Shown: one piece after another, positions 1 through 64,000 of the stretch | Numbering within the stretch: position 1 is the stretch's first letter | Layout of the letters: each line of letters opens with the position of its first letter | NCBI GenBank assembly: GCA_016839055.1 | Contig: JAEKNX010000003.1 | Coordinates: forward strand, 372,001 to 436,000 | Reading direction: 5' to 3' | DNA: 64,000 nt | From: Spirochaetales bacterium | GTDB lineage: Bacteria; Spirochaetota; Spirochaetia; UBA9216 | Notes under the pieces: model-generated | Databases searched by the model: none | Seen by the model: the letters and a program-made list of their open reading frames with translations, nothing else | What the model was told of the DNA's origin: nothing | Made by a program: the position numbers and the translations under genes

Positions 1-140
1 TTTTTTCCATATGTCCTTTCCTTTTTATTTTATTATACAACGAAAAAGGAAAACACAATCATTTTTCATAAAAACCTCTCATATTTGCCCTAAAAGGCAG
101 CAATTCTTCAGTTATAACCGCATATTAATACTAAAGTTAT

Positions 141-194
141 ATGGTATTTCTCGGTGAAGAGTGTAAAATATTCCTTAGTAAACAAGTCGATTAA
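141..194 (+). other. Possible 17-codon leader ORF
   Basis: An ATG inside the conserved 25-bp edge opens a 17-codon frame (begins MVFLGEECK, ends KQVD). The other copy has a matching frame at 8430-8516 that begins MVFSAAECK and is 28 codons long. Both start MVF, share ECK at the same position and then L..QV. There is no good ribosome binding site and the agreement may only reflect DNA homology, so this is a weak call. Confidence 0.2.
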
Positions 195-252
195 AAAATC
201 GATAATATAAAAAAACATATATTAATTATTATAAAAAGTAACCATTTAAGTA

Positions 253-286
253 ATCACCCGGAGTTGGGCCTCGCGGGTGATTTTTT
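253..286 (+). terminator. Leader hairpin with T-run (attenuator-like)
   Basis: ATCACCCG (253-260) pairs with CGGGTGAT (274-281), with an inner GAG/CTC extension, followed by a run of T. It lies 98 bases upstream of the start codon at 379. The other copy has the same stem with a different loop, at the same distance from its gene. No gene lies upstream in this window that it could terminate, which suggests a transcribed leader, although a gene off the left edge cannot be excluded. Confidence 0.6.
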
Positions 287-378
287 ATAACCCCTATTAA
301 ACTTATTGTTCATATCAGGCTTTCACTCTAACATGTGAAAACTATAATTCATAAATTAATATTTAAAAGGACAAAATA

Positions 379-897
379 ATGACAAAAGAACAGTGGGAAA
401 AAGTATCCAGTAGAGCAAGAACGGTATTCAATTTCGGTATCAAACAATCCGAATGGATAGAAGGCAGCAAGATGGCAAGGCTGATAGCGGCAGTACCATA
501 TTTGGCCGGCTGCGATAAGGCCGAGAAAACCTCCTTTACTCATCTGTCTGTATATATTATGTCGATCGATGAGTCGGCTAAAGAGATCTATTTTCATAAG
601 CTGGAGGATGACAGGGATCTTTACTCCAGACTATTTCCTATTAGCAATTTCATGGAGGGTAATCAAAAAATAATACAATGCTGCATGGATCTGATAGCCC
701 TGAACATGGTTTCCAATTATAATAACGGCGCGGATGAAGATCTGGCCATAGGTAAGTATAATCCCGTAGCCCAAGGGAAATGGAGTTTCCCCGAGTTATC
801 TGAAAAACTAATTAAAAACATTGAAGAAAACATTTCACCGGAGATTTCTGCGTTTTATGATATTGAAACCGCGCTGAGGGGTCTGTGGCATAAATAG
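379..897 (+). CDS. Unknown 172-residue protein, copy A
   Basis: I do not recognise the family. The protein is soluble, acidic in its second half, and has no signal peptide or membrane segment. Visible landmarks are a pair of cysteines (QCC near residue 101), an asparagine-rich NMVSNYNNGADEDLAIGKYN stretch and a C-terminal GLW. The paralogue at 7754-8272 aligns over the full 172 residues without gaps at roughly 80% identity, so both copies appear to be under selection. The ATG at 379 follows AAAGGA at suitable spacing and is the same start in both copies. Upstream is the conserved leader hairpin. Unlike copy B, it is not followed by a LuxR-type gene; an ArsC/Spx-like gene lies about 100 bases downstream on the same strand. 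Confidence 0.8.
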   Translation: MTKEQWEKVSSRARTVFNFGIKQSEWIEGSKMARLIAAVPYLAGCDKAEKTSFTHLSVYIMSIDESAKEIYFHKLEDDRDLYSRLFPISNFMEGNQKIIQCCMDLIALNMVSNYNNGADEDLAIGKYNPVAQGKWSFPELSEKLIKNIEENISPEISAFYDIETALRGLWHK

Positions 898-994
898 TGG
901 CGGTGATATTTTCAATCGACGCGGGCCGTGCATAAGTATATAATCTTCGCTATGGAATAAGCAATTGGATAAAAAAGAGAGGACCGGTAAAATA

Positions 995-1354
995 ATGAAT
1001 AATAACACTATTTATCAATATCCGAAATGTACAACATGTGCCAAGGCACTAAAATGGCTTACTGAAGAGAAAATTTCCTTTACTCCGATTCATATTGTTG
1101 AGGAAACACCGGATGCCGAGACTCTTAAATCGCTGATAGAGAAAAGCGGGCTGCCGCTTAGAAAGTTTTTTAATACGTCTGGTAAGAAGTATCGGGAGCT
1201 TGGCTTAAAAGATAAACTTGACGCCATGTCCCTTGATGAAGCGCTAAAGCTTCTCGCCAGTGATGGGATGCTGATCAAGAGGCCTCTTCTGGTTAACGGT
1301 GAAACTGTCCTCATAGGTTTCAATGAAAAGATGTGGAAAGCAGCTAGGCTTTAA
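995..1354 (+). CDS. ArsC/Spx/MgsR-family thioredoxin-fold protein
   Basis: This 119-residue protein has the size and fold signature of the ArsC/Spx/MgsR family. The N-terminus gives a beta strand and the motif YPKCTTCAKAL, so the redox pair is CxxC (cysteines near residues 10 and 13). The middle has LPLRKFFNTSGKKYRELGL, where arsenate reductases and Spx-like proteins show their FNT..G..Y segment. The C-terminal KRPLLV is the conserved cis-proline region. A CxxC form is more typical of the YffB/Spx/MgsR branch than of classic glutaredoxin-linked ArsC, so arsenate reduction is not assured. An upstream TTG would add ten residues, but the ATG at 995 has a purine-rich site (AGAGAGGA) in front and fits the family start. 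No arsenic genes are nearby. Confidence 0.85.
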   Translation: MNNNTIYQYPKCTTCAKALKWLTEEKISFTPIHIVEETPDAETLKSLIEKSGLPLRKFFNTSGKKYRELGLKDKLDAMSLDEALKLLASDGMLIKRPLLVNGETVLIGFNEKMWKAARL

Positions 1355-1549
1355 TATTTCCGGCTAGGTTGCTCATTGTTCTGATGTTCGCATTATCAGG
1401 ACTAAACAGATTTAAACACTGCAAAAAAATATATCCGATTAGAGAACATTTCCCCAGGAGTGTTAGCCTGAGATTTACGGCTCCGGGACTGGACTTAGAA
1501 GCTTAAGACCGCTATAATCCCACCCTTTATCAATAATCAGGGAGGCCCC

Positions 1550-2791
1550 ATGGGATTCAGCTGCGGCATAGACTTCGGGACCAGTAATACAGTTTTTACT
1601 TTAATAAACTCCGCCGGAATGGTGGTTGACAGCTTTACCTTACCCACCATCTTTTTCATCTATGCCGAATCGCAGGGAGTGTCACGGGTCGAGATCGGTG
1701 AAAAAGCGGTGTCCACATTCATGGATCATAACGACGGCCGCATAATTCACTCCATTAAAAAGAGCTTCGCCAATCCCCATTACCGAAATACTCGCGTAAA
1801 CAATACCCTACTGTCGGTCGAGGATCTTCTTTCTCTCTTTGTTAAAGAGTTTCACAAGCTAATTATGGACAGGTACACCTTCATACCTCCCAGAATTATA
1901 CTTGGCCGACCCGTCAGCTTTTCCGCTGATCCCTCCCATCACCAGTTAGCCCTGGATCGGCTGGAGAAGGGATTTCAGATGGGTGGTTTTGAAGATTTTG
2001 AGTTCTTAGAAGAGCCAATCGGAGCTTATTTAAGTCTTCAGGGCCGGCTCGAAAAAAACTGCCGGCAAATCCTCGTTTGTGACTTCGGTGCCGGTACAAG
2101 CGATTTTACTCTATTAGACCGAATGAGTTCTGGAAAGATCAGCATTCTGGGAAAACGGGGCATTGATTTAGGCGGTAATGAATATGATAGTCTGATATTA
2201 ACCCAGCTCTTGGCGAAACACTTCGGGACAGGAGCGGCGTTTAACTCTTTTGATAAATGGCTGCCGTTTCCAGAGCATTACCTGAATGCGCTATCCCGCT
2301 GGAGTAATGTTTTTTACCTTAATCGAAAACAGGCAATTATTGACCTTAGGGAACTCCTGCCTTCGGTTGACAAAACCTCCGCCGTTAAAAGATTAATGGC
2401 CATACATGATAAAAAGAAAAATTATGAAGCCCTGCTTCAAGCACAGGATAGTAAACATCAGCTCCAGGACACTAAAGAGGCTGATTTCGACTTCCAATTC
2501 CTCGGTGAAGAAAAAACGGTAATTCTTTCTCAGGCAGACTATCACGAAGCCAGCCGGACGGTGGATCTGAAAATCCTTCAGACCGCCCGAAGCCTGGTGG
2601 ATGAGTTTTTAGACAATCCCGGCAGGCTGGATACCCTGGTGTTTACAGGAGGTTCGTCCAAACTGAAGAGCTTACAGGAAAGCTTTCACACGGAATTCCC
2701 TGAGGCGAAAATTATTTTTGACGAGAACTTCTACAATTCCATATCCCGCGGGCTGGCCCTCTATGCCCACAATCCCGGCCTCATCTCATAA
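1550..2791 (+). CDS. Hsp70-family protein, YegD-like
   Basis: This 413-residue protein belongs to the actin/Hsp70 ATPase fold. It starts with the phosphate-1 loop CGIDFGTSNT and has a second nucleotide-binding block LVCDFGAGTSDFTLLD near residues 174-189, then an adenosine motif TLVFTGGSSKLKSL near 365-378. The segment RIILGRPVSF and the conserved EEPIGAYL are typical of the YegD subgroup, which has a complete ATPase domain but no canonical DnaK peptide-binding domain and lid. It is probably a cytoplasmic chaperone-like ATPase of unknown client. The start has an AGGGAGG site directly upstream. It converges on the aminotransferase gene, with about 30 bases between the stop codons. Confidence 0.85.
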   Translation: MGFSCGIDFGTSNTVFTLINSAGMVVDSFTLPTIFFIYAESQGVSRVEIGEKAVSTFMDHNDGRIIHSIKKSFANPHYRNTRVNNTLLSVEDLLSLFVKEFHKLIMDRYTFIPPRIILGRPVSFSADPSHHQLALDRLEKGFQMGGFEDFEFLEEPIGAYLSLQGRLEKNCRQILVCDFGAGTSDFTLLDRMSSGKISILGKRGIDLGGNEYDSLILTQLLAKHFGTGAAFNSFDKWLPFPEHYLNALSRWSNVFYLNRKQAIIDLRELLPSVDKTSAVKRLMAIHDKKKNYEALLQAQDSKHQLQDTKEADFDFQFLGEEKTVILSQADYHEASRTVDLKILQTARSLVDEFLDNPGRLDTLVFTGGSSKLKSLQESFHTEFPEAKIIFDENFYNSISRGLALYAHNPGLIS

Positions 2792-2822
2792 TTCTTGCTG
2801 CCGAAAGCTAAGGCCTGGCCGG

Positions 2823-4046
2823 TCAGCTGATTTCCCGTCTAACAAGAGCGGATAGACGTTCAATCCCCTCCCTAATCTCTGCAATACCGGGATAGGAAAA
2901 ATTAAGCCGGATCTCATTATACCGTTTTTTTCCTGCAGGATAGAACTGACTGCCCGGGATAAAGGCCACCTTTTCCCCAATAGCAAGGTCAAACATCCTG
3001 TCGGTATTTATCTCTTCGGGGAGGGTCAACCATATGAACATACCCCCTTCAGGCTCCGTCCAGCTAATGCCGGGAGGCATCAGGAGGGAGAGGGTCTCAA
3101 GCATAGCATCGCGTTTAGGCCGGTAGAGTTCGATGATCCGCTCGATATGGGGATGCATCAGCCCCTCCCCGATGAAACGTGCGGTCACCCTCTGGGTGAT
3201 GCAGTCAGGACTAACCGTTGATTTCTGAGCCCATTTGACCATGGGTTCGATAATCTTCTCCGGACCCGCGGCAAATCCCAGCCGGAGACCGGGACCGAGG
3301 ATCTTGGAGAAGGACTTTACAATCGTTACCAGCTCATCGTCCCCGAATTCTACCCTGGCCAGCTCCCAGAGGGTGGGAATCCTCACCCCGCTGTAACGAA
3401 GCTCCCGGTAGGGCTGGTCCTCCAGCACCGGGATGTCATACCGCAGGGCAGTCCGGAGGATCTCCCTGCGCCGCGCAAGATCCATGGATCGGCCGCTGGG
3501 GTTCTGAAACTCAGGGATTAGATACAGGAATTTAACCGGAGCGCTACTCCGGGTAAGATCCCGAAGGGTCTCATCCAGCCGGTCGGGCCGCATTCCCAGC
3601 TCATCCATCTCCACACCGATCATCCTTGCCCCGCAGGCCTGCATCGCAGCGATAGATCCTGGAAAGCCCGGAGACTCACAGACGATGATATCATCGGGGC
3701 TAATCAGTGTCCGAAGGTAATAATAAATGCCGTTCGTCGAACCGATGGTGATCATCAGCTGATCATCGGGAAGCCAGGGAACCTCCTCAAAATTCTTAAG
3801 TGCCTCTTTAAGCTTCACATCACCTTCGGAGGCCCCGTACTGGAGGACATCATCCCCGGTCTCACTTATAACCTCATGAAAAAGCCGGGCCAGGGTCTCT
3901 TTCGGAAAAGAGGCGGGATCCGGCAGGCCCCCGGCAAAGGAGATCATCCCGGGAACACCCCGGGTAACTTTGAGAATCTGCCGTATAAACGAATGTTCCA
4001 TGGCAGCGGTCTGCGGGGTATATAACTTCTCATAGGATCGCAGCAT
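2823..4046 (-). CDS. PLP aminotransferase, class I/II (LysN-like)
   Basis: This 407-residue enzyme is a fold-type I aminotransferase of the 2-aminoadipate/multi-substrate branch that also supplies the C-terminal domain of MocR regulators. Evidence includes the N-terminal ISFAGGLPDPASFP, the GASEGDVKLKEAL segment, ESPGFPGS, the PEFQNPSGR block that holds the cofactor ring, and the lysine that would form the Schiff base in IVKSFSKILGPGLRLGF. The C-terminal PEGGMFIWLTLP is also typical. It has no DNA-binding domain. It is the last gene of a same-strand run lrp, panB, unknown, aminotransferase, with 11 bases to the preceding gene. Substrate cannot be read from sequence; branched-chain or aromatic amino acids and 2-aminoadipate are the usual candidates. 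Confidence 0.88.
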   Translation of the reverse strand: MLRSYEKLYTPQTAAMEHSFIRQILKVTRGVPGMISFAGGLPDPASFPKETLARLFHEVISETGDDVLQYGASEGDVKLKEALKNFEEVPWLPDDQLMITIGSTNGIYYYLRTLISPDDIIVCESPGFPGSIAAMQACGARMIGVEMDELGMRPDRLDETLRDLTRSSAPVKFLYLIPEFQNPSGRSMDLARRREILRTALRYDIPVLEDQPYRELRYSGVRIPTLWELARVEFGDDELVTIVKSFSKILGPGLRLGFAAGPEKIIEPMVKWAQKSTVSPDCITQRVTARFIGEGLMHPHIERIIELYRPKRDAMLETLSLLMPPGISWTEPEGGMFIWLTLPEEINTDRMFDLAIGEKVAFIPGSQFYPAGKKRYNEIRLNFSYPGIAEIREGIERLSALVRREIS

Positions 4047-4057
4047 TACCTAGGCCC

Positions 4058-5341
4058 TTACTTATGCAGATTGGAGGCTGGAACTACCCCGATCCCGGCC
4101 CGGGTAAGGGCGTCGGCGGTCAGGTTCAGGGAATCATGCTTGTCCAGGTAGCTGCGCTCCATAGACTGCATAAGCCCCGCTGAGAGAATATCTGCCTTGG
4201 GGGTGAAATAATCGAGAATATCCGAGGGATGCTCCCGGGTCTTTTCAACCTCTACCTCTCCGCCTTCATGTTTTGCAGAAATATTGGGCACCCGGTCCGC
4301 GATTTCGACCAGTTCCTCACGCCTGTTATACGGCTGCCTGACAATCGACTTCCATGTTTCGGTTATGTGGTGCTCGAAGCGGACTACATCGGTCAGCCCA
4401 AGGGCGCCGCGGATGGCATTACTTGCAAGGATGGTATCGTTATTCACCGAGTTTGAATAATTAAATCCAATCAGACTGGTTGTGCCGTCATCCCGTGAAA
4501 ACAGCCGGGCACCCATCAGGGTCCAAAGAACGGCGAAAGGATTGTCGTTACCCATAAACACGGATATCTTGAACTCATTGTCAATTCCTAGCTTGTGAAG
4601 CATGTAGCCGACAAATATCGTGCCGGGATTGATATTAAGCACCTGTCTTATGCCGTAGGTAGTGTAATAGTGGAGGTATTCATCAGCCCATTTCAGGGGA
4701 TAATCATTGGGTTCCCCCACCCCTCCGAAGTAGCCGGTTATTGTATCCGGACCTCCAAGATGTACATTGGAACCGTCGGTTCCCTTCGTGTCCAGGGTCT
4801 CAACATAACTGGCTCCGACTATCTGCATGGCCGCGGCCACCGCCAGGATGTCGCCATTATCCTGTGCCTGCTCCTTCATGTTCCGCACCCGGATAAACCT
4901 GCCCGGCATCAGCTGCCGTTTTTCGATTGCCTGCCTGGCCTGGGTTATAAGCCAGGGAAAATACTGGAGGGCCGAAATCTCCAGTGTAACCGCGGTCTTT
5001 TCATTAAAGCTCATTCGGGCAGCCTTCTTACCCAGAATATTCTTCCGGTATTCATCAAGGCTGACGAAGGCTCCCGCCTCCTTCTGCTCGGTCAGCCAAT
5101 CCAGATCCGCTAGATAAGGCGAGTCCATCTCCTTGAGCCGGCGGACAAGGTTTTCCAGGCGGCGGGCTTCGGCCGCCTTTCGGTTAATCTCCTCTGGTCC
5201 GCCGTATTTACTGACAACTTCAAGAAGTCCGCTGATTAATTCGTTCTGCGGATCAAGCAGAAAGGCGTTTATTTCATCCACCCGGGAAACATCTATCTTA
5301 AGACGCTGCCGCAGGTTATTCATATCACTTTTTTCGGACAT
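4058..5341 (-). CDS. Conserved protein of unknown function, 427 residues
   Basis: I do not recognise this family. It is a soluble protein with a helical, charged first 120 residues and a glycine- and asparagine-rich middle that looks like an enzyme core: DNGDILAVAAAMQIVGASY, LGGPDTITGYFGGVGEP, NINPGTIFVGYML and VFMGNDNPFAVLW. Repeated conserved-looking Asp/Asn/Gly turns suggest an alpha/beta barrel, but I see no cobalamin (DxHxxG), radical-SAM or Rossmann motif. It sits 9 bases after panB and 11 bases before the aminotransferase, so the three are almost certainly one transcript. The setting points to a step in amino-acid or 2-oxoacid metabolism. The likely initiator is the ATG at the 5341 end, preceded by AGGAGGGC. 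Confidence 0.8.
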   Translation of the reverse strand: MSEKSDMNNLRQRLKIDVSRVDEINAFLLDPQNELISGLLEVVSKYGGPEEINRKAAEARRLENLVRRLKEMDSPYLADLDWLTEQKEAGAFVSLDEYRKNILGKKAARMSFNEKTAVTLEISALQYFPWLITQARQAIEKRQLMPGRFIRVRNMKEQAQDNGDILAVAAAMQIVGASYVETLDTKGTDGSNVHLGGPDTITGYFGGVGEPNDYPLKWADEYLHYYTTYGIRQVLNINPGTIFVGYMLHKLGIDNEFKISVFMGNDNPFAVLWTLMGARLFSRDDGTTSLIGFNYSNSVNNDTILASNAIRGALGLTDVVRFEHHITETWKSIVRQPYNRREELVEIADRVPNISAKHEGGEVEVEKTREHPSDILDYFTPKADILSAGLMQSMERSYLDKHDSLNLTADALTRAGIGVVPASNLHK

Positions 5342-5350
5342 ACTGCCCTC

Positions 5351-6208
5351 CTATTTATATTCCCTGATAAGGTCCTCGAGTTTTTCCTCTTCTCCGGAGA
5401 TCATGTGATAACAATGTTCGTCCGAAGGAAAGGAACCGGATTTAACATCGGAAACATACTCTTTCATCGCTTTGGTTACCGTCTCAGCCACATTGGCATA
5501 TTTCTTCACAAATTTCGGAGTGAAGGCGGTAAACTGTCCGATTAGATCGGAAACAATGAGCAGCTGCCCGTCACAGCCTGGGCCGGCCCCTATTGAAAGG
5601 ACGGGAATCTTCAGTTTCCGGGCGATGAATCCGGCAACCTCCGGCGGAACCGCCTCGATGAGCAGCATCTGGGCCCCGGCCTCTTCGATGGCCAGGGCGT
5701 CCTCTATAACCATCCTGGCCGATTCCACCGTCCGCCCCTGGGCCTTGTGACCGCCCATCTGACCGGAGCTCTGGGGAGTCAGGCCGATATGGCCTATCAC
5801 CACTATCCCCGCATCCAGGATAGCTTTAATCCGGGAAATTATGCGGGTGCCGCCCTCCAGTTTGATGGCGTCGACTCCGCCTTCTTTCAGAAAACGGACG
5901 GCATTCCGCACGGCGTCTTCATCAGAAACCTGATAGCTTCCCAAGGGCATATCACCCACGACGAAGGTATTGGGTGCCGCCCTGCGCACGGCTTCACAAT
6001 GAACAATGCACTGATCCATTGTTACAGGGATTGTTCCTGAATAGCCGTAGACACACATTCCCAGCGAGTCACCGACCAGGATCATCTCCATACCGGCGGC
6101 CTCGGCAAACTGTGCCGTGGGGTAATCGTAGGAAGTGAGCCAGGCAATTTTCCGTCCCTCGGCCTTCATTTTGTAGAACTCATGCAGCATCAATTTCTTT
6201 TTGGACAT
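5351..6208 (-). CDS. panB: 3-methyl-2-oxobutanoate hydroxymethyltransferase-like
   Basis: PanB transfers a one-carbon unit from methylene-tetrahydrofolate to 2-oxoisovalerate to give ketopantoate. The 285-residue protein matches the family in length and order of motifs: WLTSYDYPTAQFAEAAGM, the metal-binding VGDSLGM, KLEGG, GHIGLTPQS, the catalytic Glu context LLIEAVPPEVA, and SIGAGPGCDGQLLI. An AAGGAGG site stands ahead of the ATG. No panC, panD or panE is nearby; instead it lies between an Lrp-type regulator and an unknown gene plus an aminotransferase. It may therefore supply pantoate synthesis from a scattered pathway, or it may be a recruited PanB homologue acting in amino-acid breakdown. 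Family assignment is firm, pathway is not. Confidence 0.9.
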   Translation of the reverse strand: MSKKKLMLHEFYKMKAEGRKIAWLTSYDYPTAQFAEAAGMEMILVGDSLGMCVYGYSGTIPVTMDQCIVHCEAVRRAAPNTFVVGDMPLGSYQVSDEDAVRNAVRFLKEGGVDAIKLEGGTRIISRIKAILDAGIVVIGHIGLTPQSSGQMGGHKAQGRTVESARMVIEDALAIEEAGAQMLLIEAVPPEVAGFIARKLKIPVLSIGAGPGCDGQLLIVSDLIGQFTAFTPKFVKKYANVAETVTKAMKEYVSDVKSGSFPSDEHCYHMISGEEEKLEDLIREYK

Positions 6209-6282
6209 AAGGTCCTCCTTGATTCAAATGAGTTTCCTGTTTTTGTTGAAAGGCGTTGGATGATTTTCCGTCAGGTTTTTAT

Positions 6283-6762
6283 TTACAGGCCCGAATCACC
6301 GGCCGAATAAATCGGCCAGCCTTCATCGGGCTTGATTTCGGAAAAAACAGCCAGGGTCTCGGATGTTCCGAAACTAGGCAGCGAGGCAATATCGGTTTTG
6401 ACAAGCTCTCCCAGCTTCTTCAGATCGGAAGCCGCGACATGGAGCATGTAATCAAATCGTCCGGTTGTATGGTAGCATGCCCGGACCTCTGCGAGATGAC
6501 GGATACCATCTTCAAACTCATGGATGCCGTGAGCATCATGATGATTAAGGGTGACGGCAATGAAGGCCTGGATGTGCAGCCCTAACTTTTCCGGATCAAT
6601 TATGGCCCGGTACCCCCGGATCACCCCCTGGTCCTCCAGGCGGCGAACCCGTTCGAGCATTGTAGACTGTGCAACCCCCAACTCCCGCGCGAGTTCAGTC
6701 TGTTTCTTCCGCGCGTTGGCCTGCAGGGACGCAAGTATCTTTAAATCAAGATTATCCGGCAT
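6283..6762 (-). CDS. Lrp/AsnC-family transcriptional regulator
   Basis: This 159-residue protein has the usual Lrp layout: an N-terminal helix-turn-helix (residues about 5-60; DLKILASLQANARKKQTELA then GVAQSTMLERVRRLEDQGVI) and a C-terminal RAM ligand-binding domain beginning near residue 68 with HIQAFIAVTL and continuing to the VRACYHTTGRFDYMLHV strand pair. Lrp proteins respond to amino acids and form octamers. It is the first gene of the run lrp-panB-unknown-aminotransferase, with a 74-base gap to panB that could hold a second promoter. The context suggests that it senses the amino acid handled by the operon. A GAGG site stands ahead of the ATG. Confidence 0.9.
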   Translation of the reverse strand: MPDNLDLKILASLQANARKKQTELARELGVAQSTMLERVRRLEDQGVIRGYRAIIDPEKLGLHIQAFIAVTLNHHDAHGIHEFEDGIRHLAEVRACYHTTGRFDYMLHVAASDLKKLGELVKTDIASLPSFGTSETLAVFSEIKPDEGWPIYSAGDSGL

Positions 6763-6943
6763 ACAACCTCAAATACATTAACTTTCAGGTAATTACCGAT
6801 ATTATTTCGGCCAAACTGCTATTACTCCGAAACAATATCGCTCTAAGATAATTATAGGCGGATAGTTTTCAGCTGTCAATTTTTTTATAAAGAACCCGGC
6901 AATTCTGAATTTGGCTGACACAACAGTAAATGAGCATTATCTG

Positions 6944-7741
6944 TCAGAAATTGTATTTACACAGATCAATTATTGCAAACCTGTTATCGACTCCAATCTT
7001 ATTGCAGATATTGTAAAGATGCAGTTTGACTGTTGATTCGGCAAGATCAAGACGCTCGGCTATTTCTCTGTTACTCGCCTTATAAATAGTCAGAGTCTTG
7101 ATAACCCTCGTCTCAGCCGGAGAAATATTTGAAGCCTTGAGATCATACGGCTTTTTCCCGTCTTCGATCTCTTCCAGCTGAGACGCAAGATTATTATAGT
7201 TTGTCTTAAGGGAGTAGTTTTCTTTTTTCAGCTCATTCTGCTGTGAGATCATATCCCGCCAGATAATCAGAAGAATACTAATCAGAAATAAGGTAAAAAA
7301 GAGAGTAGCAAAACCTTTATAGATATGCTCGCCGGAATGGATATATGAGGAGAATTGGGATAATAAAACTATATATATCAGCATTAGGCCGTTTTTAGTC
7401 TTTTTATACTTATCAAGAAAACCATAATGACGCATCACAAGCCAGGCAACCAGAAATAAACTGGGACCGTAAAAATGCTCCGCCACCTGAATGATATTGG
7501 AAGTGCCGATTCCCAAAAAGACTATAATCTGCATAATCTTCAAGAATATACTTTCGACAAAGATACTTATTACGAACGGGATTAAAGACGGTAAAAGTAC
7601 ATACACTGTCAGGCTCTTAATTGCATATGCAAAATCCACCCTGTTTGTCCGATTGATAATATTTGTTATCACTACTAATAATCCGAGGACGCTTATCAGC
7701 AATCCTATTCTCTTCTGAACCGTTCCTATATACTTCTGCAA
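6944..7741 (-). CDS. Membrane-anchored LuxR-type regulator
   Basis: The N-terminal two-thirds of this 265-residue protein is membrane: about five to six hydrophobic segments between residues 10 and 165 (for example LLISVLGLLVVITNI, IFLGIGTSNIIQVAEHFYG, LFFTLFLISILLIIW). A short coiled coil follows (about 170-195), then a LuxR-type helix-turn-helix from about 205: SPAETRVIKTL, KASNREIAERLDLAESTVK and the C-terminal IGVDNRFAIIDL. It resembles orphan membrane LuxR regulators that sense a signal in the envelope. It begins 12 bases after copy B of the unknown 172-residue gene, with a GAGGGGGC site, so the two are probably co-transcribed. Confidence 0.85.
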   Translation of the reverse strand: MQKYIGTVQKRIGLLISVLGLLVVITNIINRTNRVDFAYAIKSLTVYVLLPSLIPFVISIFVESIFLKIMQIIVFLGIGTSNIIQVAEHFYGPSLFLVAWLVMRHYGFLDKYKKTKNGLMLIYIVLLSQFSSYIHSGEHIYKGFATLFFTLFLISILLIIWRDMISQQNELKKENYSLKTNYNNLASQLEEIEDGKKPYDLKASNISPAETRVIKTLTIYKASNREIAERLDLAESTVKLHLYNICNKIGVDNRFAIIDLCKYNF

Positions 7742-7753
7742 CTTGTGCCCCCT

Positions 7754-8272
7754 CTAATCATCCCAAAGACCTTTAAGCGCGTCTTCAGTTACGTATAACG
7801 CAGAAATCTTCGATGAAATGTTTTCTTCAATGTTTTTAATTATTTTTTCAGATAACTCGGGGTAGCTCCATTTTCCTTCGGCTACGGGATTGTATTTACC
7901 TATGGCCAGATCTTCATCCGCGCCGTTATTATAATTGGAAATCATATTCAGGGCTATCAAATTCATACAACATTGAATAACTTTTTCATCTCCGCCTTTA
8001 AAATTACTTATCGGAAGAAGTCTGGAGTAAAGATCCTCGTCATCCTCGGGTTTATGAAAATAAATTTCCTTCGCCGAATCGTCGATCGACATAATATAAA
8101 CAGACAGATGAGTATAGGAGGTTTCCTCGGCCTTATCGCAGCCGGATAGATATGGTACTGCCGCTATCAGCCTTGCCATTTTGCAGTTTTCCAGCCATTC
8201 GGTTTGTTTAATACCGAAATTGAATACTGTCCTGACCCTGCTCGAAACTTTTACCCACTGTTCTTTTGTCAT
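7754..8272 (-). CDS. Unknown 172-residue protein, copy B
   Basis: Full-length paralogue of the protein at 379-897, about 80% identical with no gaps. Family unknown to me; no signal peptide or membrane segment. Differences are mostly conservative in the core (for example I/V, L/I, F/Y) and cluster in the last 20 residues, which fits two maintained genes and not a recent exact copy. The initiator ATG follows AAAAGGAGCACC. The gene is followed after 12 bases by the membrane LuxR-type regulator, the only functional hint: this family member may be the partner or modulator of that regulator. Its leader holds a hairpin with the same stem and position as in copy A. Confidence 0.82.
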   Translation of the reverse strand: MTKEQWVKVSSRVRTVFNFGIKQTEWLENCKMARLIAAVPYLSGCDKAEETSYTHLSVYIMSIDDSAKEIYFHKPEDDEDLYSRLLPISNFKGGDEKVIQCCMNLIALNMISNYNNGADEDLAIGKYNPVAEGKWSYPELSEKIIKNIEENISSKISALYVTEDALKGLWDD

Positions 8273-8364
8273 AAGGTGCTCCTTTTAAATATTATTCATC
8301 TATTTTTGGCTTCATATCTTACAATGAAAGACTGCTCGAAACAATGTGTTTTGCTGGGAATATA

Positions 8365-8400
8365 AAAAAATCACCCGAAAGAGAACCATCTCCGGGTGAT
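8365..8400 (-). terminator. Leader hairpin with T-run (attenuator-like), copy B
   Basis: On the minus strand ATCACCCGGAG pairs with CTC and CGGGTGAT (8370-8400), followed by a run of seven T. The stem is the same as at 253-281, while the loop differs (ATGGTT plus TTT here, TTGGGC plus G there). The distance to the gene start is again 98 bases. Stem kept and loop changed indicates selection on the RNA structure. Confidence 0.6.
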
Positions 8401-8429
8401 AAATTAAATAATGCTTTTTAAATTACTGG

Positions 8430-8516
8430 TTATAATAATCTATTTTTAGATACTTTCTTATTACAATGAACTTGATTACATAAAAGCATTTTACACTCTG
8501 CGGCTGAAAACACCAT
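8430..8516 (-). other. Possible 28-codon leader ORF, copy B
   Basis: Counterpart of the 17-codon frame at 141-194; begins MVFSAAECKMLL and has three cysteines. No clear ribosome binding site. Listed because start, first three residues and ECK are shared between copies; could be chance. Confidence 0.2.
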
Positions 8517-8557
8517 ATAACTTTAGTATTAATATGAACTCAGAGCTGGTTAAAATA

Positions 8558-8622
8558 CCTTTTCCTGTCCTTTTCCTGTCCTTTTCCTGTCCTTTTCCTG
8601 TCCTTTTCCTGTCCTTTTCCTT
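8558..8622. repeat. Tandem 11-bp repeat (CCTTTTCCTGT), five copies plus a partial sixth
   Basis: Five exact head-to-tail units of CCTTTTCCTGT are followed by a degenerate sixth. The unit length is not a multiple of three, so slippage would shift any frame running through it. The 69-codon open frame across it is of low complexity and unsupported. The array lies about 20 bases outside the edge of the inverted duplication and 175 bases upstream of the methyltransferase-like gene; the rest of 8537-8791 shows nothing recognisable. Confidence 0.9.
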
Positions 8623-8797
8623 AGGGAAGTTCTTTTCGTCCTTCACGGAGGTTGGGAAAATAACGAGATTAAAAATCGCAAAGCTCCTGTCGCCATTGAA
8701 CGGTTTGAGAACGTTGTGGCGGATCAGTAATGAGTTCTTTTAGCTTTTCTATAGGGGCCTTGTTTTTAATATATACAATTTATGTTAATATTTGGAC

Positions 8798-9334
8798 ATG
8801 CTGCTTATTTCACTGATCATCATTGCCTGTATTATACTGCTAATGGTTATTGTCATCATTTCAACCAGTCTTAATACGGGAATTGTTCCTATGCCTTCCC
8901 TGCCTGCTGAACGCCGGCTTGTTTCAGAAATTCTTCAAAACTACCCGAACATTCAAAGAATTACCGATCTTGGCTCCGGCTGGGGAGGACTTGCCCGCCA
9001 CCTTACCCGGAGGCTGAAGGATCGTCATATATTTGCGGCGGAGAAGTCATTTGTTCCCCATATTTTTTCCCGGATGATTTCAAATGCCGTCGGCATGCAA
9101 GGGCTTAGACATGAACTCGCAGATCTTTATAAAATAACTCTTCAAAATAATCAGGCATATATAACCTATCTATCCGGTCCTGCCATGAAAAAACTCCGGG
9201 CAAGCTTTGAGCGTGATCAGCCGACTGGAGGTCTTCTGATCTCCATCGCCTTTGCTATGCCGGGATGGACACCTTCAAGGGTTGAAAACGCTGAAGGATT
9301 CCTTCGAACCAGGATGTATATCTATGAATTATAA
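8798..9334 (+). CDS. Small membrane-anchored SAM methyltransferase-like protein
   Basis: About 178 residues. The first 25 residues form one hydrophobic helix (LLISLIIIACIILLMVIVII), followed by a class I methyltransferase beginning: RITDLGSGWGGLARHLTRRL matches the SAM-binding glycine loop, and the next strand IFAAEKSF has the acidic residue expected at its end. The chain ends after about five strands, shorter than most class I enzymes, and no catalytic motif is clear. Similar short single-helix proteins are often annotated only as class I SAM-dependent methyltransferase. The start may be TTG at 8792 or ATG at 8798; neither has a strong ribosome site. Substrate unknown. Confidence 0.65.
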   Translation: MLLISLIIIACIILLMVIVIISTSLNTGIVPMPSLPAERRLVSEILQNYPNIQRITDLGSGWGGLARHLTRRLKDRHIFAAEKSFVPHIFSRMISNAVGMQGLRHELADLYKITLQNNQAYITYLSGPAMKKLRASFERDQPTGGLLISIAFAMPGWTPSRVENAEGFLRTRMYIYEL

Positions 9335-9371
9335 TTACCGATAGTAAAGAAATAGCCGCCGTTTTTTCAAT

Positions 9372-9998
9372 TTATTTAACACGCCAGGAATACAGACGGT
9401 TTCTCATTCCGCTTTCCATCATCCAGATTTCATCCTCTTCATTTACAATCAGAATTATGTTCTGAACAAAGAGTTTGAAAAACAAAAACCGTATTTTCTT
9501 ATATTCTTTTTGAATATCTTCCAACTTTATTTCATCGGCAAATTCCGGATCGAATGATAAATTATTTACAATTCTATTTTCACCGCATGGGAATATAAAC
9601 TTCGCAACCGCAGTAGTTTCATCAACCAGATAGTTTTCACCATTTTCGATGTAACGATACGCGTCATGTAATGAACATAAATCCTTGGCTCTGTATCTGC
9701 CGTTAACATGACTAATGGAATACCCTCCAATTTTGGCGGATACCCAGTCGCATATATTCTCGAGATATGCTTCAAGACTTTCTGATTCATCTTTAATAAA
9801 ATATTGTCTTAATATTTCGACATCAATTGATTTCAATCGTTTCATTACAGAGTCTTTGTAAAAGAGTGCATCCAGTGCGTTCTTCAATTTAGCTTCGTTC
9901 GTTAAAGGCATGAAAAATTCAAAAATTATCAGATTATCATGACAAAAAATAGAATAGTCTGTTGCAACATGTTTATTACTTTTATCCCGTGAATTCAT
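9372..9998 (-). CDS. Hypothetical protein, 208 residues
   Basis: I do not recognise this protein. It is soluble, rich in aromatic and charged residues, and without signal peptide. Visible features are a helical middle (FIKDESESLEAYLENICDW), a strand-rich segment NGENYLVDETTAVAKFIFPCG, and a C-terminal LFVQNIILIVNEEDEIWMME. The ATG at 9998 is preferred because AAGAAGG lies at proper distance; a GTG two codons upstream is too close to that site. It converges on the methyltransferase-like gene and stands alone. Its AT-richness is slightly above that of the housekeeping genes in the window. Confidence 0.7.
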   Translation of the reverse strand: MNSRDKSNKHVATDYSIFCHDNLIIFEFFMPLTNEAKLKNALDALFYKDSVMKRLKSIDVEILRQYFIKDESESLEAYLENICDWVSAKIGGYSISHVNGRYRAKDLCSLHDAYRYIENGENYLVDETTAVAKFIFPCGENRIVNNLSFDPEFADEIKLEDIQKEYKKIRFLFFKLFVQNIILIVNEEDEIWMMESGMRNRLYSWRVK

Positions 9999-10147
9999 AG
10001 GCACCTTCTTTTCAAAATCTCAAATAGTTCACTCCGATTATAGCAAATTTTCCAAAATCAATCACATATCAGAGAACCTTCAAAATAAATGTTACCTTTG
10101 GGGTTATCAGGCGTAGTAATCTATATAACCTATTAACGAGGACGCTT

Positions 10148-11620
10148 ATGAAAACGGATTATCGCAAATTACAATTGATTTTCTTTCTGCTTATTGCCCT
10201 GACAACCTATTTGAATGCCGAAGGACAGCTTGAGGTGAAAGAGGTACCCAAAACGACTGCGGCAGAAGCAAACTACAGCCTGAGTCCTGCGGCCTATGAT
10301 GAATACCGCGAGGCCATCAGCAATACCGCCGACATGGTTTACGAAGAACATGCGATTGAGCTTGCGGCAAGATTCGGGCTGGATATAGTTAATGTCACCT
10401 GGGAGGACACTGGGCGATTTCACAATTCCGCGGTCGGTCCCAATATCAGTGATATGACAATTCAGGTTGGGCTGCAGGACAGGAGAGACCCCGATTATTT
10501 TGAAGTAACTGCTATGCCTGTTATCCGCTACCCCAATTATGATGATCTCTCAACAGATCTGGACCCCCGGGATTTCACCCTGCTGACAGGCAATCAAAAA
10601 GGTGAGCCTCTTAAACGGATTTCACTCTATGATTTTCTCGAATCACCCAGAGATTATCTTTCTGACCCAGGCAGCTGGAAAGGTTCGGGCCAAAGCCTTT
10701 TGGCTCCAAGAGATTCGAAGGTTCTCGTCAGCGCTCAGGCATGTTTTCTTCCGATTCCAGCAGGCGGGAAAGCCGTTTTTAACCCGGTACTGTTTAACTA
10801 TCAGTCCTACGAAGAAAACCCGGCGGTTCTCACGGTTCTTGCAACCAGAGAGGGAACCAGTGTCACTATAATTGATAATACGCGCGATGCTTTTGAAGGC
10901 GGCTACTACTGGGGACAGAGACTTTTCCATAACCGTGATGGAGAGAAGGCCAGTCTGACTGGTCAGAGAGAGAGTGAATTCCTTGCAGAAACTGCAGGAG
11001 AGCCTTCGGGATATACAGACATCACGAAGGCTCCGACAGTGAATAAGGAAACCGGACTCAATATGGTCCTCATGATTCAGATCCCTCTAAAACAGAAACC
11101 GCAGAGAATGAGATCTTTAGGCAGCGGCATGGAAGATGAATACTCGATGCAGTCAAAATGCATGGCGGCACCAATGATGGAGTCTGATGTTGAAAATGCC
11201 GTAATAGGCAGCGGCCCCGCGGAAGGCCCTTTTATAGAAATTGACGGACTGAAAATCAAAAGAGATCCCGATTTCCCCGTCCGGGTTACCGTTCAGTTCT
11301 ACAAGGCCACATCCAACGGAATAGTCAGTGAAAAAGACTTAGATGAAATTGCCCATCAAATCCGAAAAGTATATGCACAGGGAGATTATGTCTCAAGCCT
11401 GGTGACAGGGGGCGGTGCCGGTAGAATTACCGAATATGAGGGAGTCAAGGTTCAGCCGAAAAACTGGTGGAACAACTTCTGGGGGCGCTTTGAAGATGAA
11501 ATCGGAATAGATCGCGAGGTGGCAACACTCAGATTGAGAGAGATAGTCGGAAAGGATTATCAGCAGCAGCAGGTTTCTGAACTTTATCTCAGGGATCTGC
11601 TCCATCAGTCTGATTTTTAA
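10148..11620 (+). CDS. Exported protein of unknown function, 490 residues
   Basis: The protein starts with a signal peptide (lysine-arginine N-region, hydrophobic LIFFLLIALTTYL, then small residues and NAEG), so it is exported. The mature part is hydrophilic without further membrane helices. A segment of mixed charge (TWEDTGRFHNSAVGP, MTIQVGL, RYPNYDDL) and repeated aromatic-glycine turns suggest a beta-rich fold, and the C-terminal 100 residues are helical. I see no catalytic motif or known domain. The start follows GAGGACG. A strong perfect hairpin at 11630-11666 follows the stop. It has no co-directional neighbour close by and looks monocistronic. Confidence 0.75.
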   Translation: MKTDYRKLQLIFFLLIALTTYLNAEGQLEVKEVPKTTAAEANYSLSPAAYDEYREAISNTADMVYEEHAIELAARFGLDIVNVTWEDTGRFHNSAVGPNISDMTIQVGLQDRRDPDYFEVTAMPVIRYPNYDDLSTDLDPRDFTLLTGNQKGEPLKRISLYDFLESPRDYLSDPGSWKGSGQSLLAPRDSKVLVSAQACFLPIPAGGKAVFNPVLFNYQSYEENPAVLTVLATREGTSVTIIDNTRDAFEGGYYWGQRLFHNRDGEKASLTGQRESEFLAETAGEPSGYTDITKAPTVNKETGLNMVLMIQIPLKQKPQRMRSLGSGMEDEYSMQSKCMAAPMMESDVENAVIGSGPAEGPFIEIDGLKIKRDPDFPVRVTVQFYKATSNGIVSEKDLDEIAHQIRKVYAQGDYVSSLVTGGGAGRITEYEGVKVQPKNWWNNFWGRFEDEIGIDREVATLRLREIVGKDYQQQQVSELYLRDLLHQSDF

Positions 11621-11629
11621 AAGCCCGCT

Positions 11630-11670
11630 GGGAAAAAATACCTAGCGGAAATAGGTATTTTTTCCCATTT
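11630..11670. terminator. Perfect 14-bp hairpin, likely bidirectional terminator
   Basis: GGGAAAAAATACCT (11630-11643) pairs perfectly with AGGTATTTTTTCCC (11653-11666) around a 9-base loop. It lies 10 bases after the stop of the exported-protein gene. The A/T-rich stem gives T-runs in both directions. Confidence 0.75.
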
Positions 11671-11832
11671 ATCCTCACCATAGACAGGGTATTAGGCGGC
11701 TATTCATGCAAAGAGGATTAACCCAGAACCGCAGAAAAAATGGTGGAGAATAAGTATTTCCACCTATGGAATGCAAAAAAAACTCCATTATCCGCAAAGG
11801 CAGATAATGAAGTCCATGAGGAAGAAAAAGTT

Positions 11833-12252
11833 CTATACTTCGCCGTGGTTGGGATCTATCTTGAATGTTAACTTTTTATAGGTGAATGTTTTACCATCCC
11901 ATTTGAAGTCTGTTGCAACACCATCAACCAATACAACTGAATTTTTAATTTCATACTTACCGATGAGCGGCATTTTTCCTGCATATTTAATTCCAGTTTC
12001 CAGGAAATCTTTATTAGATACAGTTACTACCATGCCGTTATCATTACCAGCCGGAACGTAAGCTCCGTTAGGAATAACAGTAGGGCTTGCTGTTACCACA
12101 GCAGCAGCAGATGCTGCTACTGGTGCTGCTGCTGCTGGTGCTGCTGCACCACCGCTCAGACTTGCAAGCATGTCCGTTATAGTTGAACAGGATGTGATTA
12201 CTGTTAAAGAAAGTAACAAGAGAAGCATAGATAACAATTTTTTTGAGCGCAT
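11833..12252 (-). CDS. Small alanine-rich lipoprotein
   Basis: From the ATG at 12252 (GGAGACAAA in front) this is 139 residues with a lipoprotein signal: KK, hydrophobic LLSMLLLLLSLTVI, then TSCS with the lipobox cysteine at residue 21. A low-complexity alanine/proline/valine stretch (residues about 32-55) acts as a spacer, followed by a small folded domain with NDNGMVVTVSNKDFLETGIKYAGKM-type strands and a C-terminal WDGKTFTYKKLTFKI. The frame extends upstream of the signal, but that part looks like leader. A promoter-like pair lies about 110 bases upstream. I do not know the family; the small C-terminal domain could bind a surface ligand. Confidence 0.75.
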   Translation of the reverse strand: MRSKKLLSMLLLLLSLTVITSCSTITDMLASLSGGAAAPAAAAPVAASAAAVVTASPTVIPNGAYVPAGNDNGMVVTVSNKDFLETGIKYAGKMPLIGKYEIKNSVVLVDGVATDFKWDGKTFTYKKLTFKIDPNHGEV

Positions 12253-12368
12253 TTTGTCTCCGAATAGTGAGTGATTTTTTGAAAGAGTTATTTTAGAGAG
12301 TCGGATGATCAGGAACAGCTGTAAGTTGCAATTGCTGAAGCAATAAATACTCCACAAGGAGAACGACT

Positions 12369-12398
12369 ATTATAAAATCTCATTTTCATACCCGGCAA
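12369..12398 (-). promoter_or_regulatory. Candidate sigma70 promoter for the lipoprotein
   Basis: On the minus strand TTGCCG (12393-12398) and TATAAT (12369-12374) are separated by 18 bases. Transcription would begin near 12362 and leave a leader of about 110 bases. The rest of the 345-base divergent gap (12253-12597) shows nothing further that I can name. Confidence 0.4.
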
Positions 12399-12597
12399 CG
12401 CCGATTGAGCTGAGTATGGTTCGGTTTATATCCTAAGTCAATACCTACTTCAGTATTTTACATTCACTACATTTATCATGTTTTCTTTACTCGGATTTCT
12501 TCATTTCAATGCTGAAATTTATCTAAAGAAGTCCCTATTTAAACGCATCAAAATTTCTTTAGTTGTAAAGAGTCTCTTCTTCCTTTAGGATATAGCA

Positions 12598-14883
12598 ATG
12601 AAACGAACAATTCTTTTTTTAATTATAAGCCTCTTTATTATTAATCCGTTATTCGCCGATATTGTATCAACTCCCTTGGGCAATCAGCTGCGCTCAATCT
12701 TTCCCGAGCTCAAGGACGGCTACATTGATTTGAATAAAAACGGCTCACTGGACAGGCTGGATGATATGGATGAGAGAATATCCGATTATCTTGTTCAGGA
12801 TGATCAGCTCCAGGTGCAGGAAACTCTTGAGTTTATAAGGAATAACTACAGGTACTTCCCGGTAAGAACTCTGGAATCTGTCAGAGACACTCTTGACAGC
12901 CCTGAGGGTACAATTAATGAGCTGATCGGACTTAATTACAGCACGGCAATCAATCAATTAATTGAAAAACGAATTGCAATGGGCGACTACGGTTTGTATC
13001 TTCCCCCATCCGCCAGAAAGAAGGCGATGGATGAAATGTCTTCATATTTATCTTCTATGGATAAGGCCTACAAAAGAGAGGGAAGCGGAGCAGAAAATGA
13101 GTTCAGAGCCGCCAAAAAATCTCTTTATGAAATGCTGGAAAAAGGGTATCCCATCCCCCAGCCGTTGTCGACAAAAGAAAAAGAAATCCTTGAATCGACA
13201 TTAATAAATTCGCTAATGAGAGAACAGGGTGATCAGAGCGCTGTCAATACAGCCCTATATTCTCTCGGAATAATGCGTTCGAGCAGGGCAATTACCTATA
13301 TATTACCGCTTGTAACCAATGAAGAGTACGCGGTTGAAAGTATCAGAAGTCTGGGCTCCATCGGAAATCTGGAAGCACTCGATCTTCTTCTTCTGAAACT
13401 GGATGAAAATCCCAAAGAACAATTGAAAATAGAGATTATCAGAGCTTTGGGCTCAATGGGGTCAAAAGAGAGCCTGCAACCTCTATTTAATATCCTTAAA
13501 GAAGCCGAACTATCTCCTGTCATTTTGAAATCTGTTCTCGAATCGCTGGGCAAAATTGCCGGCAGCGGAACAAATGACCGGAGAATAGCAGCTACATTAT
13601 CAGAGTATTTAAACTCCGCTGATCCAAGTCTGCGAATAATTGCAGTAAACGGACTGTCATCTTTCAATGACCAGAACACTGTCGGCTTATTAGTCGGATT
13701 ATTAAAAAAAGAACGGTCTGAAGAAGTCCTTTTGACATTGGTTGAAAAAGCCAGATATATTGACAATCCGTCAATCATACCGTCCATTATCGTCCTGCTG
13801 CAGAGTCCGCAGACTTCTATTGAGCTTCAAACCGCCTGTCTCTCTACAATCGGCGCTCATCCGGAGGGAGCAAAAGGAATATACGGAGTCCTCGCTGCCC
13901 TGTCCTCGAACAATAAAGAAATTCGGGAAGCATCATATGAGGCGGCAAAAAACCTTTACAATACGGATAGCACAGCTCTTATTGGAGGGCTGTCAAGGCT
14001 TACCAACACTAATACAGAACTTCTGTTTCAGCGTCAGGCTGCGAGATTATTCGCCGACCTTCCAGATGAGGCCTCTATCAACAGTCTTCTAAATATGCTC
14101 AGCTCAACTGATCCCGAAGTAAAACGCTATGCAACTCTGGCCCTCTACAGAATAAAACCGCCTGAAAACGTTAGAATTACAACGGCCCTGAATAAAATGG
14201 TATCCAATGAAACAGAACCGCTTGATGTCAGAATCAATGCGGTGCGGGCCCTGGGCGCCGCCGGTTATGATCATCCCGCTGTTAACGTGGAACTAACCTT
14301 AACAACAGCAGCAGCTATGCGCGATGAAAAATATGCACAGCTGAGATTTTACGCCGTCAGAGCGTTAGGACAGATGAGCCGTTTAAGCGATGACTCAGTC
14401 AAAAAGATAATAAACATCGCCGCCCGAGAAAGAGACTCTGCTATAAGAGAAGAAGCCCTGCAGACAATCTTGAGAATTGGTATTGCCGATACGTCGAAGT
14501 TTTCTCAGATGGCCGGGTCTCTCGATAGTATGGACCTGAGAAAAAATTCCGCCCTCGGACTTTTAATCTGTGAAATTCTCGGCGAATTGGGCTCGACTGA
14601 TTTCATTTCCAAAGGGCTGGAGCTGAGCGATATACTAACGGATATAAGCAGCAAAAGAAGATTAGCCTATGCCTTTTACCTGAGCGGAACAGAAGAAGGT
14701 TACGAGTGTATGATAAGTCAGGGAAAAAACTCAGAGCTTACCAATTTCATTATATCACTTGCAGAAAGCACAAATAAAACAATCCTGAGTAGAGTTATTG
14801 AAAGCATGAAAAGAACCGAAACAAACGAAAAAGTCCTGGCACTGCTCGACATCCTTGAAACGGAAGTCCTGTACAGGATGTAA
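12598..14883 (+). CDS. Exported HEAT-repeat protein, 761 residues
   Basis: A signal peptide (KRTILFLIISLFIINPLFA, cleavage after residue 20) leads into a helical protein. From about residue 215 onward it consists of consecutive two-helix HEAT/PBS-type repeats of about 30-37 residues: typical units are YAVESIRSLGSIGNLEALDLLL, LKIEIIRALGSMGSKESL and LRFYAVRALGQMSRL, with the recurring ALG/SLG turn. Such scaffolds mediate protein-protein contacts; here it would work in the periplasm or at the cell surface. The N-terminal 200 residues are a helical region of unknown type. AGGA stands ahead of the ATG. The gene is monocistronic and converges on the next minus-strand run. Confidence 0.85.
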   Translation: MKRTILFLIISLFIINPLFADIVSTPLGNQLRSIFPELKDGYIDLNKNGSLDRLDDMDERISDYLVQDDQLQVQETLEFIRNNYRYFPVRTLESVRDTLDSPEGTINELIGLNYSTAINQLIEKRIAMGDYGLYLPPSARKKAMDEMSSYLSSMDKAYKREGSGAENEFRAAKKSLYEMLEKGYPIPQPLSTKEKEILESTLINSLMREQGDQSAVNTALYSLGIMRSSRAITYILPLVTNEEYAVESIRSLGSIGNLEALDLLLLKLDENPKEQLKIEIIRALGSMGSKESLQPLFNILKEAELSPVILKSVLESLGKIAGSGTNDRRIAATLSEYLNSADPSLRIIAVNGLSSFNDQNTVGLLVGLLKKERSEEVLLTLVEKARYIDNPSIIPSIIVLLQSPQTSIELQTACLSTIGAHPEGAKGIYGVLAALSSNNKEIREASYEAAKNLYNTDSTALIGGLSRLTNTNTELLFQRQAARLFADLPDEASINSLLNMLSSTDPEVKRYATLALYRIKPPENVRITTALNKMVSNETEPLDVRINAVRALGAAGYDHPAVNVELTLTTAAAMRDEKYAQLRFYAVRALGQMSRLSDDSVKKIINIAARERDSAIREEALQTILRIGIADTSKFSQMAGSLDSMDLRKNSALGLLICEILGELGSTDFISKGLELSDILTDISSKRRLAYAFYLSGTEEGYECMISQGKNSELTNFIISLAESTNKTILSRVIESMKRTETNEKVLALLDILETEVLYRM

Positions 14884-14894
14884 ACTGAAATTGA

Positions 14895-15263
14895 TTATAT
14901 CTCGTCTACAACCCGTATATTTCTGACAGTCACAAGCATGTCGAGATTATAACAACGTTTATAAACCTCTTTCCCGTCGTGGTACTCCTGTACAACCATG
15001 AAATCACTACAGGCGGGTAACTGCAGGATGTCCCGGTTCAGTCTGGCCTGAAGTTTCTTCTTTTTAATCACCTTTTCCAGTGGATATTTCTTTCCGGTAG
15101 AATAATCAAGGTAGGCCTCATTACTAGTTCTACTGCCGAAGGAGAGAATCTTCCACATGACGGCAACAGGGTTTCCAGCACTATCAAAGGCTTCATGTTG
15201 ATACTGATCAACTGCCAGCATCATGCCGGGTACAATTTCCAGATCTTTCCAGTAGAGGCTCAT
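14895..15263 (-). CDS. Hypothetical protein, 122 residues
   Basis: A small soluble protein of predicted strands with no signal peptide: WKDLEIVPGMMLAVDQYQ, then VAVMWKILSFGSR, a lysine cluster (EKVIKKKKLQ) and a strand pair at the end (MLVTVRNIRVVDEI). Family not recognised. The gene lies 36 bases downstream of the metallophosphoesterase and on the same strand, so it may be the third gene of a permease-phosphoesterase-hypothetical transcript. The initiator ATG lacks a strong Shine-Dalgarno site. Confidence 0.65.
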   Translation of the reverse strand: MSLYWKDLEIVPGMMLAVDQYQHEAFDSAGNPVAVMWKILSFGSRTSNEAYLDYSTGKKYPLEKVIKKKKLQARLNRDILQLPACSDFMVVQEYHDGKEVYKRCYNLDMLVTVRNIRVVDEI

Positions 15264-15299
15264 ACGTTTATTATATCGGAATTCTCTTGTTTTTTCACA

Positions 15300-16304
15300 T
15301 CAGGATCTGACGAACTTTGAAACAACCCTGTCCAACGGCAGAGACCTTACATGAAAATCCCCGTTTTTCCTAATTGTAAGTACCGTGCCGCCTCTCTGGG
15401 TATATCTCTTTTTTATGTTTTTATAGGCATGGAAATCCAGCGACATTCCATAAACAAGCATAATGTCCCTGTAGGTCAGAGCAATGGTATTAAGGTGATC
15501 ATGACCGCAGTACATAGCCTTGATAATGCCGTTATCATGGGCTCGGTCAAAAAAGTTGCATTCAAATTTCGAGACGCCAAAATAATCATTAATTTCGGCA
15601 ACACTTCCGAAATTATAAGAAATACATTTATCTCCGAGCTTCATCTTTTCATAGGCCGTCTTGTATTCCATAAGTGGCATATGAAAAAAAGCATGAGCCT
15701 TAAGCTCACTGTTTTCCGTTTTCAGATCGCTCAGGACATTCATACTCCACTCAATCTGATCCTCATGAATGCAGTCAAAACCGCTAAAAAACCACCCGTC
15801 GCCATACATATTGGAATCTAATAATAAAAGAGAGGATATCAGCCCGTCGCCTTCGTCCCTTAGATTAATAATAAAATTACCGACCCCGAACAGGGCCTCT
15901 TCACCCTCTGAAAAGATGCTGTAAGCTCCTGATTTAATAATTGCGGCAAGTTCCTGCCGGCCGGCTTTAGAACCAAACTCAACATCATGATTTCCAAAAA
16001 CCATAGAATAGGGAATCTCAAAGCTGTCCAGAAATGCAACCAGCTTTTTCATCTGCTTTTCATTATTCAGAGTCCCGGCCTTGGGAAGAAAGGGATAGAT
16101 CATGTCCCCCGTTAAAACAATCAAATCCGGTGCTGATCTTTCTACCAGAATTCTTACCGAATCCAGCACCTTTCTATCCGGCTTTACAGAGAGAGGGCCG
16201 AACCCCAGATGCAGATCTGTCAGCTGCAGTATTTTAAAGTCATCCTTCCCGGAAAAAAGAAGGCTGAAATGTCCACCTTTGTCTGTTTTAATATGGCTGT
16301 ACAT
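15300..16304 (-). CDS. Calcineurin-like metallophosphoesterase
   Basis: The 334-residue protein shows all blocks of the two-metal phosphoesterase fold: DLHLG near residue 30 (DxH), VLTGDMIYP near 60 (GD), FGNHDVEFG near 105 (GNHD), AHAFFHMPL near 208 (the H of the fourth block) and CGHDHLN near 270 (GHxH). The enzyme would cleave a phosphomonoester or diester; the layout resembles the purple-acid-phosphatase-like/Icc-like group found in bacteria and yeast Dcr2/Siw14-type proteins. There is no signal peptide, so it is cytoplasmic. The ATG at 16304 has AAGGAGAG eight bases upstream. It lies 14 bases after the permease gene. Confidence 0.88.
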   Translation of the reverse strand: MYSHIKTDKGGHFSLLFSGKDDFKILQLTDLHLGFGPLSVKPDRKVLDSVRILVERSAPDLIVLTGDMIYPFLPKAGTLNNEKQMKKLVAFLDSFEIPYSMVFGNHDVEFGSKAGRQELAAIIKSGAYSIFSEGEEALFGVGNFIINLRDEGDGLISSLLLLDSNMYGDGWFFSGFDCIHEDQIEWSMNVLSDLKTENSELKAHAFFHMPLMEYKTAYEKMKLGDKCISYNFGSVAEINDYFGVSKFECNFFDRAHDNGIIKAMYCGHDHLNTIALTYRDIMLVYGMSLDFHAYKNIKKRYTQRGGTVLTIRKNGDFHVRSLPLDRVVSKFVRS

Positions 16305-16318
16305 CTGCAATTCTCTCC

Positions 16319-17479
16319 TTATTTTAACGGTATCAAAGCACCAACTGAACAGATAGCCGTTGAGACAATCATCAGGATCTGAAAGGGGACCGTCCCCAGG
16401 ACGCCGCAGATGGGACTAGATCCGGCGTTTCTTCGGGATCGGTTATAGGTAAATATCAGCATCACGGCAACAAGTACAACTACGCCGCTCATTATTCGCG
16501 TAAGAATGATAAAACTGCTGATGCCGAAAATTGAAAACAGGATACACGGCAGGGTCGCGAGGATCCAGCAGAGCCTGTTGTTAATTCCGGTCTGTTCGTG
16601 GACAACATCCCGCAGGCTCAGAGTGTTTGACCAGAAAGTAGACAATAATGCCAGAAGTGAAAATACACCCGCAAGCAGAACCGCCCAGGGCCCTATACTA
16701 TGACCGAGCTGCAGATAAGCCATCTCTTTTCCAAGGGTTCCTTTTATTCCTATAAGGACGGTCATTGTCACGATTAATGCAAAAAGGGATGATATAGCAA
16801 ATCCGACAAAGATTGAGAATCTTATTTTTTTTGCATCTCCGCCCAGCCCCTTTACCGACTGGATTACCGCCTGATTAGCAGAGGTTGCAAATACGACCAT
16901 ACTGTAGAGGGCAAGCACGTTGTTTACGTGGATTGGCCTTGCTGTAATTGAATTAAGAGGATTGATAAGCGTGCCTATAGTCATAAAAACAACAATAACA
17001 ATCAGCAGTAATACGGTGTACTTCTGCGCAATGCCTACGGCCTTCATTCCGAGAAAGGCTACTATTCCAGCTGCAAGATAGTAGAGTATCTGCGCCGCGG
17101 AAAAGGGAAGATGAAACAGGCTTTGAATAATCTGAGCTCCGCCGTTGATGTTCCCGCTCACCCCGATCATAATAGCCAGACCGTAAACAATAAACATTCC
17201 CCAGCTGAATACCTTTTTCAATCTGCCGGTAAAAAGTTCACCCTCAAAACTTTTAACAAGCTGAACTCCCCCGTTGTTGTAGGACAACTCTGCAATCAGC
17301 AGGTGCAGGATAACGTTGATGATGTATGCAAGCGCCACTATCCATAGTACGTCTGCAAAATTATTCTTTGTTGCCAGATACGGTACGGCAATAATGCCTG
17401 TTCCGACGCTATGCCCGACTATCATGCTGATTGACTCAAATACTGTAAACTTGGCTTCGCTTTTAATCTCTTTAACCAT
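16319..17479 (-). CDS. Amino-acid permease, AAAP/HAAAP-like
   Basis: A 386-residue integral membrane protein with about 11 hydrophobic segments. The first membrane segment contains SMIVGHSVGTGIIAVPYLA, the broken-helix GxGxxxxP pattern used by LeuT-fold amino-acid transporters of the AAAP/HAAAP group. The following segments (IVALAYIINVILHLLIAELS, YYLAAGIVAFLGMKAVG, ALYSMVVFATSANQAV) fit the same fold. Probably a secondary amino-acid importer driven by H+ or Na+. I start at the ATG at 17479, since the 16 residues upstream precede the family start. It heads a short minus-strand run with the phosphoesterase. Confidence 0.75.
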   Translation of the reverse strand: MVKEIKSEAKFTVFESISMIVGHSVGTGIIAVPYLATKNNFADVLWIVALAYIINVILHLLIAELSYNNGGVQLVKSFEGELFTGRLKKVFSWGMFIVYGLAIMIGVSGNINGGAQIIQSLFHLPFSAAQILYYLAAGIVAFLGMKAVGIAQKYTVLLLIVIVVFMTIGTLINPLNSITARPIHVNNVLALYSMVVFATSANQAVIQSVKGLGGDAKKIRFSIFVGFAISSLFALIVTMTVLIGIKGTLGKEMAYLQLGHSIGPWAVLLAGVFSLLALLSTFWSNTLSLRDVVHEQTGINNRLCWILATLPCILFSIFGISSFIILTRIMSGVVVLVAVMLIFTYNRSRRNAGSSPICGVLGTVPFQILMIVSTAICSVGALIPLK

Positions 17480-17658
17480 CGTTGCCCCAAATCTCAAGAT
17501 AAATTTATTGATTATATAATAATACAAGATTTTGTATATCGAAGATTATTGCAGATCCGCCATGAGAACGGCCAATGCAGGGCGAAAATTCTCAAATCGG
17601 TTTATTTCATAATAAAAATGATAGAAATATGCAAAAAAGACAATATAATTTATAATAG

Positions 17659-17970
17659 ATGAAATACTGGTTTGCAAGAGGACAGCTAAATGTCAACTCA
17701 ACCATGGGAGATTCCGGTGGTTTTCTGGTTATCTATGAAGACACCGCTACATTCTCTATCTACGATTCGGTGAGCCATGCCGATCTATTAGAGGAGTTAG
17801 CATCCCGTTATCATCTAGATAAAACCAGAGTTCTAAACGGCGGTATTAGACTTTTCTTCGCTTACTCAGGAGATGGAATTGTAATTTCAGGCGTTCGAGA
17901 GATTGATAATGAAAAAATAGCCGAAGATCCCGCTGAGTACGCAAAGATTATCAGGAAAGTTCTGCATTAA
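17659..17970 (+). CDS. Hypothetical protein, 103 residues
   Basis: A small soluble protein: strand-rich N-terminus (KYWFARGQLNVNS), GDSGGFLVIYEDTATFSIYDS, then helices (HADLLEELASRYHLD, DPAEYAKIIRKVL). No family recognised. It lacks a clear ribosome binding site; TATAAT ends only a few bases before the ATG, so it could be leaderless or start elsewhere (an ATG lies at 17704). It stands alone between the permease and the Lhr helicase. Confidence 0.55.
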   Translation: MKYWFARGQLNVNSTMGDSGGFLVIYEDTATFSIYDSVSHADLLEELASRYHLDKTRVLNGGIRLFFAYSGDGIVISGVREIDNEKIAEDPAEYAKIIRKVLH

Positions 17971-18004
17971 CCATGGACTTAGTTTCAGCAGCTCTTGATC
18001 CTCC

Positions 18005-21000
18005 TCAGATATAATCGCTGCTCACCCGGCTGAGTATAAAGGTACTGTAATTATCCCTAAACCCGGCCTGTTTCAGAACATCCTTGTAGGGACTTTCTGA
18101 AACAGGCAGCCCGTTGACCGTTTCAACCCTAATCGATTTAAGGGGTTGAAACTCCCGGCCCAGGAGCAGCTTGAAAAAGCTCAGAGCCTCAAGAGAATCC
18201 GGGGCATTCTCATCAAAGAAAAAGTCCAGATCTTTACCGCTGCGTTTCGAGAAAAGAAGAGGATTCTCTCCCCGAAAAACCATGTGATTGCCTGCCAGCC
18301 TGCTGGGGTAATTCCCCTTTAGGACATCTACCTTGATTCCAGCCAGAGATGCGGGGTCGGTACAGTTCATCCAGTAGATCCTCTCTTCATCGAGCGGTTC
18401 AGACAATTCACGCAGAGCCTCCCAGCTGGCAAACTGAATCCCCCTTATATCTTCAAAAAAGTAGCCCGAGACACATTCGCCTGAGAGTTCCATCAGGCGA
18501 AGAGTCCGGAATACGGAGTTCCAGTTAAGCACATCAGTTTCCCTCTCCAAAAGCTGGCGGAAGAGAACCCCATAACGGATAAAAAGCTGCCTTATCACAT
18601 CCCGCAGGCGCTCATCCTGTTCGATAAGATCTTCATCATCAGGAATTGAATCAGTAAGAAACCAGCGTCCTTCTGTCGGTCTGGAAGTCTTCCAGCGATT
18701 GAACCCGCTCCGGCTAATCCTTCGGCCGCCGCTGTTGCGATCCATATCACTAAAAGATTCGGCGCTGAATTTATTCATAATTCCTCTACGAACCGTGTCG
18801 TAATGGTCGTTGCTGAGCTGCCCTTTCCAGCATTGTTTCCAGAGATAAGAAACCAGCTCGCTGCTGCTTTTCCCGCTATGTTCTTTAATATCCCAGAATG
18901 AAAACCTACCTCTTCTGTCCGGAAAAAGCCCGTCCAGCTCAGGCTCCGCCTCACTTTTTTTTATGAACAGGGACTGTTCCTCATCGAAGCAAAAAGCAAT
19001 TTTTTCTTTACCGCAGCCGTACCACAGGAGGGAGCTTTCCTGAAATAGATTATCAAGCCATGACCTGTAATAAGGCTGTACTCTTGAAGGAAAATAATCG
19101 CTTTCCCATAGGGCCGGTTTGGCGCCAAAGGCAATCATCTTTTCAAAGACTTCCTGCAGCCCCTCTTTGCCTGATCCGGCCTTCGTCAAGGATTGATGTT
19201 GGGCAAGATACAGCTGGAGCTTTTTAATAGGTAGGGCTTTAAACCTGCTCCGCCCCTTTCTCCTCTTCAACCGGAAAAGAATTTCCAGATTTTCGGCAGT
19301 ACAAAACTGATCTGAATCAGAAGCCTCTGTCAGGACATCGATTATCAGCTCTTCGGATTCTCTCATTGTTTCCAGAACATTGAGTATATCCCTCTCCTGC
19401 GCCGGATATACTGCGCATAGATACTCGATAGAGCAAGGACCGAAAAAACTGATCCACTGAGGAAGGATGAGCTCTATCTCGGTGCTGAAACCTTCTTCTT
19501 TGTATTTCTTTTTATAATTGGATGAGATAACCAGAACCTCATTACTCAACCCGGTCTCCCAAAAGACCAACTTTTCCTCAGTGCGGCTGATAATAATCTT
19601 ATAATCATCAGGCAGATCCTGAGCAATGACTGATTTCATCTCATCCCACTGGCTTAAGGGGATAAATATCCGCTCCTCAACCCAGTCATACAGATCATCA
19701 GCTGTTCGGGGGCAGTAATCAGGATAAGTTCTTTGTAGTTTGCTGTTAAACTCTTTAACAAGATCTTCCGGCAGCATTGGACGGAGACCCGATTCATGGA
19801 CAATTCCTTTAATCAGATCTTCCCTGAGATTAGACTGTCCGCCTATGGGCGTATCGTATTCATACATCCGCTGATTGGTATAATCATAGATAATCCCTGC
19901 GGCAAAGGGAGAGGGAGATTTCGTCATAACCTCACTGACTTTGATCCTGCCTTCCCTTATCTCATCCAATACCTGAGTAAGAGTCTGCATGTCAAACTCA
20001 TCATGGAGGCAGGATCGCCAGGTTTCAGTCAGGATGGGAAAATCCTCATAACGGCTGACAGCCTGCTGCAGTTTTTTTGTCCTGAGTCTTGTGAGCCATA
20101 GAGGGGTTCTCTGTTTAAAAGACTTCCTCGGAAGGAGCAGCGCCGTTGAAGAGCAAAGTCTAAACCGGCCTCCGAAAAACATGGAAGACTCGAGTCTCTG
20201 CCGAAGCAGTTTCTCCAGATTATCCCCGTTTACAAGGGAGAGAACATCATTTACATCAAATTCATGAGGAAGATCGAGTATTATAGCATCATCGTCGCTG
20301 TATACCTGCAGAGGATAGCCGTATTTATTCTCCCAGGCCTGTGACAGGGCTTCTCCATAGGGGAAATTCATCTTCCCGCCCCAGATTGTATGGAGGATAA
20401 CCTGGTGACAGTCGCGTACATTCAAGGGGTCATTAAAGTGTTCTATGAGCAGGTGGTTCCGGTGAGGCAGTACTCCGCCGGCATGGTTTCTCTGTCTTTT
20501 CAGATAGGAGATGAGGGCCTGTGCTGCATCATTGCCCAGGTGATAGACGGATTCGAGCGTCCCGAGAACAATAGCCTCTCCCCCGCCTCCGGGCTTACTC
20601 ATTTCTGCTTCACAATATTGAAGGAGGCCTAGAATCTTAGCTGAATAGAAGAAATCCCGGCCGCTGGGGTCGGCCTTCCAGAAAGGACTCATGGCACCCT
20701 TCGATTCGGAGGGCGTTACTTCCACCGCACGGTCATTGATATTATCAATCCTCCAGGTCTGAGTGCCCAGAGTGAAAAAATCACCATGACTTCGTTCCCA
20801 GACAAACTCCTCATCCAGTTCACCTATTTTTGCTCCATTACCGTGAATCCTAAGCTCGTAATATCCTCTATCGGGAATGGTTCCTCCGGACATATAGATA
20901 ACACGCTGGGCGCCGTCCCTGGCTTTGGCTGTATTTTCCACCCTATCTATATTAAGCCGGGGCTTCAGCTCTCCAATCCGGGTGTCGGAATAACGGCCGC

Positions 21001-22381
21001 TTAGCATCTCCAGTACCAGATCAAAGTGCTTTCGCGGCAGGCTATGCCACATATAAACCGATGTGATAAAAAGGTAGAGTTCATCAAGGTTCCATTCCTT
21101 GGTACAGCACATGGAAAGAAGGACCTGAGAGAGAACATCCAGAGGATTGACCGGAACATGCAGCTCTTCTATCTCTCCGTCTTTAACAGCCTTTGCCGAA
21201 ACAGCAGAGCGGATAAGGTCATTCCCATACATGGGGAATATTGTGGTACGGCTCACGTCTCCAACATTATGCCCGCCCCGTCCTATTCGCTGCACGGCCG
21301 AAGATACCGAGAAAGGGGCTGATATGAGAAGAACCTCATCGATGTTTCCTATATCAATCCCCATCTCAAGCGAACTCGTGGCAACTATGGCTTTGAGCTC
21401 TCCGTTCTTCATCTTCTGTTCCACAAAATAGCGGATTTCTCTAGACAGGGAACCATGATGAGCAAAGGCTATTGTTTCACCTACATGCTCGTTGATCATA
21501 CGGGTAACTTTTTCCGTCTGCCGTCTGGAATTGCTGAAGATCAATGTTGATCTGTTTGCCCTTATCCTTTCCACAAACTTTTCAATAACCGCGGGCCAGT
21601 GGGAGTCTTCCCCCTCCGGTTTTTCAGGAAAGCTGACATTAATTTCATACTGCTTTTTAATATCCGACTGAATCATCTTAACCGGCCTGGCCCGATGAGC
21701 CTCTTCCGTATGATTTCTCGGATAAAATCCGCCTATAAGAGAGGCCACGAGTGTCATAGGATGGACGGTGGCGGAGAGCCCGATTCTCTGAAACTCACCA
21801 CCGGTCAGGGTCAGTCTTTCAACGGCGGAGATAAGATGAACACCCCGCTTATTAGCGGCGACGGCATGTATTTCATCAAGGATTATTACAGAGAGAGCCG
21901 AAAGGATTTTCCCGGCGACTCCGGAGGTAAGCAGGATGTTGAGACTCTCTGGAGTAGTAATAAGAATTTCCGGAGGTCGCCTGGTCATTTTCTGCCTGTC
22001 AGAAGAACTTGTGTCTCCGCTTCTAACCGCGACATTTATTTCCGGAAAAGCAGCAGATCTCTCTTCAAAATAAGCTTTCAGTTCTCCAAGGGGTTCTGTT
22101 AAATTCCGGCTGACATCATTATTTAGAGCCTTCAGGGGAGAAATATAGAGAACCCGGACTCTGCCGACAGGCCATTGGCCTGTTATCAGTTGATTTATAG
22201 ACCACAGGAAGGCAGCAAGGGTCTTACCGCTTCCAGTGGGGGCTGTCATCAAGGTATGAGATCCTGCGGCAATCTCACTCCAGCCTCGCTCCTGGATGTC
22301 AGTGGGAATTTTATATTTTGATAAAAACCATTCCTGGATGAGTGGGTGAAACTGCTGCATGGGCTCTGTAGAAATATTCAT
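18005..22381 (-). CDS. lhr: Large ATP-dependent helicase Lhr
   Basis: At 1458 residues this has the full length of bacterial Lhr. Superfamily 2 motifs are clear: motif I TAPTGSGKTLAAF near residue 40, motif II ILDEIHAV near 165 (DEIH), motif III GLSATVH near 200, motif V ATSSLEMGIDIG near 335 and motif VI QRIGRGGHN near 362. After the two RecA-like domains come the winged helix and the beta-barrel region (ELRIHGNGAKIGELDEEF...), then a long C-terminal extension (residues about 870-1458) as in E. coli Lhr. The enzyme is a 3'-to-5' DNA translocase/helicase linked to repair. It is divergent from the EamA gene. The start has no strong ribosome site; an ATG seven codons in is possible. Confidence 0.93.
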   Translation of the reverse strand: MNISTEPMQQFHPLIQEWFLSKYKIPTDIQERGWSEIAAGSHTLMTAPTGSGKTLAAFLWSINQLITGQWPVGRVRVLYISPLKALNNDVSRNLTEPLGELKAYFEERSAAFPEINVAVRSGDTSSSDRQKMTRRPPEILITTPESLNILLTSGVAGKILSALSVIILDEIHAVAANKRGVHLISAVERLTLTGGEFQRIGLSATVHPMTLVASLIGGFYPRNHTEEAHRARPVKMIQSDIKKQYEINVSFPEKPEGEDSHWPAVIEKFVERIRANRSTLIFSNSRRQTEKVTRMINEHVGETIAFAHHGSLSREIRYFVEQKMKNGELKAIVATSSLEMGIDIGNIDEVLLISAPFSVSSAVQRIGRGGHNVGDVSRTTIFPMYGNDLIRSAVSAKAVKDGEIEELHVPVNPLDVLSQVLLSMCCTKEWNLDELYLFITSVYMWHSLPRKHFDLVLEMLSGRYSDTRIGELKPRLNIDRVENTAKARDGAQRVIYMSGGTIPDRGYYELRIHGNGAKIGELDEEFVWERSHGDFFTLGTQTWRIDNINDRAVEVTPSESKGAMSPFWKADPSGRDFFYSAKILGLLQYCEAEMSKPGGGGEAIVLGTLESVYHLGNDAAQALISYLKRQRNHAGGVLPHRNHLLIEHFNDPLNVRDCHQVILHTIWGGKMNFPYGEALSQAWENKYGYPLQVYSDDDAIILDLPHEFDVNDVLSLVNGDNLEKLLRQRLESSMFFGGRFRLCSSTALLLPRKSFKQRTPLWLTRLRTKKLQQAVSRYEDFPILTETWRSCLHDEFDMQTLTQVLDEIREGRIKVSEVMTKSPSPFAAGIIYDYTNQRMYEYDTPIGGQSNLREDLIKGIVHESGLRPMLPEDLVKEFNSKLQRTYPDYCPRTADDLYDWVEERIFIPLSQWDEMKSVIAQDLPDDYKIIISRTEEKLVFWETGLSNEVLVISSNYKKKYKEEGFSTEIELILPQWISFFGPCSIEYLCAVYPAQERDILNVLETMRESEELIIDVLTEASDSDQFCTAENLEILFRLKRRKGRSRFKALPIKKLQLYLAQHQSLTKAGSGKEGLQEVFEKMIAFGAKPALWESDYFPSRVQPYYRSWLDNLFQESSLLWYGCGKEKIAFCFDEEQSLFIKKSEAEPELDGLFPDRRGRFSFWDIKEHSGKSSSELVSYLWKQCWKGQLSNDHYDTVRRGIMNKFSAESFSDMDRNSGGRRISRSGFNRWKTSRPTEGRWFLTDSIPDDEDLIEQDERLRDVIRQLFIRYGVLFRQLLERETDVLNWNSVFRTLRLMELSGECVSGYFFEDIRGIQFASWEALRELSEPLDEERIYWMNCTDPASLAGIKVDVLKGNYPSRLAGNHMVFRGENPLLFSKRSGKDLDFFFDENAPDSLEALSFFKLLLGREFQPLKSIRVETVNGLPVSESPYKDVLKQAGFRDNYSTFILSRVSSDYI

Positions 22382-22479
22382 GCTGACTATTATACAGCAT
22401 AATTCACAGACTATGATCCACAGCTTAAACTAAACTTCAACCGTTGTTCAAACTCCTGAAAAACTGATAATATCTCACA

Positions 22480-23316
22480 ATGGTTATTCTCTATGCTCTG
22501 ATGTCCGCCTTTGCCTTCGGAACCGCCGATTTTCTCGGCGGATTCTCTTCAAGAAGAAACTCCACAATCGCTACTGTAGCCTGGGCACAGGGCGCCGGAC
22601 TGGTTATAGTCCTGATTGCCGCCCCTCTGATTGGGGCTTCAAATGTGGAACTTGCGGACATTTTCTGGGGAATGGCCGGCGGTGTGTCAGGAGCAGTTGG
22701 CGTGTTATTCCTGTTTCGAGGCCTCTCTACAGGAATAGCATCTATTGTATCTCCGATTGCCGCGCTCTCCGGAGCAGTATTACCCGTTATCTTCGGCTTT
22801 CTCATAGGAGAAAGACCTCCGCTGTTAACCTGGTCGGGAGTAGCTCTTTCACTCCCCGCAATTCTGCTTCTTTCCTGGGAACGAGGAAAGAAAAACGACC
22901 ACGTGCTCAGATCAATACAGCTGGGACTTATTTCGGGAGTCCTTTTCGGAGGATTCTTTATTTTGATTTCACGAACCTCAGAGAATTCGGGCATGTGGCC
23001 TCTCGTTGCCGCCAGGGCAACAACGGTTCCTCTGTTCTTACTGCTCGCCCTCTTTCGAAAGACAAAAATCCGATTAGAACCGGGAACCCGGCGAGCCACT
23101 CTGCTGAGTGGAATTCTTGATATGGCGGCGAATGTGTTCTACCTGCTTGCAGCCCGCACAGGCTATCTGATCATTGCAGTCATCCTCTCGGCCCTGTATC
23201 CGGCACCAACTGTGGGACTCCAGAAGATCTTCCTGCATGAAAAACTTACAGCCTTTAGAATTGCCGGCCTGATACTCTCCATTGCCGGAGCAGCTCTCAT
23301 CGGCGCAGGAGGTTAG
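22480..23316 (+). CDS. EamA/DMT-family transporter
   Basis: This 278-residue membrane protein has ten hydrophobic segments arranged as two five-helix EamA repeats. The first opens with LMSAFAFGTADFLGGFSSRR and ends with the SPIAALSGAVLPVIFGFLIGER block; the second ends with the matching ILSALYPAPTVGLQKIFLHEK. Such drug/metabolite transporters export amino acids or other small metabolites. The substrate cannot be read. The ATG has no clear ribosome site and TATA-like bases lie about 10-20 bases upstream. The next gene starts 9 bases after its stop, so the two are probably one transcript. Confidence 0.85.
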   Translation: MVILYALMSAFAFGTADFLGGFSSRRNSTIATVAWAQGAGLVIVLIAAPLIGASNVELADIFWGMAGGVSGAVGVLFLFRGLSTGIASIVSPIAALSGAVLPVIFGFLIGERPPLLTWSGVALSLPAILLLSWERGKKNDHVLRSIQLGLISGVLFGGFFILISRTSENSGMWPLVAARATTVPLFLLLALFRKTKIRLEPGTRRATLLSGILDMAANVFYLLAARTGYLIIAVILSALYPAPTVGLQKIFLHEKLTAFRIAGLILSIAGAALIGAGG

Positions 23317-23324
23317 GACGTATT

Positions 23325-23813
23325 ATGATAATTATTGCGGTTATAGTTTTTGTGGTATTCATCATCATTGCCCACGTCTTCGCGCCCAAAGGCTACAGCT
23401 GGACAGCTGACACAGTCAGCCGGCTCGCTGACCCCGTACATCCTTATGCATGGATACTCCGTATCGGGATGATTTCCTACGGCATAATCCTGATTGCTGG
23501 AACAAGGGATTACTCTCTTTCTTCCATATTAATTGCAATTTACGGATTCGGAGTTATTACCACCGGCGTCTTCACTGTAAAAAAACATGAGCGCATTCAC
23601 ATGTTCAGCATATATGCTGCAGGCGCAGCGCTGTTGGCCGCGATGTTCCGTCACGCAATAACAGGCGACATTATCAGCATCCTTTGTCTTGTTAGCATGA
23701 TCTCTTCTGAGCTGGTTTTTAACATTAAGTACTTCGCCAGGTGGCGGGGCCTAAGTCAGCGCATAGTCCATCTTTCTAGCCTTATCTGGCTTGCAGCTCA
23801 TGGTGCAGTTTAA
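23325..23813 (+). CDS. DUF998-like membrane protein
   Basis: A 162-residue protein with five to six hydrophobic helices. The early segment APKGYSWTADTVSRLADPVHPYAW, with its S..YSW..DTVS.L motif, is characteristic of DUF998/frrs1-like small membrane proteins, and the rest of the helices fit (YGIILIAGTRDYS, FGVITTGVFTVKKHE). Function unknown; related proteins are often described as putative membrane proteins linked to stress or lipid genes. AGGAGGT lies before the ATG, overlapping the end of the EamA gene. Confidence 0.65.
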   Translation: MIIIAVIVFVVFIIIAHVFAPKGYSWTADTVSRLADPVHPYAWILRIGMISYGIILIAGTRDYSLSSILIAIYGFGVITTGVFTVKKHERIHMFSIYAAGAALLAAMFRHAITGDIISILCLVSMISSELVFNIKYFARWRGLSQRIVHLSSLIWLAAHGAV

Positions 23814-23929
23814 TTCCATCGATGTCTTCTTTTAATTGAAGTATCTACTATTTTAGTGACACTTTCTATTCAATAGCAGGAAGACTCGGACACATGTACT
23901 GACGGAGCCTGGCCACTGTACGCCTGCAT

Positions 23930-24660
23930 TCTTGGTCTTATATTCCGGCGGCCTGCCGGCCGGCAATCCATCCGGGCACCATCCAATTCGTGACCGCGTA
24001 ACTGCCGAACCTGCAGGCACCATGGATTCCCCCTGTTATCTCTCCCGGCGCATAGATCCCTTCACCGGCTCCTGTTCAAGGCTTATAACCCGTGCCAGGG
24101 TATCAATCTGCAGGCTGCCCATTTTGTAGTGAACCTTGGGCCAGACCCTCATCGCGTAGTAGGGAGGACTTTCTATCGGAAGGGATGCTGTAGCAAGCCC
24201 CGAGAGCATCGAGGCTGCCGAATGTCCTAACAACCTTCTTTTTCAGCACCCTGCTGATATCCCATCCCGTATGCCTTACGGCCGCTTCGTCACTGATGCA
24301 GATGAACGGCTGCCCCCTGCCTATAATTGCGTCTGAAAGTTTTTTCCGGTCCGAATGCTCGCTGATAAACCGTTTACCGGAGGCGGGATCGATCAGGACC
24401 CCATAGATTAGACCGGTATAATCGGTGAAAAGAGAACCGTCACCGAACCCCTTTTCATCGGGGGATGCCCAATGATCAAGCTGAATATGAGAAAGCTGAA
24501 TGGCTGAGACTCCCTTTTCATTGCCTCAACCAGCAATCCGGAAGTAGCGTAAACCCTGTTTGTCGAGAACAGTATTTCTGATTACCTCATCGGCACTGCT
24601 CACCGGGGTTATAATACTGTTTGGTCTGCATCCAGGATAACCGGTAATTATGGGAATTTC
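23930..24660 (-). pseudogene. Decayed FAD-dependent fumarate-reductase-type flavoprotein
   Basis: Minus-strand translation gives consecutive pieces of the C-terminal half of a flavocytochrome-c/fumarate reductase-type protein in different frames: DEVIRNTVLDKQGLRYF, then HWASPDEKGFGDG and GKRFISE, then PPYYAMRVWPKVHYKMG with LQIDTLARVI, then GEITGGIHGACRFGSYAVTNW. The joins need at least three frame changes, and the N-terminal FAD-binding half is absent. The active-site landmarks of the family (H..MG loop and the GGIHG flavin loop) are still readable, so the decay is recent. This fills most of the gene-free stretch 23814-24692. Confidence 0.85.
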
Positions 24661-24692
24661 TATTGTTTAATCCTGATAATCAAGTCATGCGT

Positions 24693-25064
24693 TTAATCAC
24701 ATTCAGTTTTGTCCAGATTTTTCATCTTAACCCTTAAACACAGCTGCTGAGGTAATCCGTTTGCCAGATTTTGAGCTATCTTAAAATCATATTTATTGGA
24801 TGCCTCGATGATAAATGATAGGTGCTCATAATCCCAGCTGTGAAAATCATCACGGCTGCAATCGGAAAATACTGTCAGAATAATTTCTGCACAGACTTCA
24901 GCTAATTCTTCACCGGAGAAGACATCCGCCGCATCGTCATAGAGCTCAGCGCCCGGAACGTCTGCCGGAACAAGATCTATAAATTTATTCTTAAAGACCT
25001 CTTCCCTGCCTGCTTTCATCAGCTTCTTCCAGTCTTCTTTAAACGCTATATCCTTTTCAACCAT
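24693..25064 (-). CDS. Hypothetical protein, 123 residues
   Basis: A small acidic soluble protein, mainly helical, with six cysteines (for example EVCAEIILTVFSDCSRDD and the final TECD). No signal peptide, membrane segment or known domain. A good AGGAGC site precedes the ATG. The neighbour downstream is the broken flavoprotein, the neighbour upstream a YkgJ-like gene on the same strand about 100 bases away. Function unknown. Confidence 0.65.
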   Translation of the reverse strand: MVEKDIAFKEDWKKLMKAGREEVFKNKFIDLVPADVPGAELYDDAADVFSGEELAEVCAEIILTVFSDCSRDDFHSWDYEHLSFIIEASNKYDFKIAQNLANGLPQQLCLRVKMKNLDKTECD

Positions 25065-25167
25065 AACATGCTCCTAATTAAAATATAGGGATTATGCCTT
25101 CCTCCGTCAAATGAAAGAGACAGAAGGTGGAAAAAGATAAAGCACGTGCTCCTCCCCTCCGGCGATC

Positions 25168-26133
25168 TCATTCCGCATACTCCGGAAGTTTCGCCGACAG
25201 AACATCAAGAAGATCGGCAGACGAAGGCAGCCTGCGGACCCTTCCTGATTGGTCAAAAACTGTCAGGCTCGTAAGAACATCAATATCGGAGCGTCTAAGA
25301 GCAACCCACCGTTCCCCCGCCCCGGAAAAAGGATGCTGTTCCTTCATGATATTCTCAAAACTATATGTTCCGTCTTTATAGTCTACTGTCGGATAATATT
25401 CCTCACGAATCAGATCAAGACGCGAGTATCCGACAGTTGCGTTAATAAAAAACGCCCACACGGAATCCGTCATGACAAGATAAACTCCCGGGAAACCGAG
25501 CCGGAAGGAAATAAGTTCAAAATGGCTTCTATATTCCGGCCGCTTATACGGCGGGAAAAAAAGAAATTGCCCGTCCCGGCATTTGTTAAAAGGAATGCTG
25601 AGTGGAACGGCGGAGTCACAAACATCCCCCCCTGACTCCGGCGTGTTTTGGCAATACTCTCCCGCCGAATCGCAAAGTTCATCCCAGTTAACTGCCCTTT
25701 TGAACCTGTTTTCAATCAATTCATACCTTTTCTCAAGCCGAATTAGCCCTTCCGTACAGAAAGGGAGCAGCGTTCTTCGCCGTTTCGGGTTAAATGCTCC
25801 CCGATACCAACAGCTGCTGGCATCGTATGCTTTACAGATAAGGCTCTGCTCTGAACTCATATGAATAGAACATTTCGCGCCTGCTTCATCCAGATGCCCG
25901 CATTTTCTGCCTAGATAGATTATCCATTCCCCTGATTCTTTTAAAGCCGGAAAAATACTGTCAAAACAGGAGAGAAGCAGCAGATCGATGAAATCTCTCT
26001 GCTTTTCCATCCGGATAGAGATAAGAGGCAGATATCTGCAACAGGGCTGTCCCTCGCAGCTCGAGCAGGGAGAGTCCTGCCAGATCTCCTGCTGTGGTAT
26101 CAGATTTCCTGAAAAGACCGGTATGTCCTTCAA
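25168..26133 (-). CDS. YkgJ-like cysteine-cluster protein
   Basis: The 321-residue protein has the N-terminal cluster SPCSSCEGQPCCRYLPL (residues about 17-33), then CGHLDEAGAKCSIHMSSEQ with further cysteines and ICKAYDASSCW. This CxxCxxxxCC plus later C..H/C pattern is that of the YkgJ/CxxCxxCC family, thought to bind zinc or an Fe-S cluster. After residue 160 a second part with aromatic-rich strands (FLFFPPYKRPEYRSHFELI) is not in short YkgJ proteins. The start is TTG, with GAGGAGC five bases upstream. It follows the spermidine-synthase-like/Pcm pair on the same strand after 64 bases. Confidence 0.75.
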   Translation of the reverse strand: MKDIPVFSGNLIPQQEIWQDSPCSSCEGQPCCRYLPLISIRMEKQRDFIDLLLLSCFDSIFPALKESGEWIIYLGRKCGHLDEAGAKCSIHMSSEQSLICKAYDASSCWYRGAFNPKRRRTLLPFCTEGLIRLEKRYELIENRFKRAVNWDELCDSAGEYCQNTPESGGDVCDSAVPLSIPFNKCRDGQFLFFPPYKRPEYRSHFELISFRLGFPGVYLVMTDSVWAFFINATVGYSRLDLIREEYYPTVDYKDGTYSFENIMKEQHPFSGAGERWVALRRSDIDVLTSLTVFDQSGRVRRLPSSADLLDVLSAKLPEYAE

Positions 26134-26197
26134 TTTCAGCTCCTCTACTTGATAAAAAACAAAAGCATCTGCTGCAACATTATGTATCTATTAATTC

Positions 26198-28603
26198 TCA
26201 AAATCCTTTAACTGCCGGCAGCACGCATGCGTAGAGAACCATAGCCGCAACCCCCACGGCAACCGAACCGAAGCTTATAAGAAAGAGAGTCGCCAGCGGC
26301 GCAGCCACAACCGAGGCAGCGCCGTTTATTCCCCAGGCAAGTGGAACCAGACGGCGGTTGGTCCGGTGGAGATTTTCCAGCGCGGGCGCAAAAAACCAGC
26401 CCATAAAAAATGAGGGCGGAAGAAGGAGCAGAACACTCAGAAGGTATCTCCCCTCCATTTCCATAGAAACCGCACAGCCGAATATATCATCCAGAAAGAA
26501 TAGAAACACCAGCATTAGCCCCGGCAGAATAACTGAGGCGAACCGAATTCTCCTCTTTACCGGAATCTTCAACCCGGCCTGAACAATACTGCCCGCTCCG
26601 GAAGCAATAAGAATGGAGATAATTACAGCTGATGCTGAGATTACCGGATCTCCTATAAAGAGGGAGAATCTCTGGATACAGACCATTTCAAAAAACATGA
26701 AGCCGAACCCGATAAGCAGGAAGAATGACACCGCTGAAGCACTCCGTCTTCCTTCTCCTGCCTTTCCAAGCCTCAGGAGCGGGAAAGTCAGCAGGAGGAT
26801 GGAGAAAATAATCACGGACACAAGGACCGATAGAAGGATCAGGTAACCAAGCTCGGTATGATAAAGATAAAGGTCTGAGTAATTATCTCTTATCCACTTA
26901 AGTGATCTTAACCTGAAGAAGTGGTGAAAGTACGGCCTCGAGTCGGTGGGCGGGGTTATATCGAAGATGTACCCCCTCCTCAGAGCACGCGGTTCTCCTT
27001 CCAGAATAAGAGAGATTCCCCGACGAAGGGTATCGGAATCCTCCGTTTGTCCATCACCTGGAAAAATTATCCTGGAACCTGAACGTTCCGCCGCTGCAGA
27101 TATTTGGTTAATTCGGTCCCTGGAAAAAGCGCTGCCGGAAGCCATGGTAAGAGACGCCAGATAATTTTCCATCATAAGAAGATTTTCATCCGGTGCAGCC
27201 CATCCTCCCCTTTCAAGGGCAGCATGAAAAGTGGAAAAAATACGCAGACTGTCCCGGGGCGGTCTCTGAAGCCCCCTGACAACCGAGACGACCCCCCCGG
27301 CCGAAAGGATTCTCAGGGCCGTTTCCGCCGCCTCCGTGGTAAGGAGATAGTCCTCATTCAAAGAATATATCCCACCCGAGAAAGCGGGCATTCCCTCCGC
27401 CTCTGAGAAATGAATAATGTCGAACCTCTGTTCGGTGTGTTCAAGGAAGGCGCGAGGATCAACTGTAACAACCCGGACATCTTCGCCGAAAAAGACCTCC
27501 CCTCCGTAGCCCTTAAGATCATTTAATAGAAGATCGACGAGGACCGAGTCGGGCTGAACCACTGTTATACGACGAGCACCCATCCTTCGGGCAAGCCGTA
27601 TATTGGTCCCCCCGACCTCCCCCAGCAGGAGCACCCTGGGATTTTCGAAGAGGGAATAAGGAACCGCCTGAGGGGTGTAATCAAGTATTCCATCATTTTC
27701 CCGGGAGTTTCCAGTAAAAATCGTACCCGCTTTTTCTCCATCGATGAGGACGGAAAGCTGGGCAGGAGGAGCGTGGGGGTTCATGAGTCCGGCAAAGAGA
27801 GTATCGTGAAATGTATCGGATTTAAAGCATTCTATCATACCCTGCGCTCCCGATCTGCTGCAGACCAGCTCGGCCATATCCTGTTTTTCCAGCTCTCTGA
27901 TATATGCGCCAGCCTTGTATTGATCGATCTTCGGCCGAGGAGCGGCGGGTGAGATAAAGAAAAAGGCCGGGATTAGAACCGATACCATGACAGCCAGGAG
28001 AACAGCCCGTTTTTGCCCGGCTGCAGAGGAAATAAAACGGATGGCCGCAGCAGCAGCTGCGGGGGCCGCAGCGGAAAACGGCAAGATCCCAGGCTCAACA
28101 TAAAACATTAGCAGAAGAAAAACCGCTCCCCCCGCCCCGCTCCCAACCAGATTTATCCCGTAGAGAAGCCCCGTATTCCGGCGGCAGAGAAGAAGAACCA
28201 GGCCGGTTATCAGTCCTGCTATGAAAAAGGGCATGAAAAGCAAGATAATAAAAGGAATGAGGGTGAGAAATCCTGCCCCCGGACTTAGAAAAAAGAAGGA
28301 ATCCGGTGCAAGATTCCAAGAAACCGGATAACAGGCAGAGTACGATAATACCTGAAGGATCAACAGCAGATTAAGAAGACTTTGCCCCTTCTTCAGAAAT
28401 GAGTCCCTGAGAAGACTTATTAAAGTCCCGCTGGCACAGAACCCCAGGAGGGCTATACTGATAACCAAATAGGTGAAATGACTGAACTTCAAATAGGAAA
28501 GGGATTTAATCAGGGAAAGTTCGAACAGAATGATCGAAAGAGAGACAAAAAAAAGAGGTATTGAAACCGCTTTATTATTTCCCCCGCAGCTTTCGCTGGT
28601 CAT
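26198..28603 (-). CDS. Membrane spermidine-synthase-like protein, 801 residues
   Basis: Layout: about seven membrane helices in residues 15-215 (FFVSLSIILFELSLIKSL, FIILLFMPFFIAGLITGLVLLL), a soluble Rossmann domain at about 260-540 and six more helices at about 590-795. The soluble part has the spermidine-synthase/methyltransferase nucleotide loop in a modified form, VLLLGEVGGTNIRLARRMGA, then ITVVQPDSVLVDLLL, where the usual acidic residue is replaced, and FDIIHFSEAEG. No canonical polyamine active-site motif is visible, so it may use SAM for a different reaction, or not at all. Its start codon overlaps the stop of the Pcm gene (ATGA), so translation is coupled. Helices on both sides resemble known two-part membrane-embedded spermidine synthase homologues. 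Confidence 0.75.
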   Translation of the reverse strand: MTSESCGGNNKAVSIPLFFVSLSIILFELSLIKSLSYLKFSHFTYLVISIALLGFCASGTLISLLRDSFLKKGQSLLNLLLILQVLSYSACYPVSWNLAPDSFFFLSPGAGFLTLIPFIILLFMPFFIAGLITGLVLLLCRRNTGLLYGINLVGSGAGGAVFLLLMFYVEPGILPFSAAAPAAAAAAIRFISSAAGQKRAVLLAVMVSVLIPAFFFISPAAPRPKIDQYKAGAYIRELEKQDMAELVCSRSGAQGMIECFKSDTFHDTLFAGLMNPHAPPAQLSVLIDGEKAGTIFTGNSRENDGILDYTPQAVPYSLFENPRVLLLGEVGGTNIRLARRMGARRITVVQPDSVLVDLLLNDLKGYGGEVFFGEDVRVVTVDPRAFLEHTEQRFDIIHFSEAEGMPAFSGGIYSLNEDYLLTTEAAETALRILSAGGVVSVVRGLQRPPRDSLRIFSTFHAALERGGWAAPDENLLMMENYLASLTMASGSAFSRDRINQISAAAERSGSRIIFPGDGQTEDSDTLRRGISLILEGEPRALRRGYIFDITPPTDSRPYFHHFFRLRSLKWIRDNYSDLYLYHTELGYLILLSVLVSVIIFSILLLTFPLLRLGKAGEGRRSASAVSFFLLIGFGFMFFEMVCIQRFSLFIGDPVISASAVIISILIASGAGSIVQAGLKIPVKRRIRFASVILPGLMLVFLFFLDDIFGCAVSMEMEGRYLLSVLLLLPPSFFMGWFFAPALENLHRTNRRLVPLAWGINGAASVVAAPLATLFLISFGSVAVGVAAMVLYACVLPAVKGF

Positions 28604-29334
28604 TCTCCGGTTTCCATTGGCTCTCCGGTAAAGGGAACAAAGGCGACAGGAAGCACGGGAACCGCAGTCACAGTATGATTCTCATCTTTAATAATCAGCG
28701 TAAGAACCTGAGGCTGAAACCGTCCGCCGATTGGAATGACCATCCTGCCTCCGACTTTTAGCTGCCGGATCAGAGGCGGCGGCACGTGTCCCGCCGCTGC
28801 CGTTACAATTATTCCGTCAAAGGTCTCACCCGCCCATCCGTAGTATCCGTCTCCGGTTTTCCACCGAATATTATGATATCCCAGCTCGCTGAACCTCTTT
28901 CCCGCAGCTGCCGAGAGCTCCCCTATAATCTCAATGGTAAACACCTCGTCGGTCAGCCGGGAGAGCACCGCCGCCTGGTATCCGCTGCCGGTGCCTATCT
29001 CCAGGACCTTCTCCCCCTCCTCGAGCTCCAGGAGTTCAGTCATCAGGGCAACAATATAAGGCTGCGATATGGTCTGCCCGAAACCTATAGGTAGCGGCCG
29101 GTCCGCGTAAGAGAAAGATCTGTACTCTTCAGGGACAAAGTCTTCTCGGCTAACCTTCAGCATGGCCGAAAGGACTCTCAGATCAGTTACTCCCCTGGCC
29201 TCGATCTGAGAGCTGACCATCTCCTGTGCAGGGTCTTTATTGTCATCCGGGAAGGTCTCGGCCGAACCCCGACTATAGATCGGGTACACGAAAAGAAAGA
29301 GAGGTATGAACACTATAAAGAAACGTTTTTCCAT
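28600..29334 (-). CDS. pcm: Exported protein-L-isoaspartate O-methyltransferase
   Basis: Pcm methylates isoaspartyl and D-aspartyl residues of damaged proteins so they can revert. The family motifs are all present: REDFVPEEYRSFSYAD, IGFGQTISQPYIVALM, VLEIGTGSGYQAAVLSRL, FTIEI, GDGYYGW, FDGIIVTAAAG and PLIRQLKVGGRMVIPIG. From the ATG at 29334 the protein starts with a signal-like sequence (KRFFIVFIPLFLFVYPIYSRG), so it would act outside the cytoplasm, which is unusual since the SAM cofactor is cytoplasmic. The signal may instead be a membrane anchor. It is translationally coupled to the membrane spermidine-synthase-like gene. Confidence 0.88.
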   Translation of the reverse strand: MEKRFFIVFIPLFLFVYPIYSRGSAETFPDDNKDPAQEMVSSQIEARGVTDLRVLSAMLKVSREDFVPEEYRSFSYADRPLPIGFGQTISQPYIVALMTELLELEEGEKVLEIGTGSGYQAAVLSRLTDEVFTIEIIGELSAAAGKRFSELGYHNIRWKTGDGYYGWAGETFDGIIVTAAAGHVPPPLIRQLKVGGRMVIPIGGRFQPQVLTLIIKDENHTVTAVPVLPVAFVPFTGEPMETGE

Positions 29335-29421
29335 CGTTCTCAAGGCTCTTTTAATTAATGGTAGCACCTTGTTAGAGACAGCGCAATAAATTTCGGTTCT
29401 TCGGTTAGAAGCCATATCCCG

Positions 29422-29450
29422 GACTACATATCCCGGATCACGACAACATT
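29422..29450. repeat. 29-bp direct repeat, left copy
   Basis: Matches 31827-31855 at 26 of 29 positions in the same orientation (core CTACATAT.CCGG.TCACGACAACATT). The right copy is the 3' end of the DUF1667 gene. On the minus strand this copy still reads NVVVIRDM-stop, close to the NVVVTRNM-stop of that gene. The pair brackets the AT-rich islet 29.45-31.83 kb. Confidence 0.7.
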
Positions 29451-29554
29451 GTTAGGTTTTAACCGTATTCGGATATTTCCGAAACGGAGGCGGGTTCTTT
29501 TCGGTCTTTGAAAGCCGAGTGGGGGAGATTAATAGAGGGGAGGGCTCCGTTGTC

Positions 29555-29926
29555 ATGCGCTTGAAAAAGCTGTATTACTCCTCCCGTTTCGTCTACCGGT
29601 CCGAGGGGGAATTAATTTTGCGATTTTCTCAAGGAGTTTCCCAATCTTTTTCTATGGAGCGACTCGACTATGTTAAATTAAACGATCAGGGTACACCTCT
29701 TTACCGGATGAGGTTGTTTCCCGGCGGGGACTGCGAATCCGATATTCTCATGGCCTATCTAATCTGCTCCGCTACCGCTGAATCCTCTCCGACGCTGATG
29801 GGAAAGCTTTATATCATGTGGGCAAATACCCCCGTCGAGGTTCTTGAGGTTCGAATTCCCGGGCGGAATGAAAGTCAAGCTGACAATCATCTTTACAAAG
29901 TTATCGCTGTTTTGACGGAATTGTAG
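29555..29926 (+). CDS. Hypothetical protein, 123 residues
   Basis: A small soluble protein with strands typical of a compact beta fold (LKKLYYSSRFVYRSEGELIL, QSFSMERLDYVKL) and a MYLICSATAESSPT-like middle; no signal peptide. The ATG at 29555 is preferred to a GTG twelve codons upstream because GAGGGGAGGG lies at good distance. It sits between the left direct repeat and the DUF4386-like gene and is less AT-rich than the islet genes that follow. Family not recognised. Confidence 0.6.
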   Translation: MRLKKLYYSSRFVYRSEGELILRFSQGVSQSFSMERLDYVKLNDQGTPLYRMRLFPGGDCESDILMAYLICSATAESSPTLMGKLYIMWANTPVEVLEVRIPGRNESQADNHLYKVIAVLTEL

Positions 29927-30252
29927 CTATTAAGTAAGCCCGCGGGTAAGTTTTTACATCCTTACACACTTGAGTGGTAGTAGTGGTAATGCAGACCGCT
30001 AAAATCTGCTTTTCCTGATATTGCCTGAGTTATCGGACCTTCTCCCGTCAGGAATTTTATCAATTGCCTGATGGACTTGGTAATGATAATAATAAATATA
30101 CTCTTTGATAATTTATCAGACTTGGTTTTCTGAAAGTGCTGATTATTCTGTTAGCAGTAGTGTAATGAATTAATAAAATACAATGTATTTTGTACAAACC
30201 TTTCAAGATAGAACCATTTTCCGTCAAAAAAGTGAAATAATGTTAAGTTTAC

Positions 30253-30281
30253 TTGACATATAGTATAGTTTACATTACACT
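30253..30281 (+). promoter_or_regulatory. Sigma70 promoter with operator-like repeats, upstream of the DUF4386-like gene
   Basis: TTGACA (30253-30258) and TACACT (30276-30281) are 17 bases apart. The -10 overlaps CATTACACTA (30273-30282), whose exact inverted copy TAGTGTAATG lies at 30158-30167, and an ATAGTATAG run in the spacer gives an imperfect dyad with CACTAT. A separate dyad AAATAC-AAT-GTATTT lies at 30176-30190. These are candidate repressor sites in the 400-base gap 29927-30330, which otherwise holds nothing I recognise. Confidence 0.55.
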
Positions 30282-30330
30282 ATGTATGTCTAACTTGACT
30301 AAACATAAAAACAATCAGGAGGATTTACAA

Positions 30331-31047
30331 TTGAAACCTTATAGATTAAATGCGTTGATAGCTGGTGTGCTTTACTTTTTAGGGTCAGCCTTCGGAGTTG
30401 GCAGTTCTATTGCCGGAGGTGAAGTGGTTTCTTCGATTGTTACCAACAAACCGCTTTCCGGACTGGAGTTACTGGATCTCGTTGCCGCCAATTCGTCTCA
30501 GATTACTGGTGCCTCATTTTTAATCCTATTGATGGGAATTTCTTTGGTGGCGATGACGGTTTTCCTATACCCCATCTTCAGAAAAGATAGCAAAGAACTT
30601 GCTGCAGGCATGCTGCTCTTTCGTGGAGCACTTGAGGGCACTTATTATCTTATTTCTACTTTGGGGTTTTTAACACTTGTTTTACTCGGTAATGAATATG
30701 CGGCGACAGGATCTGACTCGGCTGCTTTACGGGCAATGGGCAATGTCCTGTATCATTTCCAACCCATCCTGGGTTCAGTTGGTACCATTGTGTTTCTTAT
30801 CGGGGCTACATGTTTGTATATCTCCTTCTACCGTACACGACTGATCCCCCGTTGGTTGTCCGTTTGGGGACTTATCGGTGTAGTTCCATATATGGCTTAT
30901 GCCCTGCTTCATTTCTTTCACATTGATAACGGCTTTGTGTTTTATTTACAAATGGTTTTAGCACCTCAGGAAATGGTTATGGCGCTTTGGCTGATAATAA
31001 AAGGATTTAATAGCGGAGCTATTATTAAACTTATGACTGAGAATTAA
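30331..31047 (+). CDS. DUF4386-like membrane protein
   Basis: From the TTG at 30331 (AGGAGG eight bases upstream) this is 238 residues with six hydrophobic helices. The beginning KPYRLNALIAGVLYFLGSAFGVGS and the FLILLMGISLVAMTVFLYPIFRKDSKELA block match the DUF4386 family of small integral membrane proteins of unknown function. The frame remains open upstream of TTG, but that part carries the promoter. Base composition is clearly more AT-rich than the genes to the left. It is the first of three co-directional islet genes; the gap to the next is 64 bases. Confidence 0.75.
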   Translation: MKPYRLNALIAGVLYFLGSAFGVGSSIAGGEVVSSIVTNKPLSGLELLDLVAANSSQITGASFLILLMGISLVAMTVFLYPIFRKDSKELAAGMLLFRGALEGTYYLISTLGFLTLVLLGNEYAATGSDSAALRAMGNVLYHFQPILGSVGTIVFLIGATCLYISFYRTRLIPRWLSVWGLIGVVPYMAYALLHFFHIDNGFVFYLQMVLAPQEMVMALWLIIKGFNSGAIIKLMTEN

Positions 31048-31111
31048 AGTAGATAACACAACTTAAACAGAACCTGACAAAGGTTAATAAATATTATTTG
31101 GAGGAAAAAGA

Positions 31112-31573
31112 ATGTCATACCAGGAAAGTAAAAGTTTAACAAATATATTCAGCACAATTATAATAACAGGTATCTACGCGTTGATTGTATACCGACGGTA
31201 TTTGAATGGAACAGTGGACACAACTGATGTCTTTAAATTTTGGGCAATTACGATATTGATCTTTATTCCGGTATCAATTGTTGTAAGAATCATCATTATG
31301 ATTTTCTTCTCAATCGGGACCTCAGTTGTTCAAACTGTAAAAGGTGAAGAAGCTGGTGTTATGGAAATTGTTGATGAAAGAGATAAGCTAATTGAACTTA
31401 AAGCAACAAGGATTTCATTAATCACTTTTTCATTTGGGTTCATAATAGCACTAATAACGCAAGCAGCAAACATGAATGATCATCTCTTCTTCATTACACT
31501 TATTGTTTTTGGTGTTATTACAGAAATAGTATCAGAGCTTTCGACAATTATATATTATCGAAAAGGCGTGTGA
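31112..31573 (+). CDS. Small membrane protein paired with an XRE regulator
   Basis: A 153-residue protein with four hydrophobic helices (IFSTIIITGIYALIVYRR, WAITILIFIPVSIVVRIIIMIFF, ISLITFSFGFIIALITQA, LFFITLIVFGVITEIVSEL) and a charged loop EIVDERDKLIELKATR between helices two and three. This loop with DERDxxIxxKA is typical of DUF2178-like proteins that sit next to small HTH genes. GGAGG precedes the ATG. The stop is one base from the next start, so the two are coupled. Function unknown; the pair is a common two-gene unit in Firmicutes and archaea. Confidence 0.7.
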   Translation: MSYQESKSLTNIFSTIIITGIYALIVYRRYLNGTVDTTDVFKFWAITILIFIPVSIVVRIIIMIFFSIGTSVVQTVKGEEAGVMEIVDERDKLIELKATRISLITFSFGFIIALITQAANMNDHLFFITLIVFGVITEIVSELSTIIYYRKGV

Positions 31574-31574
31574 A

Positions 31575-31817
31575 ATGAAAAAATTATTGATAAATAACAA
31601 TGTTAGAAAACTAAGGTTTCAAAATAATGAAATGACTCAAAAAGATTTATCAGTAAAAGTAGGTGTTTCAAGACAAACAATTGTTGCTATAGAAAAAGGA
31701 CAATATTCACCAACTCTGGAACTTTGCTTCAAATTAGCTATAGTTTTTAATAAAACTATTGATGAAATATTTTTTATTGAATCAAACGAGAAAGAGAATG
31801 ATAAGATAACTAGTTAG
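31575..31817 (+). CDS. XRE-family HTH transcriptional regulator, 80 residues
   Basis: Nearly the whole protein is a Cro/C1-type helix-turn-helix: NNVRKLRFQNNEMTQKDLS, then VGVSRQTIVAIEKGQYSPTL with the recognition helix, and the closing LCFKLAIVFNKTIDEIFF. It is of the YozG/short XRE type that accompanies DUF2178-like membrane proteins. The start directly follows the stop of the membrane gene (TGAAATG), so translation is coupled. It is the obvious candidate to bind the dyads at 30158-30282 and repress the islet operon. Confidence 0.85.
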   Translation: MKKLLINNNVRKLRFQNNEMTQKDLSVKVGVSRQTIVAIEKGQYSPTLELCFKLAIVFNKTIDEIFFIESNEKENDKITS

Positions 31818-31826
31818 GTCGTGGGG

Positions 31827-31855
31827 GGCTACATATTCCGGGTCACGACAACATT
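31827..31855. repeat. 29-bp direct repeat, right copy (end of DUF1667 gene)
   Basis: Right partner of 29422-29450. It covers the last codons and stop of the DUF1667 gene, which is intact. An element inserting at the 3' end of a gene would leave such a pair, but no integrase is present. Confidence 0.7.
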
Positions 31856-32179
31856 AACACCGGTATCGAAGACATTTTCCAGAACTACATCCCCCATCTC
31901 CACGGGCGATTGAACCTCGACACCATTGATCAGCTTCATGATTTGGAATTTATACTTTTCAGGGATGGCCCTATCGGTCTTTACCGGGACAATAGTATGA
32001 ATACCCCCGGAGATTTTTACAGTAGAGCAGATCATGCGGATGGGGTTTGTCAGCTCATCCTTGGCATATGCTATCCCCCGCTTGCACTTGTTTCCTTCAA
32101 CTATCGGCTCATCCGGCCTCCCGCTGATCGAAAGGCGGCAGCCCATAGGGCAGGTAATGCAGATTAACTCACTTTTCAT
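31829..32179 (-). CDS. DUF1667 protein, third subunit of the GlpAB-like complex
   Basis: The 116-residue protein has the DUF1667 pattern: ICITCPMGCRLSI at residues 6-18 and NKCKRGIAYAKDELTNP at 31-47, giving a set of four cysteines (CxxCxxxGC plus CxxG) that suggests an Fe-S or metal site, then MICSTVKISGG and VPVKTDRAIPEK. In the family this small protein is always encoded next to GlpA-like and GlpB-like flavoproteins, and may stand in for GlpC. It overlaps the preceding gene by four bases (ATGA). The 3' end serves as the right direct repeat of the islet. Confidence 0.85.
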   Translation of the reverse strand: MKSELICITCPMGCRLSISGRPDEPIVEGNKCKRGIAYAKDELTNPIRMICSTVKISGGIHTIVPVKTDRAIPEKYKFQIMKLINGVEVQSPVEMGDVVLENVFDTGVNVVVTRNM

Positions 32180-33444
32180 GTTTTATCTCCCCGGGGAACA
32201 AGGCTGATTCGGACTTTCCCTTCACAGCCGGTAAAAATCTCTTTTGGGGCGGTAATCTTGACCATCTCTCCCGGAGTCAAATGGCGCTCCTTGAACCTGG
32301 CAAGTTCCCGCCCCTCGTTCTCCAGAATGACAAATTGATCCTGATAAACCTTATCAACCCTCATGAAAACATCCAGCTTATCCGGAAGATTGGAGTACCG
32401 GAACCGCTGGGGCGCGGCATATGTCAGCCCCCCGGATGTAGAAAAGGAAACATACTCACCTTCCCTGTTAAACTCTTCGTTCACATACCGGGCGGCGTTC
32501 CTCCCGGCCCGGCGGCTCTCCTCGGTCACAAAATCCACCAGATCGTGAACATGAACCACGTTTCCACAGGCAAAAATCCCCTCAACCGAGGTTTCCATGC
32601 TCTCATTCACCACCGGTCCGCCGGTTTTGGGATCCAGGTCGACCCCCGCCAGCTTGGAAAGCTCGTTTTCCGGAATCAGCCCAACCGACAGGAGGACGGT
32701 ATCACAGTCATATCCTTTTTCCGTACCCGGTATCACCTGTTTGTGCTCGTCGGTCTGGGCAATGACAACCCTTTCCACCCGCTCCCGGCCTTTTATCTCC
32801 ACAATATTGTGGCTTAACAGGAGAGGAATATCATAGTGATCGAGACACTGGACTACATTCCGGGTCAGCCCCTTGGGGAAGGAGCTTCGGGCCACGACAG
32901 CCTTAACCTCGCCCCCTTCCAGAACAATCCGCCGGGCCATAATCATCCCGATATCGCCGGATCCCAGAATCACCACCGACTTTCCAACCATATAACCTTC
33001 AATGTTAATGTACCGCTGGGCCGTCCCGGCGGTAAAAACCCCCGCAGGACGATCCCCGGGAATGGCAATTGACCCCCGGGTTCGCTCCCGGCAGCCCATC
33101 GCAAGGATCACCGATTTTGCGCTTATATCCCGCTTCCCTTCGGTATTCATAATCGAAACGATTTTATCCACAGTTATGGAGGTAACGATCGTATCGAGGA
33201 CAATATCAATACCTCCCTCATTCACCTTATTGATAAACCTCTGGGCATATTCGGGGCCGGTAAGCTCCTCCTTGAAATAAAAAAGGCCAAAGCCGTTATG
33301 AATGCACTGTTGAAGAATCCCCCCCAGCTCTACATCCCTCTCAAGAACCAGGATATTATTAATCCCGTTCTCCCTTGCCTCGACTGCGGCAGCCAGCCCC
33401 GCCGGACCTCCGCCTATGACAATAATATCGTATTTGGATTTCAT
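32176..33444 (-). CDS. FAD/NAD-dependent oxidoreductase, GlpB-like partner
   Basis: From the ATG at 33444 (AGGGAGA in front) this is 422 residues. It opens with the FAD-binding VIGGGPAGLAAAVEA, has HNGFGLFYF after CI, a second dinucleotide loop VVILGSGDIGMIMARRI near residue 160 and the C-terminal FAD block GIFACGNVVHVHDLVDFVTEES. This is the pyridine-nucleotide-disulfide-oxidoreductase fold without a CxxC redox pair. It lies between a GlpA-like gene and a DUF1667 gene, an arrangement known from clostridia and Thermotoga for a glycerol-3-phosphate or related 2-hydroxyacid dehydrogenase. Substrate is not certain here because glpK and glpF are missing nearby. Confidence 0.88.
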   Translation of the reverse strand: MKSKYDIIVIGGGPAGLAAAVEARENGINNILVLERDVELGGILQQCIHNGFGLFYFKEELTGPEYAQRFINKVNEGGIDIVLDTIVTSITVDKIVSIMNTEGKRDISAKSVILAMGCRERTRGSIAIPGDRPAGVFTAGTAQRYINIEGYMVGKSVVILGSGDIGMIMARRIVLEGGEVKAVVARSSFPKGLTRNVVQCLDHYDIPLLLSHNIVEIKGRERVERVVIAQTDEHKQVIPGTEKGYDCDTVLLSVGLIPENELSKLAGVDLDPKTGGPVVNESMETSVEGIFACGNVVHVHDLVDFVTEESRRAGRNAARYVNEEFNREGEYVSFSTSGGLTYAAPQRFRYSNLPDKLDVFMRVDKVYQDQFVILENEGRELARFKERHLTPGEMVKITAPKEIFTGCEGKVRISLVPRGDKT

Positions 33445-33457
33445 CGATTTCTCCCTG

Positions 33458-34888
33458 TTATTTTGTCCTGCCGGTAAGGATGTAGGAGTGTTTCTTCTCC
33501 AAAACAATATCTTCCCAGGGTCTGTCCTGTTCCCTCGCCAGGATCTTCTGGACCTTCGGTCCGCAGAATCCACCCTGACAGCGGCCCATACCAGGCCGGC
33601 ACCTCCTTTTAACCCCGTCGAGTGTCCGTGCCCCGACGGGTCTGTGGATGGCATCCAGAATATCCCCCTCAGTAATACTTTCGCACCGGCAGATAATCCG
33701 TCCGTAGAGGGGATTTTCCTTCAGAAGTTTATTCTGATCCTCATCAGACCGCTCAAGAAAAAGTTTCCATTCCACCCGGGGATTGAAAGCCTCCTTCTCC
33801 AATAATTTTAATCCCGAGTTTTCCATTAACCCGATGAGGTACAGGGCTGATGCCGGAGCCGCCGACAAACCGGGAGACTTGATCCCCGCTAAATCAAAAA
33901 AGCCCTTCGTGCCGGGAGCCTCCCGTATAATAAAGTCTCCGGTATCCGGCCGTGCCCGCATCCCGGCAAAGGTCCGGATGGAGTTGCGGGTTGTTACCGA
34001 GGGGATGAGCTTTCTCACTCCCATCCGTGCCTTGCCCAGCAGCTCCGCCGTAGTCATCAGATCATCAGGATCTTCCAGATCGTCCGACGAGGGACCGAGC
34101 AGGATATTACCGTGGACTGTCGGAGTGATCAGGATGCCCTTCCCCCCCTTGTCGGGACAGGGAAAGATGACCGAATTAACTACTGCTCCTTCGCTCTTAT
34201 CAAGAACGAAATACTGGCCGCGTCTGGGCAGTATCCGAAAATCCGGGGCAGCGACCATATTGTGAACGACATCGGCATAAACACCGGCGGCATTAACCAC
34301 GTACCGGGCCTCGACATCCTGCTCAGCCTCTCCGGTTATCCTGAAAATACCATCCTCTTTTGTAATCCCCGTTACTGTATAATTAAGCTTCAATTCACAG
34401 CCATTGACTACCGCGTTTTCGATCAATGAAATTGTCAGCAGCATCGGATCAATTATCCCTGCGGTCTCCGCCAGCAGGGCTCCCTCTGCATCGGGGCTTA
34501 TATTGGGCTCACGAACACGAAGTTCTTCCCGGCTGAGGATTTTCATTTTCTCAATTCCGATATTCAGCCCGCGTTGGTAGAGAGCTTCTATATGAGCCGT
34601 CTGCTGCTCATCATAGGCCACCACCAGCGAACCAATCCGTTTAAAAGGGACATCCAGCTCTTCGCAGATTCGGTCGAACATAGGGTTCCCTTCGGCATTC
34701 AGCCTTGCCATCAGGCTGTGTTCCTCCGGATCGTAACCTGCATGGATAATAGCAGAATTAGCCTTGGTCGTACCGCAGCTGACATCGGTCTCCTTCTCTA
34801 AGACGATCACCTTCAGATTATAGCGGGACAACTCTCTGGCAACAGTTCCTCCGGAAACACCTGCGCCGATAATGACTACGTCATACAT
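33458..34888 (-). CDS. GlpA-like FAD dehydrogenase with C-terminal [2Fe-2S] domain
   Basis: The 476-residue protein starts YDVVIIGAGVSGGTVAREL, the FAD loop of the DAO/GlpA family, with the family ECETDVS-like and KANSAIIHAGYDPEE segment (substrate loop) near residue 50, VVNAAGVYAD near 220 and FAGMRARPDTGDFII near 320. From about 395 a BFD-like domain follows: IICRCESITEGDI and RRCRPGMGRCQGGFC provide the four cysteines of a [2Fe-2S] site. It is the first gene of the three-gene operon; CAGGAGT lies at good distance from the ATG. GlpA of E. coli has the same order of domains. Electron transfer would pass to the GlpB-like flavoprotein and on to quinone or NAD. Confidence 0.88.
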   Translation of the reverse strand: MYDVVIIGAGVSGGTVARELSRYNLKVIVLEKETDVSCGTTKANSAIIHAGYDPEEHSLMARLNAEGNPMFDRICEELDVPFKRIGSLVVAYDEQQTAHIEALYQRGLNIGIEKMKILSREELRVREPNISPDAEGALLAETAGIIDPMLLTISLIENAVVNGCELKLNYTVTGITKEDGIFRITGEAEQDVEARYVVNAAGVYADVVHNMVAAPDFRILPRRGQYFVLDKSEGAVVNSVIFPCPDKGGKGILITPTVHGNILLGPSSDDLEDPDDLMTTAELLGKARMGVRKLIPSVTTRNSIRTFAGMRARPDTGDFIIREAPGTKGFFDLAGIKSPGLSAAPASALYLIGLMENSGLKLLEKEAFNPRVEWKLFLERSDEDQNKLLKENPLYGRIICRCESITEGDILDAIHRPVGARTLDGVKRRCRPGMGRCQGGFCGPKVQKILAREQDRPWEDIVLEKKHSYILTGRTK

Positions 34889-34993
34889 GACATACTCCTG
34901 GTTCCGAAATAAACGCAAGCACCGACGGCATAAATAGCCCGCACTTGTTTCTGATTATTAGTAATTATATAAGCCGGTTTGTTACGATCTTCC

Positions 34994-35941
34994 TTACCAT
35001 ACAAATTCTCCCGGCAGGAAAACAGACAAATCTGACGTCAGCTGAGTACAGTACTCCAGGACGATTCTGTATCCGGTATCTCTAAAAGTGAACTCAAATG
35101 GAATACTAACCTGGTACAGCCCCCCCTGCAATTCAGCTGAATAGCCAGACCAGACGTTGTCTATCTCACTCCAGAGGATTCCCCGTTCAATGCCGGTCTC
35201 AATCAGCTTCTCAAAATCGGCGATAAGCCGTTTACGAACCTGCATCAGCATAACTTCCGGAGCCTCATCAGGAGTATAACCGCCTGATTCAGCCATAGCC
35301 TCCATAAGAGCCTCAAGTCCCTCAGCATCAGGAAGTACCTCATCAACAAAATAGACAGCATCCTCCATTTTCAGAGCCTCGATGATGTGGAAAGCAATAA
35401 GATCCTGCGCCTGATAACCCTCAAATTCTATACGGGACGACGGCCCGAGTCTCGGCCTGCCGTCTACAAGACTCAAATTGGAAATCCGGATATTTACTTC
35501 GACACTCTCCGCCTCAGATAGAATCGAAATCTCGACAACAGGCGGCTCCCAGTAACTCTTCTGGGCAGTGAAGTCTGTTATTCCAAGATCCTCCAGATGG
35601 ATATCGCTGATGATCTCCATGGCCTCAAGACCTCTCAGAAATGAGGAAGTAAAATTACTCTTCATTCTGGACATGAAAGCCTGTGCCTGCGCCAGAGTAA
35701 GACGGTCCGGATCTCCATCGGCTATCCCCATGCGTTTGTTTTCCTCATCAACCAACAGCTGAAGCTGTGCATCAGAGATAGAGTAAGATGCAATAAACGA
35801 TTCAATGCTGTTCATCCGAAGAGCTGATTCAAAATCACCGACAAGCCTGCCCGACGCCTTTTTAATACCTGCATCCTGGGCAACCCCCGATGCAGCAGCC
35901 AATAAAGACATTGCAACAATTGAAAAAATCAACTTCTTCAT
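34994..35941 (-). CDS. Exported protein of unknown function, paralogue A
   Basis: From the ATG at 35941 this is 315 residues with a signal peptide (KKLIFSIVAMSLLAAASGVAQ, cleavage after AQ). The mature part is acidic and helical in the first half and strand-rich at the end, closing with YCTQLTSDLSVFLPGEFVW. No known domain. A second copy at 45159-46106 is about 86% identical with no gaps. The longest unchanged block (RIEFEGYQAQDLIAFHIIEA to the end) marks the conserved core, while residues 95-150 vary most. It may be a periplasmic or outer-membrane-associated protein. It lies downstream of the GlpA-like gene's start, on the same strand, as its own unit. Confidence 0.8.
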   Translation of the reverse strand: MKKLIFSIVAMSLLAAASGVAQDAGIKKASGRLVGDFESALRMNSIESFIASYSISDAQLQLLVDEENKRMGIADGDPDRLTLAQAQAFMSRMKSNFTSSFLRGLEAMEIISDIHLEDLGITDFTAQKSYWEPPVVEISILSEAESVEVNIRISNLSLVDGRPRLGPSSRIEFEGYQAQDLIAFHIIEALKMEDAVYFVDEVLPDAEGLEALMEAMAESGGYTPDEAPEVMLMQVRKRLIADFEKLIETGIERGILWSEIDNVWSGYSAELQGGLYQVSIPFEFTFRDTGYRIVLEYCTQLTSDLSVFLPGEFVW

Positions 35942-36219
35942 AGAAAGAATTATAATAAACACAGACCCCAAAGTAAAATTCCGGGAAAACATTAACAGGT
36001 TTTCTCAAATAAAAACCCGAGACAGAAAACATTAATTCATGATAATGCCCGACATCTGGCTTTTTTCAACCTCGTGGTGCAGGTTCTTTTCTATCGGACT
36101 CTTTAATGGCGAAGTTGAATATCGTTATCCATCACACCACAATGACTAAAATTATCCAGACATTCAGGAAGGAGGGAAAAAATCAGCCGGCTGGAAGACG
36201 CTGAAGAAGATCTTAATCT

Positions 36220-36445
36220 ACGATTATGCTCCCATTTTACTTCTATTGATTACATTAGTATGAAATTATCGGGTGTGAATATTTACACTTCAGCACCAAA
36301 TATGAATGCCTATACCGAAAGAGTCATTAGTACGATCAGACGTGTCGCTTTGAATCATTTCCTTCTGTTTTCAGAGAAACAGGTTTGAAAGATAATTCTA
36401 GAATATGTTGATTATTAAAATCATCCGGAATCACATCGGGGTTCC
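36220..36445 (+). pseudogene. Integrase-core transposase remnant
   Basis: Plus-strand translation reads SHFTSIDYISMK, then SAPNMNAYTERVISTIRRVA and LNHFLLFSEKQV, an in-frame stop, KIILEYVDY, a stop, and NHPESHRG. This is the last part of a DDE (rve) transposase: the conserved (A/S)PNxNAxxER glutamate and the YVxYYNxxRxHxG ending. It has at least two stop codons and no front half. The gap 35942-36460 holds only this relic; no terminal repeats are visible. Confidence 0.75.
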
Positions 36446-36460
36446 ATCCCGATGTGAAAA

Positions 36461-37228
36461 TCAGAATCCATTTTCCATTAACCATTTAATAAGAATTTCT
36501 TCTCTTTCCATAATATCATCGCGTAGAGAATCAAATTTACCCATTTTCTTTTCCGCGACAATATTCCCATCTACCATAAACAGGATTCTTTCGGTTTTTG
36601 CCGCTACCTTTACATCATGGGTAACAAGCATAATAGTGGTTCCTTTTTTATTAATCTCCGCAAGAATGGAAAGAATCTCTGACGCTGATTTGGAATCCAA
36701 AGCTCCGGTGGGTTCGTCACCAAACAGAATATCCGGATCATTTATCAAGGCCCGGCAGATACCGGCCCGTTGCAGCTGCCCGCCCGAAGCCTGGGTAATA
36801 TTGTTATCCGCTAGTTTTTCGATTCCGGTCATTTCCAGCAGTTTTTTCGCCTTCTGATGTACCGCCTTTTTATCCGCATCCTTTGATACGAGCGCGGGAA
36901 ACATAACATTGTCAATCAGGGACAGATTCTTTAACAGATTTATATCCTGAAAGATGAATCCCATGCTGCTTAACCGGATTTTCGCCAGTTCTTCCTCTTT
37001 CATCCCACTGATTTCAAGACCCTTGAATTTCACACTACCGGAGGTCATTCTGTCCATACCGCTTCCATTGTAGAGCAGGGTCGACTTCCCGCTGCCCGAC
37101 GGTCCCATGACCGATACGAATTCACCCTTTTCTATCATTAAATCTACATCCTTCAGGATATGAAGCTCATTATTTTTTCCCAGTTCCACTTTCTTATTCA
37201 GACTTCTTGTTTCCAGTATGGTATTCAT
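36461..37228 (-). CDS. ABC transporter ATPase, MacB/LolD type
   Basis: This 255-residue ATPase has Walker A GPSGSGKST near residue 42, a Q-loop FIFQDINLL, the signature ASGGQLQRAGICRAL near 150 (Ala in place of the usual Leu), Walker B DILFGDEPTGALD and the H-loop VTHDVKVA. The spacing and EPTGALD are of the MacB/LolD/FtsE group, whose partners are FtsX-type permeases, and the gene before it encodes one. Such exporters move lipoproteins, peptides or antibiotics, or act mechanically. GGAGG precedes the ATG. Likely a transcript with the permease and with the TetR-type regulator. Confidence 0.92.
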   Translation of the reverse strand: MNTILETRSLNKKVELGKNNELHILKDVDLMIEKGEFVSVMGPSGSGKSTLLYNGSGMDRMTSGSVKFKGLEISGMKEEELAKIRLSSMGFIFQDINLLKNLSLIDNVMFPALVSKDADKKAVHQKAKKLLEMTGIEKLADNNITQASGGQLQRAGICRALINDPDILFGDEPTGALDSKSASEILSILAEINKKGTTIMLVTHDVKVAAKTERILFMVDGNIVAEKKMGKFDSLRDDIMEREEILIKWLMENGF

Positions 37229-37308
37229 ATTAATTCCTCCGCTATCTAATATTTCAAATCAGCATCTGTATCTGCAGAATCACCAAAGTGCCCTGCTCTG
37301 CCTAATTT

Positions 37309-39663
37309 CTAACTTCTTAAAACCACCGATAAATCCTCTTCTACGGCAACCTTACAGCTTAATGAAATGGTAATTCCTACGACGGCAATGAGCGCCAGGG
37401 GACAGAGCAGCCATGTCTGCCAGGCGATATTTACAAACTGGATCCTGGCAGCGCCCATGGAAGACATGGCCGCACTTACCATAATCTCGCCCAGGAAATC
37501 CGAAGCAACCACCCCAAGGATGATGCCAAGAACCAGAACAGAGAGAGTTCCTGCCGTGTATTGGTTTTTAATATTTTGGGTGGTCAGTCCCATGCTCCTC
37601 ATGATGGCTATCTGGGACCCATCCTTTGACAATAACATTTTGAGAAATAGCGAGGTTATCAGTACAACAATGATTAAGGCAATCGCAATTCCGCCAATTG
37701 CAATTACGCCCAACTGGTCAATCATATTTCCCAGGGTCTGCTGGGTGTATTCTTTGATGTCATTTACCTGTGCAGAATGATAGGCATTCTGAAAGTACTC
37801 CATTTTATTTCTGATATCTACTCCCGGAGTTGTATTGATATTCACGATATACCAGAGAACAGACTCTTCATTCAAACCAAGGGAGGCATCCGCCTTGGCG
37901 GTTTTTCCACCGTTTGTAATATCCTGGTAGATACCGCAGACCTTAAAGGTCTTATCTATCCCGCTGGCTCTTACAACCACATCATCTCCCACTTTTTTGT
38001 TTAATCCATCTGTCGATGCATTGGCAAAGGAGATTGAGATCTCCCTTGCCCTCTCCGGGGCTCGCCCTTCCAGATACTCTAATGGGAATACGGAAAAATC
38101 TCCGGTTTCAATCAGGATATAATCCCATGAACCCTCAGCGTTCTTTACCTGGTAGGAACAGGTAATATAAGCCGCATACTTTTCAATATCCGGATCATTT
38201 TCCAGGTCTTCCTGAAGCCTTGCGAAATCTGCTGTTATCGTATCTGTCTTTCGCAGATCGATTCTCATGTCACACTTACCTATTCCCATATAGGTGGAAA
38301 ACTCAGGAGAGTTCATGGTGTTATAGATATTCAGAGGAAGGATGACAATAAAAGTACAAGCTATAAAAATAAATATCAGCAATCTGTACAATTTGAAACG
38401 CTTCCATACATCCCGGAGCCCCATGTAGATATTGATAGTGAATAATCTGTTTGAGAGGAGGGGGAAACTGTATTTCCGTTTTTTTCCCCGCTCCATGATA
38501 TCTGAACGTAATGCCTCCACGGCAGAAATTTTGTCGACTTTTCTCAGGACCTTCTGGCAGTAAAGAACAATCATGAGATAAACCACTACGGGAGCGATGA
38601 GGGACAGGACATACTTCAGGTTTCCCGAAAGCTCTGAAGATATATACAATCTCATATTCCCGTTGAACAGGTTTACCACTATAAAGGAAAGCAGATAGCC
38701 AATTATTCCGGCTGCCGCGGACATTATCCTGTATTTGTTCAGATAAACCTTTTTGATATCCTTTCTGGATATTCCCATAGCTTTCATGACACCAATCTCC
38801 TTTAAATCTTCATCAATGGTTGCAAGAAAGGTAAGCTGAATACAGAGCGACGCGATTATCACCAGCAGAAAACTTATTAGTATGATTATCATTGCAATAG
38901 CCGCATCGGAGAGGGCATTAAACAGAAGAAAAAGTTCCCCTCCTACGGTAGGCCCATTAGCCGGAAGTCCTGCGTCGATATAGGCAGTCTGGACTACCTG
39001 GGAATCCCCGTTCTCCTTCAGCCGGAATTCGATAAGATATTCCAGTTCCCCTGTCTGCTTTTCAATCATTTCATCATAGTCGGACTGATTGACCACAAAC
39101 CGTTTCGATGAAGTAAGGGGGGCATTCATCTCATAGTCCCGTGCATATTCTGAGATGATGAACTCTTTCCGGTACCCCTTACTGTCCAGGGTAATCGTAT
39201 CACCTAATTTCAGGTTATAAACTTCCATGAAATAGATGGGCACAGCAAGCTCGCCTTTCCTGATATCCAATTTTTCATTATTCAAATCCAGAATAAAATC
39301 AAATTTCCTGTTCTGCACAACAAAAGAAATATCCTGGACAGTTCCAACCATGGTTTGATTATTGCCGAAATGGATATCCCGGCCGTCAATACTCAGAAGC
39401 ACCATGGTTTCCTGAAGGGCGATGTGTTCACTCTGATCCTGTGTGAATTTATCAATCCCGCTCTGGTCAAATTTGCCGGCATGCATCTGGGCAATATCAG
39501 CAGGGACCGCATGGGCTTTCAGTTCCGACATGGACTGGATCAGATTGGAAATGATATTTGTCGCGCTGGCTCCCAGAATCACAGCCATGGTTATAAAGAC
39601 AAATACCGCGGCAGTTACAATCTTCTTTCTTTTAAAGTCATTTTTGATAATTTTAAAAATCAT
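37309..39663 (-). CDS. ABC transporter permease, FtsX-like
   Basis: From the ATG at 39663 (GGAAG upstream) this is 784 residues: one helix near residue 20 (AAVFVFITMAVILGASATNII), a large extracytoplasmic region, three helices near 250-380 with the FtsX pattern LATIDEDLKEIGVMKAMGISRKDI, a second unit beginning at about 410 with one helix, a second external region, and three helices at the end with IAIMRSMGLTTQNIK. The duplication of the FtsX unit is typical of permeases in the BceB/YtrF-like class, which work with a MacB-like ATPase. The frame runs upstream over the TetR gene but that is not coding. Possible roles are export or sensing of a membrane-active compound. Confidence 0.88.
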   Translation of the reverse strand: MIFKIIKNDFKRKKIVTAAVFVFITMAVILGASATNIISNLIQSMSELKAHAVPADIAQMHAGKFDQSGIDKFTQDQSEHIALQETMVLLSIDGRDIHFGNNQTMVGTVQDISFVVQNRKFDFILDLNNEKLDIRKGELAVPIYFMEVYNLKLGDTITLDSKGYRKEFIISEYARDYEMNAPLTSSKRFVVNQSDYDEMIEKQTGELEYLIEFRLKENGDSQVVQTAYIDAGLPANGPTVGGELFLLFNALSDAAIAMIIILISFLLVIIASLCIQLTFLATIDEDLKEIGVMKAMGISRKDIKKVYLNKYRIMSAAAGIIGYLLSFIVVNLFNGNMRLYISSELSGNLKYVLSLIAPVVVYLMIVLYCQKVLRKVDKISAVEALRSDIMERGKKRKYSFPLLSNRLFTINIYMGLRDVWKRFKLYRLLIFIFIACTFIVILPLNIYNTMNSPEFSTYMGIGKCDMRIDLRKTDTITADFARLQEDLENDPDIEKYAAYITCSYQVKNAEGSWDYILIETGDFSVFPLEYLEGRAPERAREISISFANASTDGLNKKVGDDVVVRASGIDKTFKVCGIYQDITNGGKTAKADASLGLNEESVLWYIVNINTTPGVDIRNKMEYFQNAYHSAQVNDIKEYTQQTLGNMIDQLGVIAIGGIAIALIIVVLITSLFLKMLLSKDGSQIAIMRSMGLTTQNIKNQYTAGTLSVLVLGIILGVVASDFLGEIMVSAAMSSMGAARIQFVNIAWQTWLLCPLALIAVVGITISLSCKVAVEEDLSVVLRS

Positions 39664-39694
39664 GTATTCTTCCTTTTCCAAGGGTTTTGCCCCT

Positions 39695-40321
39695 TTATAG
39701 CTCTGATAAAAATTGAAATGATCCTGGTTGAGCTCCCAGCTGTGCCTCAACCAGGGAAGGAAAGGCGGATATCCGGCGGGAAAGCTGCTCCCCACTCCAT
39801 GGGTAGAACCCTGTATCGGTAAGAAACTGGAGTCCGGCCAGGATGAACTCTGAACATTCCAGGGGATTAGCAACTTTAAATATACCTTCTTCACAACCTT
39901 CCTGAACAACCCTGGCATAAAGCGGAGCCAGCTCATTCAGGTAATAAGCCAGTTGCCGCGTATGGAGAATGGTATTTCCCGAAGTATGGAGGTGCTCCAG
40001 AATTTCTTCATTTCCATCGGCAATATTTCCTGAGGTTAGAAGAGTTTTCAGCTTTTCCAGGGCATTCATTTTTTTATACCCGGGCCGGGATATCAATTCC
40101 TGTTTTTTATGGAGATCTTCCTGAACCAGGTCCTGAACTACCGCCTCCAGAAGTTCCTCTTTTGAAGAAAAGTAATGGTAGATGGTTCCCTTGGCAATAT
40201 TCAGGATTTTCATGATTTCACTCATGGTGGTCTTTTCATATTCCCTGGTCTGAAATAATGTTTTTGCCGCCTGGATTATCTCTCTTCGACGTTCATCAGG
40301 GTTTTTCACGATTCTTGTCAT
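39695..40321 (-). CDS. TetR-family regulator of the ABC exporter
   Basis: The 208-residue protein has the TetR DNA-binding domain: RREIIQAAKTLFQTREYEKTTMSEIMKI and then NIAKGTIYHYFSSKEELLEAV (residues 10-60). The ligand-binding part is helical with HTSGNTILHTRQLAYYLNELAPLY and is of the type seen with ABC exporters. The gene lies 31 bases ahead of the permease gene on the same strand, so it is the first gene of the operon it probably controls. A perfect dyad lies 31 bases upstream of its start. Confidence 0.92.
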   Translation of the reverse strand: MTRIVKNPDERRREIIQAAKTLFQTREYEKTTMSEIMKILNIAKGTIYHYFSSKEELLEAVVQDLVQEDLHKKQELISRPGYKKMNALEKLKTLLTSGNIADGNEEILEHLHTSGNTILHTRQLAYYLNELAPLYARVVQEGCEEGIFKVANPLECSEFILAGLQFLTDTGFYPWSGEQLSRRISAFPSLVEAQLGAQPGSFQFLSEL

Positions 40322-40351
40322 ATATCTGTCCTTTAATCAGGGGAAATATAT

Positions 40352-40378
40352 ATCATTGACCGTCCGTCGGTCAATGAT
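40352..40378. promoter_or_regulatory. TetR operator: perfect 11-bp inverted repeat
   Basis: ATCATTGACCG (40352-40362) and CGGTCAATGAT (40368-40378) are exact inverted repeats around TCCGT. The GACCG..CGGTC centre is typical of TetR operators. It lies just upstream of the TetR gene, and would give autoregulation of TetR, permease and ATPase together. Confidence 0.8.
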
Positions 40379-40609
40379 CATGACTTTAATAGTACAGTTT
40401 TTTTAATAAAACCATGAAATACTGAGGGGAACTGTATGATGAGCCCTGCTGTCAAGATATATTTTGAAAAAGTTTAAGGGAACCTAAACATAAAGAAAAT
40501 AACAAAGACATTGTTTTCTCAGAGATTGTAATATAGAATATCGTAATTTGATAATAAAAATCCTTTTATAATAATTTTAAATCAGTTAAAAATGGAGAAT
40601 GAGGAAAAA

Positions 40610-42289
40610 ATGAAATTAAAAAATACAGTGTTCTTTTATTTTTTGATATTTATTATCTTTACAGCCTGTAATATTCCTATTGATCTGCCTGAAGAAGACC
40701 TCGTGGATCTGCCGGAGGGAACCCCCGTTGATCTACCTGAGGGAGAAGCCCTCGTGGAATATAGTACAGATGCTAACCTCATTTCACTAGTAACGGATAA
40801 AGGGATTTTAAATCCTGTATTTTCTCCTGAAACTAATCACTACAGAATAGAATTGATGAATGCAGAAACCATAAATGTGACAGGAATCACATCGGATATC
40901 ATGGCAAAAATAACCTACACTCCGGATCAAGCATGCCCTTTGAATCTTGGTGAAAATCTAATAACTTTAACAGTCACAGCAGAAAACAGTTTGACCAACA
41001 GCTATGAGATTCTTGTAAATCAGTCAAAAGGGTGGAATTCCTTCCTGGGCGGGACTGGAAGCGACAACAGAAGTTATGCAGCTGTCGACTTATCCGGGAA
41101 TATTTATATCGAAGGAACCAGTACGGCCAGTTGGGGTTCCCCGCTTGGTGGATACAGCGGAAACGGAGATATCTTCATTGCCAAGATCAGCCGCACCGGA
41201 GTTCTCTTATGGAGCACCTTCATCGGCGGCTCCGGCACAGATACCGCCTCCGGTATATCCACCGATTCATCCGGGAATGTCTATATTACCGGAACCAGCA
41301 GTGCCTCCTGGTCAGCTCCTGTAATTCCCTATAGCGGAGGAAAAGATGCCTTTGCCGCAAAACTCGATAGTGACGGAGCTCTTTTATGGAGCACCTTCCT
41401 CGGCAGCTCATCAGGTACAGATACCGCTTCCGGGATATCCGCCGATCCATCAGGGAATGTCTATATTTCCGGAACCAGCAACTACTCCTGGTCAGCGCCC
41501 CTTTATGCTCATACCGGGGCAGGAAATGATGATGCCTTTGCCGTAAAACTCGATAGTGACGGAGCTCGTATATGGAGCACCTTCCTCGGCAGCTCAGGTA
41601 CTGATACTGCTTCCGGCATATCCGCAGGTCCGTCAGGAAATGTCTATCTTACCGGAACCAGCAGTGCCTCCTGGTCTTCTCCTGTCAGTTCTTATGCCGG
41701 AGGAAATGATGCCTTTGCCGCAAAACTCGATAGTGACGGAGCTCTTTTATGGAGCACCTTCCTCGGCAGCTCAGGTACCGATACCGCTTCCGGCATATCC
41801 GCAGGTCCGTCAGGAAATGTCTATATTGCCGGAACCAGCAGTGCCTCCTGGTCTTCTCCTGTCAGTGCTTATGCCGGAGGAAATGATGCCTTTGCCGCAA
41901 AACTCGATAGTAACGGAGCTCTTTTATGGAGCACCTTCCTCGGCGGCTCCGGCACAGATACTGCTTCCGGGATATCCGCAGATCCGTCCGGGAATGTCTA
42001 TATTGCCGGAACCAGCAGCGCGTCCTGGTTAACTCCTGTCCGTGCCTATAGCGGGGGAAATGATGCTTTTGCAGTCAAGCTCGAGAGTAATGGAAATCGC
42101 ATCTGGAATACCTTCCATGGCGGGAGTTTAGCAGACACCGGTTCAGCTGTTATTATTGATTCAGATAATAGTATAGTTTTGACTGGAGACAGTAGCGGCA
42201 CATGGGGTGTTCCTATAAGTAACTATTCAGGGAACACAGATGTTTTTATATCCAGGATAGACAGCAGCGGCAGATTTACTGATGAATAA
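40610..42289 (+). CDS. Lipoprotein with SBBP beta-propeller repeats
   Basis: A lipoprotein signal (FFYFLIFIIFTAC, lipobox FTAC) is followed by a short proline/glutamate repeat (DLPEGTPVDLPEG), a cadherin-like domain (about residues 55-140) and seven SBBP-type repeats of about 59 residues. A unit reads WSTFLGSSGTDTASGIS, GPSGNVYIAGTSSASW, SPVSAYAGGNDAFAAKL; the bounds are about 41029-42280. Adjacent units 4 and 5 are almost identical in DNA, so they arose by recent tandem duplication. Such repeats form a surface-exposed beta-propeller. I start at the ATG at 40610, with GAGGAAAAA close in front; six codons upstream another ATG is possible. Partner unknown. Confidence 0.85.
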   Translation: MKLKNTVFFYFLIFIIFTACNIPIDLPEEDLVDLPEGTPVDLPEGEALVEYSTDANLISLVTDKGILNPVFSPETNHYRIELMNAETINVTGITSDIMAKITYTPDQACPLNLGENLITLTVTAENSLTNSYEILVNQSKGWNSFLGGTGSDNRSYAAVDLSGNIYIEGTSTASWGSPLGGYSGNGDIFIAKISRTGVLLWSTFIGGSGTDTASGISTDSSGNVYITGTSSASWSAPVIPYSGGKDAFAAKLDSDGALLWSTFLGSSSGTDTASGISADPSGNVYISGTSNYSWSAPLYAHTGAGNDDAFAVKLDSDGARIWSTFLGSSGTDTASGISAGPSGNVYLTGTSSASWSSPVSSYAGGNDAFAAKLDSDGALLWSTFLGSSGTDTASGISAGPSGNVYIAGTSSASWSSPVSAYAGGNDAFAAKLDSNGALLWSTFLGGSGTDTASGISADPSGNVYIAGTSSASWLTPVRAYSGGNDAFAVKLESNGNRIWNTFHGGSLADTGSAVIIDSDNSIVLTGDSSGTWGVPISNYSGNTDVFISRIDSSGRFTDE

Positions 42290-42382
42290 CCAGGTTATTT
42301 GACACTGATACTTCTTTCTACCTGTACCCGAAATGACAAATAATATTTTAAGAAAATGAAACTACCTAATAATTCCCCTTTC

Positions 42383-45055
42383 TTACTTAAATAATTTCGC
42401 CAGTTCTCCGCCAAATAATGGTATGAATCCGAGACTGAATGCCGTAATTAAGTTAATAAAAGTAAGCGGTTCCTCGGTTTTTGTGTAGAATAGATCATTC
42501 ACACCGGGAACGAATAATACGATTAGCAATAATGCCAGCCCAAATAAAACTGAATAGTTAACAAGTTTATTTTCAAATAATTTCATTTTAAAGATAGTCT
42601 GATTTTCACTCCTGGCACTATAAGTTCTTAGCATTTCACCCGTGATTATAGTAATAAATGCAAAGGTACTACCATAAAAGTTACCATCAAGGCCTTCACC
42701 TACAATAAAATGTCCAATTGCATATGAGGCAAGTACAGCCCCGGCTAAAAAAACACTCTGAAACCCTATGGCAAGGCCCATTTTTTTATCTACAATACTT
42801 GCCTTTGGATCAATCGGCGGCCTATCCATAACACCTGATTCTTTCTTCTCAAGACCCAGGGCAAATGCAGGAAAACTATCTGTTACCAAATTTATCCATA
42901 ATATTTGAATCGGAAGTAAGGGGCTGCCCCATCCTAACAGCATTGATACAAAAATTAATAATACTTCACCAACATTACAACTTACCAGGTATCCGACAAA
43001 TTTCCGGATATTCGCAAAGATAACCCGTCCGGCTTCAACAGCTTCAACAATCGTAGTGAAGTTATCATCCATTAAAATAATATCCGCTGCTTCTTTTGAA
43101 ACATCAGTTCCTGTAATGCCCATGGCAACACCTATGTCCGCCTGTTTAAGAGCCGGAGCATCATTTACTCCATCACCGGTCATGGAACAGATCTCACCGG
43201 TTTCCTGCAGCCCCCTGACAATCATTACTTTGTGATTAGGCGATACGCGGGCAAATACATTGGTTATTTTCACCAGATCTAAAAACTCAGGATAGCTCAA
43301 TTTATCAATCTCTTCGCCGGATAAAGCATGAATTCCTTCATCCAATATTCCCAACTCTTTTCCAATTGCCGTTGCTGTAATTTTATGATCACCTGTAATC
43401 ATCACAACGCGGATACCCGCCTTATGACAAACTTTAATAGCCTCTTTCACTTCTTCCCGGGGCGGATCAATTATCCCGACAAGGCCTGTGAACACTAAAT
43501 TGTTTTCCTCTTCCTTTAAATTATCATAGGTTTTTAATTTTTTATAAGCAAAACCTAAGACACGCAAGGCTTTGCCAGCCATCTCCTGATTAGATTGCTC
43601 AACAGTTTTAACAAACTCATCATCAATTTTCTTTACCTTACCATCGAGTAAATAATGGGAACAAACTTTAAGTAGTTGATCAGGCGCACCCTTTGTATAG
43701 ATTTGTTTCGATCCATTAAGTTCATGAACAGTACTCATGAGTTTACGATCACTATCAAATGGGAACTCATCAATTCTTGGATAAGTTTGCTTTAAATCTT
43801 TTTGCAGCATATTATTTTTAGCAGCCAAAGTAACTAATGCTAATTCTGTTGGATCACCAATTAAAGAATCTTCAGTTATGCTTGAATCATTACATAAGGC
43901 GCCAATTTCAACCAACTTGGAAACATTACTGCTTCCGCCCTTAATCCTGCCTTTGAAATCATATCCGGAACCTGTAACCTCAACAATTTCGTGGTTATCA
44001 AAAATCCTCGTGACGACCATTTTGTTTTGTGTCAAAGTTCCTGTTTTATCACTTGATATTACGGTAGTACTGCCTAGGGTCTCAACAGCATTTAATTCTT
44101 TAACAATTGCATTCTTATCAGCCATCTTGCGCATACCCAAGGCTAATACAACCGAGATTACTGTCGGTAATCCTTCAGGAATTGCAGCCACAGCTAAACT
44201 GACAGAGATCATAAATAGCTCTAATATTTCATCCGGATGACTACTGATATTTTTAAATCCTATTCTGATAATTCCAATAAGAAAAATGATGACAACAACT
44301 GCAACACTAATAAAACCCAGGAGCTTTCCCAGCTTATCTATTTTCTTTTGTAGTGGTGTCATTTCATCTTCAACTTCGTTCAGAAGTGAGGCAATGTTGC
44401 CTATTTCAGTATTCATACCAGTTTCTGTAACAAGGCCAAGACCTCTGCCATAGGTAACAATAGTAGACATATATCCCATATTCAACCTGTCACCAATTGG
44501 TGTCTGATCTGTCAGAGTAACATCACAATCTTTTTCAACCGGGACACTTTCTCCGGTAAGAGCTGATTCATCAATTTTAAGATTAACTGTTTTATATAAT
44601 CGGATATCAGCCGGAATATAATCTCCGGCCTCAACGACGACAAGATCTCCAGGAACCAGAAGATGAGATTCAATATTCTCTATTTCACCGTTCCTGAGCA
44701 CCTTAGCACTGGGCGCACTTAAACTTTTTAAGGCCCTCACCGCATTTGTCGCTTTTCGTTCCTGAAAAACACTGAGACTCACATTCAAAACTACTATTGC
44801 TAAAATAAATATTCCATCGGTTAAATGTCCACTTGCTATTATGCTGATGACAGCTGCTACAATTAATAATAAATTCAGAAATTGAGTAACTTCACCAACA
44901 ATCATTTTAAATAAGGATTCACCCTTTTTTTCGGTTAGTTTGTTTTCTCCATATTTTTTCCTAAATTCCAAAACCTGACGTTCATCTAATCCGATGTCCG
45001 TATTAACATTAAATGCAGCTAGTACTTCTTCTATATTTTTTGTATATCCATTCAT
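42383..45055 (-). CDS. P-type ATPase, Ca2+ transporting (SERCA-like)
   Basis: At 890 residues this matches bacterial P2A ATPases. Motifs in order: TGES at residues 167-170 (dephosphorylation), AAIPEGLPTVISVVLALG near 290-307 (helix M4 with the ion-binding PEGLP), the phosphorylated Asp in SSDKTGTLTQNK at 335-345, TGDHKITATAIGKELGI and GDGVNDAPALKQADIGVAMG in the P domain, and NVGEVLLIFVSMLLGWGSPLLPIQILWINLVTDSFPA in M5-M6, where N and D are the Ca2+ ligands. PEGLP and NxxTD-type residues favour Ca2+ over Na+ or K+. It would extrude calcium from the cytoplasm. It stands alone; no ribosome site is obvious before the ATG. Confidence 0.92.
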   Translation of the reverse strand: MNGYTKNIEEVLAAFNVNTDIGLDERQVLEFRKKYGENKLTEKKGESLFKMIVGEVTQFLNLLLIVAAVISIIASGHLTDGIFILAIVVLNVSLSVFQERKATNAVRALKSLSAPSAKVLRNGEIENIESHLLVPGDLVVVEAGDYIPADIRLYKTVNLKIDESALTGESVPVEKDCDVTLTDQTPIGDRLNMGYMSTIVTYGRGLGLVTETGMNTEIGNIASLLNEVEDEMTPLQKKIDKLGKLLGFISVAVVVIIFLIGIIRIGFKNISSHPDEILELFMISVSLAVAAIPEGLPTVISVVLALGMRKMADKNAIVKELNAVETLGSTTVISSDKTGTLTQNKMVVTRIFDNHEIVEVTGSGYDFKGRIKGGSSNVSKLVEIGALCNDSSITEDSLIGDPTELALVTLAAKNNMLQKDLKQTYPRIDEFPFDSDRKLMSTVHELNGSKQIYTKGAPDQLLKVCSHYLLDGKVKKIDDEFVKTVEQSNQEMAGKALRVLGFAYKKLKTYDNLKEEENNLVFTGLVGIIDPPREEVKEAIKVCHKAGIRVVMITGDHKITATAIGKELGILDEGIHALSGEEIDKLSYPEFLDLVKITNVFARVSPNHKVMIVRGLQETGEICSMTGDGVNDAPALKQADIGVAMGITGTDVSKEAADIILMDDNFTTIVEAVEAGRVIFANIRKFVGYLVSCNVGEVLLIFVSMLLGWGSPLLPIQILWINLVTDSFPAFALGLEKKESGVMDRPPIDPKASIVDKKMGLAIGFQSVFLAGAVLASYAIGHFIVGEGLDGNFYGSTFAFITIITGEMLRTYSARSENQTIFKMKLFENKLVNYSVLFGLALLLIVLFVPGVNDLFYTKTEEPLTFINLITAFSLGFIPLFGGELAKLFK

Positions 45056-45158
45056 GGTTTTACTATATCATGTTTATATTGCTTAAGAGGCGCCTCTCTA
45101 TATTTTTATTGACGAAGTGCCTATCGTGCAATTGAGCTGCCCTTTATTACAACCTGCC

Positions 45159-46106
45159 TTACCAGACAAATTCTCCCGGCAGGAAAACAGACAAATCTGA
45201 CGCCAGCTGAGTACAGTACTCCAAGACGATTCTGTATCCGGTATCTCTGAAAGTAAACTCAAACGGAATACTTACCTGGTACAGCCCCCCCTGCAGTTCC
45301 GCAGAATAACCAGACCAGAGGTTATCAATATAACTCCAGAGGATACCCCGCTCAATGCCAGTTTCAATCAGCTTCTCAAAATCGGCAATAAGCCGTTTAC
45401 GAACCTGCATCAACATAACTTGCGGAGTCTCGTCAGGAGAATATCCGCCTGATTCAGCCATAGCCTCCATAAGAGCCTCAAGCCCGTCGGCATCAGGAAG
45501 CACCATATCTGCAAAATAGATAGCATCCTCCATCTTCAAAGCCTCGATGATGTGGAACGCAATAAGATCCTGTGCCTGGTAACCCTCAAATTCAATACGG
45601 GACGACGGCCCCAGCCTCGGCCTGCCGTCTACAAGACTGAGATTGGAAATCCGAATACCTAGCTCAACACCCTCGGTGCCGGCCAGAATTGAAATCTCCG
45701 CAACAGGCGGCTCCCAGTAACTCTTCTGAGCAGTGAAGTCTGTTATACTAAGATCTTTCGGGTAGATACCGCTGATAATCTCCAGGGCTTCGATACCGCC
45801 AAAAAATGATGCAGAAAAATTACTCTTCATTCTGGACATGAAAGCCTGCGCCTGCTCCAGAGTAAAACGGTCCGGATCACCATCGACTATCCCCATGCGT
45901 TTGTTTTCAGCATCAACCAGGTTCTGAAGCTGTGCATCAGCGATAGAATAAGCTGCAATAAATGATTCAATACTGTTCATCCGAAGAGCTGATTCAAAAC
46001 CACTGACAAGCCTGCCCGACGCCTTTTTAATACCTGCATCCTGGGCAAAACCCGATGCAGCAGCCAATAAAGACATTGCAACAATTGAAAAAATTAACTT
46101 CTTCAT
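45159..46106 (-). CDS. Exported protein of unknown function, paralogue B
   Basis: 315 residues with a signal peptide (KKLIFSIVAMSLLAAASGFAQ). It is the second copy of 34994-35941, same strand, roughly 86% identical over the full length. DNA identity runs through the ribosome-site region and into the upstream sequence, where AAAATTCCGG is shared by both, and stops after the stop codon. Differences concentrate in residues 95-155. The 10.2-kb distance in direct orientation makes the intervening region (ABC exporter, SBBP lipoprotein, Ca2+-ATPase) a candidate for deletion or amplification. Confidence 0.8.
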   Translation of the reverse strand: MKKLIFSIVAMSLLAAASGFAQDAGIKKASGRLVSGFESALRMNSIESFIAAYSIADAQLQNLVDAENKRMGIVDGDPDRFTLEQAQAFMSRMKSNFSASFFGGIEALEIISGIYPKDLSITDFTAQKSYWEPPVAEISILAGTEGVELGIRISNLSLVDGRPRLGPSSRIEFEGYQAQDLIAFHIIEALKMEDAIYFADMVLPDADGLEALMEAMAESGGYSPDETPQVMLMQVRKRLIADFEKLIETGIERGILWSYIDNLWSGYSAELQGGLYQVSIPFEFTFRDTGYRIVLEYCTQLASDLSVFLPGEFVW

Positions 46107-46277
46107 AGAAAAAATTATAGTATATTCAGACTGTAAAGTAAAATTCCGGTAAAACGAAAACAAGTTTTATCAGCAAAAAACCCGGGAGGATAATGATTAT
46201 TGCAATCACTATCCCCCCTATCAGTGGACTGATGAAATTCCTGATGAGGCAAGCCTGCGTTGCAAGCTTGCTTTTAT

Positions 46278-47591
46278 TTACCAGTACCAGACATCATTAC
46301 ACAAGCCGTCGATTTCATAACCACCGAGAACCCAGATCTTGTCATCATAGACCACGCTTTCAAAATAATTCCGAGCAGGCCAGGCGGCACTTGAAGTTGC
46401 TTCAGTCCATGTTACTCCATCAGTGCTGTACCAGACATCGTTGTTGAGACCGGAACTATCATAACCACCGAGAACCCAGATCTTGTCATCATATACCACG
46501 CTTTCTAAACCATACCGAGCAGACCATGCGGCACTTAAGGTTGCCGATGTCCATATTCCTCCATCAGAGCTGTACCAGACATCGTTGCAGTAGTCAGAAT
46601 CATCATCACCGCCAAGAACCCAGATCTTGCCATCATAGACCACGCTTTCAAAACAATACCGAGCAGTCCAGGCGGCACTTGAGGTAGCTTCAGTCCATGT
46701 TACTCCATCAGTGCTGTACCAGACATCGTTGTAGGGGCCTGTTCTATCACCACCACCGAGAACCCAGATCTTGTCATCATAGACCACGCTTCCAAAACCT
46801 TCCCGACCAGACCAGGCGGCACTTGAGGTAGCTTCAGTCCATGTTACTCCATCAGTACTGTACCAGACATCGTTGTTGTGACCGGAGTCATCATAACCAC
46901 CGAGAACCCAGATCTTGTCATCATAAACCACGCTTCCAAAACATTCCCGAGCAGTCCAGGCGGCACTTGATGTTGCTTCAGTCCATGTTACTCCATCAAT
47001 GCTGTACCAGACATCGTTACATACGGCGTCATCATAACCACCGAGAACCCAGATCTTGTCATCATAGACCACGCTTCCGAAACCATATCGAGCAGTCCAG
47101 GCCGCACTTGAGGTTGCCGCTGTCCAGTCTCTATCGGCAGCTGTAGCCGTAAGTCCAATTGCATAACTGCCATCATCACCATCGTCACTTGTAATAGTCA
47201 GCGTTGCTGTTTTTGAGCCTGTTATAGTTCCCGTTGATAAGGAAGCCGTGAATGTTGTGCTTCCACCTGAGACTATGGTTGTTTCCGGCTGATTTGTTAC
47301 TGTAAACAGATCGGCATTCGTTCCGCTTATGCTGATATTTCCATTTAAAGTTAGATCTCCGGTTCCGGTGTTCCTGATGGTTCCTGTGATTTCTTCTGTC
47401 TTGAAAATCTTATAGGTTCCAAAATCATAGCTTCCGGTGTTGACTATTGTGCTGCCATTGATGGAAACCTCAATTGCCGGTGCAACCGTTACCCCCGGTT
47501 CATCCGTCACCCCCGGATCCGCAGGACATCCGAATATGAGTAAAGCTACCAGGCATATTGTTGCTGTGATGATAAAGTTTCTTCTTTTCAT
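46278..47591 (-). CDS. Kelch-like propeller lipoprotein
   Basis: A 437-residue lipoprotein (signal ITATICLVALLIFGCP, lipobox cysteine at residue 22). Residues about 40-152 form an immunoglobulin-like choice-of-anchor D domain (NTGTGDLTLNG, NADLFTVTNQPETTIVSGGSTTF). From residue 155 six kelch-like units of about 48 residues follow: the frame W..ATSSAAW.AR, F.SVVYDDKIWVLGG, NDVWYSTDGVTW recurs almost unchanged, and DNA of units is near-identical (46281-47129). The changes sit in two spots per unit, the three residues after AR and the 5-6 residues after LGG. The six blades should close one propeller on the cell surface. GGAG precedes the ATG. Confidence 0.88.
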   Translation of the reverse strand: MKRRNFIITATICLVALLIFGCPADPGVTDEPGVTVAPAIEVSINGSTIVNTGSYDFGTYKIFKTEEITGTIRNTGTGDLTLNGNISISGTNADLFTVTNQPETTIVSGGSTTFTASLSTGTITGSKTATLTITSDDGDDGSYAIGLTATAADRDWTAATSSAAWTARYGFGSVVYDDKIWVLGGYDDAVCNDVWYSIDGVTWTEATSSAAWTARECFGSVVYDDKIWVLGGYDDSGHNNDVWYSTDGVTWTEATSSAAWSGREGFGSVVYDDKIWVLGGGDRTGPYNDVWYSTDGVTWTEATSSAAWTARYCFESVVYDGKIWVLGGDDDSDYCNDVWYSSDGGIWTSATLSAAWSARYGLESVVYDDKIWVLGGYDSSGLNNDVWYSTDGVTWTEATSSAAWPARNYFESVVYDDKIWVLGGYEIDGLCNDVWYW

Positions 47592-47830
47592 TTTTTTCTC
47601 CTCTGTTTTTTTATTACCGGGGTATTTATTAAACAGAGTCTCAGTAAAAAAGTAGACTATATTAAGTGTGGCAATTACCGGGTACTATTTAAAGCTATAC
47701 GAGGTAATATTTGCTTGAACATTGAAATGAGGAATTTATTATGCTTTGATTTTTTTCAATGTTTATAATAATTATATTATTCTACTTTTTTTGGGAAGTA
47801 AAGAATTTTGTTAAATAGACTTTTTACCCC

Positions 47831-47862
47831 CGTAGTGTAGTGATGTAAAAAACTACACCACG
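47831..47862 (-). terminator. Hairpin after the histidine kinase gene
   Basis: CGTAGTGTAGT (47831-47841) and ACTACACCACG (47852-47862) pair with one G-T wobble around a 10-base loop. It lies about 50 bases after the kinase stop on the minus strand. There is no clear T-run, so it is only a possible terminator. The rest of the 321-base gap 47592-47912 shows nothing further. Confidence 0.4.
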
Positions 47863-47912
47863 CCCGAATCTATTTTCAAATTCTTGTGAGGAACCGAATT
47901 TTATATAATTTT

Positions 47913-50048
47913 CTATAAGGTTAATAATAAATCAATCTCATTGTTCAAAGCAACTATTGATTCATCCAGTACTTTCTTAAGTTGATTGCTGTCTAATGTC
48001 GATAAATCGGATTTATAGCCTTCCAAAAAATTCCATAGTCTCATCAGTCTGTAGTTTCCGGCGACTCCTTTTAGCTGATGAATAAAATACTTCCAGCCGT
48101 CTACACAATTGAGATTATTAATTCTGAGGACATCTTTTTTCAGCGTTTCGACGCAGGATTTAATAACATCTATAAAAACCTTATTATCCAGATCATTTTT
48201 CAGTTCACGGATAAACTCCATATCAATAATCTCTTCGCTGCCGAAAACGATTGCCATGCTTTTGCTTATTACCGGATTAACTGATCCGATTTTTCCCAGA
48301 GCATTCTTTAATTGTGTCACATCTACTGGTTTCGGGATAAAATCCGTGAATCCCGCTTTTAGGAAGTCGGTAAACACCTCGTCCCGCGTGTCGGCAGTCA
48401 TAAGGAAGGTTGCGATATCCGGATGCCTCATTTTGATTTCCCTGATTGTTTCAATCCCGTTTTTTTCCGGCATGTGCAGATCAATAATGACAGCATCAAA
48501 ATCATCAAGCAGGCTTTTTTCTATCCCCTGTCTGCTGCCTAGAGCGCAAACAACCCTCTGATTGAAAGTTTCCAGCAATCCTCCGACAATTTTAAGATTT
48601 GCCTCGATATCATCAATAAGAAGTATCCTGTACGAATCAATCACAGGCTCTTCTGCCTTGAGATATTCGTCGCTGTTTATGGCAAGAAAAAGATCGAAGC
48701 TGAAAGTACTGCCCGAACCTACCTCACTTGCAATCTCCAGCCTGCTGTCCATGCAGTTCAGCAGCTCGCTGCATATGGCCAGACCCAGCCCGCTTCCGTC
48801 GAAATTCCTGGTGAGGGACTGCTCAACCTGAGTAAAGGGTTGTACAATATACCCGAAGTGTTCTTTAGGAATGCCTATCCCGGTATCCGATACGCTAAAC
48901 CGGAGAAGGATGTTATTTTCTTCTTTTTTTATTAAATCAATAGATAATGAAACCGATCCCTTAGTTGTGAATTTTACGGCATTGTTCAGCAGGTTGGAAA
49001 GAATCTGTCGAAGCCGCATTGAGTCACCGACTACATTTTCAACGGTAGCGCAGTTATTTGAAATGAAAAAATCTAATCCCTTTTCTTCAGAAATATGTGA
49101 ATATATCTTATCACTCTCTTCAATCACCTGTTTCAGTGAAAACTGTTCAACCCTTAGCTGCAGCTTGTTTCTTTCAATATTCGTGAAGTCCAGGATATTC
49201 TGGATCAGAACCCTTAGTAATTCCCCCGAAATCTGAATTATTGAGGTAATATTTTCCTGTTCAGTTGTAAGACTGCTGTTGTTAAGAATTTGAATCCCTC
49301 CGAGTACGACATTGAGGGGAGTGCGCATCTCATGATTCATTATCGCCAAAAAGCGGCTTTTTTCCTTATTAGCCTCTTGAGCCTCCTGCTCTGCCTTTTT
49401 TAATTGAATTACATGATGATACTCTTCACGCTTTGCCCTATTGGTAGTCAGTAGAATTCCGTATCCGAGACAGTTGGTGATTACAAAATAGATTATGGTT
49501 GTAAATAGATCCGAAAAAGCAGCGGTTTCGGTCAGATAGACAGAGATGATAAAGATTAGCGATACCCCAATGCTTGTAAATAAAGTGAGTTTGATTCTGT
49601 TAGGAATAATTATATAAAAAATCAGGATGTAGAATACGAGAAATGAAGTTCCAATATCATAAAATTTGTTAATAGATTTCAGATAAAAATACTGATCTGC
49701 TGATTCCAGAAGACCGATGGATATTTCCGCCAGAACTATCAGAATGCAAAGATGGATAGAGTAGCTATGGTTATTTTTGACAATCAGGGCTATAACCAGT
49801 ATAAACCCCGCAACAACTCTGGTAATGGGAACCATGAAAGCCCTGTATTCAGGATTAACCTCAGGTCTGGGAATACAACTCGCAAAAAAATAGGTTATGC
49901 TGCCCAGAACTGCTATAATAAGAAGTTTTCTTGATAAACCGGGCCATGAGAGGTCAATAAAAATAGATTCTGTTTTGGAACAGACGAACTCTCCGGTATA
50001 CCTGTTTATTTTATAGAGTGAATCAACATCATTTTTATGATGATTCAT
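47913..50048 (-). CDS. Hybrid histidine kinase with receiver and HPt domains
   Basis: 711 residues. Six or seven membrane helices fill residues 40-205, without a large periplasmic loop. A short coiled coil leads to the HisKA domain with the phosphorylated His239 in IMNHEMRTPLNV, then the HATPase_c domain with N box NLLNNAVKF (352-360), G1 DTGIG (388-392) and G2 GSGLGL (418-423). A receiver follows (DD at 479-480, phospho-Asp 523 in IIDLHMPEKNG, Lys573), then an HPt domain with His657 in FIHQLKGVAG. So a full four-step relay sits in one chain. The membrane part may itself sense. The start overlaps the stop of the OmpR-type regulator (TAATG), so the two work together. Confidence 0.92.
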   Translation of the reverse strand: MNHHKNDVDSLYKINRYTGEFVCSKTESIFIDLSWPGLSRKLLIIAVLGSITYFFASCIPRPEVNPEYRAFMVPITRVVAGFILVIALIVKNNHSYSIHLCILIVLAEISIGLLESADQYFYLKSINKFYDIGTSFLVFYILIFYIIIPNRIKLTLFTSIGVSLIFIISVYLTETAAFSDLFTTIIYFVITNCLGYGILLTTNRAKREEYHHVIQLKKAEQEAQEANKEKSRFLAIMNHEMRTPLNVVLGGIQILNNSSLTTEQENITSIIQISGELLRVLIQNILDFTNIERNKLQLRVEQFSLKQVIEESDKIYSHISEEKGLDFFISNNCATVENVVGDSMRLRQILSNLLNNAVKFTTKGSVSLSIDLIKKEENNILLRFSVSDTGIGIPKEHFGYIVQPFTQVEQSLTRNFDGSGLGLAICSELLNCMDSRLEIASEVGSGSTFSFDLFLAINSDEYLKAEEPVIDSYRILLIDDIEANLKIVGGLLETFNQRVVCALGSRQGIEKSLLDDFDAVIIDLHMPEKNGIETIREIKMRHPDIATFLMTADTRDEVFTDFLKAGFTDFIPKPVDVTQLKNALGKIGSVNPVISKSMAIVFGSEEIIDMEFIRELKNDLDNKVFIDVIKSCVETLKKDVLRINNLNCVDGWKYFIHQLKGVAGNYRLMRLWNFLEGYKSDLSTLDSNQLKKVLDESIVALNNEIDLLLTL

Positions 50049-50764
50049 TACAAAACAGCCTTGTTCAATCGATACCCAAAGCCCTTTACTGTATCAATAA
50101 TCTCCGGTTCATTTGGTTTTACCGGGAATTTCTTTCGTAGCCGGGAAACAAGGACATCTATAGTCCTGTCTGAAGGATATTCAACTCGTTGAAAAGCGGC
50201 ATCCAGAAGCTGACTTCGGCTTAGAATCCTTCCTTCTGCCTCTATAAGTCTTGTAACGATGAGATACTCTCCCGCCGTAAGGTTAATATCGTTTCCTTCC
50301 TTGTCATAAAAACGGTGAGCATCTTTATCGAAGCAGTAATTGCTGATTTCTATAATTAGGGAAGCTTCTGATTTGCAGTCGGTTTCATTGTTCAGCAGCT
50401 TGTTGATACGGATCATCAGTTCCCGGGGATGATAGGGCTTGCAGATATAATCATCCGCACCCGATTCCAGACCCGTTAAGCGATCCAGCATCGTATCCCT
50501 GGATGTGATGATAATCAGAGGGATTTTATACACAGTTTTAATTTTGTGAACCAATTGCAACCCATCGCCGTCGGGTAGATTCAGATCGAGGAGAATCAGC
50601 TCCGGATGCTCTGTTTTAATCAAAGAATTAAAGGCCTTTATGCAATCAACATGCACTACCTTATAATTGTCTTTTTCTAAATAAGCGGAAAGCAATGCGT
50701 ATTGAGCAGGATTATCTTCAAGCAGCAAAACACTGATATTTTCATTTTTCATAATCACATCCAT
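50048..50764 (-). CDS. OmpR/PhoB-family response regulator
   Basis: The receiver domain has the acidic pair ED in VLLLEDN, the phospho-acceptor Asp in LILLDLNLPDGDG, the Thr/Ser in IIITSRD and Lys in YICKPYHP. A winged-helix effector domain follows (SRSQLLDAAFQRVEYPSDRTIDV and VSRLRKKF, ending DTVKGFGYRL). The start may be ATG at 50764 or at 50752; a TTG further upstream is less likely. It is the first gene of the two-component operon and is divergent from the InlB/FG-GAP lipoprotein gene 145 bases away, which is a plausible target. Confidence 0.9.
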   Translation of the reverse strand: MDVIMKNENISVLLLEDNPAQYALLSAYLEKDNYKVVHVDCIKAFNSLIKTEHPELILLDLNLPDGDGLQLVHKIKTVYKIPLIIITSRDTMLDRLTGLESGADDYICKPYHPRELMIRINKLLNNETDCKSEASLIIEISNYCFDKDAHRFYDKEGNDINLTAGEYLIVTRLIEAEGRILSRSQLLDAAFQRVEYPSDRTIDVLVSRLRKKFPVKPNEPEIIDTVKGFGYRLNKAVL

Positions 50765-50908
50765 TATTTTACGACGCCTTTCTATTGTCAATACAATTAT
50801 TCTTTTTGTTCATATACTGTTTACATTCCGTTATTAGTTCATTTACATAGATGTGCTACTTTTTTATCAAAATAAAAATCAGATTAGAAAAGGAGCATAT
50901 TAAATAAA

Positions 50909-52651
50909 ATGAATATGAAAAAAAATTTTAGAAAGGTCGTCTTAACTATTATTATTTTTCTTACGGTTATCACATTGTTTAATTGTACGATGGAAAATGA
51001 AATATATATAGTCACTTATGACGGAAACAGTAGTACAGGCGGCAGTGTTCCTGTTGACTCTGTGGAATACTCCAGCGGTTCTGTTGTAACTGTCCAGGCA
51101 AATACCGGAGGTCTTACAAAAAGCGGATATGAATTTATCGGATGGAATACTGCGTCTGACGGCAGTGGAACCCCCTATGAGCCGGGTCAGACCCTTTCCA
51201 TAGATGCCTCCAATGTAATTTTATATGCCCGATGGAACGGTTCTTCAGTTACATATGACGGCAACGGCAGTACGGGAGGTAGTGTTCCAGCAGAAACAAC
51301 AGAGTATACCTTTGATTCGGTTATTACAGTACTTGGTAACATAGGAAGCTTAGTAAAAAGCGGATATGTATTTGACGGCTGGAATACAGCATCCGACGGC
51401 AGCGGCACCTCTTATTCAACCGGCAGCACCTTCACAATAGGAACTACAGATATAACACTCTATGCAGAATGGTTAAAGTTTTCCATTGAAAGCATCAGAT
51501 ATGCATCTGATGCTGCTGAAGATGCTTATTTTGGATCCTCTGTAGGCATCTCGGGAGATTATGCAATAATCGGTGCAGAAGATGAAGACACAGGCGGTGA
51601 TGATGCCGGAGCTGCCTACATATTCAAGAATGACGGCTCAGAAAACTGGAGCGAGATTGATATTCTATATGCCTCCGATGCAGAGGCTGGAGACAAATTC
51701 GGAAGCTCCGTCAGTATATCCGGCAACTACGCTATAGTCGGTGCAGACGGGGGAGACACCGGCGGCGATGAGGCCGGATCAGCCTACATATTTAAGAATG
51801 ACGGTTCAGGAAACTGGAGCGAGATTGATATTCTATATGCCTCCGATGCAGAGGCTGGAGACAAATTCGCATGCTCTGTCAGTATATCCGGCAACTACGC
51901 TATAGTCGGTGCAAACAGGAAAGACACAGGTGGTTATAATACCGGAGTGGCCTACATTTTCAAGAATGACGGCTCCGGCAACTGGAGCGAGATTGCTATC
52001 TTACATGCCCCCGATACAGAAGGCTGGGAGGAGTTCGGAGGCTCCGTCAGCATCTCGGGTGATCATGTTCTTATAGGAGCTACCGGGGTTAGTCCCGACG
52101 GAGCAGCTTACATCTTTAGAAATAACGGTTCCGATTCTTGGGACCAGACTGCTTTCCTTCAGCCTGCGAATGCTAGCCGTCAGTCTTCGAGATCCAGTAA
52201 GGGCGGTAATTTTGGATGTTCTGTCAGTATATCGGACAATTATGCAATTATCGGTGCAGATTTTGAAGAAGTCAATGGTGATTCCTCAGGGGCTGCTCAC
52301 ATCTTCAGCAAAGACGGGGCAGGCAACTGGAGTGAGACTGCGGCTTTATCAGCCTCGGATGCAGATGATGGTGATTCCTTCGGTTGTTCCGTAGGAATTT
52401 CAGGTAATTACGCGATTGTTGGTGACCTTTCTAAATCAGTCAACGAAGATGGAAACATCGGAGCTGCCTACATTTTTAAAATTACGGATTCAGGCAATTG
52501 GCGCGAGACTGCTATTATCCATGCAACAGATGCCGAAGAATATGATCGTTTTGGATCCTCTGTAGGCATCTCTGATAATTATGCGATAGTCGGAGCAACC
52601 GGGGAAGACTCAGGCGGAGATGGTGCCGGCGCGGTTTATATATATAAATAA
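50909..52651 (+). CDS. Lipoprotein with two InlB repeats and seven FG-GAP-like repeats
   Basis: 580 residues. The signal (VVLTIIIFLTVITLFNC, lipobox LFNC) is followed by two InlB/Flg_new repeats at about residues 33-190: VTYDGN, GSVP, SGYEFIGWNTASDGSGT, YARW. From about 192 to the end seven FG-GAP-like units of about 55 residues follow, each with ASDAEAGDKFGSSVSISG, NYAIVGA and AYIFKNDGSGNWSE. They should form a seven-bladed propeller, as in integrin alpha chains. Units 2 and 3 are almost identical in DNA, which shows recent duplication. It is probably an adhesin or polysaccharide-binding surface protein. AAGGAGC precedes the ATG. It ends with a perfect hairpin. Confidence 0.88.
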   Translation: MNMKKNFRKVVLTIIIFLTVITLFNCTMENEIYIVTYDGNSSTGGSVPVDSVEYSSGSVVTVQANTGGLTKSGYEFIGWNTASDGSGTPYEPGQTLSIDASNVILYARWNGSSVTYDGNGSTGGSVPAETTEYTFDSVITVLGNIGSLVKSGYVFDGWNTASDGSGTSYSTGSTFTIGTTDITLYAEWLKFSIESIRYASDAAEDAYFGSSVGISGDYAIIGAEDEDTGGDDAGAAYIFKNDGSENWSEIDILYASDAEAGDKFGSSVSISGNYAIVGADGGDTGGDEAGSAYIFKNDGSGNWSEIDILYASDAEAGDKFACSVSISGNYAIVGANRKDTGGYNTGVAYIFKNDGSGNWSEIAILHAPDTEGWEEFGGSVSISGDHVLIGATGVSPDGAAYIFRNNGSDSWDQTAFLQPANASRQSSRSSKGGNFGCSVSISDNYAIIGADFEEVNGDSSGAAHIFSKDGAGNWSETAALSASDADDGDSFGCSVGISGNYAIVGDLSKSVNEDGNIGAAYIFKITDSGNWRETAIIHATDAEEYDRFGSSVGISDNYAIVGATGEDSGGDGAGAVYIYK

Positions 52652-52655
52652 ATCT

Positions 52656-52687
52656 TTCAGCAACTTACTGCATAGTAAGTTGCTGAA
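52656..52687 (+). terminator. Perfect 14-bp hairpin after the FG-GAP lipoprotein gene
   Basis: TTCAGCAACTTACT (52656-52669) and AGTAAGTTGCTGAA (52674-52687) pair without mismatch around GCAT. It starts five bases after the stop codon. The following AAAACAC is not a T-run, so the structure may protect the 3' end or act on the other strand as well. Confidence 0.6.
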
Positions 52688-52761
52688 AACACTCCACTGA
52701 TGGCTTCTCAACTCTTTCAGATGTTGAAAAATTTTACCATTGAAGATTTTATCATTCCCAG

Positions 52762-53024
52762 ATGGAATTAAAAATTAGCAAAATATCGGTTTTAATTATT
52801 GAAAAGTTTTTGTTTAATACGTAGATGAATTACTGGAAAATGGCCCGGTTCATATTATACGGAACAACACACCAGATTATGTTATATTGACTGAAGAGTC
52901 ATATAAACTGATTATTGATGATCTTATTTCAGCCAGACTTGATGCATCAGATAAGGATATAAAAGAGGAACGAGTAAAATCAGGAACTATTGATGATTTG
53001 ATGCAGGAAATCGATAGTGTTTGA
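52762..53024 (+). pseudogene. Frameshifted Phd/YefM-like antitoxin
   Basis: The C-terminal part reads YVDELLENGPVHIIRNNT, then DYVILTEESYKLII and a charged tail ending EIDSV, the pattern of Phd/YefM-type antitoxins (a small DNA-binding N-terminus, then a strand with L..Y and a toxin-binding tail). An ATG at 52762 gives a short N-terminus in another frame that ends before YVDELL, so at least one frameshift is needed. Its stop overlaps the GTG of the toxin gene by eight bases, as in intact type II modules. Confidence 0.7.
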
Positions 53025-53289
53025 ACTGAGTTGGACTAGTACTTTTGTAAAGACATCAAAGAAATTCTTTAAAAAGCACCCCCAATTAAAATCTGATTTT
53101 AAAGATTTATTAATTCAGCTTAAAGAAGATCCCTTTCAACAATGATTAAAATTAAACCAGCTGAAAGGTTGTCATAAAGAGAAATATTCTGTTAGTCTGA
53201 CCTATAGCTATAGAGTTGTATTGTATCTGAAAATAGTAAATAGAGAAATAATTCTTCTCGATATTGATTCTCATGATGATGTTTATTAA
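53017..53289 (+). pseudogene. RelE/ParE-like toxin with one nonsense codon
   Basis: The frame runs from GTG 53017 to the stop at 53287-53289, 90 residues, except for a TGA at 53143-53145 (codon 43). Before it: ELSWTSTFVKTSKKFFKKHP. After it: LKLNQLKGCHKEKYSVSLT, YSYRVVLYL, IILLDIDSHDDVY. This is the RelE/ParE fold with the usual L..LKG, S..YRV.Y and L..I..HD.VY blocks. The TGA sits where relatives often have a Trp, so a single TGG-to-TGA change has inactivated it. The 280 bases that follow (53290-53569) hold nothing I can identify. Confidence 0.8.
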
Positions 53290-53569
53290 TAAAAAGATAT
53301 AAGAATTACCACCAAAAGAGAATCCTGCATTGTCTCTGACCTTTTAACAGTGGTCAAACTGGTAACTCTAATAAACTGGCAACGTAGATTCATCAATGGA
53401 ATTAGACTACGCGACGGGGTCCGATTGCATTTTCACATACATTGTTATCAGGAATCAAAAAACTTCCGTCTTGCATGAGGAAAACAGCCTATATGAGTAT
53501 TGAATTGATAATATTTACTTTTAACTCTTTTCCTCTGTTAATAAAGATGTTTTTTGCAAATACTATTGT

Positions 53570-54487
53570 CTAATTGGATTTTTCTATAACAAGTTCAAGA
53601 TCCTGAGGATGATTCCCGAATTCCCGCCCAAAGATGTTGATCCCCTGATTATGTTTAGCTTCTTCCTTAACTCCAATTCTGACCGAGATAAAAGGATTTC
53701 TATTGAGATTTAGATCCTTGATTGTTATATCTGAACACTTCTCACCATTACAGATAGCCCTTTCCTCGTTTATCCGCCAGTTAACAAGAGAGCCATATTG
53801 AGTTTTGTGAATCCCCCACCAGGGAGGTGTAAGCTTCCCCTTCTTCCCGCCGAAATCACCAGGGGAGCGCCAGAAATCGATCTCCTGATCATTTATCCAG
53901 AGCGAAATATCTGATAAAACCCGGTTGTTAAAATAGGGCACTTCAGAACACAACTCTGCTGAGAACTCAAGAGAGAGGGGCGTCTCATCAAATCCTAAAG
54001 GATTTGGGAAATGGTATTCCAGGTGGCCGGTAGTAAACCAGATCAATTGCGCCTTTGTTCTTTCCGGAAAAAAGAATACTCGAAGATCATTCTTTTTTCC
54101 AATCTGCTCTATAGATGTGCAGATACCGCAGGGAGCTGTTACTTCCGACTGAATAAAGTTGCCTATAGGCATACTTATCCGTTCTACCGATTTTTTTATC
54201 TGTGGTTTTATAGCAATTTGAAGAGATATTTCACTGTACGCCAGGGAGCAGATCTTCTGAGTCCCCCGTATTCCCGGTTTGAAATCAATATGCAGCAGTC
54301 CGGCTTCCTCCAGCTTCTGGACATTGACTGTGGCAGTTGAGATTGGCATACCTAACGAAGAGGCAATCTCATTCAAATTCTTACTTCCAGAACTGAGCAG
54401 CTCGATGATATTCAGTCTCGGCTCTCCTGAGAGGGCCTGAGCGATTTTTTTAATATCTTTTATATCATATATCTTAAGACTTTCCAT
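53570..54487 (-). CDS. ArsR-like regulator with C-terminal effector domain
   Basis: From the ATG at 54487 this is 305 residues. The first 85 form a winged helix of ArsR type: IKKIAQALSGEPRLNIIELL, NLNEIASSLGMPISTATVNV and QKLEEAGLLHIDF. The rest is a strand-rich domain of about 200 residues with several Trp and Pro (YHFPNPLG, DFWRSPGDFGGKKGKLTPPWWG) of a type that occurs with ArsR-like regulators of sugar genes. It is divergent from the GH2 gene and probably controls it. A TTG twelve codons upstream is possible, but the dyad at 54499-54518 would then lie inside the gene. The effector is likely a sugar or glycoside. Confidence 0.8.
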   Translation of the reverse strand: MESLKIYDIKDIKKIAQALSGEPRLNIIELLSSGSKNLNEIASSLGMPISTATVNVQKLEEAGLLHIDFKPGIRGTQKICSLAYSEISLQIAIKPQIKKSVERISMPIGNFIQSEVTAPCGICTSIEQIGKKNDLRVFFFPERTKAQLIWFTTGHLEYHFPNPLGFDETPLSLEFSAELCSEVPYFNNRVLSDISLWINDQEIDFWRSPGDFGGKKGKLTPPWWGIHKTQYGSLVNWRINEERAICNGEKCSDITIKDLNLNRNPFISVRIGVKEEAKHNQGINIFGREFGNHPQDLELVIEKSN

Positions 54488-54498
54488 TTCCGGAGAAT

Positions 54499-54649
54499 AA
54501 CATACATTATTATATGTTTTCAACCTTTAGTTTAATAAATGTTGAATCAAATAGAACTCATATTTGGTCATATTTATAGCATCTGTCCGATAATTTCGGA
54601 TATTTGAGGAAATATTCTTGTTGACAGATTCAAATTTGGACAATAAGAT
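54499..54649 (+). promoter_or_regulatory. GH2 operon promoter and two candidate operators
   Basis: TTGACA (54621-54626) and TAAGAT (54644-54649) are 17 bases apart and put the transcript start near 54656, ahead of the ATG at 54681. Two dyads lie in the divergent region: AACATA..TATGTT (54499-54504 and 54513-54518) next to the regulator start, and TCCGA-TAATT-TCGGA (54586-54600) upstream of the promoter. Both are candidates for the ArsR-type protein. Confidence 0.6.
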
Positions 54650-54680
54650 TCATGTATTATTAAACATTATTGGAGATTTA

Positions 54681-56513
54681 ATGGGAGCTAATATTCAGTC
54701 AAAGACCTGGAAAGCTGTTCCGGGGCATATCATGACCCCCTGGGCGGATTCACTTGATCCTTCCTGTCCATTACCGGAATACCCAAGACCTCAGATGGTT
54801 CGCCGGACGTGGCAGAACCTTAACGGTATTTGGGATTACAGTATCACAAAGAAAAACGGGGCTATGCCGACGAGCTACGGAGAAGAAATTCTTGTACCCT
54901 TTGCAATAGAATCATCCCTCTCAGGGGTGAAAAAAGCCTTGAAGCCGGATGAAGAACTCTGGTACCGTCGTTTCTTCAGGGTTTCTGAGGATTGGGATGG
55001 AAAGCGTCTCCTGCTCCATTTTGAGGCTGTCGACTGGAAGTGTATCTGCTACTTAAACGGCATTAAGCTAGGTGAACACACAGGTGGTTACGTCCCTTTC
55101 AGCTTTGATATTACCGAGCACATGCAACCAGGCGACAATGAGTTGACGGTTTCGGTATGGGACCCGACCGACTCCCATTGGCAGCAGAAGGGGAAGCAGG
55201 TTATAAAGCCTAATACCATATATTATACCTCTACCAGCGGAATCTGGCAGACTGTCTGGCTGGAAGCTGTCGAGAAAGCTAACCATATTCAAAGGATTAA
55301 AATCACTCCAGATACAGATGCCTCAGAGCTGACTGTTGAAGTTGAAACATCCGAAGATGGAGAAGTTCGAGTTTCTGCCATGATAGGAGAAACTGTAATC
55401 GAAGAGGCCTCCGGCTTCTCAGGAAGAAAGGTAAAGTTGAATTTAGCCGAACCAAGACTCTGGACGCCTGATGATCCGTTCCTTTATGACCTTAAAGTTG
55501 AAATACTCTCTGACGGAGAGGTCGTTGATTCTATTGACAGCTATTTCGCCATGCGGAAAATAGAGATGAAAGAGGGCCCCGCCGGGTATCAACGTGTATT
55601 TCTAAACGATGAGCCAATTTTTCTACACGGCCCTCTTGATCAGGGCTACTGGCCTGACGGCGGCATGACAGCTCCCAGCGATGAGGCGCTGCTGTTTGAT
55701 ATTAAGAAAACAAAAGAGCTGGGTTTTAATATGACCCGAAAGCATATTAAAGTTGAGCCGAGACGATGGTACTACCATGCTGACAGGGAAGGGCTTATTG
55801 TAATGCAGGACATGGTGTCTGGCGGTAAAAATGGGGCCAATGAACTTATGACACGTATTACAATATTTTCGAACATAAGCCGGGCAGATGATAATCCCAG
55901 CGCCTATAGAAGAACATGGCGTCAGGATCCTGAATCACGCGTCGACTTTGAAAGAGAACTTATTAAGATTATGGATCACCTTTATAATGTCCCGTCACTC
56001 CTAATCTGGGTCATCTTTAATGAGTCATGGGGTCAGTACGATGCCCTCCGTATTTCAGATACTGCCAGGAATCATGACCCCACAAGACTATTTGATCACG
56101 CCTCCGGCTGGTTTGATCAGGGGGGAGGAGATTTTCGGAGTCTACACACCTATGTTATAAAACTCAAAAAACCAAAAAAACCGGACAAGAGGGTCTATTT
56201 TATATCCGAATATGGGGGATACAACCTCCAGTGCAAGGGCCACCTATGGGATGAAGATAGTGAGTGGGGCTATAGAATATTTAAAAACCGTGCAACTCTG
56301 CAGACAGCCTATGAACAGCTCATCCGTGATCAGCTTATTCCTCTTATTGAAAAAGGTCTCGGACTAGGGGTATATACCCAGTTCTCTGATGTGGAAATAG
56401 AGTCGAACGGATATTTCACCTATGATAGAAAGGTTCTGAAAATTGACGCTGAAGTAGTTAAAGGTTTGAACAAAGAGATCTATGCTGCTTTCAATAAAGC
56501 GGAGAAAAAATGA
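54681..56513 (+). CDS. Glycoside hydrolase family 2 enzyme
   Basis: The ATG at 54681 (TTGGAG in front, promoter upstream) gives 610 residues. The sugar-binding jelly-roll domain is at about 30-215 (RRTWQNLNGIWDY, LWYRRFF, CYLNGIKLGEHTGGYVPFSF). An immunoglobulin-like domain follows to about 320 and a TIM barrel to the end. The acid/base is the Glu in IWVIFNESWGQ (about residue 447) and the nucleophile is in FISEYGGY (about residue 510), both in the GH2 spacing. The enzyme lacks a signal peptide, so it hydrolyses an imported glycoside; galactoside, glucuronide and mannoside are all possible. The transporter gene overlaps it by four bases (ATGA). Confidence 0.9.
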   Translation: MGANIQSKTWKAVPGHIMTPWADSLDPSCPLPEYPRPQMVRRTWQNLNGIWDYSITKKNGAMPTSYGEEILVPFAIESSLSGVKKALKPDEELWYRRFFRVSEDWDGKRLLLHFEAVDWKCICYLNGIKLGEHTGGYVPFSFDITEHMQPGDNELTVSVWDPTDSHWQQKGKQVIKPNTIYYTSTSGIWQTVWLEAVEKANHIQRIKITPDTDASELTVEVETSEDGEVRVSAMIGETVIEEASGFSGRKVKLNLAEPRLWTPDDPFLYDLKVEILSDGEVVDSIDSYFAMRKIEMKEGPAGYQRVFLNDEPIFLHGPLDQGYWPDGGMTAPSDEALLFDIKKTKELGFNMTRKHIKVEPRRWYYHADREGLIVMQDMVSGGKNGANELMTRITIFSNISRADDNPSAYRRTWRQDPESRVDFERELIKIMDHLYNVPSLLIWVIFNESWGQYDALRISDTARNHDPTRLFDHASGWFDQGGGDFRSLHTYVIKLKKPKKPDKRVYFISEYGGYNLQCKGHLWDEDSEWGYRIFKNRATLQTAYEQLIRDQLIPLIEKGLGLGVYTQFSDVEIESNGYFTYDRKVLKIDAEVVKGLNKEIYAAFNKAEKK

Positions 56514-57802
56514 AAAACTTAGAAACGACAAAAATCGGAAAAAAGAACTGGATCGTTCTGGTACTTCTCGGCCTAAGCGGCCAAATAGCCTGGAATGTCG
56601 AGAACTCATGGTTCAACACATTTGTTTTTGATACCATTACTCCTGACCCGAAGCCTATTGCCGTCATGGTAGCGGTAAGCGCGATTGTGGCTACGGTGAC
56701 AACCCTTATTATAGGGACTTTAAGCGATAGAGTCGGAAAGCGTAAACCCTTTATTTTCGTCGGGTACACCCTCTGGGCCCTCTCTACCATTGCTTACCCG
56801 ATGGCAGGATGGACAAGAAACGTTCAGTTAGCTGTTTTTCTTGTTATTGCTTTAGACGCAATGATGACCTTTTTCGGTTCCACAGCTAACGATGCCACCT
56901 TTAACGCCTGGGTCACAGATATCACTGATGAGACAAACAGAGGGACTGTTGAGGGGGTGCTTATGATCCTCCCCGTTCTGGCCATAGTTATGGGTATGGG
57001 GCTTTCGGGAGTTCTGATAGACACTGTCGGATACTTCGCGTTCTTCCTCACTCTCGGAGGGTTTGTACTGATAATGGGCCTTATAGGATCTCTACTTCTA
57101 AAAGAGAGTCCCGGCTTGAGACCCAGAATTGAATCTTCCCAAAAAGGATTTTTTCTCGATCTCATAGATGTTTTCTCACCTAAAAGTATAAAGAAGAACA
57201 AAGAGCTCTACCTCGTATTCCTGACCATGGTACTCTACAACATCTCCATGGAGATAACGGCCCCTTATGGAATGATATATTTGAATAATTATCTTGAAAT
57301 AAGCAAATCCACAGCAGGCCTGCTTTCCACCATTGTAGCTCCAGTACTGATTATATTTGCGCTACCTATCGGAAAGCTCACCGACAAGGGGAAAGGCTTT
57401 ACCGTTATTACTTTCGGATACATAATTGGGTCTTTGGGATCGATCCTTTATTCATTCACTGATTCCCTTGTGTTTCTGGGCGTAACAACCGCGGTCCAGG
57501 CCATTGGTGTGTTGATGAATATAGTCCTTATGGTATGGATCCGAAACCTCATGCCCAAAGACGCAAGAGGTCAATTTCAGGGGGTAAGGATGATATTTAT
57601 GGTTGCCCTCCCTATGGTGATAGGACCGACTATCGGATCATTCCTTATCCAGAATTTCGGAATACCCACCGTGCTAAATGGGCAAGCCGGTTTTATACCT
57701 ACGCCACTTATATATCAAACTGCCGGCATCGTCAGCCTGCTTCCCCTTATCCCTGTCTATTTTCTCAGGAAACAGTGTAAGAAAAGCGGGATTACTATTT
57801 AG
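56510..57802 (+). CDS. MFS sugar/glycoside transporter (GPH-like)
   Basis: This 430-residue protein has twelve membrane helices and the pattern of the GPH/SLC45-like branch of the major facilitator group: GLSGQIAWNVENSWFNTFVF in the first helix, LIIGTLSDRVGKRKPFIFVGY with the loop 2-3 D-R-G-K-R motif, and the second-half counterpart IGKLTDKGKGFT. The branch transports sugars and glycosides with a cation. Its start overlaps the GH2 stop, so the substrate enters by this protein and is cleaved by the GH2 enzyme. It has no further co-directional gene. Confidence 0.9.
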   Translation: MKNLETTKIGKKNWIVLVLLGLSGQIAWNVENSWFNTFVFDTITPDPKPIAVMVAVSAIVATVTTLIIGTLSDRVGKRKPFIFVGYTLWALSTIAYPMAGWTRNVQLAVFLVIALDAMMTFFGSTANDATFNAWVTDITDETNRGTVEGVLMILPVLAIVMGMGLSGVLIDTVGYFAFFLTLGGFVLIMGLIGSLLLKESPGLRPRIESSQKGFFLDLIDVFSPKSIKKNKELYLVFLTMVLYNISMEITAPYGMIYLNNYLEISKSTAGLLSTIVAPVLIIFALPIGKLTDKGKGFTVITFGYIIGSLGSILYSFTDSLVFLGVTTAVQAIGVLMNIVLMVWIRNLMPKDARGQFQGVRMIFMVALPMVIGPTIGSFLIQNFGIPTVLNGQAGFIPTPLIYQTAGIVSLLPLIPVYFLRKQCKKSGITI

Positions 57803-58012
57803 TCTATACTCAGTTTCAGGAGCAGAAGAGCTTTGCTTAACTCAATATTCAAAATGATCTTCCGTTAAAGAAAGAATATCATTTTCACAATGTTACTCCT
57901 GAAAAAGGAAAATGAGATCTATAAGCGACATCTCACTCTTCAAAAAAAAAGCGACAGTTCAGGAAAAGTGATATGTGCCTGAAAGTTAAAAAACCATAGC
58001 ACGGCTTATAGA

Positions 58013-58765
58013 CTAGTCCGATGGAAAAAAACTACACCACTCGGAAATCATAAAATCGAGAAAACTCTTCTGATCTTTCACCCTGCTTTCAAAGGCTGCT
58101 TCTACATCCGTTTCCAGGGTTATCACGGGAATATCGAGAATCTCTGTTACGGATTGATTCAATGTTCCCGGTATTGAATCAATCTGATATACAAAGGGAG
58201 TAAGATTCCCTCTATGACGATTTAAAAAATCTACAGAATCCATCACCGGTTCCAGTGCTTCGGGGTGGCTAAAAATAATGGAATTGCCCAGAGCATAGTT
58301 TTTCATCGGATCGCGTTGTCTGGATTCATGGAGATCCAGAACGATATCCGGTTTTTGATCGGCTATATGGGTGAAGATCTCATAGGCCAGCTCCTGAACC
58401 TCCAATCCTCTCTCTTTCCCTGGGAAGGCGCGATTAAGATCTCCCAGCCAGTAAACGCTCCTTTCACCCGCCTTTACGGCCTCGATATTGGCCCGGGGAA
58501 GCACAATCACCCGGCCTTTCTTTAGGGCATATTCGCTGAAAGCCGAGGCTGCGGCTATTCCGGCGGGTTCGTTCCCGTGAATTCCGCCAACGATATAAAC
58601 GACGGGCCCGGGCTGGCCGCTATCAATGATAAATCCGGTGGTCTCAACATCCAGTCCCTCACAGAGAATGAAGGTTTCCTCACGTCCCTCACTCCCGGCG
58701 CAGCTATAGCATCCGCCGAGAATGCAGAATATAACAATCATGATCAGAAACAATCGCTTCACCAT
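58013..58765 (-). CDS. AstE/aspartoacylase-type lipoprotein amidohydrolase
   Basis: The 250-residue protein begins with a lipoprotein signal (LFLIMIVIFCILGGC, lipobox cysteine near residue 19). The zinc ligands of the M14-like AstE/ASPA family are visible: H and E in VGGIHGNEPAGIA, H in VLDLHESR, and the R-containing DLNRAFPGKE as substrate-binding loop; the catalytic Glu is probably in ITLETDVEA. The family removes acyl groups from N-acyl amino acids or acts as carboxypeptidase. The lipid anchor places it outside the cytoplasm. It is the last gene of the transport cluster, 9 bases after its paralogue. Confidence 0.85.
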   Translation of the reverse strand: MVKRLFLIMIVIFCILGGCYSCAGSEGREETFILCEGLDVETTGFIIDSGQPGPVVYIVGGIHGNEPAGIAAASAFSEYALKKGRVIVLPRANIEAVKAGERSVYWLGDLNRAFPGKERGLEVQELAYEIFTHIADQKPDIVLDLHESRQRDPMKNYALGNSIIFSHPEALEPVMDSVDFLNRHRGNLTPFVYQIDSIPGTLNQSVTEILDIPVITLETDVEAAFESRVKDQKSFLDFMISEWCSFFPSD

Positions 58766-58774
58766 CACCCAATC

Positions 58775-59902
58775 CTACTCGACCGGAAGAAGATAAGCTC
58801 CGACCCCTCTGGACACCATATTCTGGTAAGACGGAATTTCGGAGACAATCATCGCCTTGTTTCCATCATAGGATGACATAGAGATGATGAAGCTTTCAAT
58901 CCCAAAAAGGTGGCGGGCTACCCGGACCTCCAGGGGATGTCCATTCTCATCGTAGGGGACAAACAGGCGCCCAAGATCAGCAGCTTTTTCATACATCGGA
59001 TCCACTCCGGAGAGAACCAGAGCCTCATCTGTGCGACCCCTCAAACGGCCCTGAGATGCGTTAGCGCTTTCCATCAGAACGGCAAACGTTTCTGTCGAAT
59101 CGCCGAGCTCGCGATGCGTCAATCCCCGCAAGTTGACAGGAGAAGGTTCCAGTCCGATATTTACTTCATTCGACTGCATGGTTATAGCTACATCGGCGGC
59201 TATCGGCATTGCCCGCTCATGCGCAACTATTGCATTGATGACGGGATACTCCGGAGAAGCCTCATGAAGGTCTATGCTCAGATCTATTCCCTCGGTGTTT
59301 ATCATGTTACGGATAGCATAGCAGACTTGTTCTGTGAATGTACCATCTGCCCGGCCGGGATAACCGCGATTAAGATTACGTGTTTCACTTCCAGAGAGTT
59401 GCTGACCTGATGCTGCATGTATGTAAACATCGGGATCGGGCCACTGATGAACAGGGTTCGTCGCCCGGGAGCCGAAGCGGAACCAACGCTCTCCAAAGGG
59501 GGTCTCGATGTAAAAACGCTGGGGAGCTCCTTCCTGGGGATCATTATGAGTAAAAGCACTGCGATTCGACCGGGGAATGACGTAAAGGGTTCCCTTTTTA
59601 ACGACTACATTTTCAATTAGTACTACTGAGGCGATATAAGCCGCTGGTTCATTGGGGTGTGTTCCTCCCAGGACAAGCGTAGAACCTCCGGGTTCCCGTC
59701 CCTTCATAATATATACATCGGTGTCACCGTAGCTTCCCTCAAGCCCCGGGAAATAGGTGCTGAGCTTGACGACGCTGCTGACTCCGGGACCTGTAACAAT
59801 GGGCTCCTCCTGATACATGGAAAGGAACATCCTACCTGAGTAGAAAGTGACGATAAGAGCCCCTATCAGTATTATAATTGCAGAAATGTGTTTTCTCTTC
59901 AT
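58775..59902 (-). CDS. AstE/aspartoacylase-type amidohydrolase, membrane-anchored
   Basis: 375 residues with one N-terminal membrane helix (AIIILIGALIVTFYSGRMFL). Metal and substrate motifs are VLGGTHPNEPAAYIA (H..E), NLNRGYPGR and LSIDLHEASPEYP, and the candidate catalytic Glu is in AVLMESANAS. The protein is longer than the paralogue after it and has an inserted segment near residues 120-170 (HQWPDPDVYIHAASG). Two such enzymes next to each other, both outside the cytoplasm, suggest sequential processing of related N-acyl or gamma-linked amino acids. AGGAGGGG precedes the ATG. The 48-residue gene ends 8 bases upstream. Confidence 0.85.
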   Translation of the reverse strand: MKRKHISAIIILIGALIVTFYSGRMFLSMYQEEPIVTGPGVSSVVKLSTYFPGLEGSYGDTDVYIMKGREPGGSTLVLGGTHPNEPAAYIASVVLIENVVVKKGTLYVIPRSNRSAFTHNDPQEGAPQRFYIETPFGERWFRFGSRATNPVHQWPDPDVYIHAASGQQLSGSETRNLNRGYPGRADGTFTEQVCYAIRNMINTEGIDLSIDLHEASPEYPVINAIVAHERAMPIAADVAITMQSNEVNIGLEPSPVNLRGLTHRELGDSTETFAVLMESANASQGRLRGRTDEALVLSGVDPMYEKAADLGRLFVPYDENGHPLEVRVARHLFGIESFIISMSSYDGNKAMIVSEIPSYQNMVSRGVGAYLLPVE

Positions 59903-59910
59903 AACCCCTC

Positions 59911-60057
59911 CTATTTAATCATCAGCAATCGGAGCAGCAGGGGGATTAGAACTATCACTGCATTAGCCTGATCTTTTATTTTTTCTTTGCTTACCAGGTT
60001 TACAACCACAAAGATGCTTACCAGCAGTACTATTAATCGGTATATCCACGTAATCAT
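59911..60057 (-). CDS. 48-residue single-helix membrane protein (proposed small TRAP-like subunit)
   Basis: The frame starts ATG at 60057 with GGGAGG eight bases upstream and reads MITWIYRLIVLLVSIFVVVN, then LVSKEKIKDQANAVIVLIPL and LLRLLMIK. It has one long hydrophobic helix (residues 5-21), a short basic/acidic loop and a second hydrophobic stretch (33-47), so one or two membrane passes. It lies 14 bases after the DctM-like gene and 8 bases before the first AstE-like gene, in frame with a ribosome site, so it is a real gene. In TRAP systems this place is often held by DctQ (about 160-180 residues, four helices), which is otherwise missing here. Confidence 0.75.
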   Translation of the reverse strand: MITWIYRLIVLLVSIFVVVNLVSKEKIKDQANAVIVLIPLLLRLLMIK

Positions 60058-60071
60058 AGCGACCTCCCTTC

Positions 60072-61346
60072 CTAAAACAGGATCCCCGCCAGTTGATTGG
60101 CGAAAATTATAAAGATGATACCCGCCACATTGATGACTATAGCGGGAACTGCGGTCTTTTTAAGAACCTGAACGTAGTTATCCACACCTACAACCTGGGC
60201 GGCAAAGAGTCCCGCCAGAGCAGTCGGCGGCATAAGATCTCCCAGGCTCGCGATTAATGAAAGGGCTCCAGCTGTGATGATCTGATCCTGACTTAATAGA
60301 GCAAGGATGAAGGGAACGCCAAGAACAGATGCGGATCCATACGAGGAAATGGCTCCGAAAAGAGGAATTGTAATCGCTATGCCTATATACAGTAATGCCA
60401 TCGGCAGGCTGATACTGTTTACAACAATCAGCCCCCGCACCCCCGTCAGTGTCATAATCTGGATGAACATGCCTACACCGACAAGAATTCCCAGGACAGG
60501 AAGGGCGTCACTGATGGCCTCCTTGACTTTTTTGAAGATATTGAACCTTTCACCGGTGAAGATTCCAATAAGACTTCCCAGAAGAAATATCAAAGGAAGT
60601 CCCAGGTTTGGTATGTACTGAGGCAGAATTTTGGTTAGCAGCATCAGCGAAAGGACAACAAAAAGAGGAAGGTAAACGAGCAGCCCGTATTTTTTATCCA
60701 GATCGAAGTCCAGGTTTTCCTTCAATTCCGCATAGGAGGTTTTATGGGCATATTTATGCCCCAGAAAAAGAACGGTGAAAATTGCAATAGGTACCGACAT
60801 TAATAGTAGAGGAAGCCCAAAACCGACGTAGGGCATATCAATACCGCTGCCGATGATCATTACCGGAACGTTTACCGGAGGGGCAATCATTCCCATCATC
60901 CCCCCGACAGCAATGATGGCGGCTGTGTTGACAGCGGGAATTCCAAGCATAAGAAAAACAGGAGCCACAAGGCTGCCCGCGGTAAGCACCGCCGCAGTGG
61001 AAGATCCGGTTATCATTCCCGGAAACATCACCACAAGCATGAGGAAAATAAGTAGTATGGCAGGTCTTTTATGAAAACGGTTAATAATTACCGAACTCAA
61101 GGCATGCAAAGCCCCGGATGCTTCTACCACCTTCATAAAGATCATTGCAGTTGCAATAACAAGGATAGTATCGATATAACCGAATGAGCCTTCGATGAGA
61201 TGCCGGACGGAAATACCGTTTCCAGAAACAAGGCTGCCTGAAATGGCAGCAAGTACCATAGCAATTCCTACCGGAAGCTTGAACTTGAAGCAGCCGATCA
61301 TGAATACCGCAACCATAACTAAAAAAATAATTAATTCAAAATACAA
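60072..61346 (-). CDS. DctM-like TRAP transporter large permease
   Basis: 424 residues with about 12 membrane helices. The first is FELIIFLVMVAVFMIGCF, and the family signature is seen in FPGMITGSSTAAVLTAGSLVAPVFLMLGIP and MMGMIAPPVNVPVMIIGSG, with a mirrored second half (ISSYGSASVLGVPFI and ASLGDLMPPTALAGLF). The two TG/SG..A and P-rich hairpins are the substrate and Na+ sites of DctM. The start is TTG, with GGAG seven bases upstream. No DctP binding protein or DctQ is encoded in the cluster. A strong GC hairpin separates it from the DUF6305-like lipoprotein gene. Confidence 0.85.
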   Translation of the reverse strand: MYFELIIFLVMVAVFMIGCFKFKLPVGIAMVLAAISGSLVSGNGISVRHLIEGSFGYIDTILVIATAMIFMKVVEASGALHALSSVIINRFHKRPAILLIFLMLVVMFPGMITGSSTAAVLTAGSLVAPVFLMLGIPAVNTAAIIAVGGMMGMIAPPVNVPVMIIGSGIDMPYVGFGLPLLLMSVPIAIFTVLFLGHKYAHKTSYAELKENLDFDLDKKYGLLVYLPLFVVLSLMLLTKILPQYIPNLGLPLIFLLGSLIGIFTGERFNIFKKVKEAISDALPVLGILVGVGMFIQIMTLTGVRGLIVVNSISLPMALLYIGIAITIPLFGAISSYGSASVLGVPFILALLSQDQIITAGALSLIASLGDLMPPTALAGLFAAQVVGVDNYVQVLKKTAVPAIVINVAGIIFIIFANQLAGILF

Positions 61347-61409
61347 AACATAACTCCATGAAGAAATTTTATAATATAGACATGAGTAGGATAGTCAGAT
61401 AAGTCAACA

Positions 61410-61433
61410 ACGGGGGGGGCTCCCCCCCCCGTA
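61410..61433 (-). terminator. G8/C9 hairpin between lipoprotein and permease genes
   Basis: A CG8 run directly faces a C9G run (61410-61433), so the RNA would fold into a stem of about ten G-C pairs with a two-base loop. It lies in the 101-base gap after the lipoprotein stop. On the minus strand the stem is followed by TTGTTGAC, a weak T-run, so read-through is likely. A partly effective terminator here would make much more lipoprotein than permease, as is usual for binding-protein operons. Confidence 0.6.
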
Positions 61434-61447
61434 AAAAATAAAAACGT

Positions 61448-62068
61448 CTAAGGAAAAGCCTTTTTCAAGGCTCCATATGAATCGACGATGCTGCCGACCC
61501 TGGACATGAAGATATCATTTTCAGCGGCTATGCCGGAAAGCATGCCGTCTTTGTCGCCGCCTTCAACCACAATGAGGTAATCGACGAATTCCACCGAGGC
61601 CTTGATAAACTTATCAGAAAGCTCGCCCCTGCGGCCTTCGCCGCCAATGTGCATTCCAATTATTGTTAAACCCTTAGCTGCAGCCTCTTTGAGGAGTGCG
61701 TCTATCCTGTCAATCTCGTCTTCAGCATCTATACCGGCAGCTCCCAGTCCCTTGGAACTGCCTCCGATGGCAATAACCAATGTTCTGGCCTCGCCCAACC
61801 CGGAAGAATCCAGCACTTCATTGATTTCATATTCCATTCCTCCCTTTTTTAATAAGGATTCAATCATCTTTACATCAGCGCTTTGTCCTGCGGATGTAAG
61901 AATGATGGGAGTTTCGGCAATAGGACCCTCCAAGGCTTTAACTGAGACTTGAACTGATACGGCCGATTCCTGCTGAGAAGTTTTTGAAACAGATTCATCT
62001 CCTCCGCAACCGATTGTAAAAAGGGATGCTGCTGCAATAATAATAATTAATAAACTCAATTTTCGCAT
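61448..62068 (-). CDS. DUF6305-like lipoprotein, candidate binding component
   Basis: 206 residues with a lipoprotein signal (LSLLIIIIAAASLFTIGCGG, lipobox cysteine near residue 21). The mature domain is an alternating alpha/beta fold: ETPIILTSAGQSADVKMIES, LVIAIGGSSKGLGAAGIDAE, LTIIGMHIGGEGRRGEL and DYLIVVEGG. I match this to the family annotated as DUF6305, from memory and at moderate confidence. Its place, directly before a DctM-like permease, and the hairpin after it make it a candidate for the missing extracytoplasmic solute-binding protein, although it is smaller than DctP (about 330 residues). AAGGATA precedes the ATG. Confidence 0.7.
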   Translation of the reverse strand: MRKLSLLIIIIAAASLFTIGCGGDESVSKTSQQESAVSVQVSVKALEGPIAETPIILTSAGQSADVKMIESLLKKGGMEYEINEVLDSSGLGEARTLVIAIGGSSKGLGAAGIDAEDEIDRIDALLKEAAAKGLTIIGMHIGGEGRRGELSDKFIKASVEFVDYLIVVEGGDKDGMLSGIAAENDIFMSRVGSIVDSYGALKKAFP

Positions 62069-62085
62069 CTATAAATATCCTTCAG

Positions 62086-63822
62086 TTATTTTACACCTAC
62101 GGCCTGACCATCACGACGAGGATCTCCAACACCGACGATCACACCTGTTTCATCTATTAAAATTGAATTGACGGATCCAAGGGAGGGATAGTAGCTGTCT
62201 TTGACGGAAACTTCGTGACCAAGAGCCTGTAGTGCTTTCACGGTATCATCTGAAATACGGCCTTCGATGGTGATCCCCGCACCAAGCTTCGAAACAAGCC
62301 GGAGCGCGTCTACTGCATCGATAATGGACATGTCGTAGTCAACTACGTTACTTATAACCTGTGCCACTGCCACGATGATGTTTGAGCCGCCGGGAGAACC
62401 GATGACCATGAAGGGGGATCCATCTTTAAGAACAAGAGAAGGACTCATACTGCTTAACGGTCGCTTTCCGGCTTCAATACCGTTGACGGAACCGGGCGTT
62501 AAGTCAAAATCCATCATATGATTATTCATGATTATTCCCGTGCCGGGAACAGTGACACCGGACCCAAAAAAGAAATTAATGGATTTTGTCAGAGAAACGA
62601 CATTACCGTCTCCGTCCATAACGGACAGATGGGTTGTGCTGCTACTTTCATAGGGCCACACATCAGGTTGATCCAATTCGGTGAGTACTGACTCCATAGA
62701 AATCTTATCAGCTAGAATTTTTGCATATTCTTCCGAAACAAGACCGCTAAGCGGAACATCTACAAAAGCAGTATCGGCCATGTATTTCGATCTGTCGGCA
62801 TAAACAAATTTCATAGCCTCAGCCCAAAGATGAACTGCTTCAGTTGAGCCATGCTCATATGAACCGAGGTCGAAATTCTCCAGGATATTCAGCAGCTGCA
62901 CTATATGAGTACCGCCGGAACTGGCAGGAGGAATCGAAACAATTTCGTATCCACGATATTCTCCAACTATCGGTTCTCTGATTTCAACTTTGTAGCCGGC
63001 AAGATCTTCCAGGGAAAGGACCCCTCCAAGGGCCTGTACGTTTTCAACAATCGCTTCCGCGATTGGCCCTTCATAGATAGCTTTAGCTCCCTCTTTCGCA
63101 ATAGCTTTCAGGGTTTTAACCAGATCCGGGTTATAAATTACATCTCCAACCTGATATGGCATACCGTCTTCATTAAGCCACAGGTCCGCAGAACCTTCGT
63201 TCAGAGAGAGAATACGATACATATCCGCGATTATACCGGCAAGATTGCCGGTTACTTCAATACCATTGGCTTCAAGTTCCTCATAAACAGGAGTCACCAC
63301 CTCCTCCATGGTCATGGTTCCATATTTTTCAAGAGCGGTTTCAAGCCCAAGAACCTCGCCGGGCACACCGATGGCCTGAGGCGAGAAGGCTGCACCGTAG
63401 AAATCGAAGGATTTGTCTTCCTTAAAAAACCTGTAAAACATTTCGTTGGATGCGTTGGCGGGAGAAGTTTCCCGGAAATCCACAACAACAACCCTGTCCT
63501 CTTCTGCGAGATAGATGGTCATAAATCCGCCGCCACCTATACCGGAGGCGTTGGGTTCGAAGACGCCAACAGCAAATGCTGTAGCGACAGCGGCATCAAT
63601 GGCATTACCACCCTTTTCTAAAATTGCCGCTCCGATTTGAGAGGCTACAGGCTTACCGGAAACAACCATGCCCTTTCTTGCCACATCGGCTCTGGCTATA
63701 GCGGGGTTATCGGGATTTACTGAAAAAGTCTGAACATCTGGAAGGGCCTCCGATTGTCCGCCGGCCCAAACAGCCGTGGATAAAACAACCAATATCAACA
63801 GACATAACATCAGTTTTTTCAT
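62086..63822 (-). CDS. ggt: Gamma-glutamyltranspeptidase
   Basis: 578 residues with a signal peptide (KLMLCLLILVVLSTAVWA, then GGQSE). The enzyme cleaves gamma-glutamyl amide bonds of glutathione or poly-gamma-glutamate. Family blocks are GGNAIDAAVATAFAVGVFEP, SGIGGGGFMTI, DFRETSP, and, at the small-subunit start, SSSTTHLSVMDGDGN, where the first Thr of TTHLSV is the autocleavage and catalytic residue (about 391). The GSPGG oxyanion block is near residue 480. The exported form would act outside the cytoplasm. It is the first gene of the cluster, 17 bases before the DUF6305-like gene. AAAGGAGAG precedes the ATG. Confidence 0.93.
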   Translation of the reverse strand: MKKLMLCLLILVVLSTAVWAGGQSEALPDVQTFSVNPDNPAIARADVARKGMVVSGKPVASQIGAAILEKGGNAIDAAVATAFAVGVFEPNASGIGGGGFMTIYLAEEDRVVVVDFRETSPANASNEMFYRFFKEDKSFDFYGAAFSPQAIGVPGEVLGLETALEKYGTMTMEEVVTPVYEELEANGIEVTGNLAGIIADMYRILSLNEGSADLWLNEDGMPYQVGDVIYNPDLVKTLKAIAKEGAKAIYEGPIAEAIVENVQALGGVLSLEDLAGYKVEIREPIVGEYRGYEIVSIPPASSGGTHIVQLLNILENFDLGSYEHGSTEAVHLWAEAMKFVYADRSKYMADTAFVDVPLSGLVSEEYAKILADKISMESVLTELDQPDVWPYESSSTTHLSVMDGDGNVVSLTKSINFFFGSGVTVPGTGIIMNNHMMDFDLTPGSVNGIEAGKRPLSSMSPSLVLKDGSPFMVIGSPGGSNIIVAVAQVISNVVDYDMSIIDAVDALRLVSKLGAGITIEGRISDDTVKALQALGHEVSVKDSYYPSLGSVNSILIDETGVIVGVGDPRRDGQAVGVK

Positions 63823-63859
63823 TTTACTCTCCTTTTCAATCTTTCTTGGTTCAATTTTG

Positions 63860-63886
63860 ATTATAGGCTTTGAATTTAAAGGACAA
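63860..63886 (-). promoter_or_regulatory. Candidate promoter of the ggt cluster
   Basis: On the minus strand TATAAT (63860-63865) is preceded by TTGTCC (63881-63886) at 15 bases, a short spacing; TTG-type bases one or two positions upstream would improve it. The start would be near 63853, about 30 bases ahead of the ATG. From 63887 to the window end I see nothing recognisable. Confidence 0.45.
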
Positions 63887-64000
63887 CAGGATTATTCTCA
63901 TTTTTCTCTCAAATTTATTATATTAAAATAGCCTTAGAATTTACTTCTTCCATCGAAAAAACTGTTTCGGCCTGCCGACTTTCCCGTAAGAATATTCAGA

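Follow-up and report, generated by a model that had tools for sequence, protein, structure and literature searches.

A synthetic homoserine cycle or related aldolase–transaminase route by way of 4-hydroxy-2-oxobutanoate (HOB) was reportedly described by Bouzon et al. in 2017, and Dekker et al. in 1971 are said, going by their title, to have tied mammalian L-homoserine metabolism to 2-keto-4-hydroxybutyrate aldolase; both works are cited in PMC10992282. HOB itself is called non-native or non-natural in two papers on such engineered routes (PMC8879981, PMC12709889). Here we describe a 64,000-nucleotide stretch of DNA (hereafter, the window) from a Spirochaetales bacterium (GCA_016839055.1, contig JAEKNX010000003.1, positions 372,001 to 436,000), in which a panB gene sits in an operon that may encode a natural pathway of related chemistry.

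The Four-Gene Operon

The genes of interest all lie on the minus strand of the window. The first gene of the putative operon, lrp (6283–6762), encodes a 159 aa regulator of the Lrp/AsnC family. It is followed by panB (5351–6208; 285 aa), whose product is a ketopantoate hydroxymethyltransferase paralogue of a separate group, PanB2, by an ORF for a 427 aa protein of an undescribed family that we labelled U427 (4058–5341), and by an aminotransferase gene (2823–4046; 407 aa). All four ORFs were recovered where the first-pass annotation had placed them, with gaps of 74 bp between lrp and panB, 9 bp between panB and the U427 ORF, and 11 bp between the latter and the aminotransferase gene. The operon is confirmed as real, and as panB is adjacent to the U427 gene in other genomes as well (three of the four other U427-holding genomes of the phylum), their pairing is not a matter of chance. 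Upstream of the lrp ATG, at 6879–6851 on the minus strand, is a sigma-70-type promoter (TTGACA-17-TATAAT) with 12 of 12 consensus positions; the scan returned six promoter-like sites against 4.3 expected, and only the perfect score of this site, a consensus match rather than a mapped transcription start, is notable.

The lrp product scored above cut-off for AsnC_trans_reg and HTH_24, and at 103.5 bits for the NCBIfam Lrp model PRK11169, below the equivalog cut-off of 233. It is the probable regulator of the operon, and an Lrp-like gene (33–67% identity) was present in 13 of 80 U427 loci from other genomes. Neighbors in these 80 loci were counted with tblastn because ORF picking undercounted PanB, owing to long antisense ORFs in GC-rich loci.

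The aminotransferase is a fold-type-I PLP enzyme of the 2-aminoadipate/kynurenine multi-substrate group. Its best PDB relatives were 1x0m (“aminotransferase II homologue”), 3aov (PH0207), and 1wst (“multiple substrate aminotransferase”), followed by 2-aminoadipate and kynurenine aminotransferases. Of the 80 loci, 13 have a same-strand aminotransferase gene no more than 400 bp from U427; five of these encode a close orthologue (65–68% identity) that follows U427, and the other eight a protein of 22–38% identity. The link of the aminotransferase to U427 is weaker than that of PanB2. A MetE-like gene was also seen in three U427 loci, which looks like lineage synteny.

U427 Is a Widespread TIM-Barrel Protein

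The 427-residue protein had been noted at first pass as lacking a recognized motif, and our searches found no family for it. It had no Pfam or NCBIfam match at E ≤ 1; when 54 members were searched singly against Pfam, the best E was 0.028 and the hits were scattered over 12 families, each in four members or fewer; and no related chain came out of sequence searches of the PDB, whether with one row, 5 rows, or 54. On these searches we rejected membership of a known family. Among the papers listed in searches of the open-access literature, none describes U427 or its gene set. The protein is widely distributed, with at least 523 relatives in one scan, spread over numerous phyla of bacteria and no fewer than two of archaea, and an identity of 66–77% across its 80 best loci in bacteria and archaea. 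A sixth hit in the phylum of the window's genome (G348) was an unrelated ORF and not U427.

Structure prediction and a comparison with alpha/beta barrels, both suggested at first pass, gave a confident TIM barrel preceded by a helical N-terminus (pLDDT 90.5, pTM 0.89) and singled out no family. In an alignment of 54 sequences, 88 columns were invariant, and these were enriched after the barrel strands. One loop, at residues 185–209, is strongly conserved although its modelling was poor. The best Z in a fold search with the full model was 12.4, a value that a designed barrel also reached, and with the barrel alone it was 13.1, compared with 12.6 for a designed barrel; barrels from many families had close scores, and Foldseek TM-scores were below 0.6 among the matches listed. 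The TIM-barrel fold class is thus as far as the model goes. This class is shared by glutamate mutase (E chain), DUF849/BKACE, MTHFR, and class II aldolases, but none of them matches U427 clearly better than a de novo designed barrel does. The fold scores of the B12-dependent mutase barrels are tied with those of other barrels, and glutamate mutase and DUF849/BKACE were set aside as leads. A relation to the lysine and ornithine aminomutases had also been suspected; HHalign with the U427 profile, which is shallow (Neff 2.0), gave probabilities below 1% against KamD and OraE, neither above 0.5%, and none above 0.5% against sets of PanB, MetF, aminotransferase, AOR, homoserine dehydrogenase (HSD), PorA, GDH, GS, and MetE-like proteins. 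A loose scan of the 80 loci for the B12-binding motif found 13 scattered ORFs and no conserved partner; a mutase-small-subunit-like ORF lies 3–4 kb from U427 in two related loci (L037 and L061).

PanB2 and Its Linkage to U427

The PanB of the window is full length and exceeds two curated NCBIfam cut-offs (348 vs. 272 bits, and 316 vs. 207.6 bits). Across 39 PanB2 and 20 other PanBs, the positions of E. coli PanB D45, S46, D84, K112, E114, H136, and E181, which we take to be metal, substrate, and catalytic residues, are identical in all rows that bear a residue there (there is one gap, at D45 and S46). With its catalytic positions kept, PanB2 resembles the PanB family (PF02548/TIGR00222), but it differs in being linked to U427, HSD, or AOR and not to panE or panC. 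Neither panC nor panE adjoins the panB of the window, whereas the other sampled PanBs mostly adjoin panE, panC, or folD.

Sequence identity between the window PanB and 33 of 38 U427-linked PanBs was 59–84%, and it was 43–49% for the other five and 35–49% for the 20 unlinked PanBs in our tree. The U427-linked PanBs form a separate group, PanB2. The five diverged proteins, however, resemble that of the window no more closely than unlinked PanBs do, and the support for placing them with PanB2 was 92, below the 95 mark. One PanB adjacent to panC (L101) and eight adjacent to panE-type genes all fell outside the U427-linked group; together with the lack of a family match for U427, this leaves intact the first-pass view of the operon as an unusual setting for panB. 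The L122 row is labelled unlinked in the tree, yet U427 directly follows its PanB. This mislabel, like the absence of a PanB gene call in four (L181, L183, L184, and L185) of the 16 PanB2-neighborhood stretches examined, arose because long antisense ORFs displace the real gene. In the pocket, PanB2 has bulkier L/I residues where E. coli PanB has I212/V214, which points to an unbranched C4 skeleton. One study reports that cutting these E. coli residues down to A/G widened the substrate range (PMC7610986).

PanB2 (at least 55% identity to that of the window) was present in 42 of the 80 U427 loci, in 38 of them within 400 bp and on the same strand, and three further loci have a diverged adjacent PanB. 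Among 247 Thermodesulfobacteriota genomes, PanB2 was found in seven of the eight with U427, compared with 19 overall (P = 4e-8, or P = 4e-7 without the center genome, which was chosen for having both). The remaining U427 genome (G783) has no listed PanB2, and in another genome, G371, the sole PanB is canonical and lies elsewhere than U427. PanB2 need not always serve U427, as 12 of the 19 PanB2-holding Thermodesulfobacteriota have no U427 and some PanB2 relatives sit with genes for a DctM transporter and LarA-type, GlcD-like, and sugar-acid-kinase (D-threonate-kinase-like) proteins. In favor of the homoserine pathway proposed below, PanB2 genes of Thermodesulfobacteriota without an adjacent U427 are next to an HSD gene in four loci and one gene off in a fifth; in one further locus such a gene sits behind AOR.

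Other Partners of U427

An HSD gene was found within 400 bp of U427 in 15 of the 80 loci, none of which has PanB2 as well in the stretch examined. Fourteen of these loci carry AOR ~1.1 kb beyond U427, and the fifteenth (L052) carries an aldehyde dehydrogenase (ALDH) gene; in three archaeal genomes, HSD is followed by an ALDH that shares 59–63% identity with the one in L052. Because the U427 tree places L052 within the PanB2-linked bacteria, HSD has two separate appearances as a partner. Of 26 U427 loci in Thermoplasmatota, from genomes partly shared with the 80, HSD is directly downstream in 22; in this phylum, U427 adjoins HSD together with AOR or ALDH. HSD was present in 22 of 23 Thermoplasmatota genomes with U427 compared with four of 20 without it (P = 5e-7, or P = 2e-6 when three genomes chosen beforehand are left out). 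In three archaea whose records are at chromosome level, HSD adjoins U427 and the search for PanB gave no match.

One U427-linked archaeal HSD (L059) scored 424 bits against a cut-off of 373 for PRK06270 and has both the TNKGP and GPGAG motifs. Two PanB2-linked HSDs of Thermodesulfobacteriota scored 315–318 bits against 286 for PRK06813 and were below the cut-off of PRK06270, and the HSD near PanB2 in L188 has AAKGP and an altered C-terminal glycine stretch instead of the usual TNKGP/GPGAG. The U427-linked HSD is like that of the aspartate pathway in exceeding an NCBIfam equivalog cut-off, but differs in being encoded beside AOR or ALDH and U427, and a fully supported branch, in a tree with long branches, separates it from the HSDs of 11 sampled bacterial genomes. 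Neither PanB nor HSD is near U427 in 20 of the 80 loci, among them that of an Undinarchaeales archaeon (L082), where 33 bp separate the U427 ORF from the end of a preceding fusion of a DHDPS-family aldolase with formaldehyde-activating enzyme (Fae). Both parts of this fusion, encoded by a single ORF, exceed NCBIfam cut-offs: the Fae part (residues 361–517; TIGR03126/PF08714) scored 179.7 vs. 118.05 bits, and the aldolase part exceeds the dapA cut-off as well. The partner genes of U427 are strong genomic evidence, and they give the impression of different outlets for a single C4 compound, either homoserine or HOB.

A Possible Homoserine Pathway

We hypothesize, with slightly less than even confidence, that the operon encodes a homoserine-centered catabolic pathway, of which we infer every substrate and reaction direction from gene families and neighborhoods. 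Some precursor would be converted by U427 to homoserine (2-amino-4-hydroxybutyrate) or to the corresponding 2-oxo acid. The aminotransferase, or in other species the glutamate-dehydrogenase-like protein found among U427 neighbors, would convert homoserine to HOB, and PanB2 would run the ketopantoate hydroxymethyltransferase reaction backwards, from HOB to pyruvate and methylene-tetrahydrofolate. In other lineages this last step would be replaced, either by the aldolase–Fae fusion, with tetrahydromethanopterin receiving the same carbon, or by HSD with AOR or ALDH, which would oxidize homoserine by way of aspartate semialdehyde to aspartate. The PanB2 and HSD linkages, their co-occurrence with U427, the HSD and AOR neighbors of PanB2 where U427 is not adjacent, the PanB2 pocket residues, and the L082 fusion support this pathway. 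The first-pass suggestion that a hydroxymethylation, or its reverse, is joined to transamination therefore holds in outline, the partners being an aminotransferase or GDH-like protein, HSD with an aldehyde oxidizer, and the aldolase–Fae fusion. Judging from its neighbors, U427 most likely makes homoserine or HOB; since L052 keeps an aminotransferase even though its HSD would suffice to remove homoserine, the 2-oxo acid might be the level at which U427 acts. Counting against the homoserine pathway are the 20 loci without PanB or HSD, the weak aminotransferase link, the five diverged PanBs, G783, G371, the occurrence of PanB2 without U427 and of its relatives beside other genes, the motif changes in the L188 HSD, and the dapA-level score of the L082 aldolase.

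The evidence leans towards cleavage, and towards a pyruvate/homoserine substrate over branched-chain amino acids. Were the operon assimilatory, PanB2 would join pyruvate and methylene-tetrahydrofolate to give HOB, the aminotransferase would form homoserine, and U427 would take it onward (e.g., to threonine), much as in the synthetic homoserine cycle. The PanB and aminotransferase steps are generally held to be reversible, and three loci have FTL and MetF genes no more than 4 kb from U427. Furthermore, 20 of the 23 U427-positive Thermoplasmatota have no threonine synthase above cut-off while 22 have HSD, so U427 could replace ThrB/ThrC there. However, ThrC above cut-off is also missing from 16 of the 20 U427-negative Thermoplasmatota, so its absence is not specific, and both ThrC and an HSD encoded elsewhere are present in the genome of the window. 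An AOR or ALDH gene follows HSD, and ALDH in that position argues for the oxidative direction, being essentially one-way, towards the acid. We consider assimilation unlikely. A branched-chain version, with the aminotransferase acting on valine/2-oxoisovalerate, PanB2 on ketopantoate, and U427 on ketopantoate or a relative, would agree with the textbook substrate of PanB (2-oxoisovalerate), with the PanB-level score of PanB2, and with the broad specificity that the names of its PDB relatives suggest for the aminotransferase group. It is made quite improbable by HSD, the pyruvate-type aldolase–Fae fusion, and the bulkier PanB2 pocket, all of which indicate an unbranched C4 skeleton, and by the additional PanBs, of which the second in the window's genome is of the canonical type and which bring the count to at least two full PanBs in 12 of the 26 further genomes with U427.

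The first-pass annotation had proposed a search for panC elsewhere in the genome, and this search found a second PanB but no PanC, which was likewise not found in four of five other searched genomes of the phylum. U427 might then be a non-homologous PanE or PanC acting after PanB2 in pantothenate synthesis, but PanC is present in 12 of the 26 other U427 genomes, a congener (G374) has neither U427 nor PanC, and the three chromosome-level archaea pair U427 with HSD and have no PanB, all of which makes such a role highly improbable. Gene context also argues against PanB2 itself making ketopantoate from 2-oxoisovalerate for pantothenate. It is somewhat unlikely that U427 acts on another metabolite of its neighborhood (aspartate semialdehyde, a C4 sugar acid, or a homoserine with an S- or N-substituent), so that its partners would connect it to homoserine only indirectly. 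That possibility draws on the transporter, LarA-type, GlcD-like, and D-threonate-kinase-like neighbors of PanB2 relatives, on the 20 loci with other neighbors, and on U427 offering no homology information; against it, the same partner set recurs independently in bacteria and archaea. An extension of the homoserine pathway, which we regard as a long shot, is that U427 founds a new enzyme superfamily interconverting L-threonine and L-homoserine, with the hydroxyl moved between C3 and C4. Sediment microbes of both domains would then have a route for cleaving threonine to pyruvate and a one-carbon unit, or for converting it to aspartate. To our knowledge, neither this hydroxyl shift nor the U427 family has a described counterpart.

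Comparison with Known Systems

The partners of U427 give unusually specific hints to the pathway of a widely conserved, unannotated enzyme, and they caution that not every PanB should be read as a sign of pantothenate synthesis. If the homoserine pathway is correct, HOB, which is “non-natural” for engineers, would be a regular microbial intermediate, a vitamin-synthesis enzyme, PanB, would have been recruited to the catabolism of one-carbon units, and synthetic C1 assimilation would gain two candidate enzymes, PanB2 and the aldolase–Fae fusion. By title alone, the system of Dekker et al. shares homoserine metabolism and an aldolase acting on HOB with our proposal, but it is mammalian, involves 2-keto-4-hydroxyglutarate aldolase, and has no U427, PanB, or HSD branch in that title. 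The synthetic homoserine cycle and HOB aldolase–transaminase routes, as set out in their descriptions (PMC8879981, PMC12709889), use the same aldol chemistry between pyruvate and a C1 unit to give HOB, together with a homoserine aminotransferase. They differ from the locus described here in that we propose a natural operon, in which PanB2, or elsewhere the aldolase–Fae fusion, would act together with U427.

Operon Organization and Genomic Surroundings

The operon lies on the minus strand and comprises, in order, an Lrp/AsnC regulator (6283-6762), a PanB scoring above curated cut-offs (5351-6208), the 427-residue protein (4058-5341), which together with its relatives we call U427, and a PLP aminotransferase (2823-4046) nearest to the 2-aminoadipate/kynurenine multi-substrate group. 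Successive gaps are 74, 9, and 11 bp. The first-pass annotation, which placed panB between an Lrp regulator and two genes with gaps of 9-11 bp, was reproduced on re-examination. A perfect match to TTGACA-17-TATAAT is located upstream of lrp (6879-6851). The whole operon is bracketed by a 547-nt inverted repeat (357-903 and 7748-8294, 84% complementary) whose copies encode two paralogous 172-aa ORFs. A second inverted pair of 72 nt (121-192 and 8465-8536) lies outside that repeat, and an array of 11-bp tandem repeats with a start-to-start spacing of 11 occupies 8547-8632.

The genome also has a second PanB, immediately upstream of folD, and its own threonine synthase and homoserine dehydrogenase (HSD), both outside the operon. 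The search for panC elsewhere in the genome, proposed at the first pass, did not detect PanC. In this genus the other PanB, of the kind unlinked to U427, is followed by folD after 0-1 bp (L013 1462-3238 in the same genome; L008 1462-3237 in a congener); with PanC not found, it may be a further case of PanB serving one-carbon metabolism. A lysine 5,6-aminomutase alpha subunit is encoded on the same contig as the operon (G000:C8:3887-5410, L128), suggesting amino-acid fermentation.

U427 Is Widespread and Conserved

The window's U427 had no match in Pfam, NCBIfam, or PDB sequences, and 54 relatives, searched one by one against Pfam and as a profile against the PDB, likewise had none, in keeping with the initial impression of a protein with no recognised motif. 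A profile comparison of low power with two B12 aminomutase families found no similarity. At least 523 relatives were found in a scan of GTDB contigs. The best 80 of them, 66-77% identical along essentially the entire protein, derive from MAGs whose labels include Deltaproteobacteria, Desulfobacterales, Chloroflexi, Bipolaricaulota, Planctomycetota, Spirochaetales, and Thermoplasmata. Of 194 Thermoplasmatota genomes sampled, 25 had U427, as did 8 of 247 from Thermodesulfobacteriota, with matches either strong or absent. It is sparse in the host phylum, taken to be Spirochaetota (5 of 392 genomes, counting the window's), where a sixth match was spurious. Judged from these sequences, U427 is a highly conserved enzyme of wide distribution.

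An AlphaFold2 model (mean pLDDT 90.5, pTM 0.89) combines a helical N-terminal part with a barrel of eight strands. The active sites of barrel enzymes lie at or just after the C-terminal strand ends, and the 104 U427 positions there hold 45 of the 88 positions (of 427) that are invariant in 54 sequences (P=5e-10). Residues 185-209 are highly conserved, yet are modelled with pLDDT <50. The first-pass suggestion of structure prediction and comparison with alpha/beta barrels thus yielded a barrel fold, but only the fold class and no specific family was identified.

PanB2 Is a Separate Paralogue

When 59 PanB rows (39 U427-linked, 20 unlinked) were placed in one tree, all linked rows grouped together (SH-aLRT 92), 34 of them, including the window's, as one subgroup (support 99) and five (L002, L003, L036, L084, and L087) as another (support 100). 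The PanB of locus L122, labelled unlinked in the tree and with U427 directly behind it, accounts for the two changes reported by the program. Compared with the window's PanB, 33 of the 38 other linked rows are 59-84% identical, the five of the second subgroup 43-49%, and the unlinked rows 35-49%; for each linked row, the nearest other row is itself linked. By sequence, therefore, the window's PanB is a member of a separate paralogue group, PanB2.

All catalytic positions checked are kept in PanB2. At the site of E. coli I212, 37 of 39 PanB2s have leucine, and at that of V214 all 39 have isoleucine, versus valine or isoleucine and valine, respectively, in the 20 other PanBs. A passage of a review (PMC7610986) describes a wider substrate range for the E. 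coli variants I202A, I212A, and V214G. As the PanB2 residues at I212 and V214 are, conversely, bulkier, its substrate may be a smaller 2-oxo acid. The 18 unlinked genomic PanBs examined adjoin a PanE/ApbA-family gene in eight cases, folD in two, and PanC in one. PanC is present in 12 of 26 other U427 genomes, and at least two full PanBs in 12.

Gene Partners of U427

Partners were counted by tblastn on 80 loci, those of the best 80 of at least 523 relatives, to which all counts out of 80 and their subsets refer. PanB2 (≥55% identity) is present in 42, in 38 of these no more than 400 bp from U427 and in the same orientation, and a diverged PanB adjoins U427 in three more. An aminotransferase of the broad group occurs in 24/80, 13 of them at that distance and in that orientation (five at 65-68% identity, eight at 22-38%), Lrp-like genes in 13/80, MetF in 5/80, formate-tetrahydrofolate (THF) ligase in 4/80, and a CBS-domain glutamate-dehydrogenase-like protein in 6/80 (domains checked in one). 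Glutamate/leucine-dehydrogenase-like proteins of ~640 aa were observed near U427 where no close aminotransferase was seen (L018 11383-13341, with C-terminal CBS domains, L024, L025, L072, L075, and L081).

HSD is immediately downstream of U427 in 15/80 loci and never occurs with PanB2 within the stretches of the 80 examined. Fourteen of the 15 are Thermoplasmatota, all with an aldehyde-oxidising AOR next. The fifteenth is L052, on a bacterial chromosome, where the gene order is Lrp, aminotransferase, U427, HSD, and an aldehyde dehydrogenase (ALDH); since L052 sits within a PanB2-linked part of the U427 tree, the HSD partner arose at least twice. Neither PanB nor HSD is nearby in 20/80. One of these, L082 from an Undinarchaeales archaeon, has a single ORF (7084-8649) ending 33 bp before U427 that joins a DHDPS-family aldolase to a formaldehyde-activating enzyme (Fae), both above NCBIfam cut-offs. 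The fusion has an IKDSSG stretch, the lysine of which is the Schiff-base residue, and is a possible formaldehyde-channelling enzyme. In L005 (genome G003, host phylum), a Beta_elim_lyase-family gene (436-1479), from the family that includes threonine aldolase, is convergent with U427 at 12 bp.

Another set of 26 Thermoplasmatota loci, from genomes partly shared with the 80-locus set, had HSD directly downstream of U427 in 22; in three of these, HSD is followed by an ALDH sharing 59-63% identity with the L052 enzyme (family checked in one). With the caveat that assembly gaps weaken single absences, HSD was found in 22/23 Thermoplasmatota genomes with U427 and 4/20 without (P=5e-7; P=2e-6 without three pre-chosen genomes), and threonine synthase above cut-off in 3/23 and 4/20. 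HSD in most of the former thus seemingly stands outside the textbook threonine pathway and goes with U427. The archaeal HSD of L059 keeps the TNKGP and GPGAG stretches.

PanB2 was also followed independently of U427. Of the 247 Thermodesulfobacteriota genomes, 19 carried a PanB2-type gene (61-82% identity, the next best match being at 54%), 8 carried U427, and 7 carried both (P=4e-8; 4e-7 without the centre genome). An HSD-type gene adjoins PanB2 in 4 of 16 stretches examined around these genes. In a fifth, L188, an iron-type alcohol dehydrogenase separates the two, and the HSD differs at the stretches that usually read TNKGP and GPGAG. PanB2 lies behind AOR in 1/16. Two of the HSD-PanB2 genomes, G730 and G807, have U427 elsewhere and a second HSD, which belongs to the other HSD clade. 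The PanB2 relatives of L180, L182, and L187, found with DctM transporter and LarA-type, GlcD-like, or sugar-acid-kinase (D-threonate-kinase-like) genes, likely belong to a different pathway, one that handles a C4 hydroxy acid; DctM genes are also present in L183 and L184.

A Proposed Homoserine and C1 Pathway

Three module types adjoin U427, and they look interchangeable: PanB2, frequently accompanied by an aminotransferase or dehydrogenase; aldolase-Fae; and HSD with AOR or ALDH. We propose homoserine and its 2-oxo acid, 4-hydroxy-2-oxobutanoate (HOB), as the common compounds because they are the simplest that all three could use. With PanB2, HOB would be cleaved to give pyruvate and a THF-bound C1 unit; with aldolase-Fae, the products would be pyruvate and a C1 unit carried by methanopterin. 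The third module would oxidise the 4-hydroxyl of homoserine, first to the aldehyde level and from there to an acid. The presence of aldehyde oxidisers, in particular ALDH, points to conversion of homoserine to aspartate and hence to a catabolic direction; that the modules instead run in the assimilatory direction we consider improbable.

In the catabolic scheme, U427 would be a producer of homoserine or HOB. On the boldest reading its feedstock is threonine, an isomer of homoserine, which is plausible; S-, O-, or N-substituted homoserines are alternative substrates. Our confidence is moderate in the homoserine link of U427 and its partners and low in any specific U427 reaction.

In the freely accessible literature searched, U427 and this gene set were not found described. 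HOB is termed non-native or non-natural in passages of PMC8879981 and PMC12709889, in one of them in the setting of synthetic C1 cycles, and a 1971 paper cited in PMC10992282 links, in its title, mammalian homoserine metabolism to 2-keto-4-hydroxybutyrate aldolase. We regard the operon as one that would join an enzyme family not found described in that literature to homoserine and C1 metabolism of a known kind.

What the first reader, a model, noticed from the sequence alone, without database searches (positions are those of the whole stretch)
57900..63822. A TRAP-like transport cluster without DctP or DctQ, linked to GGT and two AstE-type hydrolases
Seen: one-direction order ggt, DUF6305-like lipoprotein, GC hairpin, DctM-like permease, 48-residue membrane protein, two extracytoplasmic AstE/ASPA-type enzymes, with short gaps. 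Known: TRAP systems need a binding protein (DctP or TAXI) and a small permease (DctQ); gamma-glutamyltranspeptidase frees glutamate from gamma-linked substrates. Inferred: the DUF6305 protein replaces DctP and the 48-residue protein replaces DctQ, giving a new minimal TRAP-like importer fed by the three hydrolases.
Basis: partly seen in the sequence, partly recalled or inferred. Interest (0 to 1): 0.75.

Follow-up and report, generated by a model that had tools for sequence, protein, structure and literature searches.

The report
Polyglutamate turnover cassette with TRAP-like permease
The genes are the second half of a poly-gamma-glutamate locus that is conserved across several bacterial phyla: beside the genes that make the polymer sit enzymes that probably cut it and a stand-alone membrane permease, with a new 48-residue partner protein, that probably takes the pieces back up.

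Summary
In detail: six co-directional genes on the minus strand (ggt, DUF6305, DctM-like permease, 48-aa membrane protein, two AstE-type enzymes), with no DctP or DctQ. The key context lies just outside the window: the next genes on the same strand are a response regulator, a histidine kinase, TIGR04332, pgsC and pgsB, that is, a poly-gamma-glutamate (PGA) synthase locus. The cassette is not local. In the best 80 of 338 relatives of the permease (Bacillota, Fusobacteriota, Spirochaetota, Calditrichota, KSB1, Aminicenantes, Synergistaceae), p48 and AstE1 accompany it in 79, DUF6305 in 71, GGT in 69. DUF6305 and pgsC co-occur in 15 of 15 genomes of the window's class. Every DctP and DctQ in the host genome belongs to another DctM. 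The GGT, and 69 of 69 measurable cassette GGTs, lack the lid loop, as in Bacillus GGTs that degrade PGA. The permease has the ion-transporter/TRAP-M fold; DUF6305 is a single Rossmann-like domain, not a DctP. Best reading: the turnover and recapture arm of a PGA system. The PGA link is near certain; import of glutamate or short gamma-glutamyl pieces is inferred. Direction, substrate and p48's role are untested.

The parts
62086..63822 (-). ggt: secreted gamma-glutamyltranspeptidase without the lid loop; the only GGT found in the genome
   Evidence: PF01019 541 bits, TIGR00066 553 bits over its 357.85 cut-off; 10-residue gap at the lid loop against E. coli 2e0w, none against B. licheniformis 4y23; single copy
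61448..62068 (-). DUF6305 extracytoplasmic protein, lipoprotein-like N-terminus
   Evidence: PF19823 165 bits; AlphaFold model pLDDT 87.8, Rossmann-like; conserved T58, G61, Q62, K106, E118, R146, D174, most of them on loops at the C-ends of the strands; single copy in genome
61410..61432 (-). G9/C8 hairpin between DUF6305 and the permease gene (about these coordinates)
   Evidence: position homologous to structured gaps in 30 of 43 other loci, but other gaps of the operon are structured too
60072..61346 (-). DctM-like permease, ion-transporter superfamily fold, no DctP/DctQ partner
   Evidence: PF06808 40.5 bits against 267-423 bits for the four ordinary DctM of the genome; model pLDDT 88.8, Foldseek best TRAP M subunits, VIA-align best ArsB/NaS1/SiaM; split from TRAP DctM with support 0.998
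59911..60057 (-). p48: conserved 47-48 residue two-helix membrane protein ending LRxLxIK; no named family
   Evidence: no family over cut-off; 93 homologues aligned, p48 present in 79 of 80 loci, normally between permease and AstE1; 57-58 residue forms in divergent spirochaete loci
58775..59902 (-). AstE1: membrane-anchored, extracytoplasmic AstE/AspA-type zinc hydrolase
   Evidence: profile hits AstE/AspA structures 2qj8, 3cdx, 6twl; invariant H82, E85, N178, R179, H213, E278; N-terminal hydrophobic segment
58013..58768 (-). AstE2: second AstE/AspA-type hydrolase, lipoprotein-like N-terminus
   Evidence: AstE_AspA_cat 73.3 bits, Peptidase_M99 36.8 bits; AstE2 homologues in 40 of 80 loci, often directly before pgsB
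63941..64000 (-). last 60 bases of the cassette's response regulator gene (continues to C8:436561), followed upstream outside the window by histidine kinase, TIGR04332, pgsC, pgsB
   Evidence: genome region L042; families; RR homologues in 33 and HK homologues in 31 of 80 loci

Best explanation
The six genes are the turnover and recapture arm of a poly-gamma-glutamate (PGA) locus. PgsB, PgsC and the TIGR04332 protein, encoded directly upstream on the same strand, make and deliver gamma-glutamate polymer outside the inner membrane. GGT without a lid loop releases glutamate from the amino end of chains. The AstE-type zinc enzymes cut the amide bond between a gamma-glutamyl group and the next glutamate; this is the same kind of bond as in N-succinylglutamate, the substrate of AstE. 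DUF6305 binds the products, or chain ends, on the outer face of the membrane. The DctM-like permease, held with p48 and the membrane-anchored AstE1 in one complex, carries glutamate or short gamma-glutamyl pieces into the cell in the manner of ion-transporter-superfamily symporters. The two-component system presumably sets the balance of synthesis and recovery. Shown here by sequence comparison: the gene set, its conservation, its tie to PGA synthase genes, the predicted folds, the intact active-site motifs and the missing lid loop. Inferred: direction of transport, substrate, complex formation, and the jobs of DUF6305 and p48.
For: PGA link: pgsC 3 kb beyond the window on the same contig and strand, with pgsB (209.9 bits, a little under the equivalog cut-off of 222.7), pgsC (97.9 over 96.45) and TIGR04332 (257.9 over 100) in line with the cassette. 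Among 393 genomes of the phylum, all 15 with strong DUF6305 have pgsC and no other genome of the class does, apart from one spurious hit; Fisher p 3e-21 without correction for kinship, but within three genera some members have both and others neither. 46 of 80 loci have pgsC within the fetched flank, and 19 of 21 genomes whose locus lacked it have it elsewhere. One functional unit: p48 and AstE1 accompany the permease in 79 of 80 loci with median gaps of 13 and 12 nt, and the permease-p48-AstE1 triple is sometimes duplicated whole. Hydrolysis: 69 of 69 measurable cassette GGTs lack the lid loop, the form tied to hydrolysis of polymeric PGA in Bacillus (PMC8062742); the known PGA hydrolase PghP is a zinc enzyme related to carboxypeptidase A (PMC4497714), the same broad fold class as AstE (own knowledge); in divergent loci of one spirochaete family C69-type dipeptidases stand where GGT is missing. 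Transport: predicted ion-transporter fold shared with TRAP M, DASS and ArsB proteins. Binding role of DUF6305: lipobox in most Bacillota but plain signal peptides in most two-membrane phyla, as for solute-binding proteins.
Against: No experiment on any protein of this cassette was found. Transporters of this superfamily include exporters (ArsB and MtrF appear among the fold matches), so direction is open. DUF6305's fold has no specific match, so binding is a guess from conserved residues. The cassette's tie to synthase genes would fit a role in assembly or export equally well. Two of 21 genomes with the cassette showed no pgsC (one is a 1.7-Mb metagenome bin).
Confidence: 0.55

Rival explanations
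1. The cassette is part of the assembly and export machine: permease, p48, AstE1 and DUF6305 help deliver, trim or release the polymer, and GGT attaches it to the surface as CapD does in Bacillus.
For: Strict co-occurrence with synthase genes; PgsA- and PgsE-type genes are missing from this locus; p48 recalls PgsE/CapE in being a tiny membrane protein of a PGA locus (own knowledge of size, no sequence match tested); CapD is a GGT relative.
Against: The GGT is much closer to ordinary GGT (407 bits) than to CapD (152 bits for its large chain). Ion-transporter-fold permeases carry small anions, not polymers (own knowledge). Eight pgsB-pgsC-TIGR04332 genomes of other classes of the phylum do without DUF6305, and B. 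subtilis has PgsC but no DUF6305.
Confidence: 0.25
2. One reading: a general importer of scavenged glutamate or gamma-glutamyl peptides (glutathione and the like) that happens to lie beside PGA genes.
For: GGT and AstE-type enzymes act on many gamma-glutamyl and N-acyl amino acids; the transport fold fits.
Against: The cassette is almost never found in a genome without pgsC, and all cassette GGTs measured lack the lid loop, unlike the lid-positive GGTs of Gram-negative glutathione degraders (PMC8062742).
Confidence: 0.1
3. The permease exports or exchanges a small ion or amino acid needed on the outer face for synthesis, or serves with DUF6305 and the two-component system as a sensor of outside glutamate.
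For: A two-component system is a frequent member of the cassette (31-33 of 80 loci); some permeases of this fold are exporters.
Against: Does not account for two or three dedicated hydrolases; no sensor-like domain was found in the permease or DUF6305.
Confidence: 0.08

Closest known systems
TRAP transporters (DctPQM / SiaPQM)
   Same: Permease has the M-subunit fold and passes the Pfam DctM cut-off; an extracytoplasmic protein is encoded next to it.
   Different: No DctP, no DctQ here or as spare genes in the genome; DUF6305 is a small single-domain protein; a 48-residue two-helix protein and an anchored zinc hydrolase are the constant neighbours.
Bacillus pgsBCA-E / capBCADE poly-gamma-glutamate loci with PgdS, GGT or CapD
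   Same: PgsB and PgsC synthase genes, a PGA-type GGT, further hydrolases.
   Different: TIGR04332 stands in place of PgsA; permease, DUF6305, p48, AstE1 and the two-component system are additional; DUF6305 is absent from B. subtilis (control genomes).
Three-gene PGA locus of Gram-negative bacteria (Fusobacterium nucleatum, Candela et al. 2009, cited in PMC3815933 and PMC4497714)
   Same: As I recall that paper, pgsB-pgsC plus a third gene of its own family, probably TIGR04332; two Fusobacterium loci found here have this core.
   Different: The same Fusobacterium loci (L096, L110) carry GGT, DUF6305, permease, p48 and AstE1 directly upstream; I found no paper that describes them as part of the system.
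AstE / aspartoacylase and PghP-type gamma-PGA hydrolases
   Same: Zinc-ligand and catalytic residues of AstE/AspA retained; the same type of amide bond would be cut.
   Different: Extracytoplasmic and, for AstE1, membrane-anchored; AstE1 scores just under the Pfam family cut-off; the Pfam gamma-PGA hydrolase family was not among the matches.

Membership tests
TRAP transporter | DctM-type large permease | tested here: met
   PF06808 40.5 bits over cut-off 23.8, but far below 267-423 bits of the genome's other DctM; fold matches TRAP M and also DASS/ArsB
TRAP transporter | DctQ small permease subunit | tested here: not met
   three DctQ in genome, each beside another DctM; DctQ in 1 of 80 homologous loci, in a separate TRAP locus (the DctQ profile used there was built from one sequence, so sensitivity is low, but no recurrent unassigned neighbour other than the RR and HK was found either)
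TRAP transporter | DctP or TAXI solute-binding protein | tested here: not met
   three DctP in genome, each beside another DctM; DUF6305 has no Pfam match to DctP. TAXI was not searched genome-wide
TRAP transporter | binding protein with two-lobed fold | tested here: inconclusive
   DUF6305 model is one Rossmann-like domain of about 155 residues; a distant relation cannot be excluded by these searches
Poly-gamma-glutamate locus | PgsB ligase | tested here: inconclusive
   TIGR04012 209.9 bits, E 5e-62, slightly under equivalog cut-off 222.7
Poly-gamma-glutamate locus | PgsC membrane subunit | tested here: met
   TIGR04011 97.9 bits over 96.45; PF14102 108 bits
Poly-gamma-glutamate locus | third subunit (PgsA, or TIGR04332 in its place) | tested here: met
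   TIGR04332 257.9 bits over 100; the only PgsA-type protein (PF09587) lies on another contig
Poly-gamma-glutamate locus | product is gamma-linked polyglutamate | not testable with these tools
   needs chemistry
PGA-degrading GGT | GGT catalytic fold with autoprocessing Thr | tested here: met
   TIGR00066 553 bits; small subunit begins at residue 396 by alignment to solved small chains
PGA-degrading GGT | no lid loop | tested here: met
   10-residue gap against E. coli GGT, none against B. licheniformis GGT; 69 of 69 cassette GGTs short
AstE/AspA zinc hydrolase | H..E...H zinc ligands and Asn-Arg substrate motif | tested here: met
   invariant H82, E85, N178, R179, H213, E278 in the AstE1 alignment that includes AstE2; assignment of roles from own knowledge of the family

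The most novel reading that the evidence does not exclude
The permease, the 48-residue p48 and the membrane-anchored zinc hydrolase AstE1 form one obligate membrane complex, a hydrolase-coupled transporter that, with DUF6305 as receptor, clips gamma-glutamate polymer and imports the pieces: a new transporter class that uses the TRAP-M fold without DctP or DctQ and is dedicated to a self-made polymer.
Probability: 0.35. Interest if true: 0.8.

Novelty: new variant of a known kind. Interest (0 to 1): 0.62.

Why it matters
PGA is known mostly from Bacillus capsules and fermented food; outside the Bacilli its machinery is hardly studied. This work defines a recurring gene set (pgsB-pgsC-TIGR04332, two-component system, lid-less GGT, DUF6305, permease, p48, AstE1/AstE2) in many anaerobes, gut Oscillospiraceae and Lachnospiraceae among them. 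It gives DUF6305 and an unnamed 48-residue protein family a pathway, suggests that these bacteria both build and recover the polymer, and offers a TRAP-M-type permease that apparently works without the two partners held to be needed.

Tried and rejected
DctP/DctQ partners elsewhere in the genome: rejected, all are paired with other DctM. Local oddity of one strain: rejected. p48 as a chance ORF: rejected, 93 homologues of constant length and ending. GGT as CapD: not supported. Fold search for DUF6305: only weak or generic Rossmann-like matches (SGNH esterases by Foldseek with TM about 0.3; sugar kinases and others by VIA-align at Z 8-10), nothing specific. Profile search of the permease against PDB sequences: no hit. 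Viral contigs: no relative of the permease. Hairpin between DUF6305 and permease as a special feature: real, but other gaps in these operons are structured as well. Literature: no paper on DUF6305, and none linking PGA loci with a TRAP-like permease. The first rooting of the permease tree was unreliable; only the split between four TRAP DctM and the cassette sequences was used.
Full report
WHAT IS THERE. The window's minus strand carries six co-directional genes with short gaps: ggt (63822-62086), a DUF6305 protein with a lipoprotein-like N-terminus (62068-61448), a DctM-like permease (61346-60072, TTG start), a 48-residue hydrophobic protein, here p48 (60057-59911), and two AstE/AspA-type enzymes (59902-58775 and 58768-58013). 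Pfam and NCBIfam confirm GGT and DUF6305 strongly, DctM weakly (40.5 bits), AstE2 clearly and AstE1 at the edge. Structures of the AstE/AspA family are the best profile matches of AstE1. The hairpin between DUF6305 and the permease is real.

THE PART THAT LIES OUTSIDE THE WINDOW. The window is G000:C8:372001-436000. Searching the genome for PgsC found it at C8:438999-439385 on the same strand. Reading the contig gives, on the minus strand: pgsB, pgsC, TIGR04332, a histidine kinase, a response regulator, then ggt, DUF6305, permease, p48, AstE1, AstE2. NCBIfam scores: PgsB 209.9 bits (cut-off 222.7), PgsC 97.9 (96.45), TIGR04332 257.9 (100); the kinase and regulator are confirmed by Pfam. The host is most likely a spirochaete: two of its class-mates in the search coincide in contig size or coordinates with named Spirochaetes records (G380 with L132, G372 with L113).

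CONSERVATION. Among 393 genomes of the phylum, strong DUF6305 matches occur in 15, always with PgsC; within the class PgsC occurs in no other genome except one spurious fragment. Fisher's exact test gives p 3e-21; kinship inflates this, but in three genera (g1, g4, g31) some members have both genes and others neither. Eight genomes of other classes of the phylum (plus one with a split gene) have PgsC without DUF6305, and those looked at have pgsB-pgsC-TIGR04332, so the cassette is an addition to the synthase core. In 14 of the 15 DUF6305 loci of other genomes that were read in full, a permease stands next to DUF6305, and where there is a permease there is a p48 homologue after it. A scan of 84,980 species genomes with the permease alignment gave 338 relatives; in the best 80 loci p48 and AstE1 are present in 79 each, DUF6305 in 71, GGT in 69, AstE2 in 40, PgsC in 46, the response regulator in 33 and the kinase in 31. 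By record title these are about 48 Bacillota, 12 Spirochaetota, 5 Fusobacteriota, 5 Aminicenantes, 3 Calditrichota, 2 KSB1, 1 Synergistaceae and 4 unnamed. Of 21 genomes whose locus had no PgsC within the fetched flank, 19 have it elsewhere. Median gaps are 13 nt (permease-p48) and 12 nt (p48-AstE1). In L109, L114, L125, L149 and L150 (and, among the spirochaetes, L034) a second, divergent permease-p48-AstE1 triple stands in the same locus, which suggests that the three work together.

NO DctP, NO DctQ. The genome has three DctP and three DctQ; each lies beside one of three ordinary DctM genes on contigs C20, C33 and C35, and the fourth ordinary DctM (C43) lies in a 632-residue open frame. In the 80 loci DctP and DctQ appear once, in a separate TRAP locus about 6 kb away in L082. 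Clustering of all unassigned neighbours found only the two-component genes in more than six loci. The cassette permeases are split from four ordinary TRAP DctM with support 0.998 and a long branch.

STRUCTURES. The permease model (pLDDT 88.8) has the ion-transporter-superfamily fold; Foldseek ranks TRAP M subunits (IseQM, SiaQM) among the best, VIA-align ranks ArsB (Z 28.6, rmsd 3.9 over 404 residues), NaS1 (28.2), NaDC3 (25.9) and SiaM (25.1) highest. So 'TRAP-like' is right for the fold but does not single out TRAP. DUF6305 (pLDDT 87.8) is one Rossmann-like alpha/beta domain with no specific match. Its conserved residues (T58, G61, Q62, K106, E118, R146, D174) lie mostly on loops at the C-terminal ends of the strands, the usual place of a ligand or active site in this fold. 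Lipoboxes are found in most Bacillota copies and plain signal peptides in most copies from two-membrane phyla, the habit of solute-binding proteins. Three loci (L081, L093, L099) have proteins with more than twice the usual DUF6305 score, which would fit repeated domains that bind a repetitive polymer.

ENZYMES. The GGT is nearer to ordinary GGT than to CapD. It lacks the lid loop that covers the active site of E. coli GGT and matches the length of the lid-less B. licheniformis enzyme; 69 of 69 measurable cassette GGTs are lid-less. A review classes Bacillus GGTs as PGA degraders, links the missing lid loop to hydrolysis of polymeric PGA, and reports that inserting a lid loop made B. subtilis GGT prefer glutamine to bulky PGA (PMC8062742). 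AstE cleaves N-succinylglutamate (own knowledge); a gamma-glutamyl-glutamate bond is of the same kind, an N-acyl-glutamate amide. The phage PGA hydrolase PghP is a zinc enzyme related to carboxypeptidase A (PMC4497714). In divergent loci of one spirochaete family C69-type dipeptidases stand where GGT is missing.

EXPLANATION. The best reading is a PGA locus with a built-in recovery arm: synthesis by PgsB/PgsC/TIGR04332, cutting by GGT and AstE1/AstE2, capture by DUF6305, uptake of glutamate or short oligomers by permease plus p48. That the cassette belongs to PGA systems I hold near 0.95; that its job is turnover and uptake about 0.55. A role in assembly, trimming or export is the main rival. 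The tie between hydrolases and permease, the lid-less GGT and the small-anion fold favour turnover; the strict tie to the synthase is neutral.

NOVELTY. PGA loci, TRAP permeases, GGT and AstE enzymes are known. A PGA locus in a Gram-negative bacterium was described for Fusobacterium nucleatum (Candela et al. 2009, known to me from memory and through citations in PMC3815933 and PMC4497714). I found no paper on DUF6305 or on the permease-p48-AstE1 cassette; the library held is open-access only. I rate it a new variant of a known kind, with an unnamed small-protein family and a partnerless DctM-type permease as its new parts.

Noticed in passing
L109, L114, L125, L149, L150, L034: Second copies of the permease-p48-AstE1 triple, strongly diverged from the first copy, next to each other in one locus.
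   Followed up: partly
L081:380-2236, L093:8244-9938, L099:4230-5996: Proteins of about 560-620 residues with more than twice the usual DUF6305 score, probably several DUF6305 domains in a row.
   Followed up: no
L030 (G372:C12:20679-40600): A DUF6305 gene with two AstE-type genes and a GGT but no permease and no p48, in a genome that has a second DUF6305 locus with permease.
   Followed up: no
L036, L037, L039, L040: Divergent spirochaete loci in which C69-type dipeptidase genes stand where GGT stands elsewhere, most of them beside pgsB-pgsC-TIGR04332.
   Followed up: partly
L042:6942-8955 (window from 63941 outward): A histidine kinase and response regulator pair that recurs in about 30 of 80 loci and is probably the regulator of these PGA systems.
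   Followed up: partly
window 53570-57802: Next to the cassette: a helix-turn-helix regulator, a glycoside hydrolase family 2 enzyme and a major-facilitator transporter, likely an unrelated sugar-use cluster.
   Followed up: no
G000:C15:15470-16216: The genome's only PgsA/CapA-type protein (PF09587) lies on another contig, away from pgsB-pgsC.
   Followed up: no
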